From the NCBI GenBank assembly GCA_030455605.1, contig JAKDPD010000008.1, positions 1 to 55,252 of the forward strand: DNA of 55,252 nt, written 5' to 3'. The notes beneath the pieces were generated by a model. It was not told where the DNA came from and made no database searches. It saw nothing but the letters and a program-made list of their open reading frames with translations. Position 1 is the stretch's first letter; each line of letters starts with the position of its first letter. The stretch is from Lactobacillus sp. GTDB taxonomy: Bacteria > Bacillota > Bacilli > Lactobacillales > Lactobacillaceae. Position numbers and translations under genes: made by a program. Positions 1-55,252 of this stretch are shown piece after piece.

Positions 1-1181
1 AAGAACATTACGTTAGAACTAAGCCACACGTAAACATTGGTACTATCGGTCACGTCGACCACGGTAAGACCACTTTAACTGCGGCCATCACTACTGTTTT
101 GGCTTCAAAGGGTTTAGCTAAGGCTGAAGATTATGCAGAAATCGATGCTGCACCTGAAGAAAAAGAACGTGGTATCACTATCAACACCGCCCATGTTGAG
201 TACGAGACTGAAAAACGTCACTATGCTCATATGGATGCCCCAGGTCATGCTGACTACATCAAGAACATGATTACTGGTGCCGCTCAAATGGATGGTGCGA
301 TCTTAGTTGTTGCTGCAACTGATGGTCCTATGCCACAAACTCGTGAACATATTTTGCTTGCTCGTCAAGTTGGTGTTGAATACATCGTTGTCTTCTTAAA
401 CAAGATTGACCTTGTAGATGACCCAGAATTGATTGACTTGGTTGAAATGGAAGTTCGTGATTTGCTTTCAGAATACGATTACCCAGGTGATGATATTCCA
501 GTTGTTCGTGGCTCAGCTTTGAAGGCTTTACAGGGCGACGAAGAACAACAAAAGGTTATCATGAAGTTGATGGACATCGTTGATGAATACATCCCAACTC
601 CAGAACGTGAGACTGACAAGCCATTCTTGATGCCTGTTGAAGACGTCTTTACGATTACTGGTCGTGGGACTGTTGCTTCAGGTCGTATTGACCGTGGTAC
701 TATCAAGATCGGTGACGACGTCGAAATCGTTGGTTTAGTGGACAAGGTTCTTAAGACAGTTGTTACTGGCTTGGAAATGTTCCATAAGACACTTGATTTG
801 GGTGAAGCCGGCGATAACGTTGGTATCTTACTTCGTGGGGTTGATCGTGACCAAGTTGTTCGTGGTCAAGTTATTGCTGCACCTGGTTCAATTCAAACTC
901 ATAAGAAGTTCAAGGGTCAAGTTTATATCTTGAACAAAGATGAAGGTGGCCGTCATACACCATTCTTCTCAGATTACCGTCCACAATTCTATTTCCACAC
1001 CACTGATATTACGGGTGAAATCGTCTTGCCAGAAGGTACTGAAATGGTTATGCCTGGTGACAATACTGAATTTACTGTTGATTTGATCAAGCCAGCTGCT
1101 ATCGAAAATGGTACTAAATTCACGATTCGTGAAGGTGGACGTACTGTTGGTGCCGGCCAAGTAACTTCAATCATCGATTAG
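1..1181 (+). CDS. tuf: Elongation factor Tu (5' end cut by window edge)
   Basis: GTPase that delivers aminoacyl-tRNA to the ribosome A site. The reading frame runs open to the left edge (codons in phase with position 3), so only a few N-terminal residues are missing. The visible part, about 392 residues, begins [16 protein letters not shown]. It contains the P-loop GHVDHGKT at visible residues 16-23, the switch motif DAPGH near residue 78 (Cys replaces Ala in many EF-Tu), the NKID G4 motif, then beta-barrel domains 2 and 3 ending in [15 protein letters not shown] hairpin terminator follows the stop codon, so the gene looks monocistronic at its 3' end. Identification is secure by family-wide sequence similarity. 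Confidence 0.98.
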
Positions 1182-1206
1182 TTATTGTCTTGGATTGATA
1201 ACATTA

Positions 1207-1240
1207 AAGATGCATCTCTCTTGGAGGTGTATCTTTTTTT
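1207..1240 (+). terminator. Rho-independent terminator of tuf
   Basis: An 11-bp stem AAGATGCATCT/AGGTGTATCTT with two G-T pairs and a short loop is followed by a run of T. It lies 25 bases after the tuf stop codon. Confidence 0.85.
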
Positions 1241-1257
1241 GTGGAAAATTTGTTTTT

Positions 1258-1288
1258 TTGACCTGTTTACGGTAAGATAAATTAGTAT
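1258..1288 (+). promoter_or_regulatory. Possible tig promoter
   Basis: TTGACC at 1258-1263 is a good -35 box. The -10 is uncertain: ATTAGT lies 17 bases downstream and TAGTAT 19 bases downstream, neither a strong match. The position between the tuf terminator and tig makes a promoter expected here. Confidence 0.35.
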
Positions 1289-1331
1289 TGCAGGTAGCAA
1301 ACTCAAATATGACATTGGAGGTATTTAATTA

Positions 1332-2642
1332 ATGTCTGCTAAATGGGAAAAAACCGGTAAAACGACTGGTGAACTTACTTTTAATATTTCACAAGACGAA
1401 CTAAAGCTGGGCTTAGATCAAGCTTTCAAGCGTGTTAAGCCTAATCTACGTGTGCCTGGCTTTAGAAAAGGTCATGTCTCTCGTGTTATTTTTGACCAAT
1501 ACTATGGTGAAGAAGCACTTTATGAAGATGCTCTGAACTTAGTTTTGCCAGATGCTTATGATGCAGCCGTTAAAGAAGCTGGAATTGCAGCTGTAGGTCA
1601 GCCTCAAATCATGCCTGAAGCAATGGACAAGGGCAAAGATTGGACGATGAAGGCTACTGTTAGTGTTGAACCAGAAGTAAAACTTGGTGACTACAAGGGC
1701 ATTGAAGTTCCAAAACAAAGTACCCGTGTTTATGCTAAAGATGTCGATGCTGAACTTGAAAAGCGTCGTAACCAGAATGCCGAATTGGTGTTAAAAGACG
1801 GTGAAGCTGCTAAGGGCGACACGGTAACAATTGACTATGCTGGAACAGTTGATGGCAAGGCTTTTGATGGTGGTTCTGCTAAGAATTACGCACTTGAACT
1901 TGGTTCAGGTAGCTTTATTCCTGGCTTCGAAGATCAATTGATTGGTCACAAGTCTGGCGATGATGTTGATGTCGTTGTAACTTTCCCGAAGGATTACGGC
2001 GCTAAAGACTTAGCAGGCAAAGAAGCTCATTTTGCTACAACTGTTCATGAAGTTAAGTCAAAGGAATTGCCAAAGCTTGATGATGAATTTGCTAAAGATG
2101 TTGACGATTCCGTTGAAACTTTAGCCGATTTAAAGGACAAAATTAAGGAAGACTTGAAGTCTAAGAAGGCTGAAGCTGCTGATGCTGCTATTCAAGAAGC
2201 TGCTATTAAGGTAGCCGTTAAGAATGCGACAATCGATGAGATTCCTGAACCAATGATTAAGGAAGATGTTGATACGCAACTTAACCAATATCTTGGCAAT
2301 ATGCAACGCCAAGGGATTGATCCTAAGACTTATTACAAGTTGACGAATACGAACGAAGCACAACTTCGTAGTCAATTCTCTGCTGACGCGGCTGAACGTG
2401 TAAAGACTAACTTGGTACTTGAAGCGATTGCAAAGGCTGAAAAGCTGACTGCAACTGAAGTAGAATTGAAAACTGAAATCAAAAATTTAGCTAGTGAATA
2501 CAACATGGATGAAAAAGTTGTTCGCAATACTTTAACTGATGATATGTTGTCACACGATATTACGGTTCGTAAAGCAATGGATTTAGTAACCGGTAGTGTA
2601 AAGCAGGTTGCCAAAGCTAAGCTTGAAGAAGACGAAAAGTAA
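1332..2642 (+). CDS. tig: Trigger factor (ribosome-associated chaperone and PPIase)
   Basis: Chaperone that docks at the ribosomal exit tunnel and shields nascent chains. The N-terminal ribosome-binding signature GFRKG is at residues 43-47. The FKBP-type prolyl isomerase domain spans about 160-245 ([17 protein letters not shown], then [15 protein letters not shown]). The helical C-terminal substrate cradle fills the rest. At 436 residues it has the usual length for the family. The start is set by TTGGAGG nine bases upstream. It lies between tuf and clpX, a conserved order in lactobacilli, with its own terminator, so it is probably transcribed alone. Confidence 0.97.
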
Positions 2643-2661
2643 TCGTTTAGTCATAACATTT

Positions 2662-2693
2662 AAAAGGCGACCGATACCTAGTCGTCTTTTTTT
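2662..2693 (+). terminator. Terminator of tig
   Basis: Stem AAGGCGAC/GTCGTCTT (one G-T pair) with an 8-base loop and seven T residues, 20 bases after the tig stop. Confidence 0.85.
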
Positions 2694-2771
2694 GTGCTAA
2701 TGGCTGAGAGTATTTGTTCCAAACAAATGCCAAACTGTGTTAATCTTATTCTAGTTACAAGGAGGAACGCG

Positions 2772-4037
2772 ATGCCAACCCAATACGAAGAACAAGAGAA
2801 GATTAAATGTTCCTTTTGTGGTAAGACACAGGATCAAGTTAAGAAAATGATTGCCGGCAATGAAGCCTATATTTGTAATGAATGTGTGGATTTATCCAAG
2901 AAAATCATTGATGAAGAATTACGTGTTGATTCGATTAAGCGAGCAACCAGCTTGCCTAAGCCAATTGAAATGAAACAAAAGTTGGATCAATATGTCATTG
3001 GTCAAAATAGTGCTAAAAAGGTGTTATCGGTTGCCGTTTATAACCACTATAAGCGGGTTAGCCAGATGGATGTTGATTCTTCAACTGAACTGAAAAAGTC
3101 GAATATTGCCTTGATTGGGCCAACTGGGTCAGGTAAGACCTACTTGGCACAAACGCTGGCTAAAATTTTGGATGTCCCATTTGCGATTGCAGATGCGACA
3201 ACTTTGACTGAAGCCGGCTATGTTGGTGAAGATGTTGAAAATATTTTATTAAAGTTACTTCAGAATGCCGATTATGATCTAGAGCGAGCTCAACGTGGGA
3301 TTATCTATATTGACGAAATTGATAAGATTTCTAAAAAATCTGAGAATGTCTCAATTACCCGCGATGTTTCCGGCGAGGGCGTTCAGCAATCGTTACTGAA
3401 GATTCTTGAAGGAACTATTGCCTCTGTACCACCGCAGGGTGGTCGCAAACATCCTCAACAAGAAATGATTCGGATGGACACCTCGAATATCTTGTTTATC
3501 GTTGGTGGTGCCTTTGATGGTATTGAAAGTATTGTCAAAAATCGCTTAGGTAAGAAGACCATCGGTTTTGGTGCAGAAACCAACTTTTCTCGTAATGCTG
3601 GTGATGAGTGGACTAAGAACTTGATTACGGGTGACCTGGTTAAGTTCGGCTTGATTCCCGAATTCATTGGACGGATTCCGATTATTACGACCTTAGACCG
3701 GTTAGATAGCGCTGATTTAGTACGTATTTTAACCGAACCTAAGAACGCTTTGGTAAAACAATATCAGAAGTTAATGTCACTTGATAAAGTTAACTTAACA
3801 TTCACTTCGGGTGCCTTGAAGGCAATTGCCAAAGAAGCGATTGCACGCAACATGGGGGCACGTGGCTTAAGAACGATCATTGAAAGTGCCTTGATGGACG
3901 TGATGTATGAGACGCCTAGCGAGAGTGATATTGAAGGGGTAGAAATTACTGAAGAGGTGATTTCTAAGCATCATCAACCGCTCATTTTTAGACATTCTGA
4001 TGAAACGGAAAGCAAGGTTGCCGCTGATGATCATTAA
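2772..4037 (+). CDS. clpX: ATP-dependent Clp protease ATP-binding subunit ClpX
   Basis: AAA+ unfoldase that feeds substrates to ClpP. I chose the ATG at 2772 because AAGGAGG lies six bases before it; an in-frame extension upstream to 2694 has no homology and no ribosome site. The 421-residue product has the N-terminal zinc-binding domain with Cys13, Cys16, Cys35 and Cys38. Walker A GPTGSGKT is at about 116-123 and Walker B IIYIDEID near 180. The IGF loop that contacts ClpP is near 265, followed by sensor 2 (NMGARGLR). The 3' end overlaps ysxC by 11 bases, giving translational coupling in a two-gene operon that is conserved among Firmicutes. Confidence 0.98.
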
Positions 4038-4617
4038 GTCATCTGACTATGCCTTGAGTGCTGTTAAAGATAGTCAGTACCCTAAGGATGATTATCCTGA
4101 AGTAGCATTAGCTGGACGTTCTAATGTTGGTAAATCAAGTTTGATCAATGCCTTTTTGAAACGAAAAAATTTGGCACGAACTTCTGGACAACCAGGAAAG
4201 ACGCAGACACTTAATTTTTATCTGGTGAATAAGTCTTTTTACCTTGTTGATGTTCCAGGTTATGGCTATGCGAAAGTCTCACAGCGCCAGCGTGAACAAT
4301 TTGGGCAAATGATTCAGGACTATTTAGAAACACGTGCCAATTTAACTGGTTTAATTATTTTGGTAGATGCACGACATGACCCATCCAAAGATGACGTTGC
4401 GATGTGTGATTATGCACAGTATTTGGACTTACCGATTCTCGTGGTTTGTACCAAAATGGATAAGTTGAAGAAGAGTCAAGCTAGTCAAGTAGCACAGAGA
4501 GTTCACAGCGCGCTACATATTCGCAATGATAACGTGACGTTAATGACCTTTAGTGCGGTTTCTAAGTTGCATTTAACTGATTTAGAGAATTGGATTGAAG
4601 CGCGTGTCTCACGTTAA
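4027..4617 (+). CDS. ysxC: Ribosome biogenesis GTP-binding protein YsxC/EngB
   Basis: Small GTPase needed for late assembly of the 50S subunit. The ATG at 4027 gives 196 residues beginning [14 protein letters not shown], the normal family start, rather than an upstream extension inside clpX. The P-loop GRSNVGKSS is at about 30-38, G3 DVPGYG near 75 and G4 TKMD near 142. The start lies inside the last codons of clpX, so the two are co-translated. A strong bidirectional hairpin ends the operon. Confidence 0.97.
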
Positions 4618-4644
4618 CATACGTTTCATGAAGTAAAAGACTAT

Positions 4645-4676
4645 TAAAAAAGCGCTGATAATTCAGCGCTTTTTTA
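4645..4676. terminator. Bidirectional terminator between ysxC and the minus-strand small gene
   Basis: AAAAAAGCGCTGA/TCAGCGCTTTTTT is a near-perfect 13-bp stem with a 4-base loop, and it has T runs on both strands. It serves ysxC on the plus strand and the convergent small gene on the minus strand. Confidence 0.9.
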
Positions 4677-4680
4677 ATTG

Positions 4681-4812
4681 CTATTTATGTTGATCAGTCG
4701 CCGATTTGTCGGCTTGCTTTTTACTAGGTTTCTTTTTGATAGGATCCGGAACCACCGCAAACTTTTCGAGCATCCGATCTAAGTCATCCTGTCGTTTAAA
4801 AGTAAGACCCAT
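4681..4812 (-). CDS. Conserved-looking small protein, 43 residues
   Basis: A short reading frame on the minus strand starts MGLTFKRQDDLDRMLEKF and ends in a lysine-rich, proline-containing tail (KKKPSKKQADKSATDQHK). It has a clear ribosome site (AGAGGTGAT, about eight bases upstream). It starts 21 bases after the nucleoside hydrolase and ends at a bidirectional terminator, so it forms the second gene of that operon. No membrane segment or signal peptide is visible; the protein is highly charged. It resembles, from memory, the tiny SPJ_0845-type family annotated in Streptococcus and Lactobacillus, whose function is unknown to me. That family assignment is tentative; the coding call itself is well supported by its start signal and placement. 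Confidence 0.75.
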   Translation of the reverse strand: MGLTFKRQDDLDRMLEKFAVVPDPIKKKPSKKQADKSATDQHK

Positions 4813-4833
4813 TTACTATCACCTCTAATCGGT

Positions 4834-5754
4834 TTATTTTAGAATATGATCGACCTTTTCGTAGAAGAGTACATTATTGGCTTTTGTGACCAGTGTGATT
4901 GGGCGACCAGCCTCGTCTTCATAAACCTTACCAGCTGCAAGGCCGGTAGTAATCACACTAGCTTTTGCAGTTCTCGTTTCGACGACTTCTGGATATAAAG
5001 CACTGACGGTCGTGAGGACATCCCAGAGATAAAGCTGTGCGGTTGGGACTGATACAATCAACGCATAACCTTGGCCAACTAAATCAATTGCTGGGTATTG
5101 GCGCAAAGCAGCCCAGTGCTGGCGAAGTTCTGGACTAAGCGGGAGCTCCTCAGTTGATTCTAATCCGACCATTTGAATTTTCAGGTTAGAGGCAAATACG
5201 CGGGCAACACTCTCAGGGTCCCAGAACGCGTTCCATTCCTGCGTTCCATCGGCGTTAACCATGTCCACATTACCATGTCCATCTAGTGAAGCGCCCATCC
5301 AGTAAAGCCGATCAATCTTAGCTTCAATTGTTGGATCTTCATCAAGAGCTCTCGCTAAATCGGTTAAAGGACCAGTCATGACTAACGTGACGGGTGTTTT
5401 AGCAGCCTTGAGCTTCGCAATCATATCTTCATGAGCTGGTAAAGCAGCTTCCTTAGTATCGATATGTCCAGATTCATTCAAAAGTGGGAGATAGTTGAAT
5501 GAATAGGTTGCCATCCGCCATTCATGTGGAAATTGATTAATAGCTCGAGAATTTGACCGTGCAACTGCTAATTTGTCATGTCGCAAATTGAAGCGATCAG
5601 TCATCTTGCGGCAAGCTTCCACTGAAGGGTCAATGTACCCGTCAGCGTCAATTGCTCCGACACCTAACAAATGAATATCTGGTGCTTGTAGTAACAATAG
5701 ATAGGAAACAAGGTCATCAATGTTACCATCGTGGTTAAAATAAATTTCTTTCAT
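4834..5754 (-). CDS. Inosine-uridine preferring nucleoside hydrolase family protein
   Basis: Predicted enzyme that splits ribonucleosides into base and ribose for salvage. At 306 residues it matches the IUNH family length. The calcium- and ribose-binding N-terminal signature appears as HDGNIDD at residues 8-14, in place of the commoner DTDPGIDD. The segment EWNAFWDPESV matches the conserved E-x-N-x-x-x-DP active-site loop. Substrate preference cannot be read from sequence. A minus-strand promoter lies 34-62 bases upstream, and a 43-residue gene follows in the same direction. Confidence 0.88.
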   Translation of the reverse strand: MKEIYFNHDGNIDDLVSYLLLLQAPDIHLLGVGAIDADGYIDPSVEACRKMTDRFNLRHDKLAVARSNSRAINQFPHEWRMATYSFNYLPLLNESGHIDTKEAALPAHEDMIAKLKAAKTPVTLVMTGPLTDLARALDEDPTIEAKIDRLYWMGASLDGHGNVDMVNADGTQEWNAFWDPESVARVFASNLKIQMVGLESTEELPLSPELRQHWAALRQYPAIDLVGQGYALIVSVPTAQLYLWDVLTTVSALYPEVVETRTAKASVITTGLAAGKVYEDEAGRPITLVTKANNVLFYEKVDHILK

Positions 5755-5787
5755 TCGATCATCCTTCCAGGTTATCCTTACTCATTT

Positions 5788-5816
5788 ATTCTAACAGCTC
5801 GTTGCCAGATAGAAAA
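5788..5816 (-). promoter_or_regulatory. Promoter of the nucleoside hydrolase operon
   Basis: Read on the minus strand, an extended -10 TGTTAGAAT (5788-5796) is preceded at 17 bases by TTTTCT (5811-5816). The -10 is a good match and the -35 is weak. Confidence 0.5.
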
Positions 5817-5860
5817 TCAAAAAGACTATTTATTCCTAGTGAAAATTGCAGGGCCAATGA

Positions 5861-5890
5861 TTGTTTAAGTTGGATAGGCTATGATACAGT
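5861..5890 (+). promoter_or_regulatory. Promoter of the HAD phosphatase gene
   Basis: TTGTTT at 5861-5866, an 18-base spacer, and the extended -10 TGATACAGT (5882-5890). It lies 38 bases before the start codon. Confidence 0.5.
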
Positions 5891-5928
5891 TAAGACATTG
5901 TAAGTAGTCCAGTTGATAGGAGTATAAA

Positions 5929-6738
5929 ATGACACTTAAACTAATGGCAATTGATATTGATGGCACGCTAGTGAATGCACGTAAAGAGCTGACACCAGCT
6001 GTTAGCCAGGCCATTCAGCGTGCGCGTCATGAAGGCAAAAAGGTTGTGATTTGTACTGGACGACCTTTAGCTGGTGCTAAATCGTATTTAAGTGCACTAG
6101 GGCTCGATCAGGCCGATGACGAATATATTGTGAGTTATAACGGGGCGGTGGTTGAGACGACCAGCGGTCAAGTCATCTTCAAAAAGGGACTTGATTATGC
6201 GGAATACCTTGATCTTGAAACAATTAGTCGCCAACTTAAGTTACATTTTCAAGCTGTTGGCTTGAAGCGTATTTATACTGCTAATCGGGATATTGGTAAA
6301 TGGACCTTATATAATTCCAGGATTGTTGATTTAGGCGTTTCTTATCGGACAACTGATGAAATGCGTGCTATCTCGATTATCAAATGTATGTTTGTCGATG
6401 ATCCTAAGTATTTAGATGAACGCCTAACTAGCCCACTGTTTCAAACAATGGCTAGTCGCGTGGTCTTTTCTAAAACAGAGCCTTTCTACTATGAAGCAAC
6501 TGCGGCTGGGGTAACGAAGGGCACAGGGCTAGCACAACTTACGCAGCATTTGGGACTTACAGCGGATGAAGTAATGGCCATTGGTGATGAAGCCAATGAT
6601 GCTGCGATGATTCGTTATGCCGGTTATGGCGTTGCCATGGGAAATGCCGTTCCCGTTACGAAAGCTCAAGCTGATTTTATTACAGCTGATTGTGAACACG
6701 ATGGGGTAGCGGTTGCTATTAATCGAGTATTGGCATAG
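5929..6738 (+). CDS. Cof-type HAD superfamily phosphatase
   Basis: Predicted cytosolic phosphatase acting on sugar phosphates or related small metabolites. Motif I DIDGT is at residues 9-13, with the nucleophile Asp9 and acid/base Asp11. The threonine/serine motif II follows TGRPLAGAK. Motif IV GDEANDAAM is at about 219-227. The 269-residue length and the C2B cap region between the motifs fit the Cof/YidA class. The start has AGGAG eight bases upstream. uvrC follows 52 bases downstream in the same direction with no terminator between them. The exact substrate is not predictable. Confidence 0.92.
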   Translation: MTLKLMAIDIDGTLVNARKELTPAVSQAIQRARHEGKKVVICTGRPLAGAKSYLSALGLDQADDEYIVSYNGAVVETTSGQVIFKKGLDYAEYLDLETISRQLKLHFQAVGLKRIYTANRDIGKWTLYNSRIVDLGVSYRTTDEMRAISIIKCMFVDDPKYLDERLTSPLFQTMASRVVFSKTEPFYYEATAAGVTKGTGLAQLTQHLGLTADEVMAIGDEANDAAMIRYAGYGVAMGNAVPVTKAQADFITADCEHDGVAVAINRVLA

Positions 6739-6790
6739 GTAGTTTTTTAAAAACCACATAATAAAGATTATGTTAAATAGAAAGGACGCT

Positions 6791-8602
6791 ATGGCTACTC
6801 CGTTAATTGAAGCAAAATTAAAGTTATTACCAGCCAGTCCGGGATGCTATCTCATGAAGGATGTTAATGGGACGGTTATTTATGTTGGTAAATCAAAGAC
6901 TTTAAAAAATCGGGTGAGGTCCTATTTCAAAAGTAAGCAAGTTGGTCGCAGGGCTGAATTAGTGCGTGACATTCGTAATTTTGACATTATTACGGTCGCC
7001 ACTGACAAGGAAGCTTTCTTACTTGAAATTACCCTAATTAAAAAATATCAACCCTATTATAATGTGCAATTGAAGCAAGGAACGGGTTACCCTTATATTG
7101 AAATTACCCACGAAGCTAACCCACAAACGAAATTAACTAGTATCGTGCATAAAGATGGGGGATATTATTTCGGCCCTTATCCGAATGTTTATGCTGCACA
7201 AGCCACGTTACACTTTATTCAAAAAGTGTTTCCATTGCGGCGGTGCAGTGGTTTTCAGCATCGACCATGTCTTTACTATCATATGGGGCAATGCTTGGGT
7301 GCCTGCTTCAAGCAAGTACCACCAGCAAGGTATCAAGCCCAAATTGCTAAGATTAAGCGTTTTTTGAATGGCGACATTGCGGCGGTTAAAGCGGATTTGA
7401 AGCAGCAAATGGCGCAAGCGGTCAGTGAACTTCAATTTGAGCATGCCGCTGAAATTCGTGATCAGCTTCGCTACATTGAGGAAACCGTTGAAAAACAAAA
7501 AATTATCTCACATGACCATACCCAGCGGGATGTCTTTAACTTTTACGTTGATAAATCATGGATTTCGATTCAAATCTTTTTCTTACGGCAAGCTAAATTA
7601 CTGCGACGTGAGACTAGGATGTTTCCTTTAACGGATACGACAGATCCAATCGATGAATTCCAATCACTCTTGGTCCAATTTTACGGTCAGCGCAATCGCG
7701 TACTACCTAAGGAAATTTTGGTACCAGCTGGTGTGGACACAGAGACTTTGGGTGATTTGCTAAAGGTGCCAGTTCGGACACCGCAGCGCGGTCAGAAGAA
7801 AGCTTTATTAGCGATGGCGGGTGAGAATGCCAAGCTGAAATTGGCTGACAAATTTCGCCTACTTGAACTCGGCAATCGAAAGACTAAGGGCGCACAGGCT
7901 GAGATTTTTACTGCCTTGGGACTACCATATGGGTCACGAATTGAAAGTTTTGACCATTCGCATATTCAGGGAACTGATCCTGTTTCGGCATTGGTGGTGT
8001 TTGAGGATGGCCTGCCAGCCAAGACGCAATATCGTAAATTTATTCTAAAGGGTGAAGTTGAACATCAGAATATGGCTGACGAGTTACGTAACACGCGAGA
8101 AGTTGTTAGAAGGCGTTATAGCAGGTTGCTGAAAGAGCATCAGAAAATGCCTGATTTGATTCTTATGGATGGTGGTCAGATTCAAATGGAAGCAGCTGAA
8201 GATGTGCTACGTAATGAGCTCAACTTAGCAATTCCGGTAGCGGGAATGGTAAAAGATAATCATCACCGAACGAATCATTTACTTAAGGGAGATCCATTTC
8301 GGGAACAGCCCTTTAAACTGATTCCGATGAATCCTAAGTCTGAGGGGTTTTATCTCATGACTCGTATTCAAGATGAAGTGCACCGCTTTGCCATTACCTT
8401 CCACCGCCGGACCCATGCTAAGAATGCTTTGTCTAGCAAATTAGATACGATCAAGGGAATTGGACCCAAGAGTCGCAACAAGTTGCTGAAAAAGTTCGGG
8501 TCACTAAAACGAATTAGTGATGCTTCAGTCGCAGAATTACAAGCTGCTGGCTTAACGATTGTGCAAGCGCAGACGGTGAAAGTCAGCTTGCTTGGCGCAT
8601 AG
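6791..8602 (+). CDS. uvrC: Excinuclease ABC subunit C
   Basis: Nuclease that makes both incisions in nucleotide excision repair after UvrAB locates damage. The ATG at 6791, behind AGAAAGGA, gives 603 residues starting MATPLIEAKLKLLPASPG. The GIY-YIG nuclease domain lies at about 14-90 (VIYVGKSKTLKNRVRSYF). The UVR motif that binds UvrB is near 200-235. The C-terminal RNase H-like nuclease has SFDHSHIQGTDPVSALVVFE and LMDGGQIQ, and a helix-hairpin-helix (IKGIGPKSRNKLLKKFGSL) closes the protein. An in-frame ATG-less extension to 6770 is unlikely. All expected domains are present. Confidence 0.98.
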   Translation: MATPLIEAKLKLLPASPGCYLMKDVNGTVIYVGKSKTLKNRVRSYFKSKQVGRRAELVRDIRNFDIITVATDKEAFLLEITLIKKYQPYYNVQLKQGTGYPYIEITHEANPQTKLTSIVHKDGGYYFGPYPNVYAAQATLHFIQKVFPLRRCSGFQHRPCLYYHMGQCLGACFKQVPPARYQAQIAKIKRFLNGDIAAVKADLKQQMAQAVSELQFEHAAEIRDQLRYIEETVEKQKIISHDHTQRDVFNFYVDKSWISIQIFFLRQAKLLRRETRMFPLTDTTDPIDEFQSLLVQFYGQRNRVLPKEILVPAGVDTETLGDLLKVPVRTPQRGQKKALLAMAGENAKLKLADKFRLLELGNRKTKGAQAEIFTALGLPYGSRIESFDHSHIQGTDPVSALVVFEDGLPAKTQYRKFILKGEVEHQNMADELRNTREVVRRRYSRLLKEHQKMPDLILMDGGQIQMEAAEDVLRNELNLAIPVAGMVKDNHHRTNHLLKGDPFREQPFKLIPMNPKSEGFYLMTRIQDEVHRFAITFHRRTHAKNALSSKLDTIKGIGPKSRNKLLKKFGSLKRISDASVAELQAAGLTIVQAQTVKVSLLGA

Positions 8603-8618
8603 GTCGGCTAGGATTATG

Positions 8619-8642
8619 TGTTATAATAACTAAGTTTATAAT
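8619..8642 (+). promoter_or_regulatory. Tandem extended/standard -10 boxes before obg
   Basis: The extended -10 TGTTATAAT (8619-8627) is followed by a second TATAAT at 8637-8642. The two lie in a 14-base direct repeat, TTATAATAACTAAG at 8621-8634 and TTATAATGACTAAG at 8636-8649, with a 15-base period. No good -35 is seen. Confidence 0.6.
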
Positions 8643-8672
8643 GACTAAGCAAAAGACAGAAGGAAATTAAAG

Positions 8673-9977
8673 ATGCCAACATTTGTTGACCAAACTAAGA
8701 TTGAAGTACAAGCGGGAAAAGGCGGAGATGGCATGGTTGCCTTTCGTCATGAAAAGTATGTTCCCAATGGTGGTCCTGCCGGTGGTGATGGTGGTCGCGG
8801 CGGTAGTATTATTTTTGTAGCAGACAGTGGCTTACGGACGTTAATGGATTTTCGTTATCGGCGTAAGTTTAAGGCTGATCCAGGTGAAGATGGCCGTATT
8901 AAAGCACAATATGGACATGGTGCAAAAGATTTGTATTTAAAAGTGCCAGTTGGCACCGTAGTTTATGATTTTGATAGCAACGAGTTGATTGGCGATTTAG
9001 TGCGCAATCATCAAGAATTAATCGTAGCACGCGGTGGTAAGGGCGGCCGGGGCAATATTCACTTTGCAAATAGTGTTAATACCGCACCTGAAATTGCTGA
9101 AAATGGCGAACTAGGTGAAGATCGTGTCTTACGGCTCGAATTAAAGATATTAGCTGATGTAGGCTTAGTTGGTCTACCTTCGGTTGGAAAGTCAACGCTC
9201 TTATCAGTCACGACTAAGGCCAAGCCAAAAGTTGCTGCTTATGAATTTACCACGTTAACACCAAATTTAGGGATGGTTGTTTTACCTGATGGTCATGACT
9301 TCTCGATGGCTGATTTACCGGGGTTAATTGCTGGAGCGGCTAAAGGGGTCGGCTTAGGGATGCAATTTCTACGTCATGTAGAGCGGACTAAAGTAATTCT
9401 CCACCTAGTTTCGATGGATCCATCGAATGGCCGTGAAGCTTTTAACGACTATCAGACGATTAAGCAAGAATTAGCGCAATACACAGTTGATCTGACTACT
9501 AAGAAGGAACTACTCGTTGCGACTAAGATGGATTTACCTGGTACTGCAGAAAAATTGGCCACCTTTAAAGCTGATTTGCACGCTCACGGATTTAATGAAC
9601 CCGTCTATGAAATTTCTAGTGTTGCCCATCAAGGTGTGACTGCCTTAATGCAAACAGTGGGCCAAGTGGTTGCGACTGAAACCACCAAATTAGCACAAGC
9701 AACGCCAGAGCACGCTGAGACTACGAAGGACTACGTTTATACCGCACCAACTGATGATCAGGTTACGGTTGAGCGGATTGGTGATCATGAGTTTAAGATT
9801 TCTGGTGCTAGGATTGAGCATATTGTGCAGCGGACTAACGTTGACCACCAGGATGGTATCATGTTACTAGCACGTAAGTTAAAACGATATGGAATTGACG
9901 ATGAATTACTTAAGCAGGGGGCTGAAGATGGTGACGAGGTGACCATCGGTGACTTTACGTTTGAATTCGTCCAATAA
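8673..9977 (+). CDS. obgE: GTPase Obg/CgtA
   Basis: Essential GTPase linking 50S subunit assembly to growth state. The glycine-rich Obg fold occupies about 1-158, with repeats such as GGPAGGDGGRGG and GGKGGRGN. The G domain has the P-loop GLPSVGKST near 166-174 and ADLPGLIAGA. The C-terminal OCT domain runs from about 360 to 434. The ribosome site AGAAGGAAA precedes the ATG by about seven bases. The 434-residue length is typical of Firmicutes with an OCT domain. The acyltransferase gene begins 17 bases after the stop. Confidence 0.98.
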   Translation: MPTFVDQTKIEVQAGKGGDGMVAFRHEKYVPNGGPAGGDGGRGGSIIFVADSGLRTLMDFRYRRKFKADPGEDGRIKAQYGHGAKDLYLKVPVGTVVYDFDSNELIGDLVRNHQELIVARGGKGGRGNIHFANSVNTAPEIAENGELGEDRVLRLELKILADVGLVGLPSVGKSTLLSVTTKAKPKVAAYEFTTLTPNLGMVVLPDGHDFSMADLPGLIAGAAKGVGLGMQFLRHVERTKVILHLVSMDPSNGREAFNDYQTIKQELAQYTVDLTTKKELLVATKMDLPGTAEKLATFKADLHAHGFNEPVYEISSVAHQGVTALMQTVGQVVATETTKLAQATPEHAETTKDYVYTAPTDDQVTVERIGDHEFKISGARIEHIVQRTNVDHQDGIMLLARKLKRYGIDDELLKQGAEDGDEVTIGDFTFEFVQ

Positions 9978-9994
9978 GTTGGGGTTTGAAAAGA

Positions 9995-11914
9995 ATGAAA
10001 CGGAATCGGTTTATTACTGGCTATTCAGGATTAAGAGCATTGGCTGTTGTAGCAGTTATTTTATACCATTTTGCTCCTAATTATTATGTGGGTGGTTATC
10101 TGGGTGTGCCGATTTTCTTCAGCTTAACTGGCTATCTAGTGACCGATCATATGATTCGTTCTTATCATGAGCAAGGGCATTATAATCTGTGGAGGTTTTA
10201 TCGTAAGCGGCTAGTTCGTTTATATCCGCAAATTGTCACCGTCTTATGGCTATCGGCGAGTTATATTCTTCTGTTTCAACGCAATTTGCTAGCGAAGTTA
10301 TGGCAAATCGTGCTGGCAAACTTGCTAAGTGTTTATAATTTTTGGCAAATCATCAATGGACAAAGTTATTTTGAACGGTTTGCTAGTAATGAGTCGCCAT
10401 TTACCCACTTATGGACGATGTCGATTGATGGTCAGTTTTACCTCCTGTGGCCATTGATATTATTATTACTGTTCCGTTTTTTAAAGCAAAAAAAGTATTT
10501 GTTCTGGACAATTTTGGGCTTATCATTATTGTCCGCACTCGAAATGGCGCTGTTATATAGCCCTCAAATTAATATTAACCGGTTATATTATGGGACTGAT
10601 ACACGTTTCTTTGCTTTAGGATTGGGCAGTGCTTTAGCTGTTATCTGGCCGATTGAAAAGCTGCGCGCTCATCTGGCCAAAAACGATATGTATTTATTGG
10701 ATGGTCTGGGGTTAATTAGTATCCTTGGGATGATGGGGCTGTTTTTTACCCCACAAATGGATCCTCAAGGGGCATTTGCTTACCGTGGTGGGATGCTACT
10801 CTTTAGTCTGTTCACGACACTGCTGATTGCCGTGATAGCACATCCTGGTAGTCATTGGAACGCTTGGCTGACCAATCCGGTTTTTAATTGGATTGGTGCA
10901 CGTAGCTATGCTATCTATCTGTATCAATTTCCGGTGATGATCTTTTTTGAGTCTAAATTCACTCACCTCGGTGACCATGTCCAGTTATATCATGTAGTTG
11001 AGTTGCTCCTTATCTTATTGCTGAGTGAGTTATCGTATCGTGTGATTGAACAACCCTTTATTAAATTTAACTTCACCGCTTTTAAGCAGGGTATCGTAGC
11101 TGCTGTGCAACGTACGGGTTCTTATTTAGGTAAAATCAAGTTATTAGTAGCGGGTTTATTAGTGTTATTAGGAACCGTTGCGCTTTTACTATCCCCGTTT
11201 ATCCGCGCCGAGGATTTTAGCCACTCGCAACTTGCTGAAAGAATTGCTGCTAATCGTCAGTCAGTCGCCTTATCGAATCGCCGGCTGATTGACCGTATGA
11301 AAACTGCTAAGGCAAATGCTCAGTCAGCTCACAAGCAACGTGCTCATCGGTCAAGACGTCGTGCGCGGCGCAATCCAGTTAATCGAGATTATTTGAAATA
11401 TGGGTTGGATACCAAAGAGCTCAAACTAGCGCGGCGAATCAATGTGTTAGCGCTAGGCGATTCAGTCATGGCGAGCTCAAGCAATGATATTAAGCGTTTA
11501 ATGCCGCATGCAATTATTGATGCAGCCGTTGCTCGGCAGGCTAACTTGGCGCAGGGCCTGTTTAAGGGCTATCAGCGGCAGGGGGTATTAGCTGCTAATG
11601 TTGTGATTGGTCTGGGAACAAATGGGCCCTTCAATATGGCTGAAGTGGATCAGTTAATGCAGCTGTTTGGCCCAAAGCGCCAAGTCTTTTGGATTAATAC
11701 TTATGTGCCTAGTCGTGAATGGCAGGGGCAAGTTAATCAACTCTTAGCACAAGCAGCTCGCAAATATCATAATTTAACTATTATTGACTGGTATGCTTTA
11801 GCAAAGTCTCACCCCGATTGGCTATATGCAGATAATACCCATCCTAATCCAGTTGGGGCCAAGCATTATAGTGCTTTTGTGGTGAAACAAGTTGTTAGTC
11901 ATGCTAACTATTAG
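9995..11914 (+). CDS. Membrane O-acyltransferase with C-terminal SGNH domain (OatA-like)
   Basis: Predicted to move acetyl groups across the membrane onto a cell-wall or exopolysaccharide sugar. Residues 1 to about 390 form an Acyltransferase-3 domain with around ten hydrophobic segments, beginning with GYSGLRALAVVAVILYHF, whose Arg and His are typical active residues. A further membrane segment (LLVAGLLVLLGTVALLL) leads into an outer linker rich in Arg/Lys. The SGNH hydrolase domain has GDS near 488 and the catalytic pair in DNTHP near 613. This layout matches peptidoglycan O-acetyltransferase OatA, but the acceptor is not proven. The start is uncertain: TTG at 9986 or ATG at 9995, the latter better spaced from GGGG. 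It sits between obg and rnz. Confidence 0.88.
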   Translation: MKRNRFITGYSGLRALAVVAVILYHFAPNYYVGGYLGVPIFFSLTGYLVTDHMIRSYHEQGHYNLWRFYRKRLVRLYPQIVTVLWLSASYILLFQRNLLAKLWQIVLANLLSVYNFWQIINGQSYFERFASNESPFTHLWTMSIDGQFYLLWPLILLLLFRFLKQKKYLFWTILGLSLLSALEMALLYSPQININRLYYGTDTRFFALGLGSALAVIWPIEKLRAHLAKNDMYLLDGLGLISILGMMGLFFTPQMDPQGAFAYRGGMLLFSLFTTLLIAVIAHPGSHWNAWLTNPVFNWIGARSYAIYLYQFPVMIFFESKFTHLGDHVQLYHVVELLLILLLSELSYRVIEQPFIKFNFTAFKQGIVAAVQRTGSYLGKIKLLVAGLLVLLGTVALLLSPFIRAEDFSHSQLAERIAANRQSVALSNRRLIDRMKTAKANAQSAHKQRAHRSRRRARRNPVNRDYLKYGLDTKELKLARRINVLALGDSVMASSSNDIKRLMPHAIIDAAVARQANLAQGLFKGYQRQGVLAANVVIGLGTNGPFNMAEVDQLMQLFGPKRQVFWINTYVPSREWQGQVNQLLAQAARKYHNLTIIDWYALAKSHPDWLYADNTHPNPVGAKHYSAFVVKQVVSHANY

Positions 11915-11926
11915 AATAGGATTTTC

Positions 11927-12856
11927 ATGGAATTACAGTTTCTTGGGACCGGTGCTGGTCAGCCTTCAAAGCAGCGAAATGTGTCATCAGTCGCGTTAAA
12001 AATGCTGGATGAACTCAATGAGATTTGGCTGTTTGATTGTGGTGAAGCCACACAACACCAAATTTTACGTACTAATATTCGTCTGCGTAAAGTGACGAAA
12101 ATTTTTATTTCACATAATCATGGTGATCACATTTTTGGATTGCCTGGATTGCTTTCTACGCGATCCTTTCAAGGCGATGTGGGACCCTTAACTATTTATG
12201 GACCAGCAGGGATTGAACAGTTTGTGCAAACCGCCTTGCGTGTTTCTAGAACCAGGGTCTCTTATCCGATTAAGTATGTGGTCTTGAATGACGCAGGGTT
12301 AGTGCTACAAGAACATGGCTTTAAAGTGTATGCAGCGCCATTAGTTCATCGCATCCCGAGTTTTGGTTACCGAGTTGAAGAGGCTGATCGACCAGGCGAG
12401 TTATTGATGGCCAAATTGCAAGCGTATCATGTTCCCAATGGGCCTTTGCTCGGGAAATTAAAGCAGGGTCAGACCGTCGCACTAGCTGATGGCACCATAC
12501 TTGATGGCAAGCAGTTCATTGGTATTGCCAAGCCAGGACGGGTCGTCACGATTATCTACGATACGCGGCAGACGCCGGTTATCGCTGAACTTGCTAAGAA
12601 TGCCGATGTTTTAGTCCATGAGTCAACGTTTAGTTGGGATGAGACTCGGATGGCACATTCTTATTATCATTCAACTTGTGTTGAAGCTGCTCGCGTAGCG
12701 CGCGATAATGGAGTTAAAGCATTATGCTTAAATCATATTTCTGCCCGTTACTTAGGTGCCAAGGCGAAAGGGCTTGAACGTCAAGCACGCGCGGTTTTCC
12801 CTCATACGAGGTTGGTAAATGATTTTGATCAAGTAGAAATTCCGATGAAAGGCTAA
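11927..12856 (+). CDS. rnz: Ribonuclease Z
   Basis: Metallo-beta-lactamase-fold endonuclease that trims the 3' end of tRNA precursors. The zinc-binding motif HNHGDH is at residues 63-68 and further ligands lie in [22 protein letters not shown] and HESTF. The C-terminal HISARY motif is present ([10 protein letters not shown]). The 309-residue length is that of the bacterial short form. It begins 12 bases after the acyltransferase and ends four bases before the dehydrogenase, implying an operon. There is only a weak ribosome site (AATAGGA). Confidence 0.97.
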
Positions 12857-12860
12857 TATA

Positions 12861-13655
12861 ATGAATAATTCATTGAGAAACAAGGTAGTGGTAATCACTG
12901 GGGCATCGAGTGGGATTGGTCGTGCGATTGCGCTTGAGAGCGCTGGCCGTGGTGCAACGGTCGTGCTATTGGCGCGCCGACAAGCACGGTTATTGGAAAT
13001 TGCGAATGAAGCGAAAGAGTTATCTGGCACTCAGGCGACTGTACTACCAACAGATATGGGGAAGAGTGAACAGATTGAGGCCAGTTTCAAGAAGCTGGTG
13101 GGCCAAGTTGAGCAGGTCGACTATTTAGTTAATTGTGCCGGGTTTGGTAAGTTTACGCCATTTATGGAAAGCGATATGACGCAAGCGACTACCATGTTTC
13201 AAGTGAATGTCTTAGGGCTTATGTACTTTACTCGGCTTGTAGGGCGCTTAATGATCTCACAGAAGTTTGGTCAAATTGTTAACTTCGGTTCGATTGCAGG
13301 CTTGATACCTACCACTAAGTCGGCGGCTTACAGTGCCTCTAAGGCAGCGGTTATCCAATTCTCCAACGTTTTACGGCTAGAATTAAAACCATTTGGCATC
13401 AAAGTAATGACCGTTAACCCAGGACCGGTATATACTAACTTCTTTAATATTGCTGATCAAACAGGGCAGTATGCCAAAAACGTAGCGGCTTTTATGCTTG
13501 ATCCGGATGATGTCGCTTGGCAAGTAGTCCATTACTTTGGCACGGATAAACGTGAACTCAATTTACCATTAAGTTTGGCTATTTTAAGCAAGCTTTATCA
13601 TTTGTTTCCTACATTGGGCGATTATTTGGCGTTTCGCTATGGTTCAAGAAAATAA
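12861..13655 (+). CDS. Short-chain dehydrogenase/reductase family protein
   Basis: NAD(P)-dependent oxidoreductase of unknown substrate. The Rossmann nucleotide-binding motif TGASSGIG is at residues 13-20, NCAG follows in the middle, and the catalytic Tyr157 and Lys161 lie in YSASK. The 264 residues fit the classical SDR class (YqjQ/DltE-like). It starts four bases after rnz, and a similar rnz-SDR pairing occurs in other lactobacilli, which suggests co-transcription rather than a shared pathway. The C-terminal segment LPLSLAILSKLYHLFPTL is hydrophobic and may touch the membrane. Confidence 0.9.
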   Translation: MNNSLRNKVVVITGASSGIGRAIALESAGRGATVVLLARRQARLLEIANEAKELSGTQATVLPTDMGKSEQIEASFKKLVGQVEQVDYLVNCAGFGKFTPFMESDMTQATTMFQVNVLGLMYFTRLVGRLMISQKFGQIVNFGSIAGLIPTTKSAAYSASKAAVIQFSNVLRLELKPFGIKVMTVNPGPVYTNFFNIADQTGQYAKNVAAFMLDPDDVAWQVVHYFGTDKRELNLPLSLAILSKLYHLFPTLGDYLAFRYGSRK

Positions 13656-13662
13656 TCTTTCC

Positions 13663-13691
13663 TTGATTTATAGCAGCTAAAATAGTATTAT
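13663..13691 (+). promoter_or_regulatory. Promoter of rpmF
   Basis: TTGATT (13663-13668), a 17-base spacer and TATTAT (13686-13691). It would give a leader of about 70 bases before rpmF. Confidence 0.5.
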
Positions 13692-13767
13692 TGTTTCATG
13701 TGAGTGATACAAGTCGGGTTGATAATAGTGATTTGACACTTAAACTACAATAAAGGAGATCAAGTAA

Positions 13768-13965
13768 ATGGCAGTTCCTGCAAGACATACTTCTAAACAA
13801 AAGAAACGTTCACGTCGTGCTCATATTAAATTAGCGGTTCCAGCAATGCATTATGATGCAACTACTGGTGAATATCGCTTAAGTCACCGTGTTTCACCTA
13901 AAGGCTATTACAAGGGTCGTCAAGTTGCTAATCGCACTAGCGACAACAGTAGCGAAGACAAGTAA
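13768..13965 (+). CDS. rpmF: 50S ribosomal protein L32
   Basis: Small basic 50S protein of 65 residues, beginning [19 protein letters not shown]. It lacks the CxxC...CxxC zinc motif, so it is the zinc-independent form common in lactic acid bacteria. The ribosome site AAAGGAGAT is strong. It has its own promoter candidate upstream and a terminator immediately after the stop. The C-terminal tail ([11 protein letters not shown]) is slightly longer and more acidic than the usual 57-60-residue protein. Confidence 0.97.
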
Positions 13966-13966
13966 G

Positions 13967-13997
13967 AAAAGACGCCTCGTTGAAGGGGTCTTTTTTT
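13967..13997 (+). terminator. Terminator of rpmF
   Basis: AAAAGAC-g-CCT pairs with AGG-g-GTCTTTT around a single G-G mismatch and is followed by T residues. Confidence 0.7.
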
Positions 13998-14030
13998 GTC
14001 CTTAATTTTATAGAATATGGAGTTGAGTCG

Positions 14031-15587
14031 ATGCAACTGGTTTTTTTACACTCAAGTGATACTCACGGCTTCTTATTGCCGACAGATTATCAACAAAATG
14101 GTCAATATGAAGCGCCCTTTGGACTCGCAAGATTGAGTCAAGCAGTTAAGCATGAGAAGGCCGAGTACGGGGCCGATCATGTGGTGGTAACAGATGCCGG
14201 CGATTGCCTGCAAGGCTCGCCATTAGCTTCCTATGCTCATTCGTTACCGATAGCTGAAGGTTTAGCACCATTTACGGCTGCTTATAATGCAGTGGGTTAT
14301 GATGCCCGTTGCTTAGGTAATCATGATTTTAATTTCGGCTTGGATTATTTAAGCTGGTATGTGAGGCATAATCGCGCACCGATTATCAATGATAATGTTC
14401 TGGATGCTAACACTGAGACGCCACGCTTTGGTCAAACTTACCAGATTATTGAAAAAGCTGGTATTAAAATTGGCTTACTGGGGGTTGTAACGCCATATAT
14501 TCCGCATTGGGAACAAGCCGATCATATCGCTGGGCTGAAGTTTGTTTCAGCTGCTAAGCAAGTGCGCCATTATGCTAAAATCTTAAAACCACAGGTTGAT
14601 ATTTTAGCTGTCATGTATCATGGCGGCTTCGAGAATGATCCGGTGACGGGTGAGGCAACTGAACCCGACCGGGGTGAAAATGAAGGCTACCGCATTTTAA
14701 CGGAAATTCCTGGAGTTGATGTTTTCTTGACAGGGCATCAGCACCGGCGGATGAATCTGGTCGCACACCAGACAGCGATTGTACAGCCGGGGTATCGGGG
14801 CGAGGCGCTAGCAGAAGTGTTAGTTGAGTTTGATCCGCAGACTAAAAAAATTACTCAGCTTAAGACACAATTAGTCGATACAGCGACGTTTGCGCCAGAC
14901 CCTGCGGTAGTAGCGCCACTGAAAAAATTGAATGCTGGTACTCAGGCTTGGCTTGATCAGACCGTAGCGACTTTGAGCGCACCTGCATCAATTGAACATC
15001 CGCTAACGGATCGGATTACTGGGGCCCCATTTATTAATCTCCTGCAGCAGATGCAATTGTGGTTCACTAAGGCCGACATTTCTGCCACGGCGATTATGAG
15101 CGAAACGGCAAAAGGTTTTGGTAAAACGGTGACGATGCGCGATATTATTTTAAATTATCCGTATGCCAATCAACTGGTGCGGGTGCGTCTTACTGGTAAG
15201 CAAATCCGCCATATTATGGAATTTAGTGCTGGCTTTTTAGAAAAAGATGCGAATGGCCAGATTAAGTTCCTAGATCGTTATTTGCTACCAAAACCACAAC
15301 TCTATCATTTTGATGTTTTCTATCCGGTGCATTATGAAGTAGATTTATCGCGGCCTGTTGGGCACCGTATTTGCCAGTTGAGTCTGCATGGTCAGTCACT
15401 GGATGATCAGCGGGTCTATCATTTAGCCGTAAACAATTATCGTGCTAATGGTGGTGGTTTTTATCCTGAATATCGGCCAGATGAGATTGAGCTGGTTCTA
15501 GATAAAGATTATGTGCAGATGTTTGCGGAGTATTTGACGCAAGGAAATGAAGCTGTAGATGTGAAACCCAATTACCGCTTTTTCTAA
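14031..15587 (+). CDS. Bifunctional metallophosphatase/5'-nucleotidase family protein
   Basis: Two-domain phosphoesterase likely to hydrolyse nucleotides or cyclic nucleotides. The metallophosphatase domain shows DTH at residues 10-12, GNHD near 97, and GHQH near 235. The C-terminal 5'-nucleotidase domain (about 320-518) ends with NNYRANGGGFYPEY. I chose the ATG at 14031 because GGAG sits nine bases before it and the catalytic strand MQLVFLHSSDTHG starts there. No signal peptide is visible, so it is probably cytoplasmic, as with YunD-like proteins. Convergent with yjzD across a bidirectional terminator. Confidence 0.9.
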   Translation: MQLVFLHSSDTHGFLLPTDYQQNGQYEAPFGLARLSQAVKHEKAEYGADHVVVTDAGDCLQGSPLASYAHSLPIAEGLAPFTAAYNAVGYDARCLGNHDFNFGLDYLSWYVRHNRAPIINDNVLDANTETPRFGQTYQIIEKAGIKIGLLGVVTPYIPHWEQADHIAGLKFVSAAKQVRHYAKILKPQVDILAVMYHGGFENDPVTGEATEPDRGENEGYRILTEIPGVDVFLTGHQHRRMNLVAHQTAIVQPGYRGEALAEVLVEFDPQTKKITQLKTQLVDTATFAPDPAVVAPLKKLNAGTQAWLDQTVATLSAPASIEHPLTDRITGAPFINLLQQMQLWFTKADISATAIMSETAKGFGKTVTMRDIILNYPYANQLVRVRLTGKQIRHIMEFSAGFLEKDANGQIKFLDRYLLPKPQLYHFDVFYPVHYEVDLSRPVGHRICQLSLHGQSLDDQRVYHLAVNNYRANGGGFYPEYRPDEIELVLDKDYVQMFAEYLTQGNEAVDVKPNYRFF

Positions 15588-15593
15588 GCATAA

Positions 15594-15632
15594 AAAAGAG
15601 CCATTAGGAGAGACTTCCTAATGGCTCTTTTA
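15594..15632. terminator. Bidirectional terminator
   Basis: AAAAGAGCCATTAGGA pairs almost perfectly with TTCCTAATGGCTCTTTT around a 5-base loop. It separates the convergent phosphatase and yjzD genes. Confidence 0.9.
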
Positions 15633-15656
15633 CTTATCTCAGACGTAGCTTGCAAA

Positions 15657-15863
15657 TTATTTCAAGCGACTAAATGAACTGTCATCGTGATGTGAATGGG
15701 CAGTAATAGTCGGAATGATAAGGCTGAAGATGATGCCAAAGACAACACCGAAAATTAAGAGCGTTTTAAAATCGACACTGGTTTGGGTGAGTGGACCACC
15801 AATAAAGCCGATGATAAACATATAAACGATACTCCAGAAAATTGTGACGATAAAACGACCCAT
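15657..15863 (-). CDS. YjzD family (DUF2929) small membrane protein
   Basis: A 68-residue protein with two membrane segments, FIVTIFWSIVYMFIIGFIGG and LLIFGVVFGIIFSLIIPTI, and a short His/Asp-rich tail (AHSHHDD). The pattern of a first helix starting RFIVTIFWSIV and a middle loop with LTQTSVDF fits the YjzD/DUF2929 family. The function is unknown. The ribosome site GAAAGAAGG is seen upstream. It is transcribed divergently from dnaE, which starts 100 bases away. Confidence 0.8.
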   Translation of the reverse strand: MGRFIVTIFWSIVYMFIIGFIGGPLTQTSVDFKTLLIFGVVFGIIFSLIIPTITAHSHHDDSSFSRLK

Positions 15864-15910
15864 AGCAATTCCTTCTTTCGCTTAGCAGTTTATCATAAAA
15901 GGGCAGAGAT

Positions 15911-15940
15911 TTCCAACGTTCCACTAGGATTTGATATACT
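15911..15940 (+). promoter_or_regulatory. Promoter of dnaE
   Basis: Extended -10 TGATATACT (15932-15940), preceded 18 bases upstream by a weak -35, TTCCAA (15911-15916). Confidence 0.5.
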
Positions 15941-15963
15941 AATCAATAGAAAGAGGCGTAGCT

Positions 15964-18900
15964 ATGAAAATTGCAGCACTTCAGAATATGAGTACTTTTA
16001 CATTGCTGGAAAGTCCGCTAAGAATTGCCAGTTTAATTGATGGCGCCCTGACTGCAGGATATGGGGCAGTAGGGCTAGCAGATGTGAATGTGACGTACGG
16101 CCTAGTCAACTTTTATGAAACCGCCAAAGAAGCCGGGATTAAGCCCATGTTAGGGATGACACTGAGGATTAATGGGCTAGTTGATACGACGAATAAATAT
16201 GATCTTTTGTTGCTCGCTAAAACAGATGAAGGCTACCGTAATTTGTTAAGGCTTTCAAGCAAGGTCAATCTCCTAACTGCTAATGGTGAAAATCAACAAG
16301 TTTTACAATTACCGGCGCTGAAACAGTATTTGGCCGATTTGATTGTCATTACACCTGCCAATATCAACAGTGAACTGCGGACACTCATTGAAACTAGTAC
16401 TAATTTAGGTGGCCAGTTGCTACGTACTTTAAAGCAGTTAGTACCAGCTGATAACCTCTATTTAGGTGTTTATGCAAGTAAGGCACAACTGAATTATATC
16501 AATTATGTGCAGGTTGCTAGTAAGCAGCTTGGCCTACCGCTAGTTGCAGTAGAGGATACGAGATACCTTAAGCCGCAAGATCAATTTCTACGCAAGTCGC
16601 TCCAAGCCATTAAAGCCGGACAGCAATTGGTCGATCCGGAGCAGTTAGCGCATGTTCTTGGATCGCATTTTTTGCGTTCTACTGAAGCGCTTAGCGCTGC
16701 GTATGAAAATATGGGTCTAAGTGGTGCGGTTGCCAATACGAGTAAAATTGCGACGAGTTGTGATGCCCACGTTGTGTTCCAAAGCCCCGTACTTCCTAAG
16801 TATCAGCAAAATGTGGCAGTAAATTCTCAAGTCTATTTACAAGAACTGGCAGAAACCAGGCTGAAAGGACGCTTTACCTCAAAAGTACCTCAGAATTATC
16901 GTCAGCAACTTCAATATGAATTAAAAGTCATTCATCAAATGGGCTTCGATGATTATTTCCTGATTGTTTGGGATGTGGTCAATTACTGTCATCGGGTTGG
17001 GATTACCACCGGTCCTGGCCGTGGCTCGGCTTGTGGTTCACTAGTGTCATATGCGTTAAAAATCACAGAAGTAGATCCTTTGGCGTACCATCTGCTATTT
17101 GAGCGCTTTTTGAATCCTGCTCGTCACGAAATGCCTGATATTGATTTAGATATTCCTGATAACCGCCGAGACGAAGTGATTCGCTATATGTTTGAAAAGT
17201 ATGGGATGGATCATGCGGCCCAAATTTTAACCTTTGGAACGCTCGCAGCTAAACAAGCGTTACGTGATGTGGGACGTGTTTTTGGCCTTGGGGCTGTCCA
17301 GCTTAATCAATGGGCGCAGAGTGTCCCCTTTGCTAAAACCAAAATCACCTTAGCTGAAGCTTTTAAGAATTCACGTGCCATGCAGCTACTGGTCGCGGCA
17401 TCAAGTGAGAATAAATTGTTATTTGAAACGGCTTCACGCCTTGAAGGTATCCCGCGCCATACTTCAATTCATGCTGCTGGGCTCGTGATTAGTGATCAAT
17501 CGATTGCCAGTATTAGTGGGATGCAAGCAGGAACGCTAGGCATCCCTGTTACCCAGCAAACTAAACGCTATGTTGAAGCTTTAGGACTGCTTAAAATTGA
17601 CTTTTTGGGGTTGCGTAATTTAACACTTTTGGGTGATACCCTAGCTTTAATTGCTAAGACGGGTACTAAGCTTAATCCGAATGACATTCCGCTAAATGAT
17701 GCAGCCACAATGCAACTCTTTCAAGCTGGTGAGACTGATGCGATTTTTCAATTTGAGTCAGCTGGAATTAGACAGGTATTGAAAAATTTACATCCTGATA
17801 ATTTTGAAGATTTAGTGGCGGTCAATGCGTTATATCGACCAGGCCCGATGCAGCATATTACGTCCTTTATTGCCCGTAAAAAGGGGCAAGAAACAGTCAG
17901 CTATCCGGATAAAAGTTTAGCGCAGATTTTAAAGCCAACTTATGGTATCTTGGTTTACCAAGAACAGGTGATGCAAACGGCGCAAATTTTGGCAGGATTT
18001 AGCTTGGGCGAGGCGGATATTTTAAGACGAGCCATGTCGAAAAAGAACCAGTCAGTGCTACTCCAATATCGGGATAAGTTTATTGCCGGGGTAGTACACC
18101 AAGGGCACTCTAAGGCAGTTGGCGAGCGGGTTTATAATTATATTGAACAGTTTGCTAACTATGGCTTTAATCGGTCTCATGCCGTTGCTTATACTAAAAT
18201 TGCATTTTGGCTCGCTTACTTAAAGGTCCATTATCCGGCAGCGTTTTATACGGGACTGCTTAATAGTACGGTGGGAAACAGGGCTAAGGTTCAAAACTAT
18301 GTCGTACAAGCCCAACAAGCTCAGATTAAAGTACTACCACCAGATATTAATCAATCTAAGCTCGAGTTCAGTTTAGTGGGTGGTCAAATTTTGACTGGGC
18401 TACGTGCTATCAAGGGTGTCCGGATTGATTTTTTGAAACAAATTGTGAAGCTGGAACATCCGGTGAAGACGTTAAGTGATTTTTTGCGTCAGCTTGAAGT
18501 GAAATATCTTCAGTCAGAAGCGATTAAGTCGCTCATTAAGGCTGGATGTTTTGATCGGTTGGGGGTCAATCGCAATGAGTTACTCCTCAATTGTGATGAG
18601 ATTATCGAAAACGTGAAGCTAACTGGACAAAACTTAGCTTTGGCAGAAACGTTGGGTGAGGCGCCGATGCAGTCAGCAGAAGCACCCACGCATGCGCAGC
18701 AAGCAGAGATGGAAATGGCGACATTGGGATTTTCAACGACTCAAACGCCTTTAGCCGTAGTTGAGAAGTATGCGCGTAAGTTCGCGGCACAAGCATTTTC
18801 AGCGATTAATATCGGCGAGAGCGGGATTACTGTTGGCAAACTCGTCAGTTTGAAGCTGATTAAAACTAAAAAGGGGACGACCATGGCATTTGCCAGTTTT

Positions 18901-19083
18901 ATGGATTCAGCTGGGCAACATGAAGTCGTTATTTTCCCGGGGATGTACACCAAGGTTCAGCCGTTACTTAAAGTGGGCGATATCTATGTATTAAAGGTCA
19001 GGGCGCAGTCAGATCGTTTCGATGCTAGTAAGCGTCAATTTTTACTAAGCAATTTACGAGCAGTCAAGTTACAGCAACACTAG
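15964..19083 (+). CDS. dnaE: DNA polymerase III subunit alpha, DnaE type
   Basis: Replicative polymerase; in Firmicutes DnaE extends primers before handing over to PolC. The N-terminal PHP domain (1 to about 270) lacks a clear set of metal-binding histidines. The palm has GPGRGSACGSLVSYAL and PDIDLDIPD (about 391-399), which carries two catalytic Asp, with the third in KIDFLGL near 546. The finger and OB (about 930-1039) regions follow. At 1039 residues it is slightly shorter than the roughly 1,100 usual in the genus. The start is behind AGAGG. Confidence 0.96.
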   Translation: MKIAALQNMSTFTLLESPLRIASLIDGALTAGYGAVGLADVNVTYGLVNFYETAKEAGIKPMLGMTLRINGLVDTTNKYDLLLLAKTDEGYRNLLRLSSKVNLLTANGENQQVLQLPALKQYLADLIVITPANINSELRTLIETSTNLGGQLLRTLKQLVPADNLYLGVYASKAQLNYINYVQVASKQLGLPLVAVEDTRYLKPQDQFLRKSLQAIKAGQQLVDPEQLAHVLGSHFLRSTEALSAAYENMGLSGAVANTSKIATSCDAHVVFQSPVLPKYQQNVAVNSQVYLQELAETRLKGRFTSKVPQNYRQQLQYELKVIHQMGFDDYFLIVWDVVNYCHRVGITTGPGRGSACGSLVSYALKITEVDPLAYHLLFERFLNPARHEMPDIDLDIPDNRRDEVIRYMFEKYGMDHAAQILTFGTLAAKQALRDVGRVFGLGAVQLNQWAQSVPFAKTKITLAEAFKNSRAMQLLVAASSENKLLFETASRLEGIPRHTSIHAAGLVISDQSIASISGMQAGTLGIPVTQQTKRYVEALGLLKIDFLGLRNLTLLGDTLALIAKTGTKLNPNDIPLNDAATMQLFQAGETDAIFQFESAGIRQVLKNLHPDNFEDLVAVNALYRPGPMQHITSFIARKKGQETVSYPDKSLAQILKPTYGILVYQEQVMQTAQILAGFSLGEADILRRAMSKKNQSVLLQYRDKFIAGVVHQGHSKAVGERVYNYIEQFANYGFNRSHAVAYTKIAFWLAYLKVHYPAAFYTGLLNSTVGNRAKVQNYVVQAQQAQIKVLPPDINQSKLEFSLVGGQILTGLRAIKGVRIDFLKQIVKLEHPVKTLSDFLRQLEVKYLQSEAIKSLIKAGCFDRLGVNRNELLLNCDEIIENVKLTGQNLALAETLGEAPMQSAEAPTHAQQAEMEMATLGFSTTQTPLAVVEKYARKFAAQAFSAINIGESGITVGKLVSLKLIKTKKGTTMAFASFMDSAGQHEVVIFPGMYTKVQPLLKVGDIYVLKVRAQSDRFDASKRQFLLSNLRAVKLQQH

Positions 19084-19104
19084 CAAAGTAAAACAGTTTT
19101 AGTA

Positions 19105-19119
19105 ATGTAAGCGAAAACA
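19105..19119 (+). promoter_or_regulatory. Catabolite responsive element (cre) upstream of pfkA-pyk
   Basis: The 15-mer ATGTAAGCGAAAACA fits the published cre consensus WTGNAANCGNWNNCW at every fixed position. It lies about 65 bases upstream of the pfkA -35 box, a location compatible with CcpA activation rather than blocking. CcpA activation of pfk-pyk is known in lactic acid bacteria. Confidence 0.7.
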
Positions 19120-19132
19120 AAAACGAGCCATG

Positions 19133-19148
19133 AAAAATTGCAATTTTT
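19133..19148. repeat. Perfect 16-base palindrome between cre and the pfkA promoter
   Basis: AAAAATTGCAATTTTT is a perfect inverted repeat with no loop. It may be a protein-binding site or a weak bidirectional terminator for dnaE; no further T run supports the latter strongly. Confidence 0.6.
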
Positions 19149-19183
19149 ATGAGCATTTCTAAGCTAAAAATGGTAAGATTTAT

Positions 19184-19210
19184 TTGATGTGAGGCATTAC
19201 ACAATATAAT
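19184..19210 (+). promoter_or_regulatory. Promoter of pfkA-pyk
   Basis: A consensus TATAAT (19205-19210) with TTGATG 15 bases upstream. The short spacer is typical of promoters that need an activator. Confidence 0.6.
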
Positions 19211-19227
19211 CATGATGAGGTGAATTC

Positions 19228-20187
19228 ATGAAAAGAATTGGTATTTTAACTAGTGGTGGAGACGCACCTGGTATGAATGCGGCGGTTAGAGCTGTAACCA
19301 GAACTGCCATTTCTCACGGAATCGAAGTCTATGGTATTCGCTATGGTTTTGCCGGATTAGTTGCTGGTGATTTCTTTCCGTTAAAGACGGAGGATGTTGA
19401 CCATACGATTAATTTAGGCGGAACGATTTTGTATTCTGCGCGTTTTCCAGAATTTGCAAAAGCCGAGGTACAAATCGCAGGCGTCAAACAGCTCAAGCAG
19501 CATGGGATAGATTCTGTTATCGTAATTGGCGGTGATGGCTCCTATCATGGTGCGCTCGCGCTAACTAGGCGTGGGATTAATTCAATCGGACTTCCGGGGA
19601 CGATTGATAATGATATTCCATACACCGATTATACGATTGGCTTTGATACGGCTTGTGAAACTGCGATGGATGCAATTGATAAAATTCGCGATACTGCAAG
19701 CAGTCATCATCGAGTATTTGTGGTTGGTGTCATGGGGCGTGAGTGTGGTGATATTGCGATGCGCGTTGGTGTTGCCAGCGGTGCAGATGCGATTGTGACA
19801 CCGGAGCACCCGTTTGATATCAAAAAAATCGCTGCCAGCTTAAAGCAAAGTTTTGCAGAAGGTAAAGATCACGGGATTATCGTACTCGCCGAAGGCGCTA
19901 TGAGTGCCGACAAATTCAAAGATGAACTTTTGAAATACGGCGATTTTGATGCGCGGGCAAATGTGCTTGCGCATATGCAGCGCGGTGGTCGACCAACTGT
20001 GGCAGATCGAGTTAATGCAACTGAAATGGGTAATTATGCTGTTAAGGAACTTCTCAACGGTAAAGGCGGTTTAGCTGTCGGCCTTGAGAATGGCCGGTTG
20101 GCAACTCACGACATTCTCGATTTATTTGATGGTAAGCATGAGAGCGATAGTGCCTTGTTGGATTTGAATCAAGATATGACTAAGTAG
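19228..20187 (+). CDS. pfkA: ATP-dependent 6-phosphofructokinase
   Basis: Commits fructose 6-phosphate to glycolysis. At 319 residues it is the bacterial allosteric homotetramer type. The ATP-binding motif GGDGS is near 102-106, the catalytic motif GTIDND near 125-129 with Asp127, and MGRECGDIA follows. The ribosome site GATGAGGTGA precedes the ATG. It forms an operon with pyk 32 bases downstream and is preceded by a consensus -10 and a cre box. Glycolytic flux control by CcpA is therefore likely. Confidence 0.98.
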
Positions 20188-20219
20188 TCTTATCAGTTTT
20201 TGGAGAGGAATTTTTCATA

Positions 20220-21989
20220 ATGAAAAAAACTAAGATTGTCAGCACTTTGGGGCCAGCCTCAAATGATATTGAAACTATTACAAAACTAGCTAAGGCTGGT
20301 GCGAATGTATTCCGTTTCAATTTCTCACATGGTGATCATGAAGAACATCTTTCAAGAATGAAGATGGTTCGTCAGGTTGAAAAGAAGACAGGGTTATTAC
20401 TGGGTATTGACCTTGATACCAAGGGTGCTGAAATCAGAACGACTGACCAAGAGGGTGGTAAATTTACTGCCAATACTGGTGATATTATTCGGATTTCGAT
20501 GGACGATTCAAAACCAGGTAATCCTGCAATGATTCATGTGACCTACCCGGGTTTGTATGATGATACTAAGCTTGGTGGTCATGTTTTAATTGACGACGGT
20601 AAAGTTGATTTAGTAATTAAAGACAAGGATGCTGCTAAGCATGAACTTGTTACTGAAGCTCAAAACACCGGTGTAATTGGTTCAAAGAAGGGTGTTAACG
20701 CTCCTGGCGTTGAAATTCGCCTTCCAGGAATCACTGAAAAAGATACTGATGATATCCGTTTTGGTTTATCACACGGGATTAACTTTATTACCGCTTCATT
20801 TGTCCGTAAAGCTCAAGATGTCCTTAATATTCGTAAGCTTTGTGAGGAAGCTGGCGCTGATTACGTGAAGATTTTCCCTAAGATTGAATCACAAGAAGGT
20901 ATCGACAATGTCGATGAAATCTTGCAAGTTTCTGATGGGTTGATGGTTGCCCGTGGTGACATGGGTGTCGAAATCCCATTCATCAATGTGCCATTTGTTC
21001 AAAAGGAATTGATCAGAAAGACCAATGCTTTAGGTAAGCCAGTTATTACTGCTACTCAAATGCTTGATTCAATGCAAGAAAACCCACGTCCAACTCGTGC
21101 CGAAGTAACGGATGTTGCTAACTCTGTCTTGGATGGTACTGATGCAACGATGTTATCAGGGGAATCTGCTAATGGTTTGTATCCAGTTCAAGCGGTTCAA
21201 GCAATGGCTGATATTGATGAGCGGACTGAACGCGAATTACACAAGAACAATACTTTAGCCTTCCAACGGTTTGAAAAATATGTTGGTTCAAACACCACTG
21301 AAGCAATTGGTGAATCAGTTGTTCGGACTGCTCAAGAATTAGGTGTTAAGACGATTATTGCGGCTACTAACTCCGGTTATACGGCACGGATGATTTCTAA
21401 GTATCGTCCTGATGCAGATATCGTTGCTTTAACCTTCGATGAAAAGATTCAACACTCATTGGGTATTGTTTGGGGTGTTACACCATTATTGACTGAAAGA
21501 CCTAAGTCAACTGATGATATGTTTGAAATTGCTACCAAAGTTGCCAAGGAAAAGGGCTTCGTTAAAGATGGTGATTTAGCTATTATCGTTGCTGGTGTTC
21601 CAGTTGGTGAATCTGGCACGACTAACGTCATGAAGCTACAAATCGTTGGTTCTAAATTAGCACAAGGCTTGGGCGTAGGTAATGGCTCAATCATTGGTAG
21701 AGCTGTTGTTGCTAAGAGCGCTGAAGAAGCTAACAGAAAAGTTTCAGATGGCGATATCTTAGTTACTAAGGTTACCGACTCTGACTACTTACCAGCTATT
21801 AAGAAGGCTGCTGGTTTAGTCGTTGAAGCTTCAGGTTTGACTTCTCATGCCGCTGTTGTTGGTTTGTCATTAGGTATCCCAGTTGTTGTTGGGACGACTG
21901 ATGCTGCTGAAAAGATTTCAGATGGTGCGACGATTACGGTTGATGCACGTCGTGGTGCTATCTACCAAGGTAAGATTGCTAACTTATAA
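20220..21989 (+). CDS. pyk: Pyruvate kinase
   Basis: Converts phosphoenolpyruvate and ADP to pyruvate and ATP. The 589 residues comprise the barrel core (MKKTKIVSTLGPAS; IFPKIESQEG; MVARGDMGVEIP; the MLDSM region near 280), the allosteric C domain, and an extra PEP-utiliser mobile domain from about 475 with TSHAAVVG at 541-548. The extra domain is the norm in Bacillus and lactobacilli. GGAGAGGAA is the ribosome site. Codon use is highly biased (GGT, GTT, GAA), as expected for an abundant enzyme. Confidence 0.98.
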   Translation: MKKTKIVSTLGPASNDIETITKLAKAGANVFRFNFSHGDHEEHLSRMKMVRQVEKKTGLLLGIDLDTKGAEIRTTDQEGGKFTANTGDIIRISMDDSKPGNPAMIHVTYPGLYDDTKLGGHVLIDDGKVDLVIKDKDAAKHELVTEAQNTGVIGSKKGVNAPGVEIRLPGITEKDTDDIRFGLSHGINFITASFVRKAQDVLNIRKLCEEAGADYVKIFPKIESQEGIDNVDEILQVSDGLMVARGDMGVEIPFINVPFVQKELIRKTNALGKPVITATQMLDSMQENPRPTRAEVTDVANSVLDGTDATMLSGESANGLYPVQAVQAMADIDERTERELHKNNTLAFQRFEKYVGSNTTEAIGESVVRTAQELGVKTIIAATNSGYTARMISKYRPDADIVALTFDEKIQHSLGIVWGVTPLLTERPKSTDDMFEIATKVAKEKGFVKDGDLAIIVAGVPVGESGTTNVMKLQIVGSKLAQGLGVGNGSIIGRAVVAKSAEEANRKVSDGDILVTKVTDSDYLPAIKKAAGLVVEASGLTSHAAVVGLSLGIPVVVGTTDAAEKISDGATITVDARRGAIYQGKIANL

Positions 21990-22013
21990 TTTATAATTAG
22001 GGAAATCATTTTA

Positions 22014-22052
22014 AATAAAATAGTCAGCTGACAAGCTGGCTATTTTATTTTC
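22014..22052 (+). terminator. Terminator of pfkA-pyk
   Basis: AAAATAGTCAGCT pairs with AGCTGGCTATTTT (one G-T pair, 4-base loop) and is followed by ATTTTCTC. Confidence 0.85.
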
Positions 22053-22105
22053 TCTTTTTTTCTCTTATACTAGTAACAAGTGATATGTAAAGTAGAGGGA
22101 AAATA

Positions 22106-22990
22106 ATGCTGGGTCAAATTCAAACAGGAAAGATTATCGATGAGAATACAACTGCCTACTTTGTGCAGGTAAAGGGAGTTACCTTTGAATGTAAAAAGCA
22201 AGAATTAACCCAAGAAGAGCGTCCCCAAATTGGGCAAGAGTTTTCTGGCTTTTGCTATGAGAATCAACATCACCAGATGATGATGACACAATTTATGCCT
22301 TTTGCGCAGGCTGATCAATATGGTTGGGGGAAAGTGACCGAAGTTCAGTCTGGACTTGGGGTCTTTGTGGATGTTGGGCTAGCTGATAAAGATATGGTGT
22401 TATCGATCGATGACTTACCATTTGAGCGTAACAAGTGGCCGAAAAAAGATGATCGTTTATTAGTCCGACTGGAAACAGATGAAAAGAATCGAATTTGGTG
22501 CAAGTTAGCGGATGAGACTGTTTTTGACCAATTAGCCACTAATTTTCCTAGCAACTTGGCCAACCGCGACTTGGTAATGACGGTTTATGGCAGTCGTGAA
22601 ATTGGCGCTTTTGGCATCACGAATGAATTCTATCGGGCTTTTATCCATCAAAGTCAAAGCCTGCGTCCGTTACGCTTGGGTGAGCAGGTAAAGGCGCGTG
22701 TGATTGGGGCAAGTCAATACGGTCGATTGAATCTTAGTGCATTACCACGTGCGTTTGAACAAATTGATGAAGATGCGCAAATGATTTTAATGAGTCTACG
22801 GCGTAAGGCGGACAAGACACTGCCATTTTCTGATAAGTCTGATGCGGCAGCAATCAAACAGTATTTTGGTATTTCAAAAGGGGCTTTTAAACGTGCTTTA
22901 GGACACCTACTAAAAGCTAAGTATTTGAAGGAAGACAAGGAAGCAGGTACTATTGCACTAGTGGCTGATCCAGAGACAGATCATGAGTAG
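22106..22990 (+). CDS. cvfB: CvfB/YitL family S1-like RNA-binding protein
   Basis: Probable post-transcriptional regulator with several S1-like OB folds and a C-terminal winged helix. The second S1 segment, WGKVTEVQSGLGVFVDVGL, is clearest. The C-terminal DAAAIKQYFGISKGAFKRALGHLLK is the signature helix-turn-helix of the family. The 294 residues agree with YitL. Orthologues affect virulence and RNA stability in Staphylococcus; the role here is unknown. Overlaps the XerD-like gene by eight bases, so translation is coupled. Confidence 0.92.
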   Translation: MLGQIQTGKIIDENTTAYFVQVKGVTFECKKQELTQEERPQIGQEFSGFCYENQHHQMMMTQFMPFAQADQYGWGKVTEVQSGLGVFVDVGLADKDMVLSIDDLPFERNKWPKKDDRLLVRLETDEKNRIWCKLADETVFDQLATNFPSNLANRDLVMTVYGSREIGAFGITNEFYRAFIHQSQSLRPLRLGEQVKARVIGASQYGRLNLSALPRAFEQIDEDAQMILMSLRRKADKTLPFSDKSDAAAIKQYFGISKGAFKRALGHLLKAKYLKEDKEAGTIALVADPETDHE

Positions 22991-23882
22991 CTTGACTGTT
23001 CAAGTGGTGCAGTATTTGCACGACATGGAAGTTGAACGCGGACTGAGTCCTAACACGGTTGCTGCTTATGGCTTGGATTTACAAAAATTTGTGACCTTTG
23101 TGACGGCGGAAGGCTTAACCACTTGGCCGACTAAAGCGAGCGATATCAATGCCTTTATTTCGCGCCAGCAGATTAAAGCGAGTTCAATGAGTCGCCTGAT
23201 TTCAAGTCTGCGCAAATTTTATCAGTGGCTAGCCCGTCAGAATATTGAAAAACTTAACCCCATGTTAGAAATCGATGCGCCTAAGCGAACGGTCAGCGCA
23301 CCCGTCGTCCTTAGTATTGCTGAATTGAGCCGGTTATTGGCTCAGCCAGATTTAAGTAAGCCAATGGGAGTACGTGATCGGGCAATCTTGGAAACGATGA
23401 TTGCAACTGGGATGCGGGTAACAGAAGTTATTACGCTAGTGGTCACTAACCTTTACCCGCAGTTACAGCTAGTTAAAGTCGCTGCACCGCGTCAACCAGA
23501 ACGTTTAATTCCTATTTCGCAGTCAGCTTTAACTTGGCTTGAACGTTATCAAAAGAATGTTCGTACGCCGAAGTTAGCGCAGTTAAAGCAAACGGAGTCA
23601 ATTTTGTTTTTAAACAATCGTGGCTCGGGCATGAGTCGCCAAGCCATCTGGCAGCGACTTAAGTATTATTGTGATCAGGCTAATATTCAGCAAGATGTTA
23701 CCCCGAATACTTTGCGTCATTCTTTTGCCCGTCATTTATTGGACCGCGGCGCCAATTTACAGGTTGTACGAACTATTTTAGGTGGCAGTGACCCGATTAA
23801 CTCGCAACTTACTGCAACCTTATCACCGCAACAGGTGCTTGAGGTTTATCGACAGTTGCAGCCACAGATAACAGGTGATTAA
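22983..23882 (+). CDS. XerD-like protein lacking most catalytic residues
   Basis: It has the fold and length (299 residues) of XerD, with an N-terminal SAM-like core-binding domain (1-95) and a catalytic domain. Aligned on E. coli XerD by spacing, catalytic Arg148 is kept as Arg145 (GMRVTEV) and Arg247 as Arg245. Lys172 is Pro169 (AAPRQPER), His244 is Asn242 (TPNTLRH), His270 is Gly268 (ILGGSD) and the nucleophile Tyr279 is Thr277 (SQLTATL). Strand exchange is therefore not expected. The frame is intact and flanked by cvfB and ribT-scpAB, the classical xerD locus. A non-catalytic 'XerD-like' class is known in streptococci, which use XerS. Function is unknown, perhaps DNA binding linked to ScpAB. 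Confidence 0.9.
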   Translation: MSSLTVQVVQYLHDMEVERGLSPNTVAAYGLDLQKFVTFVTAEGLTTWPTKASDINAFISRQQIKASSMSRLISSLRKFYQWLARQNIEKLNPMLEIDAPKRTVSAPVVLSIAELSRLLAQPDLSKPMGVRDRAILETMIATGMRVTEVITLVVTNLYPQLQLVKVAAPRQPERLIPISQSALTWLERYQKNVRTPKLAQLKQTESILFLNNRGSGMSRQAIWQRLKYYCDQANIQQDVTPNTLRHSFARHLLDRGANLQVVRTILGGSDPINSQLTATLSPQQVLEVYRQLQPQITGD

Positions 23883-24230
23883 ATGCTAATAACGTATAAG
23901 TCAGACTATGAAAAGATAACAATGGGTTTATTGTCTTATTTGCCCGATTTTCGGAATTTAGATAATTTAAAAGAAGAAATGCACCTCAATCAGGTTACTC
24001 CTGATTTTCAACTGTACCTGTATCAGACAGGGGATGACAATAAAGTGGGAGTAGTTGGCGTCCAAGTTACCGAAGGGTTTCTGGTAATTCGTTATCTGTC
24101 ACTAGCACCGGGCTACCGTGATGATCACCAGCGCCAGATAGTTGTCACGGAATTAATGCATGAATATCCTAAGAGACGGGTTTCAGCATTACCGGAATAC
24201 AGTTATTTATTGAAGTTTGCTACCAAATGA
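23883..24230 (+). CDS. ribT: RibT-like GNAT-family protein
   Basis: A 115-residue protein of the RibT family, a small acetyltransferase-fold protein encoded at the end of the Bacillus riboflavin operon. It starts MLITYKSDYEKITMGLLSYLP and continues VGVVGVQVTEGFLVIRYLSLAPGYRDDHQRQIVV, matching the GNAT beta4-alpha3 region, although the acetyl-CoA loop is weak. Substrate unknown. It starts the base after the XerD-like stop and its last codon overlaps the scpA start (ATGA). The riboflavin synthesis genes are absent here, so RibT stands as an orphan. Confidence 0.82.
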   Translation: MLITYKSDYEKITMGLLSYLPDFRNLDNLKEEMHLNQVTPDFQLYLYQTGDDNKVGVVGVQVTEGFLVIRYLSLAPGYRDDHQRQIVVTELMHEYPKRRVSALPEYSYLLKFATK

Positions 24231-24970
24231 TGGCGACTAGCGCAGATTTAACGCTTGAATTACCAAATTTTGAAGGCCCACTAGATTTGTTACTTCATTT
24301 GATTAAATCACAAAAAATTGATATTTATGATATTCCAATTGCCAAAATTACAAGCCAAAATTTGGCTTATTTGCAAGCAATGAAGCAGCTTAATTTACAG
24401 CTCGCCGGTGAGTTCTTTTTAATGTCCTCCACCTTATTACGGATTAAATCGCAGTATCTGTTGCCACAGAATGATTTTGATCCAGAGCCAGAAGAAGATG
24501 CCGATCCGCGTGATGAGCTTGTCCAACAGCTAGTTCAATACGATGCCTTTAAAAAAGCAGCTGATTTTTTAAAAACACGGGCCGAAGTAGTGCCGCCAAT
24601 GCTCGCTAAAGAGGCTAGTGTCAGTGAGACGAAGACGATTAAACCGCTACCTTTGGGACAATTAGAAGCGAACGATTTAGCCAGGACTTTTCAGTTAGTG
24701 CTACATCGGTTAAAGCTCAGTCAGCCCCAGCTGGCACATTTAACAATGAATGAGCGGCCGATTACCGATATGATTGATTTGGTGTGCAAGCGCGTGCAGT
24801 CAGGAAACCAAGTTAGTTTCTTTGCTTGTGCCCGGACCCTAGCTAGCTTGTCAGATGTTATTGGACTATTTCTGGCTTTGTTGGAGCTGGCAAAGAAAAA
24901 TGTGATTAAGGTAACTCAGGCAACTGCTTTTGGGGATTTAAATTTTGAAGGAATTGATTACAATGACTAA
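24227..24970 (+). CDS. scpA: Segregation and condensation protein A
   Basis: Kleisin subunit of the SMC-ScpAB condensin complex that organises and separates chromosomes. The conserved N-terminal motif [20 protein letters not shown] binds the SMC neck. RIKSQYLLP follows, and a C-terminal winged helix contacts the SMC head. The 247 residues are normal. The start overlaps ribT by four bases (ATG at 24227, a second ATG at 24230), and the end overlaps scpB by eight bases. Confidence 0.97.
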
Positions 24971-25544
24971 ACAAGCAGATTTAGAAGCATTGTTGTATGT
25001 GGCTGGGGATGATGGTATTACGACTGATAACTTAGCCGTTTTACTGGAACAGTCGCCAGCGGGTGTCTCAGCATTAGTAACGACAGTCAATCAGCAGTTG
25101 CAACAGTGCCAAGCGGGTTTAAAACTGATTCAGCTTAATGACCGGTATAAGATGGTAACCAGCGACCAAGTCGCTGGGGTCATAACTGACTATTTTCAAC
25201 GTGATTTGTCTAAATATTTGAGTCAATCGGCGCTAGAAATCCTTTCAATTATTGCTTATCGTCAGCCCATCACGCGAATTGAAGTCGATGAGATTCGGGG
25301 CGTTAATTCCAGTGGCGCGCTACAAACCTTAATTTGGCGAGGATTAGTGCGACAGAACGGTAAGAAGGATGCACCTGGACATCCTAACTTATACATCACT
25401 ACCGATTATTTTTTACAATATTTTGGCTATCATGATTTATCGGATTTGCCTGACTTAGGTAAGTTTACGGATCTTGAACAAGCCGAGGAAGTGACGTTGT
25501 TTCCAGATAGTCCATTAGATCATACGAAAGAGCAGAATAAATAA
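24963..25544 (+). CDS. scpB: Segregation and condensation protein B
   Basis: Dimeric winged-helix partner of ScpA in condensin. I chose the ATG at 24963, behind GAAGGA, which gives 193 residues beginning [15 protein letters not shown]. The signatures [25 protein letters not shown] (second winged helix) and [17 protein letters not shown] are present. It overlaps scpA by eight bases and rluB starts the very next base after the stop, so the block cvfB to rluB is one tightly packed operon. Confidence 0.97.
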
Positions 25545-26261
25545 ATGACTGAAGAACGTTTACAAAAGGTAATTGCGGAGGCTGGAATTGCTTCTCGCCG
25601 GGCTGCTGAAAAGTTAATCACGGCTGGGCGTGTCAAAGTTGATGGCCATGTCGTGACGAAGCTAGGTATTAAAGTGACCACATTCAGCAATATCACCGTT
25701 GACGATGAACCAATCGAGCGCGAAAGTTTGCATACGTATCTGTTTTATAAGCCACGAGGAATTATTTCCTCGGCCAAGGATGATAAAAAGCGTAAAACGG
25801 TGACAGATTACTTCAGTGCATTGCCATATCGCTTATATCCGATTGGGCGACTTGACTATGATACTTCGGGTGCGTTGTTGATGACGAATGATGGTGAGCT
25901 GGCCAATTTATTAATGCATCCCAAAAATGAGGTTGCTAAAGTATATGTTGCTAAAATTAAAGGACATCTAGCGCCTGATGAAATTCATCAATTGGCGACA
26001 TGCGTTACTTTTGATGGCTTTCACAGTCGTCCAGCACGTGTGAAAATCATTCGATCAGATCCTAAAAAGAAAATTCAAATTGTCCAGTTGATTATCCATG
26101 AAGGTCATTATCATCAGGTCAAGCGGATGTTTGAAACTGTCGGCCACGATGTTGAAAAATTGGCGCGTGAACAATATGCCTTTTTAACGCTTGAAGGGCT
26201 TATCTCTGGGGAATGGCGTGAACTGTCACACGAGGAAGTTGAAAAGCTAAAACGCTTGTAA
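25545..26261 (+). CDS. rluB: 23S rRNA pseudouridine synthase, RluB/RsuA family
   Basis: Isomerises a uridine in 23S rRNA. An S4 RNA-binding domain (about 1-60, RLQKVIAEAGIASRRAAEKLI) precedes the synthase core with its catalytic Asp in GRLDYDTSGALLMTNDG. The KLAREQYAFLTLEGL C-terminal segment completes the family signature. At 238 residues it is typical. It is the last gene of the xerD-scpAB operon. Its final codons contain the promoter for the FMN riboswitch transcript. Confidence 0.95.
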   Translation: MTEERLQKVIAEAGIASRRAAEKLITAGRVKVDGHVVTKLGIKVTTFSNITVDDEPIERESLHTYLFYKPRGIISSAKDDKKRKTVTDYFSALPYRLYPIGRLDYDTSGALLMTNDGELANLLMHPKNEVAKVYVAKIKGHLAPDEIHQLATCVTFDGFHSRPARVKIIRSDPKKKIQIVQLIIHEGHYHQVKRMFETVGHDVEKLAREQYAFLTLEGLISGEWRELSHEEVEKLKRL

Positions 26262-26267
26262 TAAACT
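26239..26267 (+). promoter_or_regulatory. Promoter of the FMN riboswitch-ribU transcript
   Basis: TTGAAA (26239-26244), a 17-base spacer and TAAACT (26262-26267) lie inside and just after the last codons of rluB. Transcription would begin about 15 bases before the riboswitch. Confidence 0.5.
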
Positions 26268-26289
26268 AATAACGTAATTTAATAGGTTA

Positions 26290-26400
26290 TGTCTTCAGGG
26301 CAGGGTGAAACTCCCGACCGGTGGTTTGAGTCCACGACCCGTCAAGTTTGGCGGTTGAATCCTTTAAGGTACCGATAGTTAGAGTCTAGATGGAAGAGGA
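26290..26400 (+). ncRNA. FMN riboswitch (RFN element)
   Basis: All the strongly conserved RFN segments are present in order: AGGGCAGGGTGAAACTCCCG, ACCGGTGG, AGTCCACGACCCG, the GGTACCGATAGTTAGAGTCT segment and the closing GATGGAAGAGGA. The ends TCTTC and GAAGA pair as P1. FMN binding is expected to favour the downstream terminator at 26438-26467 and so reduce ribU expression when flavin is plentiful. Confidence 0.95.
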
Positions 26401-26437
26401 CAGACTGACTTTAGATTTTTACTGAATTTCTATCGCG

Positions 26438-26467
26438 AGGTCTGTTGCTGAAGTAACAGGCCTTTTT
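26438..26467 (+). terminator. Riboswitch expression-platform terminator
   Basis: AGGTCTGTT pairs with AACAGGCCT (one G-T pair, 7-base loop), followed by TTTTTG. It lies between the FMN aptamer and the ribU ribosome site. Confidence 0.8.
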
Positions 26468-26484
26468 GTTTGATGGAGGTTTCC

Positions 26485-27174
26485 ATGGAATCTAAACGAA
26501 GTGTTACCACACATTTAACCAATGTGATTGCTTATGCGCTGATTGGCGCCATTGCATTTATTGTCATGAAATTTGAATTTCCGATTATGCCTGGGGTGGG
26601 TTTTCTGAAATTTGATTTTTCTGATGTCATCATTACGATCGGCATGTTTGTTTTTGGTCCTTTGCCCGGTATCGTGATTGCTTTGATTCGAATGATCTTA
26701 GCCCTATTACTTGGTGGCTTTGCCTTTCCTAGTGTTGTGGGACAGCTTGCCGCTTTTGTTGCTTCAATCGCCTTTGCCTTACCGTTTTATTACACGGCAA
26801 AAGGGGTTGAAGCTAAACAACCAAGAACAGTAAAGCGTTATTTACTCCCAGTGCTTGGGCTACTTGCAGGGATTCTTGCGATGACAGTGATTTTAGCTAT
26901 TACCAATGCATTTATTTTAACGCCGGTGTACGCGCTGACAGCCATTACGCCAACGCCAACCATTAGTTCTTACGGTGAGTTATTAGCATTAACAGAGCAT
27001 ACGTATCTACAAGGGATGCTTCATTTGCCATCAATGGCAAGTTACATTTTCTCAATTATTGTTCCGTTTAACCTGATTAAGGGAGCGATTAACGCAGTTG
27101 CTTTCTATCTCTTGTTTGAAGCAGTTTTGAAGAATATTAAGCCATTTGTTCGTAAACGTTTTAATTTGAATTAA
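26485..27174 (+). CDS. ribU: Riboflavin ECF transporter substrate-binding subunit RibU
   Basis: S component that captures riboflavin for an energy-coupling-factor transporter. The ATG at 26485 has GGAGG five bases upstream; the in-frame TTG at 26470 lies in the terminator and is rejected. The 229-residue product has about six membrane segments. It includes the family signature FEFPIMPGVGFLKFDFSDV and the AAA-type helix region FGPLPGIVIALIRMILALLLGG that contacts the T component. Regulation by the FMN riboswitch directly upstream fixes the substrate with good confidence. Confidence 0.95.
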   Translation: MESKRSVTTHLTNVIAYALIGAIAFIVMKFEFPIMPGVGFLKFDFSDVIITIGMFVFGPLPGIVIALIRMILALLLGGFAFPSVVGQLAAFVASIAFALPFYYTAKGVEAKQPRTVKRYLLPVLGLLAGILAMTVILAITNAFILTPVYALTAITPTPTISSYGELLALTEHTYLQGMLHLPSMASYIFSIIVPFNLIKGAINAVAFYLLFEAVLKNIKPFVRKRFNLN

Positions 27175-27181
27175 ATTGCTG

Positions 27182-27213
27182 AAAAGCCACTGCATTGCAG
27201 TGGCTTTTTTTGT
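27182..27213 (+). terminator. Terminator of ribU
   Basis: Stem AAAAGCCACTGC/GCAGTGGCTTTT, a perfect 12-bp pair with a 3-base loop, followed by T residues. Confidence 0.9.
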
Positions 27214-27263
27214 TATTACGTAAACGAGCACTTGTTATTAGCCAATTATTATTCTGACTGAAT

Positions 27264-27294
27264 TTGTCATTTTTGAGTTAATTTATGCTAAAAT
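27264..27294 (+). promoter_or_regulatory. Promoter of the LysM gene/cmk region
   Basis: TTGTCA (27264-27269), then a 19-base spacer and the extended -10 TGCTAAAAT (27286-27294). Confidence 0.45.
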
Positions 27295-27323
27295 TATGAC
27301 ATATGGAAAGTAGAGGAATCAAG

Positions 27324-27741
27324 ATGGTCAAGAAAATTGCGGGACCATATGAGCATTATGAGCGTCCAAGTACGCCCCGCCAAAATCAGTATGATGATTC
27401 ACACTCATGGCTACACTGGTTGACCATAAGTTTCTTTAGTGATTTTGCTACCAGCTGCTCATTATGCGTCTACGCTATATGGACCTAAGAGCCTTCCTCA
27501 AGCAGCGACAACTAAAACGGTCAAGCCAGTTAAGCGGCAAGTAGTAGCGAAAGCCGCTCGGCCAACTACGAGCGCGACGTTATCAGCTAAGCGGTCAAAA
27601 TTTGAATCTTATGTCGTACAAGATGGTGATACCTTATCAAGTATTGCTGCTAGCTTTCATACGACTATCGCCAGACTGATAACGCTGAATCAGTTGACCG
27701 ATAATAGTATTCAAGCTGGCCAAACAATCGTTGTTAAGTAA
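27324..27741 (+). pseudogene. LysM domain surface protein, frameshifted in the membrane segment
   Basis: The start is the ATG at 27324 behind AGAGGA. Frame one encodes a polar N-terminus (MVKKIAGPYEHYERPSTP) and the start of a membrane helix (WLHWLTISFF). Near 27430-27445 the frame must shift by +1 to continue as VILLPAAHYASTLYG, then a Lys/Ala/Thr linker and a C-terminal LysM domain (YVVQDGDTLSSIAASFHTT...QAGQTIVV) ending at 27741. Without the shift the first frame stops at 27488. It matches, by layout and position before cmk, the YpbE/SAG1386-type surface proteins. It may be a true frameshift mutation, a sequencing error in a T-rich tract, or a programmed shift. An internal start at 27439 could yield an unanchored LysM fragment. 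Confidence 0.75.
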
Positions 27742-27752
27742 ACAGAAAGGAT

Positions 27753-27780
27753 AAAGAGACCAGATCGTCTCTTTTTTATT
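27753..27780 (+). terminator. Terminator-like hairpin between SD and start codon of cmk
   Basis: AAAGAGAC (27753-27760) pairs perfectly with GTCTCTTT (27767-27774) around a 6-base loop, and a T-rich tract follows. It lies between AGAAAGGA at 27744-27751 and the cmk ATG at 27784, so it may act on translation as well as on transcription. Confidence 0.7.
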
Positions 27781-27783
27781 GGG

Positions 27784-28470
27784 ATGCAAATAGCCATTGA
27801 TGGACCTGCTTCGGCAGGAAAAAGTACTGTTGCGAAAATTATTGCAAATAGGTTAGGGTATATTTATGTCGACACTGGTGCGATGTATCGTTCTTGTACC
27901 GTGATTGCTAAGCAAAATCAACTTGCGTTTAGTGATGAAGCTGGCATCTTGGCTGCGATTGATCATGACGGCATCGAGCTTAGATCTGAAGCAGGACAGC
28001 AAAAAGTGTATGTGGCAGGGCAGGATGTTACAAAAGAGATTAGAACCCCAAGTATTTCAGCTAATGTTTCTGAAGTTTCGGCACTACCAGGCGTTCGCAA
28101 AAAGATGGTTAGCTTGCAACGACAAATGGCGGGATCAATGGATATTGTGATGGATGGTCGCGATATTGGTACAACGGTGCTACCAACAGCAGAAGTTAAA
28201 ATCTTTTTAGTTGCGACTGCTCGCGCTCGCGCTGAGCGGCGCGTTTTGGATTTAAAAACGCAAGGGATTAAATCAACTAAAACAGTGGCTGAAATTGAAG
28301 CCGATATTGCTGCTCGTGATTATAAAGATAGTCATCGCCTTGTTTCCCCTTTACAAAAGGCGACTGATGCCATCGAAATTGACACTACTCATCTGTCGAT
28401 TGATGGAGTGGTTGATACAATTTTAGAAAAAATTACAACCGTCCAAAAAAAACTAGTAAAAAAGTCATAA
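27784..28470 (+). CDS. cmk: Cytidylate kinase
   Basis: Phosphorylates CMP and dCMP. The protein starts MQIAIDGPASAGKSTVAK, so the ATG at 27784 is fixed by the P-loop GPASAGKS at residues 7-14. YVDTGAMYR, DGRDIGT and the lid RARAERR follow. At 228 residues it has the family length. It has no ribosome site at normal spacing; the nearest SD is 32 bases upstream, beyond a hairpin. It precedes rpsA and der, the conserved cmk-rpsA-der order of Firmicutes. Confidence 0.97.
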   Translation: MQIAIDGPASAGKSTVAKIIANRLGYIYVDTGAMYRSCTVIAKQNQLAFSDEAGILAAIDHDGIELRSEAGQQKVYVAGQDVTKEIRTPSISANVSEVSALPGVRKKMVSLQRQMAGSMDIVMDGRDIGTTVLPTAEVKIFLVATARARAERRVLDLKTQGIKSTKTVAEIEADIAARDYKDSHRLVSPLQKATDAIEIDTTHLSIDGVVDTILEKITTVQKKLVKKS

Positions 28471-28528
28471 AATAGTAGCAAAAATTTGGGTTTTCATTTA
28501 AAATAGAGACTGATATCGGGAGGTACTT

Positions 28529-29734
28529 ATGTCAGAAAACAGTAATCAATTTTTAAATGCATTAAAAGAGATGCAGGGAGTTGAAGTCGGAGACATCGTT
28601 GACGTTGAAGTCTTAGATGTTGAAGATGGGCAACTTGATGTCGGTGTTAAAGATGCCGGGGTTGAAGGTGTTATTACCCACCGTGAATTCACTGCAGATC
28701 GTGGTGCAAACTTGGCCGACTTAGTTAAGTCAGGTGATACTTTCAAGGCTTTAGTATTACGTAGAGCCGGCGGTGACAAGGAGAACGGCGAGTTCTTCTT
28801 CTCCGTAACACGTTTGAAGGAACGTGAAGCCTTTGATAAACTTCAAAAAGACTTCGAAGCAGGAAATGCCATTGACGGTACGGTTACTTCAGCCGTACGT
28901 GGTGGTTTGCTAGTTAATGTTGGGACAAGAGGTTTCTTGCCTGCCTCATTAATTTCAAATCGTTACGTTTCAAATCTTAAGCCTTACATTGGTAAGACCA
29001 TGAAACTTAAGATTACTGAAATTGACGCTGCTAAGAATCGCTTAATCTTGTCACACAAAGATTTAGTAGAAGAAGAACGTGAAGAAGTCTTTGAAAAGGT
29101 TGCTTCACAATTGGTTGTTGGTGATGTCGTTGAAGGTAAGATTTCACGCTTGACTAACTTTGGTGCGTTTGTTGATGTTGGTGGTGTGGACGGCTTAGTT
29201 CATATTTCTGAGATTTCATACAAGCATGTTGACAAGCCAAGTGATGTTCTTGAAGCTGGTCAAGATGTTAAGGTTAAGGTCATTGGCATTGACAATGACA
29301 GACATCGTATCTCCCTGTCCATTAAGCAAACTGAACCATCACCATTCGAACAAGCAACGACTGATTTACATGAAGGCGATGTCTTTGAAGGTGAAGTAAA
29401 ATCATTAACTAACTTTGGTGCGTTTGTTGAAGTTGCCGATGGGATTCAAGGTTTAGTTCATGTTTCAGAAATTTCATACAAGCACGTTGACAAGCCAAGT
29501 GATGTATTGAAAGTTGGGCAAACCGTTAAAGTTAAGGTTTTGAATATTGAACCAAGTGAAAGAAGAATTTCACTTTCAATTAAGGCTACAGATGCTAACG
29601 CACAATCAGAGGCACCTCGTCAGCACCACCAAAACCGTAATAACAATGCTGTCGCTTCTAAGTACATGAGTAGCGATGACAATGGCTTTGCTTTAGGTGA
29701 TATTATTGGTGATCAATTAAAGGATCGTCAATAA
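28529..29734 (+). CDS. rpsA: 30S ribosomal protein S1 (four S1 domains)
   Basis: RNA-binding protein with four S1 OB-fold repeats, at about 18-90, 105-170, 190-260 and 275-345, then a polar tail (HHQNRNNNAVAS). It is the short Firmicutes form (401 residues; YpfD-like) rather than the six-domain proteobacterial S1, and may act in mRNA binding without being a fixed ribosome component. Domains three and four share nearly the same segment, LTNFGAFV and HVDKPSDVL. The ribosome site GGGAGG is strong. A terminator follows 12 bases after the stop. Confidence 0.95.
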   Translation: MSENSNQFLNALKEMQGVEVGDIVDVEVLDVEDGQLDVGVKDAGVEGVITHREFTADRGANLADLVKSGDTFKALVLRRAGGDKENGEFFFSVTRLKEREAFDKLQKDFEAGNAIDGTVTSAVRGGLLVNVGTRGFLPASLISNRYVSNLKPYIGKTMKLKITEIDAAKNRLILSHKDLVEEEREEVFEKVASQLVVGDVVEGKISRLTNFGAFVDVGGVDGLVHISEISYKHVDKPSDVLEAGQDVKVKVIGIDNDRHRISLSIKQTEPSPFEQATTDLHEGDVFEGEVKSLTNFGAFVEVADGIQGLVHVSEISYKHVDKPSDVLKVGQTVKVKVLNIEPSERRISLSIKATDANAQSEAPRQHHQNRNNNAVASKYMSSDDNGFALGDIIGDQLKDRQ

Positions 29735-29745
29735 GAGGTTTTACG

Positions 29746-29774
29746 AAAGAGCCGACTTTAAGGTCGGCTCTTTT
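29746..29774 (+). terminator. Terminator of rpsA
   Basis: Stem AAAGAGCCGAC/GTCGGCTCTTT, perfect 11 bp with a short loop and T run. Confidence 0.9.
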
Positions 29775-29797
29775 GTTTTTTAGAAGGAGGCTACGGA

Positions 29798-31108
29798 ATG
29801 ACTTTACCAGTGGTAGCAATTGTAGGGCGACCGAATGTCGGAAAGTCAACCCTGTTTAACCGCATTATCAATCAGCGCTTAGCCATCGTTGAAGACAAAC
29901 CAGGAGTAACTCGTGACCGTAATTATGCGCCAGCAACTTGGCTGGGACATCACTTTAACCTAATCGATACTGGTGGGATTACTTGGACTGACGGCAAGAT
30001 TGAAGAAGAGATTCGTGCACAGGCGGAGATTGCGATTGAAGAGGCGGATGTCATTGTGCTGTTGACTAGTGCCGAGAATCGGGTCACCGATTTAGATGAG
30101 CGAATTGCCCAACTACTTTATCGGACTAAAAAGTCGGTTATTTTGGCGGTCAATAAGGCTGATAATCCAGAGCAACGAACGGATATCTATGACTTTTATA
30201 GTTTAGGATTAGATGATCCAATTCCGATCTCATGTAGCCATGGGACTGGAATTGGGGATTTGTTAGATAAAATTGTTGAGCAATTTCCCACTGATCAAGA
30301 CCAAGTGGCACCTGATACGATTAGTTTCTCGGTAATTGGTCGTCCTAATGTTGGTAAATCATCGATTGTCAATCGTTTACTAGGTGAAAATCGCGTGATT
30401 GTGGCAGATGAAGAGGGGACTACCCGAGATGCCGTTGATACTCCGTTCATGAGCGAAGATGGCACAAAGTATCGGTTGATTGATACTGCTGGGATTCGTC
30501 GTCGCGGTAAAGTATACGAAAAGACTGAAAAGTATGCAGTCATGCGAGCTCAAAGTGCGATTGATCGCTCTGATGTGACCCTAATTGTACTGGATGCCAG
30601 TACCGGTATCCAAGAACAAGATAAACATGTTGCTGGTTATGCGCATGAAGCTGGTCGCGGTATTATTATCGTAGTCAATAAATGGGACTTACCACATAAA
30701 ACTGCTAACAGTGGCAAAGAATTTGAACAAGAAATTAGACAAGAATTTCAATATTTAGACTATGCACCTATTTTATTTGTCTCAGCTAAATCTGGTCAAA
30801 GAATAGACCAAATTCCTGCGTTAGTCGAACAAGTATACCATAATTCGAATCAACGGATTCAATCAAGTGTCTTAAATGATCTGTTAATTGAGGCTAGCAA
30901 ATTGGTTCCAGCGCCTATGGTTAGGGGAAAGCGACTACGTGTTTACTACATGACACAAGTCAAATCTAACCCGCCAACCTTTGTCGTATTTGTGAATGAT
31001 CCGGAATTAATGCATTTTTCATATCAACGATTTTTAATGAACCAATTGCGTGCTAATTTCGATTTTAAGGGAACACCGATTAAAATTATTGGTCGAAAGC
31101 GTAAATAA
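29798..31108 (+). CDS. der: Ribosome biogenesis GTPase Der (EngA)
   Basis: Essential double GTPase for 50S maturation. Two G domains are visible, each with the P-loop GRPNVGKS, near 8-15 and 181-188. They have separate DTGG/DTAG and NKAD/NKWD motifs. A KH-like C-terminal domain starts near 350 ([30 protein letters not shown]). The 436-residue length is standard. AAGGAGG sits seven bases before the ATG. No convincing terminator follows, only a weak hairpin near 31139-31165. Confidence 0.98.
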
Positions 31109-31172
31109 GTGCTTATAAAAAATAATGTTATTTAACGGAAAACCTTGTTACGGTGGGCTTTTTGTGATATTT

Positions 31173-31201
31173 TTGTTCTAGGAAACAAAGTTAGTTGTAA
31201 T
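31173..31201 (+). promoter_or_regulatory. Promoter of hup
   Basis: TTGTTC (31173-31178), a 17-base spacer and TGTAAT (31196-31201). It would give a leader of about 60 bases ending in the AGGAGGTGA ribosome site. Confidence 0.55.
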
Positions 31202-31268
31202 ATTTCTTCTCTGTTTCTCCAAAGGAAAAAACTTTGGATATTGATTCAAATTCAGGAGGTGAATCCAT

Positions 31269-31544
31269 ATGGCAAATAAAGCTGAGTTAGTTTCTGAAAT
31301 TGCTTCAAAGACTACGTTGACTAAGAAAGATATCGCTGCAACAGTTGATGCACTTTTCGAATCCATTCAAGATGATCTTGCAAAGGGTGAAAAGGTACAA
31401 TTGATTGGCTTCGGTACTTTCGAAGTACGTCATCGTGCAGCTCGTAAGGGTCGTAACCCACAAACTGGTGCTGAAATTGAAATTCCAGCCAGCGAAGTAC
31501 CTGCGTTTAAACCAGGTAAGGCTCTTAAGGACGCGGTTAAGTAA
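31269..31544 (+). CDS. hup: DNA-binding protein HU
   Basis: Nucleoid protein of 91 residues that bends and compacts DNA as a dimer. It starts [21 protein letters not shown] and carries the DNA-embracing arm [15 protein letters not shown] with the conserved Pro, preceded by [27 protein letters not shown] gives strong translation. It has its own promoter and terminator, so it is probably monocistronic, as in other lactobacilli. Confidence 0.98.
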
Positions 31545-31575
31545 TCATTCATTACTTATTCACGAACATACTAGG

Positions 31576-31606
31576 AAGGCGTTGGTTAAGACCAGCGTCT
31601 TTTTGT
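31576..31606 (+). terminator. Terminator of hup
   Basis: AAGGCGTTGGT pairs with ACCAGCGTCTT (two G-T pairs), 5-base loop, T run. Confidence 0.85.
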
Positions 31607-31627
31607 TTTGATAAGCAAGAAGGTAGA

Positions 31628-32881
31628 ATGATGTCGTACTCAGAACAATTATTAGATGCGATTCAAGCACACCAATTTGATCGTAATCTGACTTTATTAA
31701 AACTCGCACTCGCAAATGACACTCCTGAAATTTTAGCCTCATTGGCTGATAATTTGGTTGATTTGGGTTTTACCGATTTAGCTAAAGCAGTTTACCGGGC
31801 TTTAATTGCCCAATATCCAGATGAAGATTTGTTTAAAGTCTATTTGGCCGAAATTCTCTTAAACGATGGTGCAGATGATGATGCACTGAGCTTGCTATAC
31901 GGCGTATCTAAAGCATCAGATGCTTATCTTGATAGTTTGCTTATACAAGCAGATTACTATCAAAATAACGGCCTAATTGAGCCTGCTAGGGCTAAACTAC
32001 TCGTAGCCCATAAAATGGCACCGGATGAAGATGCCATTAAGTTTGGTATGGCGGAATTGGATTTCATGTCTGGTGATTATGACGAGGCGCTGGGCTTATA
32101 CGAAGAACTTGTTAAGCGGCAAGCTAGCTTTGGCGAGGTCAATTTACATGAACGTCATTTTGAAACTTTGGCTAAACTAGGTCGTTACGAGGAAGCAGCG
32201 CAAGTTATTGCGGCCCACGAGACCGACTTAATTGATATTGATAGTCAATATCAAGCTGGCCTAGTTGAACTGGCAGCTGGTAAGACGGCTTTAGCACTCA
32301 AGTATTTGAATCAAGTACTGGTCCAAAGTCCTGATTATGTCGCTGCTTATCCTTTGTTAGCACAAGCTTATCAGCGTCAGCATGATTCTGAACAAGTTCT
32401 ACGGACTGCGCAAGCGGGTCTAGCATATAATGAGCTTGATGAGCTGCTATACCATTTAGGTGCCCAAGCTGCTAGCCAACTGGGTGAAACTGATACGGCA
32501 GTGCAACTTTTAACCCGTGGATTAAAAGTGAATCCGGATAATAGCCAATTACTGCTACAACTGTCTAACCTTTATATTCAAACGCATCAGTATCAAGCCA
32601 ATCTAGATTTGTTAAAGCCACTCGCTGACGACCAGATTGAGCCACGCTTGCGTTTTAATTTGGCACAGTCATATGAGGCACTAGATGACAGGAATCAAGC
32701 TAAGACAGCCTATCTGTTGGCTTATCAGAGATTGCAGGGTGATGCTGGCTTTTTGAAACGGATGATTTTGTTTTTCCGGACGTTAGCTGATACCCGTTCG
32801 TTAGTTCAGGAATTATTACGTAAGTATTTAAAGCTTGTGCCCACGGATGAAGCGATGTTAGCACTACAAGCTGAAGATTAA
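31628..32881 (+). CDS. Tetratricopeptide repeat protein (YpiA-like)
   Basis: A 417-residue soluble helical-repeat protein with no signal peptide or membrane segment. Several TPR units are visible, for example AVYRALIAQYPDEDLFKVYLAE, ALKYLNQVLVQSPDYVAAYPLLAQAY and AVQLLTRGLKVNPDNSQLLLQLSNLY. The position between hup and cca matches ypiA-type genes in Firmicutes. Function unknown; TPR proteins usually act as scaffolds. The start is ATG at 31628 or 31631, behind AGAAGGTAG. Confidence 0.88.
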   Translation: MMSYSEQLLDAIQAHQFDRNLTLLKLALANDTPEILASLADNLVDLGFTDLAKAVYRALIAQYPDEDLFKVYLAEILLNDGADDDALSLLYGVSKASDAYLDSLLIQADYYQNNGLIEPARAKLLVAHKMAPDEDAIKFGMAELDFMSGDYDEALGLYEELVKRQASFGEVNLHERHFETLAKLGRYEEAAQVIAAHETDLIDIDSQYQAGLVELAAGKTALALKYLNQVLVQSPDYVAAYPLLAQAYQRQHDSEQVLRTAQAGLAYNELDELLYHLGAQAASQLGETDTAVQLLTRGLKVNPDNSQLLLQLSNLYIQTHQYQANLDLLKPLADDQIEPRLRFNLAQSYEALDDRNQAKTAYLLAYQRLQGDAGFLKRMILFFRTLADTRSLVQELLRKYLKLVPTDEAMLALQAED

Positions 32882-32888
32882 GTTAACT

Positions 32889-32924
32889 AAAAAAACGCCT
32901 AACCGATTGGTTACGCGTTTTTTT
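32889..32924. terminator. Bidirectional terminator
   Basis: AAAAAACGC and GCGTTTTTTT flank an inner AACC/GGTT pair. It separates the TPR gene from the convergent permease gene. Confidence 0.85.
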
Positions 32925-32935
32925 AATCGTCCAAG

Positions 32936-34366
32936 TTAAGCGTTACGCCGTTGATGTTTGGCAATCAGGGGCAAGATAATCCCAAGACCAATCATAAACA
33001 ACGGTTCTACAATATTTAAAATCAACATGTGCCACCAGGTGGTGGAGCCAAATTTGGCATCGATTGGTAAAATTCCAAAGGTGGCGGCCATAATCGTTAA
33101 GAGGAAACACCACCAACCGACAATTAATGCCAATTTTTGATTTTTAAGGTAAACATAGTGTGAGGGAAATTGTTCGGGAGCTTGACGGACCTTGATAAAA
33201 GCCCAGAAGATTAAACTCGTGACGTATGGTGAGATGATGCCGTTTAGATTGAGTAGTTGATTAAAAATATCGTTCATTGTCGGTAACGTGGCACTCAAGA
33301 CCAGAATAACCGTACAGATAAAAGTCGTTAACCAATAACCGTTAATGGGTAAACCATTTTTATCAGTCTTGGTTAATTGTCGTGGTAGATAATGCTTGGC
33401 CGTATCACTTAAAAAGATCCGGGCCCCACCGTCAACTAGGACGGCTAATTGCGCCAGCATATAAAAGGCTTGGGTCACAATAAATAAGTATAAGAATAAT
33501 TTTCCTAGTCCAAATTCATGTCCCATCGCTTGGAAGGCATAGTAAGAACCATTCATTTTTAAATCGTGTGGTAGGTGATGCGCGTTGAAAAAGACGCCTA
33601 GGGCAAAGGAGCCAAAGATGGTTAAAAAGCCAGTCATGATGACCAATAAGTACATTGCTTTAGGAAAATCGCGCTTGCCATTTTTCATTTCTTTAACGTA
33701 AGGGGCGACAAATTCAGAGCCGTTCATCGCAAAAATCAGGAGTCCTAGCGACATTAAAAAGCGCATGTCGAATTTAGGAATAAAACTTGTGAACTGGAAC
33801 GGATGACTTTGAACTTGCCCGCCGCGGCCTAAGTAAGTAAAGGTCATGATGACAAATAAAATGGTGATAATAAACATCGCACCACCACCCAGAATGGATA
33901 GTACTTGGAGCGAATTGGAAAAGTGATGTTGTAAGAAAATAAAAATAATGAAAATCACGGCAGTGAGGAGGGCAAACATTTGGTTACTCATCTTGCTCTC
34001 CATCGAATTATCACCGTTAATTAGCCAACCGAGCGCGACCACCGTCGAATTAGCGACATCAACCAGATAGGGTAGTGAAACGACCCAATAAGCCCAGGCG
34101 GCAATATAGCCCATACGGTCGCCACTAGTCTGTCTAATCCAGCTTGAGAGCCCACCACCCTCGTTTGAAAAAGTGGATCCTAAATGTCCCACAATTAGTT
34201 CATAGGGCACAACAAATAAAATTAAAAGTAGAATCCAATCACCGACGACTTGTAAGCCTTGGTTTTGAAAATTATAAATAATGTCATCAAAGCCAATGAC
34301 GGTGACAAAGTCCATTAGCGCTATGACTGGCCAGCTAATCGTCGACCGCTTAGTATCTTCAATCAT
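32936..34366 (-). CDS. APC-superfamily amino acid permease
   Basis: Secondary transporter with about twelve membrane segments in 476 residues. The start is the ATG at 34366, behind GGAGG ten bases upstream; an upstream extension to 34408 would lie in the leader. The N-terminal part (ISWPVIALMDFVTVIGFDDI, then GHLGSTFSNEGGGLSSWIRQTSG) fits the amino acid-polyamine-organocation family and resembles YjeM/glutamate:GABA-type members. The substrate is not predictable. It has its own extended -10 promoter and shares a terminator with the TPR gene. Confidence 0.88.
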   Translation of the reverse strand: MIEDTKRSTISWPVIALMDFVTVIGFDDIIYNFQNQGLQVVGDWILLLILFVVPYELIVGHLGSTFSNEGGGLSSWIRQTSGDRMGYIAAWAYWVVSLPYLVDVANSTVVALGWLINGDNSMESKMSNQMFALLTAVIFIIFIFLQHHFSNSLQVLSILGGGAMFIITILFVIMTFTYLGRGGQVQSHPFQFTSFIPKFDMRFLMSLGLLIFAMNGSEFVAPYVKEMKNGKRDFPKAMYLLVIMTGFLTIFGSFALGVFFNAHHLPHDLKMNGSYYAFQAMGHEFGLGKLFLYLFIVTQAFYMLAQLAVLVDGGARIFLSDTAKHYLPRQLTKTDKNGLPINGYWLTTFICTVILVLSATLPTMNDIFNQLLNLNGIISPYVTSLIFWAFIKVRQAPEQFPSHYVYLKNQKLALIVGWWCFLLTIMAATFGILPIDAKFGSTTWWHMLILNIVEPLFMIGLGIILPLIAKHQRRNA

Positions 34367-34407
34367 GTTTTTGATTCCTCCGCATGTAAGTAGTAGAAAG
34401 TGTTTCA

Positions 34408-34416
34408 ATTATAGCA
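34408..34416 (-). promoter_or_regulatory. Extended -10 of the permease gene
   Basis: Minus strand TGCTATAAT, a perfect extended -10. It lies about 40 bases before the start codon. No good -35. Confidence 0.55.
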
Positions 34417-34458
34417 CCTGAAATCACAAAATCGTAACGGAGACAAAAACTAAGTATC

Positions 34459-34490
34459 AAAAAAGCGCCCGGCTAATTAGTCGGACGCTC
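34459..34490 (-). terminator. Terminator of the aldo/keto reductase gene
   Basis: On the minus strand AGCGtCCG pairs with CGGgCGCT (one G-T pair), followed by TTTTTTG. Confidence 0.8.
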
Positions 34491-34497
34491 TGGTTGA

Positions 34498-35328
34498 TTA
34501 GAATTCTTGATGACTATGTGGATCATATTTAGGATTGCGGCCATCTTCCTTGTCTAAGGCAGTAATTGCTTTGACTTCTTCAGGACTAAGCACGAAGTCA
34601 AAAATATCAATATTGCTGAGTTGGTGAGCACTTTGGCTGGCCTTTGGAATTGGCACCACGCGTAATTGAATTTCCCAGCGCAAGATAATTTGTGCTGGTG
34701 ACTTGCCATACTTTTCTGCTAATTGCTGAATAACTGGTTCTTTAAAGGCAGCACCAGCGCGCATTAAAGGACTCCAAGCTTGGGTTAAAATTTGATGGTC
34801 AGCGTTATAATTTCTAACCGCCTGACTTGACCAATAAGGGTGCAATTCAACTTGGTTAACTGCTGGTGTGACGCCTGTTTCTGCAATGAGGCGATCAATA
34901 TGTTCTGGTTCGAAATTAGAGACCCCAATTGAACGAACTAAGCCAAATTTTTGCGCATCAATTAGGGCTTGCCAAGCTTCAACATAGTGATCTTCCAGTG
35001 GGTTAGGCCAATGGATTAGATAAAGGTCGAAGTAATCTAATCCGGCCGTAAATAGACTTTCTTGAATTTGGGTAATGGCCTCACGATAATGATGATGCCT
35101 GCCCGGAAGTTTCGAGGTGATAAACAAATCACCCCGTGAGTGACCACTTATCCGAACAGCAGCCCCAACGGTACCTTCATTTTCATAGCGGCAAGCCGAA
35201 TCAATCATGCGATAACCATTATTAATCGCAGTACTGATTGCAAAGGCGCCGCTGCGACCTTTTAACGGGTATGTGCCGAAGCCAATTTCGGGTATACGAT
35301 TGCCATCATTTAAATCAAAATAATCCAT
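34498..35328 (-). CDS. Aldo/keto reductase
   Basis: NADPH-dependent carbonyl reductase of the (beta/alpha)8 fold, 276 residues. The catalytic tetrad is visible: Asp in MIDSAC, Tyr in RYENEGTVG, Lys in FITSKLPG and His in LIHWPNP. The cofactor segment PIPKASQSAHQLSN is in the C-terminal third. It resembles 2,5-diketo-gluconate reductase-type enzymes; the natural substrate is unknown. The start has AAGGAGGC ribosome site. It has its own promoter and terminator. Confidence 0.93.
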   Translation of the reverse strand: MDYFDLNDGNRIPEIGFGTYPLKGRSGAFAISTAINNGYRMIDSACRYENEGTVGAAVRISGHSRGDLFITSKLPGRHHHYREAITQIQESLFTAGLDYFDLYLIHWPNPLEDHYVEAWQALIDAQKFGLVRSIGVSNFEPEHIDRLIAETGVTPAVNQVELHPYWSSQAVRNYNADHQILTQAWSPLMRAGAAFKEPVIQQLAEKYGKSPAQIILRWEIQLRVVPIPKASQSAHQLSNIDIFDFVLSPEEVKAITALDKEDGRNPKYDPHSHQEF

Positions 35329-35364
35329 AGGATGCCTCCTTGTAGTGGTTATAATAACAATTTA

Positions 35365-35373
35365 ATTATAGCA
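35365..35373 (-). promoter_or_regulatory. Extended -10 of the aldo/keto reductase gene
   Basis: Minus strand TGCTATAAT, about 37 bases before the start codon; identical to the extended -10 of the permease gene. No convincing -35. Confidence 0.55.
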
Positions 35374-35404
35374 GTTGCCCTGCTTAGCTGGGTAAACATT
35401 GGCT

Positions 35405-35442
35405 CAAAAAAACCGTAGCCATCACTAAAGTGGCCGCGGGTA
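35405..35442 (-). terminator. Terminator of the YitT gene
   Basis: On the minus strand CCG..GGCCA pairs with TGGC..CGG and is followed by TTTTTTT. Confidence 0.75.
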
Positions 35443-35448
35443 ATACCT

Positions 35449-36339
35449 TTATTTTCTAAATATTGGGCGATGTTTCGGTCGTTTTCCGTAACTGAACCCT
35501 TCGCCTAAGGCTTCATGTACTTGAATAATTGAAATAAAAGCATGCTCATCTTCATGGTGAACAATCTGCTTCAGCATTGGGATTTCTCGCGGTGAGACAA
35601 TCACATAAATAATGCGTTTGTCATCTTGTTTGTAGCCACCTAAACCTTTAAGGTAAGTGAGGCCACGATCCATTTTAAGGTCAATCATTTTACCAATCGA
35701 CTCATAGGCATCCGAAATAATCAGGACGCCGCGAGCCGAGTAAGCACCTTGTTGGACCCAATCCATGACACGTGATAGCAGGAAAGAAGCAATCAGGGTG
35801 TACATCATGTGCTTGATATCTAGATAAGTTAGCGAGAAGAGGAGAACAATGGCATCTACTGCTAGTAAAATTTGACCGGAAGAAATGCCTAACTCGATTT
35901 GTCCAATTCGAGCCAAAATATCAGAGCCACCACTCGTCCCATTGAACCGAAAGACAATTCCTAGTCCTAGTCCTGACAGGCTACCAGCCAAGATGGCACT
36001 TAGAAAGAGGTCGTGCTCAAGGTTGAATTGTTCTATAATAGACAGTGTGTGCCAGAAGGATAAGAAGAATGATAGGCAGATAATGCCCCAGATGGTGTAA
36101 ATCAGTGATCGCTTACTTAAAAAATGTAGGCCGAGCAATAGTAATGGGACGTTTAAAATTAAGGTTGATAATCCCATGTTAATATTCCAGAAGTGTCTTA
36201 AGATTAAACTCACACCACTGATACCACCGTCAGCCAAGCGGTTGGGGGCGGAAATCATGTCAAGACTTAAAGCATAGATGGCACAGCCAATGGCAATCAT
36301 GCTTAATTCGATGATCGTTGAACGTTTTAATTTAGGCAT
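35449..36339 (-). CDS. YitT family membrane protein
   Basis: A 296-residue protein with five to six membrane segments in the first 190 residues (SMIAIGCAIYALSLDMI, LIYTIWGIICLSFFLSF and others), including GGISGVSLILRHF and FNGTSGGSDILARI motifs. The C-terminal DUF2179 cytosolic domain (RGLTYLKGLGGYKQDDKRIIYVIVSPREI) follows. This is the standard YitT layout. Function is unknown; proposed transport roles are not proven. The ribosome site is AAAGGAGAC. It is divergent from cca. Confidence 0.9.
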   Translation of the reverse strand: MPKLKRSTIIELSMIAIGCAIYALSLDMISAPNRLADGGISGVSLILRHFWNINMGLSTLILNVPLLLLGLHFLSKRSLIYTIWGIICLSFFLSFWHTLSIIEQFNLEHDLFLSAILAGSLSGLGLGIVFRFNGTSGGSDILARIGQIELGISSGQILLAVDAIVLLFSLTYLDIKHMMYTLIASFLLSRVMDWVQQGAYSARGVLIISDAYESIGKMIDLKMDRGLTYLKGLGGYKQDDKRIIYVIVSPREIPMLKQIVHHEDEHAFISIIQVHEALGEGFSYGKRPKHRPIFRK

Positions 36340-36437
36340 ATTGTCTCCTTTGAAAATAAATCATAATATCTAAACTAACACATTTAGGAATTGATGACAC
36401 GACTAAAACCGTGGAAGTCAATAAGTTGAAAGAAATA

Positions 36438-37640
36438 ATGACTATTAAAGAATTACCAAAGATTTTTTTATTAGCGATGCCCGTTTTGAAAGCAATCGAA
36501 CAGGCCGGCTTTGAAGCCTACTTTGTCGGTGGCGCTGTGCGTGATGTGCTACTTGGACACCATATCCATGATATTGATATTGCAACGAGTGCGTATCCCG
36601 AAGAAGTTAAAGCCCTCTTTGATAAAACCATTGATACCGGCTTGCAACATGGCACAGTCACGGTATTATATGAAGGCGAAAGTTACGAGATTACGACCTT
36701 TCGGACCGAATCCGGGTATCAAGACTTTCGTAGACCTGATAAAGTCACGTTTGTGCAAAATTTAGATGAAGATTTGAAGCGGCGTGATTTCACCATTAAT
36801 GCACTGGCAATGAATACGCGGGGAGAAGTCATTGATTTATTTAATGGCTTAGACGATTTAAAACACCATGTGATTCGAGCAGTTGGCGATCCGGAGCAAC
36901 GGTTTCACGAAGATGCATTACGGATGTTAAGAGCAGTACGTTTCATGAGTCAATTGAAATTTACCATTGAAGCGCGGACTAAGCAAGCAATTTTAGATCA
37001 CCATCAATTGCTCCACAAAATTTCAATTGAGCGAATCCGCGAAGAATTCGTCAAGATGGGGTTAGGGCCAGATTCACGTGCCGCTTTTGCCGTCTTTATT
37101 GCGACCAAATTAGTTGAGGCATGTCCTGATTTTGCAGGGCAAAGTGATCATTTAGCAGTATATCCGCAGCTAGAATATAGTCCGGATATTGAAACGAGCT
37201 TTTGGACGATTATTGTCTTATTGTTGAAATTGCCGAGTGACCGAATTCTCACTTTTATGCGTGATTGGAAAAATTCTAATGCGATGGCACATGCGGTCAA
37301 TCAAGTCGTCAACTGCTTTGATGTTATTACTGACCACACGCCTAGCAATCTTGAGTTGTTTAGGGCGGGGAAGGTTGCCTTAATTAATGCCATTGATGTG
37401 GCTCGTATTTTAGGTGAACCGGTTGACGCCAAAGTACTGGTTGATCGCTATACGGCGCTACCTATTAAGAGCCAAAAGGAACTGGCCATTGATGGCAGCT
37501 ACCTAGTTGCACATGGCATGCGTCCTGGTCCTGGTTTAGGGGAATTACTAATGCAATTAACTGCTGCTGTAATTGATGGCAAGGTGGCTAATACGCCGGA
37601 AGCCATTGGAAAATTAGCAGATGAAATCGTTTTGGCATAA
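36438..37640 (+). CDS. cca: CCA tRNA nucleotidyltransferase
   Basis: Adds or repairs the 3' CCA end of tRNA. The class II signatures GGAVRD and HDIDIATSA are present, followed by [31 protein letters not shown] and ERIREE. With the ATG at 36438 it has 400 residues, the Firmicutes length. A GTG at 36411 is in frame but has no ribosome site; the chosen start has only a weak one (TTGAAAG). A strong bidirectional terminator follows. Confidence 0.96.
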
Positions 37641-37678
37641 AAAAAGACCTCAACATGTGCGTTGAGGTCTTTTTTTAG
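37639..37678. terminator. Bidirectional terminator
   Basis: AAAAAAGACCTCAAC/GTTGAGGTCTTTTTT, a perfect 15-bp stem with a 6-base loop, between the convergent cca and hemolysin III family genes. Confidence 0.93.
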
Positions 37679-37679
37679 C

Positions 37680-38357
37680 CTACACATAAAGTAGGACTGA
37701 GAAGAACATCAGAATTGAGCCAGCTAATACGAAACAGTGCCAAATGGAATGATTTAGTGGCAGTTTCTTGAACCCAAAGATGAATGCGCCAATGGTATAG
37801 GCAACGCCGCCAGCGACTAGTAGCCAGAAGCCACTAGTACCTAGTCGGTGGTAGAGGACTGGGCCAGAGAAAAGAATTAGCCAGCCCATGAAAATGTACA
37901 TGCTACATTCTAATAAGACATGTGGCTCACGCTGGAAAATATAAAAGAGAATTCCAGCTAAGGTTAGTAACCAGATAATACTGAAAATCAACCAGCCTTT
38001 ATCGCCACCAATGGCGACGAGCGAATAAGGTGTGTACGAGCCAGCAATCAGTAAGAAAATTGATGAGTGGTCAAAAATCTGAAAGACTTTGTGCGCACGA
38101 GTATAAATCAAACTATGGTACAGTGTCGAAAAGAGATAGAGTAGCACTAGGCAGGAACCATATATGCTAAAAGTAATGATTTTGAGTGGGTTTCCAGAAG
38201 CAACTGCTTTAAGAATTAGTAAAACTAAGCCAGCAACTGCTAGACCGAATCCAATCCCATGAGTGACGGCACTGAAGATGTTATCTAACAGTTCTAGTAT
38301 CCGGCTATGAGTTGCCTGGGGAACTGTTTTAGTGTTTTTCAAAATAAAACCAACCAT
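37680..38357 (-). CDS. Hemolysin III family (PAQR-type) membrane protein
   Basis: A seven-helix membrane protein of 225 residues in the HlyIII/TrhA/PAQR family. Conserved residues include the first-helix SAVTHGIGFGLAVAG, the YHSLIYTRAHKVFQIFDHSSIFLLIAGSYTP segment, and the C-terminal HSIWHCFVLAGS His motif. In relatives these histidines bind zinc. The role is probably membrane homeostasis rather than haemolysis. The start codon lacks an obvious ribosome site (only ACGAA), so weak translation or a different start is possible. Divergent from degV. Confidence 0.9.
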   Translation of the reverse strand: MVGFILKNTKTVPQATHSRILELLDNIFSAVTHGIGFGLAVAGLVLLILKAVASGNPLKIITFSIYGSCLVLLYLFSTLYHSLIYTRAHKVFQIFDHSSIFLLIAGSYTPYSLVAIGGDKGWLIFSIIWLLTLAGILFYIFQREPHVLLECSMYIFMGWLILFSGPVLYHRLGTSGFWLLVAGGVAYTIGAFIFGFKKLPLNHSIWHCFVLAGSILMFFSVLLYV

Positions 38358-38383
38358 TTCGTTTTTTTATTCAAGCTAATTTT

Positions 38384-38392
38384 TGATATACT
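38384..38392 (+). promoter_or_regulatory. Extended -10 of the degV gene
   Basis: TGATATACT matches the extended -10 pattern and is identical to that before dnaE. No good -35 is visible. The predicted transcript starts near 38399 and has a leader of about 85 bases. Confidence 0.5.
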
Positions 38393-38415
38393 ATAAACGA
38401 GGTGTTGCTCAGACT

Positions 38416-38445
38416 ATGATTAAGATATCACACATATCTTATCAT
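38416..38445 (+). repeat. Inverted repeat in the degV leader
   Basis: ATGAT(T)AAGATAT and ATATCTTATCAT are 12-base arms separated by CACAC with a single bulged T. The site lies about 17-46 bases into the predicted transcript. It could be an operator or an mRNA hairpin. It is not followed by a T run. Confidence 0.65.
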
Positions 38446-38485
38446 AAACTCTTGGGTAGATATTATAGAATTGAGGACATGGACT

Positions 38486-39337
38486 TTGGCAAATATCAAA
38501 ATCATGACAGATTCTTCAGTCCAATTGACCGAAGCAGAAATAGCTAAGTATCAAATTACTGTAATCCCGCTATCGATTACGATCGATGGGGCCTCTTACA
38601 TTGATGGGGTAGATATTACTCGAGCCGATTTTGTGAGCAAGATGAATGCGGCCCAAGATTTACCTAAGACTAGTCAGCCACCTATTGGAAAGTTTGTGGA
38701 CGCCTTCAATCAGCTCACTGCTGATGGCAGTGAAGTGCTTGGTATTTTTATGGCTAAAGCACTTAGTGGGACAGTTGATGCTGCTAGACAGGCAGCGGCA
38801 CTAGCCAAGCATCCCAAACGTATTCAAATTGTCGACTCTAAGTTGACTGACCGTGCGTTAGGGTTCCAAGTGCTCGCTGCGGCTAGGGATGTCGCTGCTA
38901 CGAAACCACTTACTACTATTCTACAGCATTTAAAGCAGATGCAAGCAAGTCAGCATTTGGATATGATGGTCATTACCCTTAAAAATTTGATTAAGGGTGG
39001 GCGCTTAGGACCACTTACGGGAACAATTGCCACCTTGTTGAACATTCGTATTTCACTTAGAATGCCTGGTGGCCGCTTAGAAGTCGGTAAAAAGGGACGC
39101 GGTAAGCGCTTTACCGAGGCCTTTAATAGCCGGGTATTAGCTGATATTGCCGCTAATGTCGGTCACGTTAAAGAAGTAGGGATTTCCTATGTTGATACGC
39201 CTGAGCCGGCTCACGCTTTAGCGGAGCGGATTAAACAGCTGGATCCTAAGATTGATATTTTGGTTGCTGAAACGAGTCCCATTATTGCCACCCATTCCGG
39301 CCATGCGGCTTATGCAATTCTTTATTATACGGAGTAA
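38486..39337 (+). CDS. DegV family fatty-acid-binding protein
   Basis: DegV/FakB-type protein expected to bind a fatty acid and present it to a kinase. The start is probably the TTG at 38486, behind GAGGA (eight bases), giving 283 residues from ANIKIMTDSSVQL. The signature segments are TDSS, TSQPPIGKFVDAF, KALSGTVDAARQAA, VDSKLTDRALGFQV and GGRLGPLTG. A two-domain layout with a C-terminal SHSG-like motif (THSGHAAYAILYY) is seen. It is followed three bases later by the yozE-like gene. Which fatty acid is bound is not predictable. Confidence 0.92.
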   Translation: MANIKIMTDSSVQLTEAEIAKYQITVIPLSITIDGASYIDGVDITRADFVSKMNAAQDLPKTSQPPIGKFVDAFNQLTADGSEVLGIFMAKALSGTVDAARQAAALAKHPKRIQIVDSKLTDRALGFQVLAAARDVAATKPLTTILQHLKQMQASQHLDMMVITLKNLIKGGRLGPLTGTIATLLNIRISLRMPGGRLEVGKKGRGKRFTEAFNSRVLADIAANVGHVKEVGISYVDTPEPAHALAERIKQLDPKIDILVAETSPIIATHSGHAAYAILYYTE

Positions 39338-39340
39338 GCA

Positions 39341-39568
39341 ATGTATCGTGAGAGTTTTTACCGATTTTTGATGACTTTGCGTGATCCGGATTCTTATGAT
39401 GAGATCGCAGAGTTTGCTAACAATGCGCAACATGATTCACTTTTCCCCAAGCAGGAAGAGAATTATGAGGTGTTATCGAATTATTTAGAGCTCAATGCTG
39501 GTTATTTACCGAGTATGTCGATTTTTGATAAAGCCTATCAGCTTTATCAAGATAAGATGAGTTATTAA
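39341..39568 (+). CDS. YozE family (UPF0346) protein
   Basis: A 75-residue acidic soluble protein, [20 protein letters not shown] onward, which matches the YozE/UPF0346 SAM-like fold family of Firmicutes. The family's usual start (SFYxFLMTxR) and internal FPKQ and YLE segments are clear. Function unknown. Starts three bases after degV and ends just before a hairpin terminator, so the two form an operon. Confidence 0.9.
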
Positions 39569-39572
39569 GATT

Positions 39573-39592
39573 AAGCCCGATGGGCTTTTTTT
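39573..39592 (+). terminator. Terminator of degV-yozE
   Basis: AAGCCC-gat-GGGCTT with a run of T. Short but GC-rich. Confidence 0.8.
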
Positions 39593-39623
39593 AATTAAAA
39601 GCGTGTATTGAAAGGAAGTCGAG

Positions 39624-40463
39624 ATGGCAGTCATTCAGTGGTATCCGGGACATATGAACAAGGCCCGAAACCAGATAGAAGATAAACTAGGTCTCATTGA
39701 TGTGGTGGTAGAAGTGTTAGATGCTCGCATTCCGCTAGCATCTCGTAATCCGCTGATTCAAAAATTAGTCGGTCAAAAGCCCCATCTGATTATTTTGAAC
39801 AAAGCCGATTTGGCAGATCCAGTTATGACGCGCCAGTGGCAAGAGGTTTTAGCTGGTGAGAATCACTTGGTGGTGAGCCTAGATTCATTACACCACACGA
39901 ATATGAATGGTCTTTTGAACAGTATTAAAAAGGCGGCTAGTGTTCGGATTAAGAAATTAGAGGCTAAGGGCGCTGTTAATCCAACAATTCGGACAGTTAT
40001 TGTTGGTGTCCCTAATTGTGGTAAATCAACCCTCATTAATCGTTTAGTGGGTCACCATGCGGCTGAAGTCGGTAATAAGCCCGGGGTCACTAAGGGACAA
40101 AAATGGCTCAAGACGCAGACTAATATTCAGATTCTCGATACTCCCGGTATTTTGTGGCCGAAATTTACAGCTGAAACAGTCGGTTACAAGCTAGCGGCAT
40201 TGGGTGCGATTAAAGATAGTATTTTCCATTCGGATGATGTGGCACTTTATGTGCTAGATGCCCTTAAGCGTGATTATCGCGCTAATTTAATGCAATTTGC
40301 CCGAGTATCAGCGGCTGAGTTTGAACAATTAAGCAATCCAGATTTATTATTAGCAATGACTAAAAAGTATGGGATGCAAGATGATTATGACCGTTTTAGT
40401 TTGTATTTCTTGCAGCGTTTGCGTAAAGGAAAATTAGGAAGGATCTCACTCGATCGGCCATGA
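39624..40463 (+). CDS. rbgA: Ribosome biogenesis GTPase YlqF/RbgA
   Basis: Circularly permuted GTPase needed for 50S maturation. The G4 motif NKAD comes first (about 58-61) and G1 GVPNCGKST follows at 128-136; G3 is DTPGI near 172. The start [11 protein letters not shown] is typical. A C-terminal four-helix ANTAR-like region contacts rRNA. The 279 residues are normal. Overlaps rnhB by four bases (ATGA), showing translational coupling. Confidence 0.97.
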
Positions 40464-41212
40464 CCATTCAAGAAGTGAAGCAATTATTGGCGCAAACAAC
40501 GATTGCACCTGAAGTGTTACAAACGCTGACTACGGATTCACGCCTTGGCGTACAGAAGCTACTTCAAAGTTATCAAAAACGCCAGGCGAAGCTCGCAGCA
40601 AAGCAAGCTGCTTTTAACAAGCGGTTCGAGTTTGAGCAAGCCTTTTGGAAGAAAGGGCAACTCGTGGCAGGGGTTGATGAAGTCGGCCGTGGTCCGCTAG
40701 CAGGACCAGTGGTGGCAGCGGCAGTGGTGATTGATCGCGATTTTGACTTGTGGGATGTCAATGATTCAAAACAGCTATCTGCTAAACGCCGCTTAGAACT
40801 GTATCCCCAAATTTTGCAAGCGGCGGTGGCAGTCGGTATTGGCATGAAGGATGCGGCGGTCATTGATCAGATTAATATCTATCAAGCCGATCGACAGGCA
40901 ATGCGTCAAGCAGTGCTGGCATTAAATATTCGTCCAGACAGCTTACTTGTCGATGCGATGGATGTGCCGGTTGAATTGCCACAAGTGAAACTCATTAAGG
41001 GGGACGCGCGTTCTAATTCCATTGCGGCAGCTTCAATTGTGGCTAAAGTCTTTCGGGACACGTTAATGGATGATTATGCTAAGCGCTATCCTCAATATCA
41101 CTTTACCCATAATGCGGGTTATGGGACAAAGGAGCATTTGCAAGCTTTAGAAAAATATGGCCCGTGTCCCATCCATCGGCGAACTTTTGCACCGGTTTCG
41201 AATTTTAATTAA
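40460..41212 (+). CDS. rnhB: Ribonuclease HII
   Basis: Removes ribonucleotides and RNA primers from DNA. Catalytic acidic residues are in [17 protein letters not shown] (about 70-86), followed by [19 protein letters not shown] and [22 protein letters not shown] family-typical N-terminal extension of about 65 residues precedes the core in the 250-residue protein. It is the last gene of the rbgA-rnhB pair; dprA follows after a hairpin. Confidence 0.97.
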
Positions 41213-41230
41213 ATTGACTAATTTTTAAGG

Positions 41231-41260
41231 CCTCCTACGTATGGTTAGTTAGGAGGTTTT
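41231..41260 (+). promoter_or_regulatory. Hairpin that buries the dprA ribosome binding site
   Basis: CCTCCTA (41231-41237) pairs perfectly with TAGGAGG (41250-41256) around a 12-base loop and is followed by seven T. The downstream arm is also the SD for dprA, seven bases before its ATG. It may be a terminator for rnhB, a translational switch for dprA, or both. Confidence 0.75.
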
Positions 41261-41263
41261 TTT

Positions 41264-42112
41264 ATGCAACAGACAGAATTACTATTACGCTGTAAGTTAT
41301 TAAAGCAATTTGGCTATGTGAAATTGCTTAAACTAGCGCAGCAGTTACCGGTTAAGCCAGCTGAGCTCTCATTGAAGCAACTGCTAGCCTTGCCACTACC
41401 TGCGGATATTAAGAGCCGCCTGAAAGTGGTTTTTGGTAGCGAACTTGATCAGGCCGTTGCCAAAGTGATGAGGCAATGTCATGTTATTAGCTTCTTTGAT
41501 GAGATGTATCCGCCGCAATTACGCGAAATTTATCGCCCACCGCTGATTTTATTTGCACTCGGAAATTTACAACTACTGGAGCAAGAAATTGTCACCATTG
41601 TGGGCAGCCGGCGTCCGACGAACTATAGTAAAGTGGTTTTAAGCCAATTAATTCCGCGTTTAGTTGCTGATGATTGGGTAATTGCCAGCGGTTTAGCGGT
41701 TGGGGTTGATACCTTAGCGCATGACTTAACGCTACAAGCTGGCGGTGCGACGATTGCGGTAGTTGGCAATGGGCTTAATCAGGTCTATCCATCACGAAAT
41801 TTTCAGTTGCAACAACTGATTGCTCAGCAGGGGCTCCTGTTAAGTGAATATTTACCTGACACCCCGGCACGGCCTTTCCGCTTTCCTGAACGTAATCGCA
41901 TTTTAGCAGGGCTCTGTCAAAATGTGTTAGTGACCGAGGCCGCGATGAAATCGGGATCGCTCATTACCGCAAATCTGGCGTTGGATGACAACCGCAATAT
42001 TTATGCAGTGCCAGGTCCTATTACGAGTCCGCTGTCTGCAGGGCCTAATCAATTGATTGCTGCAGGGGCAACACCACTGGTTGAATATGAGATTGACTTA
42101 AGAAAGATTTGA
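41264..42112 (+). CDS. dprA: DNA-processing protein DprA (Smf)
   Basis: Binds incoming single-stranded DNA in transformation and loads RecA. The Rossmann-like core shows IVGSRRPTNYSK near 110-120, SGLAVGVDTLAH, VGNGLNQVYP, FPERNRILAGL and TEAAMKSGSLITANLAL. The 282-residue length lacks a large N-terminal extension. Its SD is embedded in a hairpin. It is followed by topA, the conserved dprA-topA order. Its presence alone does not prove natural competence. Confidence 0.96.
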   Translation: MQQTELLLRCKLLKQFGYVKLLKLAQQLPVKPAELSLKQLLALPLPADIKSRLKVVFGSELDQAVAKVMRQCHVISFFDEMYPPQLREIYRPPLILFALGNLQLLEQEIVTIVGSRRPTNYSKVVLSQLIPRLVADDWVIASGLAVGVDTLAHDLTLQAGGATIAVVGNGLNQVYPSRNFQLQQLIAQQGLLLSEYLPDTPARPFRFPERNRILAGLCQNVLVTEAAMKSGSLITANLALDDNRNIYAVPGPITSPLSAGPNQLIAAGATPLVEYEIDLRKI

Positions 42113-42138
42113 CAAGGTTCGGTGTCTTATTCTATTCT
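42109..42138 (+). promoter_or_regulatory. Promoter of topA
   Basis: A consensus TTGACA (42109-42114) overlaps the dprA stop codon. TATTCT (42133-42138) lies 18 bases downstream. It would give a leader of about 35 bases. Confidence 0.5.
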
Positions 42139-42180
42139 CAGTCTAGCGAATATGACACTAAATCATGAAGGAGGCAGTCT

Positions 42181-44292
42181 GTGCCTACTAAAAGGAAGAA
42201 AAGATCGACGAAGCAAACCAAGAATTTGGTGATTGTGGAATCTCCAGCGAAGGCGAAGACAATTGAAAAGTACTTAGGTAGAAATTTTCATGTCATTGCT
42301 TCTAAAGGACATATTCGGGATTTGCCTAAGTCCCAAATGGGGATTGATTTTGATAATCATTATCAGCCACGTTATATCTCGATTCGTGGTAAGGGTGAGA
42401 CCATTCGGGATTTAAAAGCAGCTGCTAAAAAGTCTGAAAATATTTATTTGGCATCTGACCCCGACCGTGAGGGGGAAGCAATTGCTTGGCATGTGGCTCA
42501 TGCGCTTAATTTAGATGATACCGCGCAAAACCGGGTTACTTTCAATGAGGTCACGAAGGATGCGGTTAAAGAGGCCTTCAAGCATCCCCGTCATATTGAT
42601 ATGGATACCGTGAATGCCCAGCAAGCTCGGCGGATTTTAGACCGTCTGGTTGGCTATTCCTTGTCACCAATTTTGTGGGCCAAGGTTAAAAAGGGGTTAT
42701 CCGCTGGCCGCGTTCAGTCGGTAGCACTTAAGCTGGTTATTGATCGTGAAAAGGCCATCAAAGCGTTTAAGCCAGAAGAATATTGGACAATTGATGCGAG
42801 TTTTGCTAAAGGTCGCAGTGAATTTAATTCGACTTTTTATGGGTATGATGGTAAGAAACAGCCATTGCCTAATAATGAAGCCGTGAAGGCAGTCTTAGCT
42901 AAAATCAATAAAAAAGCAGCCTTTACGATTGAACACGTCGTCTCACGTGAACGCCGGAGACAGCCAGCGGCACCATTTACGACTTCTACCTTACAGCAAG
43001 AGGCAAACAAGCGGCTCAATTATCGGACCCGTCGGACCATGTCAATTGCGCAACAGCTTTATGAAGGGGTCAATATTGGTAAAGGCGGTACGACTGGGTT
43101 AATTACCTACATGCGAACCGACTCGAAGCGGGTCTCCACGGTGGCGCAAGCTGAAGCGGCTAAATTTTTGAAAGAAAAATATGGGGCTGAGTATGCGGCT
43201 AAGGGTCAGCGGCACTTTAAGAATCAAGAAGATGCCCAAGATGCCCATGAGGCTATTCGTCCAACGAGTGTTTATCGCACGCCAGCAGCGCTGAAGTCAT
43301 CACTGACAACGGAACAATGCCGGCTTTACAAGTTAATCTGGTCACGCTTTTTGGCTAATGAAATGACACCGGCCGTTTATGATACGATGCGGTTTAATGT
43401 GGTTCAAAATAAGGTTATCTTCAGAAGTACCGGATCGAAGTTGAAATTTGCAGGATTTACTAAGGTATATGATAATGCTGAAGAGAAGAATCATCAGCTT
43501 CCTAAGTTAGACGAGGGAGATACGGTTAAACTGGTGAAATCTGACAATAAACAGCACTTTACCTTGCCACCAGCTCGTTATACTGAGGCCAGCTTAGTCC
43601 ATGCTTTGGAAGAAAATGGCGTAGGTCGGCCGTCAACGTACGCGCCAACCATTGATACCATTCAGCGCCGGTATTATGTGAAGTTAGAGGCGCGCTCAAT
43701 TGTGCCAACCGAGTTAGGTGAGATTGTCGATGCGCTAATCGAACGTTTCTTCCCAGATATCGTCAATATTGATTTTACGGCGCAACTTGAAAGTGATTTG
43801 GATAAAGTTGAAGCCGGTCATAAAGACTGGGTGAAAGTGGTCGATGATTACTACCAACCATTTAAGACTGAACTTGATAAAGCCGATAGTGAAATTGAAA
43901 AAGTTCAAATTAAAGATGAACCTGCCGGCTTTAACTGTGATATTTGCGGCGGTCCGATGGTGATTAAAATGGGCCGCTATGGTAAGTTTTATGCTTGTTC
44001 ACGGTTCCCAGATTGTCGTAATACTAAGGCGATTGTCAAGAAGATTGGCGTTACCTGTCCGAAGTGTGGTAAAGGGGATGTTTTAGAGAAGAAGTCCCAT
44101 CGCAATCGAAAGTTTTACGGTTGTTCGCGCTATCCTGATTGTGACTTTATTTCTTGGGATCAACCCATCGGCCGTAATTGTCCAAACGATGGACATTATT
44201 TGATTCAAAAGAAGACCCGCAAGGGGTTGATTGTGTCTTGTCCTGAGGGCGATTACAAAGAAGAGCCACGAGAGACCCAGGCTAGTCATTAA
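42181..44292 (+). CDS. topA: DNA topoisomerase I
   Basis: Relaxes negative supercoils through a single-strand break. It starts at GTG behind AGGAGG. The Toprim domain begins NLVIVESPAKAKTIEKYLG, and DPDREGEAIAWH is its metal motif. Catalytic Tyr310 is in ITYMRTDS. Two four-Cys zinc ribbons (CDICGG...CSRFPDC, CPKCGK...CSRYPDC) and a degenerate third one (CPNDG) close the 703-residue protein. A strong A/T-rich terminator follows, and the expected trmFO-xerC genes are absent downstream. Confidence 0.98.
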   Translation: MPTKRKKRSTKQTKNLVIVESPAKAKTIEKYLGRNFHVIASKGHIRDLPKSQMGIDFDNHYQPRYISIRGKGETIRDLKAAAKKSENIYLASDPDREGEAIAWHVAHALNLDDTAQNRVTFNEVTKDAVKEAFKHPRHIDMDTVNAQQARRILDRLVGYSLSPILWAKVKKGLSAGRVQSVALKLVIDREKAIKAFKPEEYWTIDASFAKGRSEFNSTFYGYDGKKQPLPNNEAVKAVLAKINKKAAFTIEHVVSRERRRQPAAPFTTSTLQQEANKRLNYRTRRTMSIAQQLYEGVNIGKGGTTGLITYMRTDSKRVSTVAQAEAAKFLKEKYGAEYAAKGQRHFKNQEDAQDAHEAIRPTSVYRTPAALKSSLTTEQCRLYKLIWSRFLANEMTPAVYDTMRFNVVQNKVIFRSTGSKLKFAGFTKVYDNAEEKNHQLPKLDEGDTVKLVKSDNKQHFTLPPARYTEASLVHALEENGVGRPSTYAPTIDTIQRRYYVKLEARSIVPTELGEIVDALIERFFPDIVNIDFTAQLESDLDKVEAGHKDWVKVVDDYYQPFKTELDKADSEIEKVQIKDEPAGFNCDICGGPMVIKMGRYGKFYACSRFPDCRNTKAIVKKIGVTCPKCGKGDVLEKKSHRNRKFYGCSRYPDCDFISWDQPIGRNCPNDGHYLIQKKTRKGLIVSCPEGDYKEEPRETQASH

Positions 44293-44307
44293 ATACTAAA
44301 TTTTGTT

Positions 44308-44351
44308 ATAATATCATCAAACTAAGGCTAATTTGATGATATTATTTTTTT
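44308..44351 (+). terminator. Terminator of topA
   Basis: ATAATATCATCAAA (44308-44321) pairs perfectly with TTTGATGATATTAT (44332-44345), 14 bp, then a T run. The stem is almost all A/T. Confidence 0.8.
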
Positions 44352-44415
44352 AGTCACGTAAGCTAGTAAGTGATATTAAAACGCTTAAATTTAAACGCAG
44401 AAAACGAGGATTATG

Positions 44416-44940
44416 ATGACAACGATTTGTTCAGTGAAATTCAACGGGAAAACCGCGATTGCTGGTGATGGCCAGGTGACCCTAGGTGAAAAAGTAATCG
44501 CTAAGGCAACCTCTAAAAAGATTCGGCGGATTTATCATGACCGGGTTGTTATTGGTTTTGCCGGTGGTGTGGCCGATGCTGTTAGCTTGCAAGAGCTACT
44601 TGAGCAAAAAATAGAAAGTTTTAATGGTGATTTACGCCGAGCAGCCGTTGAGCTTGCCCAAGTTTGGCGTAAAGATGCCACCTTGCAAAAATTAAATGCC
44701 ATGCTGATTGCTTTTGATCAACATGATTTATTACTGATTTCAGGTAATGGTGAAGTACTCGAGCCTGATGAAAATGTGGTCGCGATTGGCTCTGGTGGTA
44801 ATTTTGCCCAGGCAGCAGCAGTCGCTTTAGTTCGCCATACGACTAACTTATCTGCGAAAGAAATTGCCCACGAGGCAGTTATGATTGCATCTGGCATTGA
44901 TGTCTTTACCGATAATTACATTTCAACCGATGAGTTGTAG
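44416..44940 (+). CDS. hslV: ATP-dependent protease proteolytic subunit HslV (ClpQ)
   Basis: Threonine peptidase forming the proteolytic core with HslU. Two Met codons adjoin at 44413 and 44416; the second places Thr2 directly after the initiator Met, allowing exposure of the nucleophilic Thr (MTTICSVKFNG), and is better spaced from GAGG. The motif AGDGQVTLG follows. The 174-residue length is normal. It is followed after ten bases by hslU, whose ribosome site begins at the hslV stop. The usual upstream genes trmFO and xerC are missing. Confidence 0.96.
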   Translation: MTTICSVKFNGKTAIAGDGQVTLGEKVIAKATSKKIRRIYHDRVVIGFAGGVADAVSLQELLEQKIESFNGDLRRAAVELAQVWRKDATLQKLNAMLIAFDQHDLLLISGNGEVLEPDENVVAIGSGGNFAQAAAVALVRHTTNLSAKEIAHEAVMIASGIDVFTDNYISTDEL

Positions 44941-44950
44941 GAGGTAACGT

Positions 44951-46339
44951 ATGACCATTAAAATTCCACGCGAAATTGTGACCAGTCTTGATCAATATAT
45001 TATTGGGCAGCAAGAAGCAAAACGTTCCGTCGCTATTGCGCTTTATAATCGTTATCGGCGCATGCAATTGTCCAAGCAAATGCAGGCTGAAATCACGCCT
45101 AAGAATTTACTGATGGCAGGGCCCACTGGTGTTGGGAAAACGGAAATTGCGAGACGCTTGGCTGCGATTGTGGATGCACCATTTATTAAGGTAGAGGCGA
45201 CTAAGTTCACTGAAGTTGGATATGTTGGCCGTGATGTTGAATCGATGGTTCGTGACTTGGTTGAAGTAGCCGTACAAATGGAAGAGAAGAAGCAATTTAA
45301 GCGAATCCACCCGCAAGCTGAAAAAGCGGCTAATCGCCAATTAGTGAAGCTCTTGGTTCCAGGCATCAAAAAAGAACATCGTGACAACCAAATGCAGGGA
45401 ATGATGAAAATGCTGCTGGGAAACGAGTCCGAATCAGCTGATGAACCAGAAGAGGTTTCTGATGAAGTTCGCAATCAGCGCTTGTCAGTAGCTGAACAAC
45501 TGACGAAAGGCTTACTAGAGGATCGGCAAGTCACGGTGGAAGTCGAAGAAGCGCCTAAGGCCAATCCGATGTCCGATATGATGGGACAAATGGGAATGGA
45601 TATGATGTCAGCACTATCCGGTATGCTGCCCAAAAAGCAGATTAAGCGGACTTTGTCCGTCAAGGAAGCACGGGAGCTACTCATTCAAGAACAATCACGT
45701 CGACTCGTTGATTATAGCTTGATTTATCAGGCTGCGATTGAGCGTACCAGTAATAACGGGATTATTTTTATCGACGAAATTGATAAGATTGTCGCTGGCA
45801 ATCAGCGAACTTCTGGTGAAGTGTCACGTGAAGGTGTCCAGCGTGATATTTTACCAATTGTCGAGGGCTCAACGATTCAAACTAAATATGGTCCGATTGA
45901 CACAGCCCATATTCTCTTCATCGCGGCTGGTGCTTTTGCGGAAACTAAGCCTAGTGATTTAATTCCTGAATTACAAGGACGTTTCCCAATTCGCGTAGAA
46001 CTTAATGCCTTGAGTCAAGCCGACTTCGTTAAGATTTTACGGGATCCCACCAATTCGCTACTGAAGCAATATATCGCCCTCCTGAAGTCTGATGGTGTCA
46101 ATCTGGTATTCACCCAAGAAGCCATTGAAAAGATTGCCCAGATTGCTTATGAGGTGAATCAGGGAACTGATAACATTGGTGCCCGCCGGTTAGCCACCAT
46201 CTTAGAAAAATTATTAGAAGATGTCTTATACGAAGGACCAGAAATGACTATGGGTGAAATTACGATTACCCAGGCTTATGTTGATAAAAAACTTAGTGAT
46301 ATAATTACCAATAGAGATTTAACAAAATTCATTCTGTAA
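44951..46339 (+). CDS. hslU: ATP-dependent protease ATPase subunit HslU (ClpY)
   Basis: AAA+ unfoldase partner of HslV. Walker A GPTGVGKTE lies near 57-65 and Walker B IIFIDEIDKI near 265. The I-domain between them (about 110-240) contains a Met/Gln-rich segment (NPMSDMMGQMGMDMMSAL). Sensor 2 is GARRLATILE, and the C-terminal tail that inserts into HslV is NRDLTKFIL. At 462 residues it is normal. A four-codon gap and AGGAGG couple it to hslV. No codY gene follows here. Confidence 0.97.
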   Translation: MTIKIPREIVTSLDQYIIGQQEAKRSVAIALYNRYRRMQLSKQMQAEITPKNLLMAGPTGVGKTEIARRLAAIVDAPFIKVEATKFTEVGYVGRDVESMVRDLVEVAVQMEEKKQFKRIHPQAEKAANRQLVKLLVPGIKKEHRDNQMQGMMKMLLGNESESADEPEEVSDEVRNQRLSVAEQLTKGLLEDRQVTVEVEEAPKANPMSDMMGQMGMDMMSALSGMLPKKQIKRTLSVKEARELLIQEQSRRLVDYSLIYQAAIERTSNNGIIFIDEIDKIVAGNQRTSGEVSREGVQRDILPIVEGSTIQTKYGPIDTAHILFIAAGAFAETKPSDLIPELQGRFPIRVELNALSQADFVKILRDPTNSLLKQYIALLKSDGVNLVFTQEAIEKIAQIAYEVNQGTDNIGARRLATILEKLLEDVLYEGPEMTMGEITITQAYVDKKLSDIITNRDLTKFIL

Positions 46340-46373
46340 GATTTATAATTTCGATGTAAGGTAATGATGTGTG

Positions 46374-47267
46374 ATGAAATATACAATTTCTAATAACATG
46401 CTCAACGTCGTTGTTTCAAGTCATGGTGCTGAGCTACAAAGTGTACGTGGGATTAACAGTCAGATGGAGTATTTATGGCAAGCGGATCCCGCTATCTGGG
46501 GGCATCATGCACCAGTGCTGTTTCCAATTGTGGGTCGACTCAAGGATGATTCTTATCGTTACCAGGGTAAAACTTATCACATGGGCCAACATGGCTTTGT
46601 GCGTGATCAAGGATTTAAAGTGGTTTACCAGTCAGCTGAGAGTATTACCTTCTCCTTGCAGGCGAACGCAGAGACTTTGAAACAGTACCCATTTAACTTT
46701 GAACTCCGGGTTAACTACAATTTGCTTAACAATTTGTTGGAAGAGAATTTTACCGTGATTAACCAAGACCAGAAGGAATTGATTTTTGGAATTGGCGGTC
46801 ATCCTGGATTTAATGTGCCAGTTGATGCTAAAACGCAGAAAGAAGATTATTATTTTAGTTGTCAGCCATCTGTTGCGCGGGTTCGAATTCCGTTAGTGGG
46901 TTCTTTTCTAGACTGGCAGAATCGCTCAATTGCCTCAACGGATAGTTTGATTACGTTGAGTGATCATTTATTTAAAAAGGATGCACTGATTTTTCAGTTG
47001 TCTGGGCATAAGAATCGGGTGTCGTTACGGACAGATGAGAGCCATTTCCATGTTAATGTCTGGACTCGGGATGCGCCTTTTGTCGGCATCTGGTCACAAT
47101 ATCCAAAGACTGCGAATTATGTTTGCATTGAACCTTGGTGGGGGATTGCGGATCGCAGTGATAGCAATGGGCAATTAGAAGATAAGCAAGGGATGAACCG
47201 GCTTAAAACTGGTGAAAAGTTCACCGCAGGCTTTGGGATGGCTTTTCACCCTAAGGTTAATCGTTAA
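46374..47267 (+). CDS. Aldose 1-epimerase family protein
   Basis: Mutarotase-fold enzyme of 297 residues, similar to LacX-type proteins. The beta-sandwich motifs HGAELQSVRG, WQADPAIWGHHAPVLFPIVGRL, HGFVRDQGF, GGHPGFNVP and the C-terminal CIEPWWGIADR are characteristic. Conserved His and Glu residues for proton transfer are visible in those segments. The sugar is unknown. The start is ATG at 46374; a GTG three bases earlier is in frame. It ends at a bidirectional terminator opposite plsY. Confidence 0.92.
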   Translation: MKYTISNNMLNVVVSSHGAELQSVRGINSQMEYLWQADPAIWGHHAPVLFPIVGRLKDDSYRYQGKTYHMGQHGFVRDQGFKVVYQSAESITFSLQANAETLKQYPFNFELRVNYNLLNNLLEENFTVINQDQKELIFGIGGHPGFNVPVDAKTQKEDYYFSCQPSVARVRIPLVGSFLDWQNRSIASTDSLITLSDHLFKKDALIFQLSGHKNRVSLRTDESHFHVNVWTRDAPFVGIWSQYPKTANYVCIEPWWGIADRSDSNGQLEDKQGMNRLKTGEKFTAGFGMAFHPKVNR

Positions 47268-47283
47268 AGTGGTAGTTACAAAA

Positions 47284-47317
47284 AACAAAAAACTGCTCAT
47301 TTGGGCAGTTTTTTGTT
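47284..47317. terminator. Bidirectional terminator
   Basis: AACAAAAAACTGC (47284-47296) pairs perfectly with GCAGTTTTTTGTT (47305-47317). It lies between the convergent epimerase and plsY genes. Confidence 0.92.
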
Positions 47318-47332
47318 AGCTAAAGCCAGTTT

Positions 47333-47959
47333 TTATGCACGATGTTGTTTGAACCAATAAACCAATCCGAAAGGAACAAGATTTTCATCATGATGCCAAA
47401 TCCGCAACATATTGCTACGGTGATTCCAGTAAATCAGTACCACAAGAATAGCTGTCATGATCGATAAGGGGATATCGTGAAATCCCAAGGTAACGAAGAA
47501 AATGAGTAGAATGGCAATCAAACTGGTGAGTGATACCATACTGGTGATAAACAACAAGGGGAAAAAGATAAAGAAACAAATCCAAAAGAGGGATAGGTTA
47601 TAACCTAGCAAAAAGCCAGCCGTGGTTGCAACGGCCTTGCCACCCTTGAATTTTAAAAAGATAGAAAACGCATGACCTAAAATAACTGCCACACCACATA
47701 GCAAACACCATAGCTGATGCCTACTACCTAACAATAGTGGTATCATCGTTGCTACCGTTCCCTTTAAAAAGTCGAACAGGAAGACAAACGTTCCGGCTTT
47801 GACGCCCAAAACGCGAAAGGTATTCGTGGTTCCAATGTTACCGGAACCATATTGACGGATATCTTTATGAAAAAAGGTCTTCCCTACAATGACCCCCATC
47901 GGAACTGAACCGATTAAGTATGCTAAAATAAGTAGCGATGCAAATTTTATTGCAAACAT
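47333..47959 (-). CDS. plsY: Glycerol-3-phosphate acyltransferase PlsY
   Basis: Integral membrane enzyme that transfers acyl groups from acyl phosphate to glycerol 3-phosphate, the first step of phospholipid synthesis. The start is the ATG at 47959, behind AGAGAGG. The motifs LIGSVPMGVIVG, GSGNIGTTNTFRVLG, FDFLKGT and HAFSIFLKFKGGKAVATTAG are the known PlsY active-site segments. About five to six membrane helices fill 208 residues. It is divergent from parE, the conserved plsY-parE pairing of Firmicutes. Confidence 0.97.
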   Translation of the reverse strand: MFAIKFASLLILAYLIGSVPMGVIVGKTFFHKDIRQYGSGNIGTTNTFRVLGVKAGTFVFLFDFLKGTVATMIPLLLGSRHQLWCLLCGVAVILGHAFSIFLKFKGGKAVATTAGFLLGYNLSLFWICFFIFFPLLFITSMVSLTSLIAILLIFFVTLGFHDIPLSIMTAILVVLIYWNHRSNMLRIWHHDENLVPFGLVYWFKQHRA

Positions 47960-48057
47960 ATTGACCTCTCTCATTAGAAACTATGGTTATTTTAGCAAAG
48001 ATTCGTGGTTAAAAACATGGTAGAGGTTAATTGATTGAACAAATTGGAGGAATTTTA

Positions 48058-50001
48058 GTGACTAAGAATGCTTATAATGATTCTTCAATTCAAATTTTAC
48101 ATGGCCTAGAGGCGGTTCGTAAACGTCCTGGAATGTATATTGGATCAACCGATATTCATGGCCTGAATCAACTGGTTTATGAAATTGTCGATAATTCAGT
48201 TGATGAAGCGATGGCTGGTTATGGGAAACAAATTGATGTGACCATTCATCCTGACAATAGTGTAACCGTGCGTGATTTTGGACGCGGGATGCCAGTGGGG
48301 ATGCATAAGTCTGGTAAGCCAACTATTGAAGTAATCTTGACGGTGCTGCATGCTGGTGGGAAGTTTACCGAACAAAATTACAAAACTTCTGGTGGTTTAC
48401 ATGGGGTTGGGTCATCAGTGGTTAATGCGCTGTCTAGCTATTTGCGCGTGCATGTTGTGCGTGATGGTCGTGCTTATGAGGAAGTCTTTGAAAATGGTGG
48501 TCATCCGGTCGGCACGCTTAAGTGCTTAGGTGGCACTAATGAAAAGACTGGGACAACGATTACCTTTAAGCCTGATGCAACAGTTTTTTCGACGACTAAG
48601 TATCGCTATGACACAATCCGTGAACGGTTAATGGAGTCAGCCTTCTTACTCAAAGGGGTAACTTTTAACTTAACAGACGAGCGTGAGCCAGAAAAACACG
48701 ATACGTTTAAGTTCGATGATGGGATTCAATCTTTTGTCAGTTATCTGAATGAGGGAAAAGACAGCTTAAGCGACGTTTTCTACTTTGATGGGAAACAAGA
48801 TCAAATTAAAGTTGAATTTGCTGGTCAGTATAATGACGGCTATGCTGAAAATTTGGTTTCCTTTGTCAATAATGTTCGGACCACTGGTGGTGGTACCCAT
48901 GAAGCGGGGGCTAAAACCGGTTTTACGAGAGTTTTTAATGATTATGCCAAGAAGCTTGGATTACTTGCTAAAAAGGATAAAAACATTGATGGCTCCGATT
49001 ACCGTGAAGGCTTAAGTGCCGTCTTGTCAGTCAAGATTCCTGAAGAACTGCTAGAATTTGAAGGACAGACTAAGGGTAAGCTAGGGACAGCCCAGGCGCG
49101 TTCTGCAGTTGATGCAGTGGTTTACGAGAAGCTGAGCTACTATCTCATGGAAAATGGGGAATTAGCCCAGAATTTAGTTAAAAAAGCGCAACGTGCGCGT
49201 GAAGCGCGTGAGGCGGCCCGTAAGGCCCGCGATGATAGTCGCAACGGCAAGAAACGCCGTAAGAAGGAAATCCTCTCTGGTAAATTAACCCCAGCGCAAT
49301 CACGCAATCCTGAAAAGAATGAACTTTTCTTAGTCGAAGGGGACTCTGCTGGTGGCTCTGCTAAGCAAGGACGAGATCGGCGCTTTCAAGCGATTTTGCC
49401 TTTGCGGGGAAAAGTTTTAAATACTCAAAAAGCGAAACTCGCTGATATTTTCAAAAACGAAGAAATCAATACCATGATTCATACGATTGGCGCGGGTGTA
49501 GGCACTGAATTTAAGGCCACCGACGCTAATTATGACAAGATCATTATTATGACTGATGCCGATGATGATGGAGCCCATATTCAAATTTTGCTCCTAACAT
49601 TCTTTTATCGTTATATGCGACCGATGGTTGAACAAGGCAAGGTCTATATTGCCTTGCCACCACTGTATCGCTTGCAAAAGGGTAGCGGTAAAAAGGCTGA
49701 GGTCAAATATGCCTGGACTGAAGATGAGCTAAGCCACGATGAGCACGAGATGGGCAAACGTTATGCGTTGCAACGATTTAAAGGATTAGGCGAAATGAAC
49801 GCTGATCAGCTGTGGCAGACCACAATGAATCCTGCTAGTCGGATGCTCATCCGCGTTAAGATTGATGATGCTGCCATTGCCGAACGTCGTGTGACCACGT
49901 TAATGGGTGACAAAGTGGCGGCAAGACGGCAATGGATTGAAGAAAATGTCAAATTTAGAATGGGCGAAGCAGGTTCCATTCTAGATAGTGAACAAGATTA
50001 A
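48058..50001 (+). CDS. parE: DNA topoisomerase IV subunit B
   Basis: ATPase subunit of topoisomerase IV, which decatenates daughter chromosomes. The GTG at 48058, seven bases after GGAGG, gives 647 residues (MTKNAYNDSSIQILHG). A TTG at 48031 is in frame, but lacks comparable support. GHKL ATPase motifs are EIVDNSVDEA, FGRGMPVG and GLHGVGSSVVNAL. The Toprim motif EGDSAGGSAKQGRDR is near 427 and DADDDGAHI later. The neighbour parC begins 21 bases downstream. Confidence 0.97.
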   Translation: MTKNAYNDSSIQILHGLEAVRKRPGMYIGSTDIHGLNQLVYEIVDNSVDEAMAGYGKQIDVTIHPDNSVTVRDFGRGMPVGMHKSGKPTIEVILTVLHAGGKFTEQNYKTSGGLHGVGSSVVNALSSYLRVHVVRDGRAYEEVFENGGHPVGTLKCLGGTNEKTGTTITFKPDATVFSTTKYRYDTIRERLMESAFLLKGVTFNLTDEREPEKHDTFKFDDGIQSFVSYLNEGKDSLSDVFYFDGKQDQIKVEFAGQYNDGYAENLVSFVNNVRTTGGGTHEAGAKTGFTRVFNDYAKKLGLLAKKDKNIDGSDYREGLSAVLSVKIPEELLEFEGQTKGKLGTAQARSAVDAVVYEKLSYYLMENGELAQNLVKKAQRAREAREAARKARDDSRNGKKRRKKEILSGKLTPAQSRNPEKNELFLVEGDSAGGSAKQGRDRRFQAILPLRGKVLNTQKAKLADIFKNEEINTMIHTIGAGVGTEFKATDANYDKIIIMTDADDDGAHIQILLLTFFYRYMRPMVEQGKVYIALPPLYRLQKGSGKKAEVKYAWTEDELSHDEHEMGKRYALQRFKGLGEMNADQLWQTTMNPASRMLIRVKIDDAAIAERRVTTLMGDKVAARRQWIEENVKFRMGEAGSILDSEQD

Positions 50002-50022
50002 ATGAAAAGGATCAAATAAGTC

Positions 50023-52500
50023 ATGACGACAGATGAACGAATTCGTGAGATGCCGCTTGAACAGGTCATGGGTGAACGGTTTGGACGCTACTCCAAATAT
50101 ATTATTCAGGAGCGAGCATTACCTGATATTCGTGATGGATTAAAACCCGTCCAGCGGCGGATTCTGTATGCGATGTATCAAGATAATAATACCTTTGATA
50201 AGCCATATAAAAAGGCTGCTAAGGCAGTGGGTAATATCATGGGTAATTATCACCCACATGGTGATAGTTCTATCTACGGAGCGCTGGTGCACTTATCGCA
50301 GAGCTGGCGCATGCGTGAACCGCTCATTGAAATGCATGGTAATAATGGTTCCATGGACGGTGATGGTCCGGCTGCGATGCGTTATACGGAGTCGCGCTTA
50401 AGCCGCATTGCAAATGTCTTATTACAAGATATCGACAAAGAGACTGTCAACATGGTACTCAATTTTGACGATACTGAGTATGAGCCAACGGTATTACCAG
50501 CCCGGTTCCCTAATTTATTAGTGAATGGTTCAACCGGAATTTCAGCCGGTTATGCGACGGCTATTCCGTCTCACAACTTGAGTGAAGTCATTGATGCTAC
50601 GATTTATTTGCTCAAGCATCCAGATGCGAGCTTAGATGATCTGATGCAGTTTGTGCAAGGACCAGATTTCCCAACTGGGGCGATTGTACTTGATAAGAAT
50701 GGACTAAAAGAAGCTTATGAAACCGGCCGTGGTCGGATTCAGGTCCGGGCCAAAACGACGATTCAAGAGATTCGCGGTCATCGTCAGCAAATTGTGGCCA
50801 CGGAAATTCCCTTTGACGTGAATAAAGCCACGCTGGTTAAAAAGATGGACGAAATTCGCGTTAATCGTGAGATTGATGGAATTGCCGAGGTCAGGGACGA
50901 GACGGATCGCCACGGCTTATCGGTCGTGGTTGAGCTCAAAAAAGATGCTGATGCTCAAAATATTTTGAATTACCTCTTTAAAAATACCGAATTGCAAGTG
51001 TCTTATAACTTCAATATGGTCGCTATTGACCGTATGACACCAGTGCAAGTGGGACTTAAACGTATTTTAGCCTCATATTTGGCGCACGAGCGAGAGGTCG
51101 TCACCAATCGGACCCGGTACAATTTGCATAAGGCAGAAGTCCGGCTTGAGATTGTGGCTGGGTTAATTCATGTGATGGATATTTTAGATGCCGTCATTAA
51201 AACCATTCGGGCATCAAAAAATAAGGCTGATGCACAAGCTAATTTAGTTAAGCAATACCAATTTACTAAGCGGCAAGCTGAAGCGATTGTTTCCTTACAA
51301 TTGTACCGGTTAACGAATACTGATGTCGTTGCCCTAGTCGCGGAACAAAAGCAGTTAACGACTTTAATTGCAGGCTATCAAAAGCTACTAGCAGATGATC
51401 AAGTCTTGCAAGCGCAAATTATTGCGGAGCTCACTGAGGTAAAAAAGCAGTTTGGTTCACCGCGGCGCACCGAAATTTCCGGCAAAGCCGCTAAAATTCA
51501 GATTAATGAAAAAGCCTTAGTTGTTGATGAACAAGTTCGTGTGCTTATTTCACGTGACGGCTACTTAAAGCGGTCATCACTACGCTCATTCCAGTCAACT
51601 GATGATGCTGACAACGGCCTGCCAACTGGTGATCAAGTCGTCTTTGAAAAGACATTATCAACCTTGGCGAACTTATATTTATTTACAAACAAGGGTCACT
51701 TAGTTTATCGGCCGGTTCATGATTTAATTGATGTGAAGTGGAAAGATACGGGACAGCACCTTTCACAAGAAATTGGACTCGATAGTAGTGAGCAAGTCAT
51801 CCGTGTCTTTGAGGTGCCGCATTTAGATGCCAATGTCTGCTTCTTATTAGCAAGTCGCGATGGCTATATCAAACAAGTCCCATTGGCGCAATTACAGCCA
51901 ACCAGAACGTATCGTTCACGTGCAATTACAGCGATGAAGCTTAAGTCTGCTGATGACATTGTGCTGAGAGTTGATTTGCTGGCAGCTGATGCGGCAACTG
52001 ACATCATTTTGTTTACCAGTCATGCTTACGCTGTTCGCTTTGCGACTGCTGAAGTACCGGAACTAGGTGCTAAGGCGGCTGGTGTCAAGTCAGTTAACTT
52101 AAAAGAGGGTGATACAGTCGTCGCTTATGTCTTAATTCAGCCTGAAGCAGCGAGTGATTATCATATTGGTATCATGACCCAGCGCGGTGCCTTTAAACAA
52201 ATTAAGGCCGAAATCATTCATGCTGTTTCGCGTGCTAAACGCGGTGTCATGGTATTACGTGAATTGAAAACCAAGCCGCATCGGATTGCGGCGGTCACGG
52301 CCTACCTGCAAAATCATCAATTATTAATTACGACTTCAAGCGCCAGACAGGTGACAGTTGCAACGAATGCTTACCCTGTAGGGGATCGCTACTCCAATGG
52401 TTCCTTTGTCATGGATCCTGAGCTGGATGGTACGCCGGTCACCATGACTTTAGGGCGTCCTTTAAGCGATGAGCGAGTAGACGCAACTAGATTATTCTAG
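50023..52500 (+). CDS. parC: DNA topoisomerase IV subunit A
   Basis: Cleavage subunit of topoisomerase IV. Active-site Tyr121 lies in AAMRYTE. The winged-helix core (DGLKPVQRRILYAM; HPHGDSSIY) and the coiled coil precede a C-terminal DNA-wrapping beta-propeller from about 500 (GYLKRSSLRSFQS, KGHLVYRPVHDL, GYIKQVPLAQL, RGAFKQIKAEI). The 825-residue length is typical. In the quinolone-determining region Ser82 (Ser80 of S. aureus GrlA) is kept, but the Glu84 position is Gly86. Co-transcribed with parE. Confidence 0.97.
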   Translation: MTTDERIREMPLEQVMGERFGRYSKYIIQERALPDIRDGLKPVQRRILYAMYQDNNTFDKPYKKAAKAVGNIMGNYHPHGDSSIYGALVHLSQSWRMREPLIEMHGNNGSMDGDGPAAMRYTESRLSRIANVLLQDIDKETVNMVLNFDDTEYEPTVLPARFPNLLVNGSTGISAGYATAIPSHNLSEVIDATIYLLKHPDASLDDLMQFVQGPDFPTGAIVLDKNGLKEAYETGRGRIQVRAKTTIQEIRGHRQQIVATEIPFDVNKATLVKKMDEIRVNREIDGIAEVRDETDRHGLSVVVELKKDADAQNILNYLFKNTELQVSYNFNMVAIDRMTPVQVGLKRILASYLAHEREVVTNRTRYNLHKAEVRLEIVAGLIHVMDILDAVIKTIRASKNKADAQANLVKQYQFTKRQAEAIVSLQLYRLTNTDVVALVAEQKQLTTLIAGYQKLLADDQVLQAQIIAELTEVKKQFGSPRRTEISGKAAKIQINEKALVVDEQVRVLISRDGYLKRSSLRSFQSTDDADNGLPTGDQVVFEKTLSTLANLYLFTNKGHLVYRPVHDLIDVKWKDTGQHLSQEIGLDSSEQVIRVFEVPHLDANVCFLLASRDGYIKQVPLAQLQPTRTYRSRAITAMKLKSADDIVLRVDLLAADAATDIILFTSHAYAVRFATAEVPELGAKAAGVKSVNLKEGDTVVAYVLIQPEAASDYHIGIMTQRGAFKQIKAEIIHAVSRAKRGVMVLRELKTKPHRIAAVTAYLQNHQLLITTSSARQVTVATNAYPVGDRYSNGSFVMDPELDGTPVTMTLGRPLSDERVDATRLF

Positions 52501-52568
52501 CTGCTAAGCTAAAAATGGGTTAACATAAACAAGGCATAATCATCAAATTAGACGGAAGAGGAAGAAAA

Positions 52569-53504
52569 ATGGAAAAAGAATTTGTTTTCGGTCATCAGAA
52601 TCCAGACACAGATGCAATTGGTACGGCGATTGCGTATTCCTATTTGCAAAACAAGTTAGGTTACAATACTGAAGCAGTTGCATTGGGTGAACCCAATGAT
52701 GAAACTGCATATGCACTGAAGGCTTTTGGCTTTAAAGCACCACGCGTCATTACAAAGGCTGGTAGTGAAGTTAAGGCCGTGATGCTCGTGGATCATAACG
52801 AACCACAACAAAGTGTGGCTGATATTGCGGATTTGAAAGTCACACATGTGGTTGATCACCACCGAATTATGAATTTTAATACCAGTAATCCTTTGTATTA
52901 TCGTGCTGAACCGGTTGGTTGCACTTCGACTATTGTTTGGAAAATGTTCCGTGAGAATAATGTTCCCATTCCTAGCAATATTGCTGGCATCATGGCTTCG
53001 GCAATTATTTCTGACACCTTATTATTAAAATCACCAACGACGACACCTGATGACCACGAATCTTTGCCAGCATTAGCAAAATTAGCTGGGATTGACTATC
53101 AAAGCTACGGCTTAGATATGCTTAAGGCTGGTACCAATATTGCGGCTAAATCAGAGGCTGAATTAATTGATGTTGATGCCAAAAGTTTTGCCTTAAATGG
53201 CAAGAACGTTCGTGTTGCTCAAATTAATGTGGTTGATTTGGCTGAAGCAATGGCGCGTAAAGATGCCTTTTTAGCTGCTATGAAGACTGCTGCAACTGCT
53301 AGTCACTACGATATGTTCATGCTGTTAATTACGAATATTCTTGATTCTGATTCACGTGCCTTAGTGGTTGGATCAGATGAAACCAAGGCAGTCTTTGAAA
53401 AAGCCTTCGGTAAGAAGTTGCAAGCCTCTGAAATGGTCTTACCTGGTGTCGTTTCACGTAAAAAGCAAGTCGTCCCACCATTAACGCAAGCATTTGAAGC
53501 TTAA
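52569..53504 (+). CDS. ppaC: Manganese-dependent inorganic pyrophosphatase
   Basis: Family II (DHH) pyrophosphatase that drives biosynthesis by removing pyrophosphate. The metal-binding motifs [14 protein letters not shown] and VDHHRIMNF are present. The C-terminal DHHA2 domain ends [14 protein letters not shown]. The 311-residue length is standard. The ribosome site GAAGAGGAAG lies close to the ATG. It lies 15 bases before the cyclophilin gene. Confidence 0.97.
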
Positions 53505-53519
53505 TTTTAAAGGAGCAAT

Positions 53520-54104
53520 ATGAGCTATCCACAATTAGATTTAGCTAAAGCTAGTGTCCAAGTCGTGATGCAAACCAATCATGGTGACATTACCCTCGCA
53601 CTATTCCCAAAATTGGCACCAAAGACGGTTGAAAACTTTGTGGGCCTTGCTAAGAAAAGTTACTATGATGGCGTAATTTTTCACCGGGTCATTAGTGACT
53701 TCATGATTCAAGGCGGGGATCCTGATGGTAATGGTACCGGTGGTACTAGTCTGTGGGGGAAGCCGTTTGCTGATGAATTTTCAAATCAGCTATTCAACTT
53801 ACGTGGTGCTTTATCGATGGCCAATGCTGGTCCAAATACCAATGGCAGCCAATTTTTCATTGTCCAAAATAAGAATGTGCCTAAGCGGATTTTGAGTCAG
53901 ATGAAGCATGTTGGTTATCCAGAGGCCATCATTGAAGCCTATCGCCAAGGCGGTACTCCTTGGCTCGATGGGCATCATACTGTCTTTGGCCAAGTAACGA
54001 CTGGCCTTGAGGTGGTCGATGAAATCGCCAAGGTTAAGCGTGATGCCATGGATAAGCCACTTGACGATGTGGTGATTAATACCATTACCGTCACTGAAGC
54101 CTAA
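53520..54104 (+). CDS. Peptidyl-prolyl cis-trans isomerase, cyclophilin type
   Basis: Cytoplasmic cyclophilin of 194 residues without signal peptide. It shows [22 protein letters not shown] with the catalytic Arg and Phe/Met/Gln, then [19 protein letters not shown] and the [17 protein letters not shown] segment. A small insert ([25 protein letters not shown]) between the core and last strand is typical of lactobacillar members. The ribosome site is AAAGGAG. It ends at a bidirectional terminator. Confidence 0.95.
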
Positions 54105-54114
54105 TTTTACTTAA

Positions 54115-54152
54115 CAAAAAAACAACTGAGCTAATGACTCAGTTGTTTTTTT
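54115..54152. terminator. Bidirectional terminator overlapping the xerS end
   Basis: AAAAAAACAACTGAG pairs perfectly with CTCAGTTGTTTTTTT around a 7-base loop. The last codons and the stop of the minus-strand recombinase lie inside one arm. Confidence 0.9.
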
Positions 54153-55215
54153 GCTCTGCTAGATTACTGATTTCATGTAAGGCTTCTTTTTGCACGGTTT
54201 GATCAACGTGCGTATAAAGATCAGTCGCACTGGTGCCTTTTTGACCAAGTTGTTGTGACACGAGCACTTGGTCTTTAGTAATGTTGTACAGCTCGCTGGC
54301 CAAGGTATGACGTAATTTATGGGGGGTAAGGGGATGGCCAAAGGCAGTCGAATATTTTTTGACGAGTTTTTCAACTGAGTTAGCCGTAATACGCCTCGTG
54401 TTGCCATGATAAATAGTTAGAAAGAAGGCCGTATCCTTTTTTAAAGCGTGATAGCGCTGTGCGCGCAACGCTTGGTACTGTTTGAGATATGGCATGGTCC
54501 ATGGTGCAATGGGCACACTGTCACGTTGCCCGCCTTTACGTGTGACATCAAGCATATTTTGTTTCCAGTTGATATCAGCTAAGTTAACATTAACTGCTTC
54601 AGAAACTCGAACGCCTGTTCCTAGTATCAGTGCAATTAATGCAAGGTCACGTTCTTTATTAATTTTAAACGCTGGTAAAGCCCGTTTATCGCAATGCTGC
54701 TCATACTCATTATTAATGAAAGTCATAAAGGTGAATTTCATTTCACCACGATACATATGACTGGCCATGGCATGGGCACGATAATTTAACGTTTGGGTAT
54801 TATTTAAGGAGTCAATCTTCAGCATCACATTGCGTTCAAAATATGGCTCACCATTTTGATTATCCGCAGTAATGGTTAAGAATTTAAATAGCGATCGTAA
54901 GGCATTGATTGACCGATTAATGGACGTAGGAGAATTTAAATGCCTCTGAGCGTTCATTGAATGACGTAAATGATCAACATACAGCAGCAAATCATCACGG
55001 CGCAGATGTGCCAAAACTTCGGTGGGAACAGCTTTATTGGTTTTGGCAGTGGTAATGCCAGTGGCACGTAGCCAGTCAAAAAAACGCCTAATTTCAGTTA
55101 AATATTGGTAGGTGGTCGTAATCGCATGATTAGTTCCTAAATAAAATTCATTAACGTAAGTCGGTAATTTAGCTAATTCGACTTCGATTAGGCCAAGGTA
55201 ACGATCTGATTCCAT
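54139..55215 (-). CDS. xerS: XerS-type tyrosine recombinase
   Basis: Likely resolves chromosome dimers at a difSL-type site as a single recombinase. At 358 residues it matches XerS (about 356) rather than XerC/XerD (about 300). The N-terminal layout LPTYVNEFYLG...TTTYQYLTEIRRFFDWLRATGI also fits. Catalytic residues are Arg203 (GVRVSE), Lys227 (TRKGGQRD), His299 and Arg302 (TPHKLRH) and Tyr334 (TDLYTHV). The fifth residue, usually His in LGH, is Gln325 (LGQKGTSATDLYTH). Start at 55215 behind GAAAGGA. The dif site, normally upstream of xerS, would lie beyond the window. A phage integrase is less likely because no phage gene adjoins. Confidence 0.85.
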   Translation of the reverse strand: MESDRYLGLIEVELAKLPTYVNEFYLGTNHAITTTYQYLTEIRRFFDWLRATGITTAKTNKAVPTEVLAHLRRDDLLLYVDHLRHSMNAQRHLNSPTSINRSINALRSLFKFLTITADNQNGEPYFERNVMLKIDSLNNTQTLNYRAHAMASHMYRGEMKFTFMTFINNEYEQHCDKRALPAFKINKERDLALIALILGTGVRVSEAVNVNLADINWKQNMLDVTRKGGQRDSVPIAPWTMPYLKQYQALRAQRYHALKKDTAFFLTIYHGNTRRITANSVEKLVKKYSTAFGHPLTPHKLRHTLASELYNITKDQVLVSQQLGQKGTSATDLYTHVDQTVQKEALHEISNLAEQKNN

Positions 55216-55252
55216 TTAATTTTTTCCTTTCAAATAGTGATTAGTCATAAGT

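Follow-up and report, generated by a model that had tools for sequence, protein, structure and literature searches.

Catalytically inactivated XerD proteins recur in Lactobacillus lineages that carry XerS: a possible recombination-independent role at the terminus

XerD of Bacillus subtilis reportedly unloads SMC at the terminus (Karaboja et al. 2021, as cited in later papers). The same protein keeps its role as a recombinase. In streptococci, which are XerS organisms, a relative of XerD known as XerD-like protein is reportedly not needed for dif recombination. According to citing papers, B. subtilis XerD expels SMC from ter independently of recombination (PMC8523169) and unloads SMC at the terminus (PMC12322038, PMC8357415, PMC8242196), and a 2026 paper ties this unloading to dif itself (PMC13342612). 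The nearest precedent found in the literature searched is the survey of Kono 2011 (PMC3025954), which reports XerS beside XerC and XerD in Lactobacillus helveticus, a possible intermediate, and states that the XerS site of this species could not be found. No catalytically inactive XerD kept in Lactobacillus was found named in the titles and abstract openings of that literature, which consisted mostly of open-access papers.

The gene studied here, termed xerD*, codes for a homolog of XerD and lies in the window, that is, the whole stretch of DNA analysed (55,252 nucleotides from a Lactobacillus sp.; Table 1). Comparison with named relatives likewise puts the window in this genus. Its reading frame runs from ATG to TAA without interruption, and the coordinates agree with the initial annotation, which had described a complete frame overlapping cvfB and abutting ribT within the condensin operon. 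The gene order cvfB-xerD-ribT-scpA-scpB is the same in the window as in two relatives with an intact XerD, which indicates that xerD* stands at the orthologous place. The adjacency of xerD to scpAB is thus the arrangement of intact relatives too and, therefore, no proof of a common function.

Table 1. Positions of the features discussed, in window coordinates
Feature	Position	Strand	Basis and remarks
cvfB	22106..22990	+	8-base overlap with xerD*; name from the initial annotation, no NCBIfam match
xerD*, catalytically inactivated XerD homolog, 299 aa	22983..23882	+	ORF, alignment to E. coli XerD, TIGR02225
Pro169 codon CCG, at the catalytic Lys place	23487..23489	+	codon read directly, alignment
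Asn242 codon AAT, at the first catalytic His place	23706..23708	+	codon read directly, alignment
Gly268 codon GGC, at the second catalytic His place	23784..23786	+	codon read directly, alignment
Thr277 codon ACT, at the nucleophilic Tyr place	23811..23813	+	codon read directly, alignment
ribT	23883..24230	+	first base directly after the xerD* stop; name from the initial annotation, no NCBIfam match
scpA, condensin kleisin subunit	24227..24970	+	matches five models, each of them for ScpA; the best, 189.8 bits, stays below its cut-off like the others
scpB, condensin subunit	24945..25544	+	TIGR00281 140.9 bits, cut-off 89.2
topA-hslV gap, 120 bases, xerC missing	44293..44412	+	controls carry xerC directly before hslV
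xerS, intact single recombinase XerS, 358 aa (R203 K227 H299 R302 Y334)	54139..55215	-	NF003462 462.7 bits, cut-off 267

An alignment with E. coli XerD (1a0p; phmmer 6.6e-49) covers residues 7-285 and shows the protein to lack four of its six catalytic residues. The catalytic series R-K-H-R-H-Y reads R-P-N-R-G-T in xerD*: R145 and R245 are kept, while Lys, both His and Tyr are replaced by P169, N242, G268 and T277 in the numbering of the window, positions which we take to be Lys172, His244, His270 and Tyr279 of E. coli XerD. The catalytic Lys corresponds to position 169, and position 172 is occupied by the second Lys of GKGxK. The loss of four of the six catalytic residues, which a Tyr and His in a shifted position would have refuted, had been claimed from the beginning, together with the opinion that misalignment was unlikely, and both claims stand. 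Misalignment or a shifted active site is ruled out by the alignments with E. coli XerD and with Lactobacillus XerDs and by the invariance of Y289; 39 intact XerDs all have this next downstream tyrosine too, and it is therefore not a shifted nucleophile. A sequencing error is unlikely because all four replacements are identical in the separate assembly of Lactobacillus sp. UBA5804 (G065).

At the family level, xerD* scores 273.1 bits with the XerD model TIGR02225, below its cut-off of 329.6, and only 42.8 bits against a cut-off of 178 with the streptococcal XerD-like model NF002685. The initial annotation had likened it to the streptococcal class; membership of that family is ruled out by the latter score. 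The predicted model of xerD* has good confidence (mean pLDDT 86.4), falling to 57-67 in blocks over residues 271-299, the region of the lost Tyr. Its best PDB match is XerD itself (1a0p, E 2.5e-16), with a TM-score of only 0.47 and an rmsd of 13, so that the two domains are set differently in the model and in 1a0p.

A search of 75 Lactobacillus genomes for XerD, XerC and XerS demonstrated that xerD* is not a lone odd gene and that it recurs across several lineages of the genus. XerD was above the cut-off in 65 genomes, inactivated at the same locus in seven, cleanly deleted in two (G069, G070) and without any match in one (G068, 59% complete). The seven inactivated cases are the genome of the window (G000), UBA5804, L. 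corticis (G047), S11A_St_2 (G077), Lactobacillus sp. LL6 (G024), G007 and UBA5815 (G001). All seven keep open frames of about 290-300 codons and R245, all seven have lost the catalytic Lys and the second His, and they differ from one another at R145, at the first His and at the Tyr. The residue check took 61 of 74 loci, leaving out 13 distant ones, and 55 of them carried all six residues, five were inactivated (L106, L138, L147, L161, L163) and L179, a weak partial match, was set aside. In G069 and G070 the deletion lies between cvfB and ribT and the gene order otherwise runs on (L188, L189), so the role of xerD is dispensable in one lineage. The ScpA of these two genomes is 42-44% identical to that of the window, compared with 50-61% in the other relatives examined, UBA5804 aside. 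A search of a plasmid collection with the xerD* protein returned only places of less than 60% identity.

The origin of these inactivations was addressed with a quick tree of six neighbouring proteins, for which 63 rows had enough markers; 18 near-duplicate or partial rows were dropped by hand and 45 were used. On this tree the XerD state changes at least four times, deletion counted. Holding the clade of the window together with LL6/G007 was rejected (p 0.0012), as was holding it together with UBA5815 (p 1e-68) or LL6/G007 together with UBA5815 (p 1e-55); a common placement of UBA5815 and G069/G070 was not rejected (p 0.158), and LL6 and G007 are sisters with a support of only 70. Since a common origin is rejected pairwise for the three inactivated groups, inactivation of XerD arose at least three times.

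The partner of XerD has gone as well. A separate XerC-like match is present in 64 of the 65 genomes with XerD above the cut-off, the exception being G086 (71% complete), and none was found in any of the ten genomes without a normal XerD (seven inactivated, two deleted and G068), an absence that weighs less for UBA5815 (69% complete) and G070 (67% complete). In four of four controls (G018, G020, G067, G090) xerC lies directly before hslV, and it is absent from this place in all seven genomes that could be tested there (G000, UBA5804, G007, LL6, S11A_St_2, L. corticis and G069), G070, G068 and UBA5815 being not testable; in the window the place is a short gap between two genes which we take, from reading their proteins, to be topA and hslV. 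The assembly of the window's genome (1.27 Mb, 85.85% complete) contains three Phage_integrase genes: besides xerD* and xerS there is one on contig C34 that codes for an integrase of about 253 aa. Neither a replacement XerC nor a second XerD was found in this assembly.

XerS of at least 63% identity is present in nine of nine genomes without working XerCD (the seven inactivated, G069 and G070), and many Lactobacillus genomes have it together with an active XerC and XerD. All 33 XerS sequences aligned retain the catalytic R, K, H, R and Y. Many tyrosine recombinases have His or Trp at the position of the second His, where all 33 XerS sequences have Gln (residue 325 of the window's protein). The reverse loss also occurs: six genomes, each at least 96% complete (G020, G044, G056, G067, G089, G090), keep XerC and XerD, and a genome search found no full-length XerS of at least 60% identity in them, XerS being split in G020 and represented only by relatives of 46-50% identity in G044, G056 and G089. 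Another XerS-like recombinase, some 370 aa long and sharing 46-50% identity with the XerS of the window (41% in LL6), was found in G007:C3, G024:C3, G044:C13, G052:C22, G056:C15, G063:C14, G089:C11, G020:C27 and G019:C81, with a broken copy in G022:C17.

Near xerS lies a near-perfect palindrome, CATTAAAACTATAATTTTAATG, exact in 24 of 30 xerS loci and with at most 4 mismatches in 27 of 30; the window's own xerS locus ends before it. Its core, AAAACTATAATTTT, is common to difSL, and the palindrome is called difSL-like here; it provides a candidate for the XerS site. With at most 2 mismatches it occurs in 54 of 75 whole genomes, where the reversed control pattern never occurs, and each of the seven inactivated genomes carries its core without a mismatch. 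It was not found at this threshold in the whole genomes of G069 and G070, the latter having a 4-mismatch version near xerS (L048). The cumulative GC-skew maximum is 120-2,311 bases from the difSL-like site or xerS in the four genomes measured (LL6, G007, G018, G069). In the genome of the window, the site is on another contig (C1:46185-46206, L225), 217 bases from its end, and the window itself ends at position 55252, 37 bases upstream of xerS. These two ends are probably neighbours, because xerS and the site lie near them.

The difSL-like site also served to examine the place of dif. All 13 controls have a dif 355-701 bases away from it, free of mismatches in 12 of them and with 2 mismatches in the other; these controls were chosen among genomes with a difSL-like match, and for some of them the dif match was already known beforehand. 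In these 13 genomes (loci L232-L244) dif, the palindrome and xerS fall within about 1.3 kb, so that a single locus close to the turning point of the GC skew houses both dimer resolution systems. By contrast with the controls, dif is absent near the difSL-like site in six of six testable inactivated genomes, where the best match has 4-7 mismatches; in UBA5815, the seventh, the contig begins at the site. Genome-wide, among the matches listed, 36 of 38 intact genomes have dif with at most 2 mismatches and the other two (G043, G019) only with 3; UBA5815, G007 and LL6 have only 3-mismatch matches, and within 3 mismatches there is none in G000 or UBA5804, assemblies about 85% complete. L. corticis has, among the matches listed, one with 2 mismatches, which does not share a contig with its difSL-like site, and S11A_St_2 has a single match; dif may therefore have diverged or moved in these two genomes. 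Sequences like the XerD arm of dif occur near xerS in UBA5804 and L. corticis, and in a more degenerate form in G000.

The initial annotation had reasoned that a dN/dS near one would mean decay. In one sister pair, formed by the window and UBA5804 with their four common replacements, xerD* has an omega of 0.139 (bootstrap 0.067-0.245; 19 nonsynonymous and 37 synonymous changes), close to the values of scpA and scpB. As this is far from 1, xerD* is not in simple decay. It is the second highest value among ten genes compared in the same pair (scpB 0.168, scpA 0.102, ribT 0.086, pfkA 0.074, xerS 0.072, rluB 0.057, cvfB 0.039, part of dnaE 0.034, pyk 0.023) and exceeds all 25 pairs of intact XerDs (0.012-0.072; Ks 0.08-0.9, pairs sharing species), which means that purifying selection on xerD* is relaxed compared with intact XerD but real. 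The constraint is also uneven. Taking the positions that never vary among 39 intact XerDs of the genus, mean retention in the seven inactivated proteins is 83% for the N-domain (28 residues), 87% for 216-236 (10 residues), which we take to be the DNA-contact helix, and 54% for the catalytic box, 237-285 (40 residues), a comparison of related rows, uncorrected and with region limits set by hand. The N-terminal domain and the presumed DNA-contact helix are thus kept and the catalytic box is not.

This pattern bears on two rival readings. If xerD* were a pseudogene that has been leaving slowly since XerS took over, its open frame a mere leftover, one would understand the relaxed catalytic box, an omega that exceeds those of intact pairs by a factor of about 2 to 12 and the outright deletion in G069/G070; nevertheless, the upper bound of omega between two species that already share the four replacements, the frames open in all seven genomes and the difference in retention between domains make such a slow departure unlikely. 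Alternatively, the frame might be open only through translational coupling to ribT-scpA-scpB, as the tight junctions with cvfB and ribT could suggest. Coupling selects against stops, not against the amino-acid changes that omega registers, and the gene order continues without xerD in the two deleted genomes; we regard this explanation as very improbable.

The reading that we favour, at about even odds, is that dimer resolution switched to XerS and that xerD* was kept for a recombination-independent DNA-binding role, perhaps, by analogy with B. subtilis, the unloading of SMC-ScpAB. On this reading the XerC/XerD-dif system is gone, with xerC missing from its place, dif not found and XerD deprived of its cutting residues, and XerS with the difSL-like site at the terminus would take over dimer resolution, making catalysis by XerD redundant. 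XerD would retain a second task, binding DNA of the terminus region and making SMC-ScpAB complexes come off, and with only this task left the DNA-binding parts would have stayed and the catalytic box decayed. We infer from the genomes that XerS resolves dimers in the window's Lactobacillus; going by its conserved residues, xerD* probably still binds DNA, its binding place would be the terminus region and its likely partner SMC-ScpAB. SMC unloading is the simplest known role left once XerS makes catalysis redundant, and this would explain the repeated inactivation. That at least three lineages independently turned XerD into a dedicated non-cutting unloader of SMC-ScpAB after the takeover by XerS, thereby creating natural separation-of-function versions, is a more tentative proposal, somewhat short of even odds. 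The initial suggestion of a non-catalytic DNA-binding role tied to ScpAB or the terminus fares unevenly: retention without catalysis is backed by the repeated inactivation, the loss of XerC and of dif from its place, the presence of XerS and its site and the constrained frame, but the tie to ScpAB or the terminus stays conjectural, since the adjacency is common to intact relatives, half-sites do not clearly cluster at the terminus and one lineage has lost the gene.

If unloading is tied to dif, whose place is empty here, xerD* would need other binding sites. XerD half-sites showed weak clustering at the terminus when set against composition controls (anagrams), although the raw counts alone looked striking. 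In LL6 and G007 together, the half-site 10-mer has 16 terminus-directed and 4 opposite copies in 800 kb, which ranks 70 of 1260 anagrams; taken alone these genomes rank 37 and 255, the intact G018 ranks 149 and the xerD-less G069 ranks 763. The 12-mer stands out in G007, with 4 copies (21 of 16632 anagrams have as many or more), but not in LL6, with 1; it has 2 in G018 (one being dif) and 0 in G069. One half-site about 7 kb from the terminus is common to G018 and G007, inside a long reading frame in both, and its conservation may therefore come from the protein. This result, together with the kept DNA-binding parts, would suit a recruitment of xerD* to some other DNA-binding job unconnected with SMC, such as that of a regulator. 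Such a recruitment would be needed in at least three lineages, a repetition that an older second function of XerD explains simply, and we judge it quite unlikely.

Some other recombinase complexes contain partners that do not cut, and xerD* could likewise be accessory to XerS when dimers are resolved, or to FtsK at the terminus. XerS does accompany xerD* in all seven inactivated genomes; however, it also coexists with active XerC and XerD, occurs without any XerD in G069 and G070, and has as its candidate site a near-perfect palindrome, which renders an accessory partnership rather unlikely. A XerD that is unable to recombine and yet under selection, and this in several lineages, would testify from the side of evolution to such a second role of XerD, and nature would thereby supply proteins that already have one role without the other. 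Different stages of the change from two recombinases to one are also seen within Lactobacillus.

Compared with known systems, xerD* resembles the XerD of XerCD/dif (TIGR02225) in whole-length homology, gene place, predicted fold and both catalytic Arg, and differs from it in the lost catalytic Lys, both His and Tyr, in a score below the cut-off, in the lack of XerC and in a dif that was not found. With the streptococcal XerD-like protein (NF002685; MF_01817 in the initial annotation) it shares being a XerD relative in a XerS organism, but that model is shorter (245 positions) and fits far worse than TIGR02225. As to XerS/difSL of streptococci and lactococci, the XerS of the window scores above the model's cut-off and the candidate site is linked to the gene near the GC-skew turning point, while the arms of difSL differ from those of the difSL-like site, which in control genomes adjoins dif. 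In B. subtilis, unloading of SMC by XerD is tied to dif in the later paper (PMC13342612), whereas genomes with xerD* lack dif at its place; even so, a recombination-independent role such as that of the B. subtilis protein would fit a catalytically dead xerD* that remains under selection.
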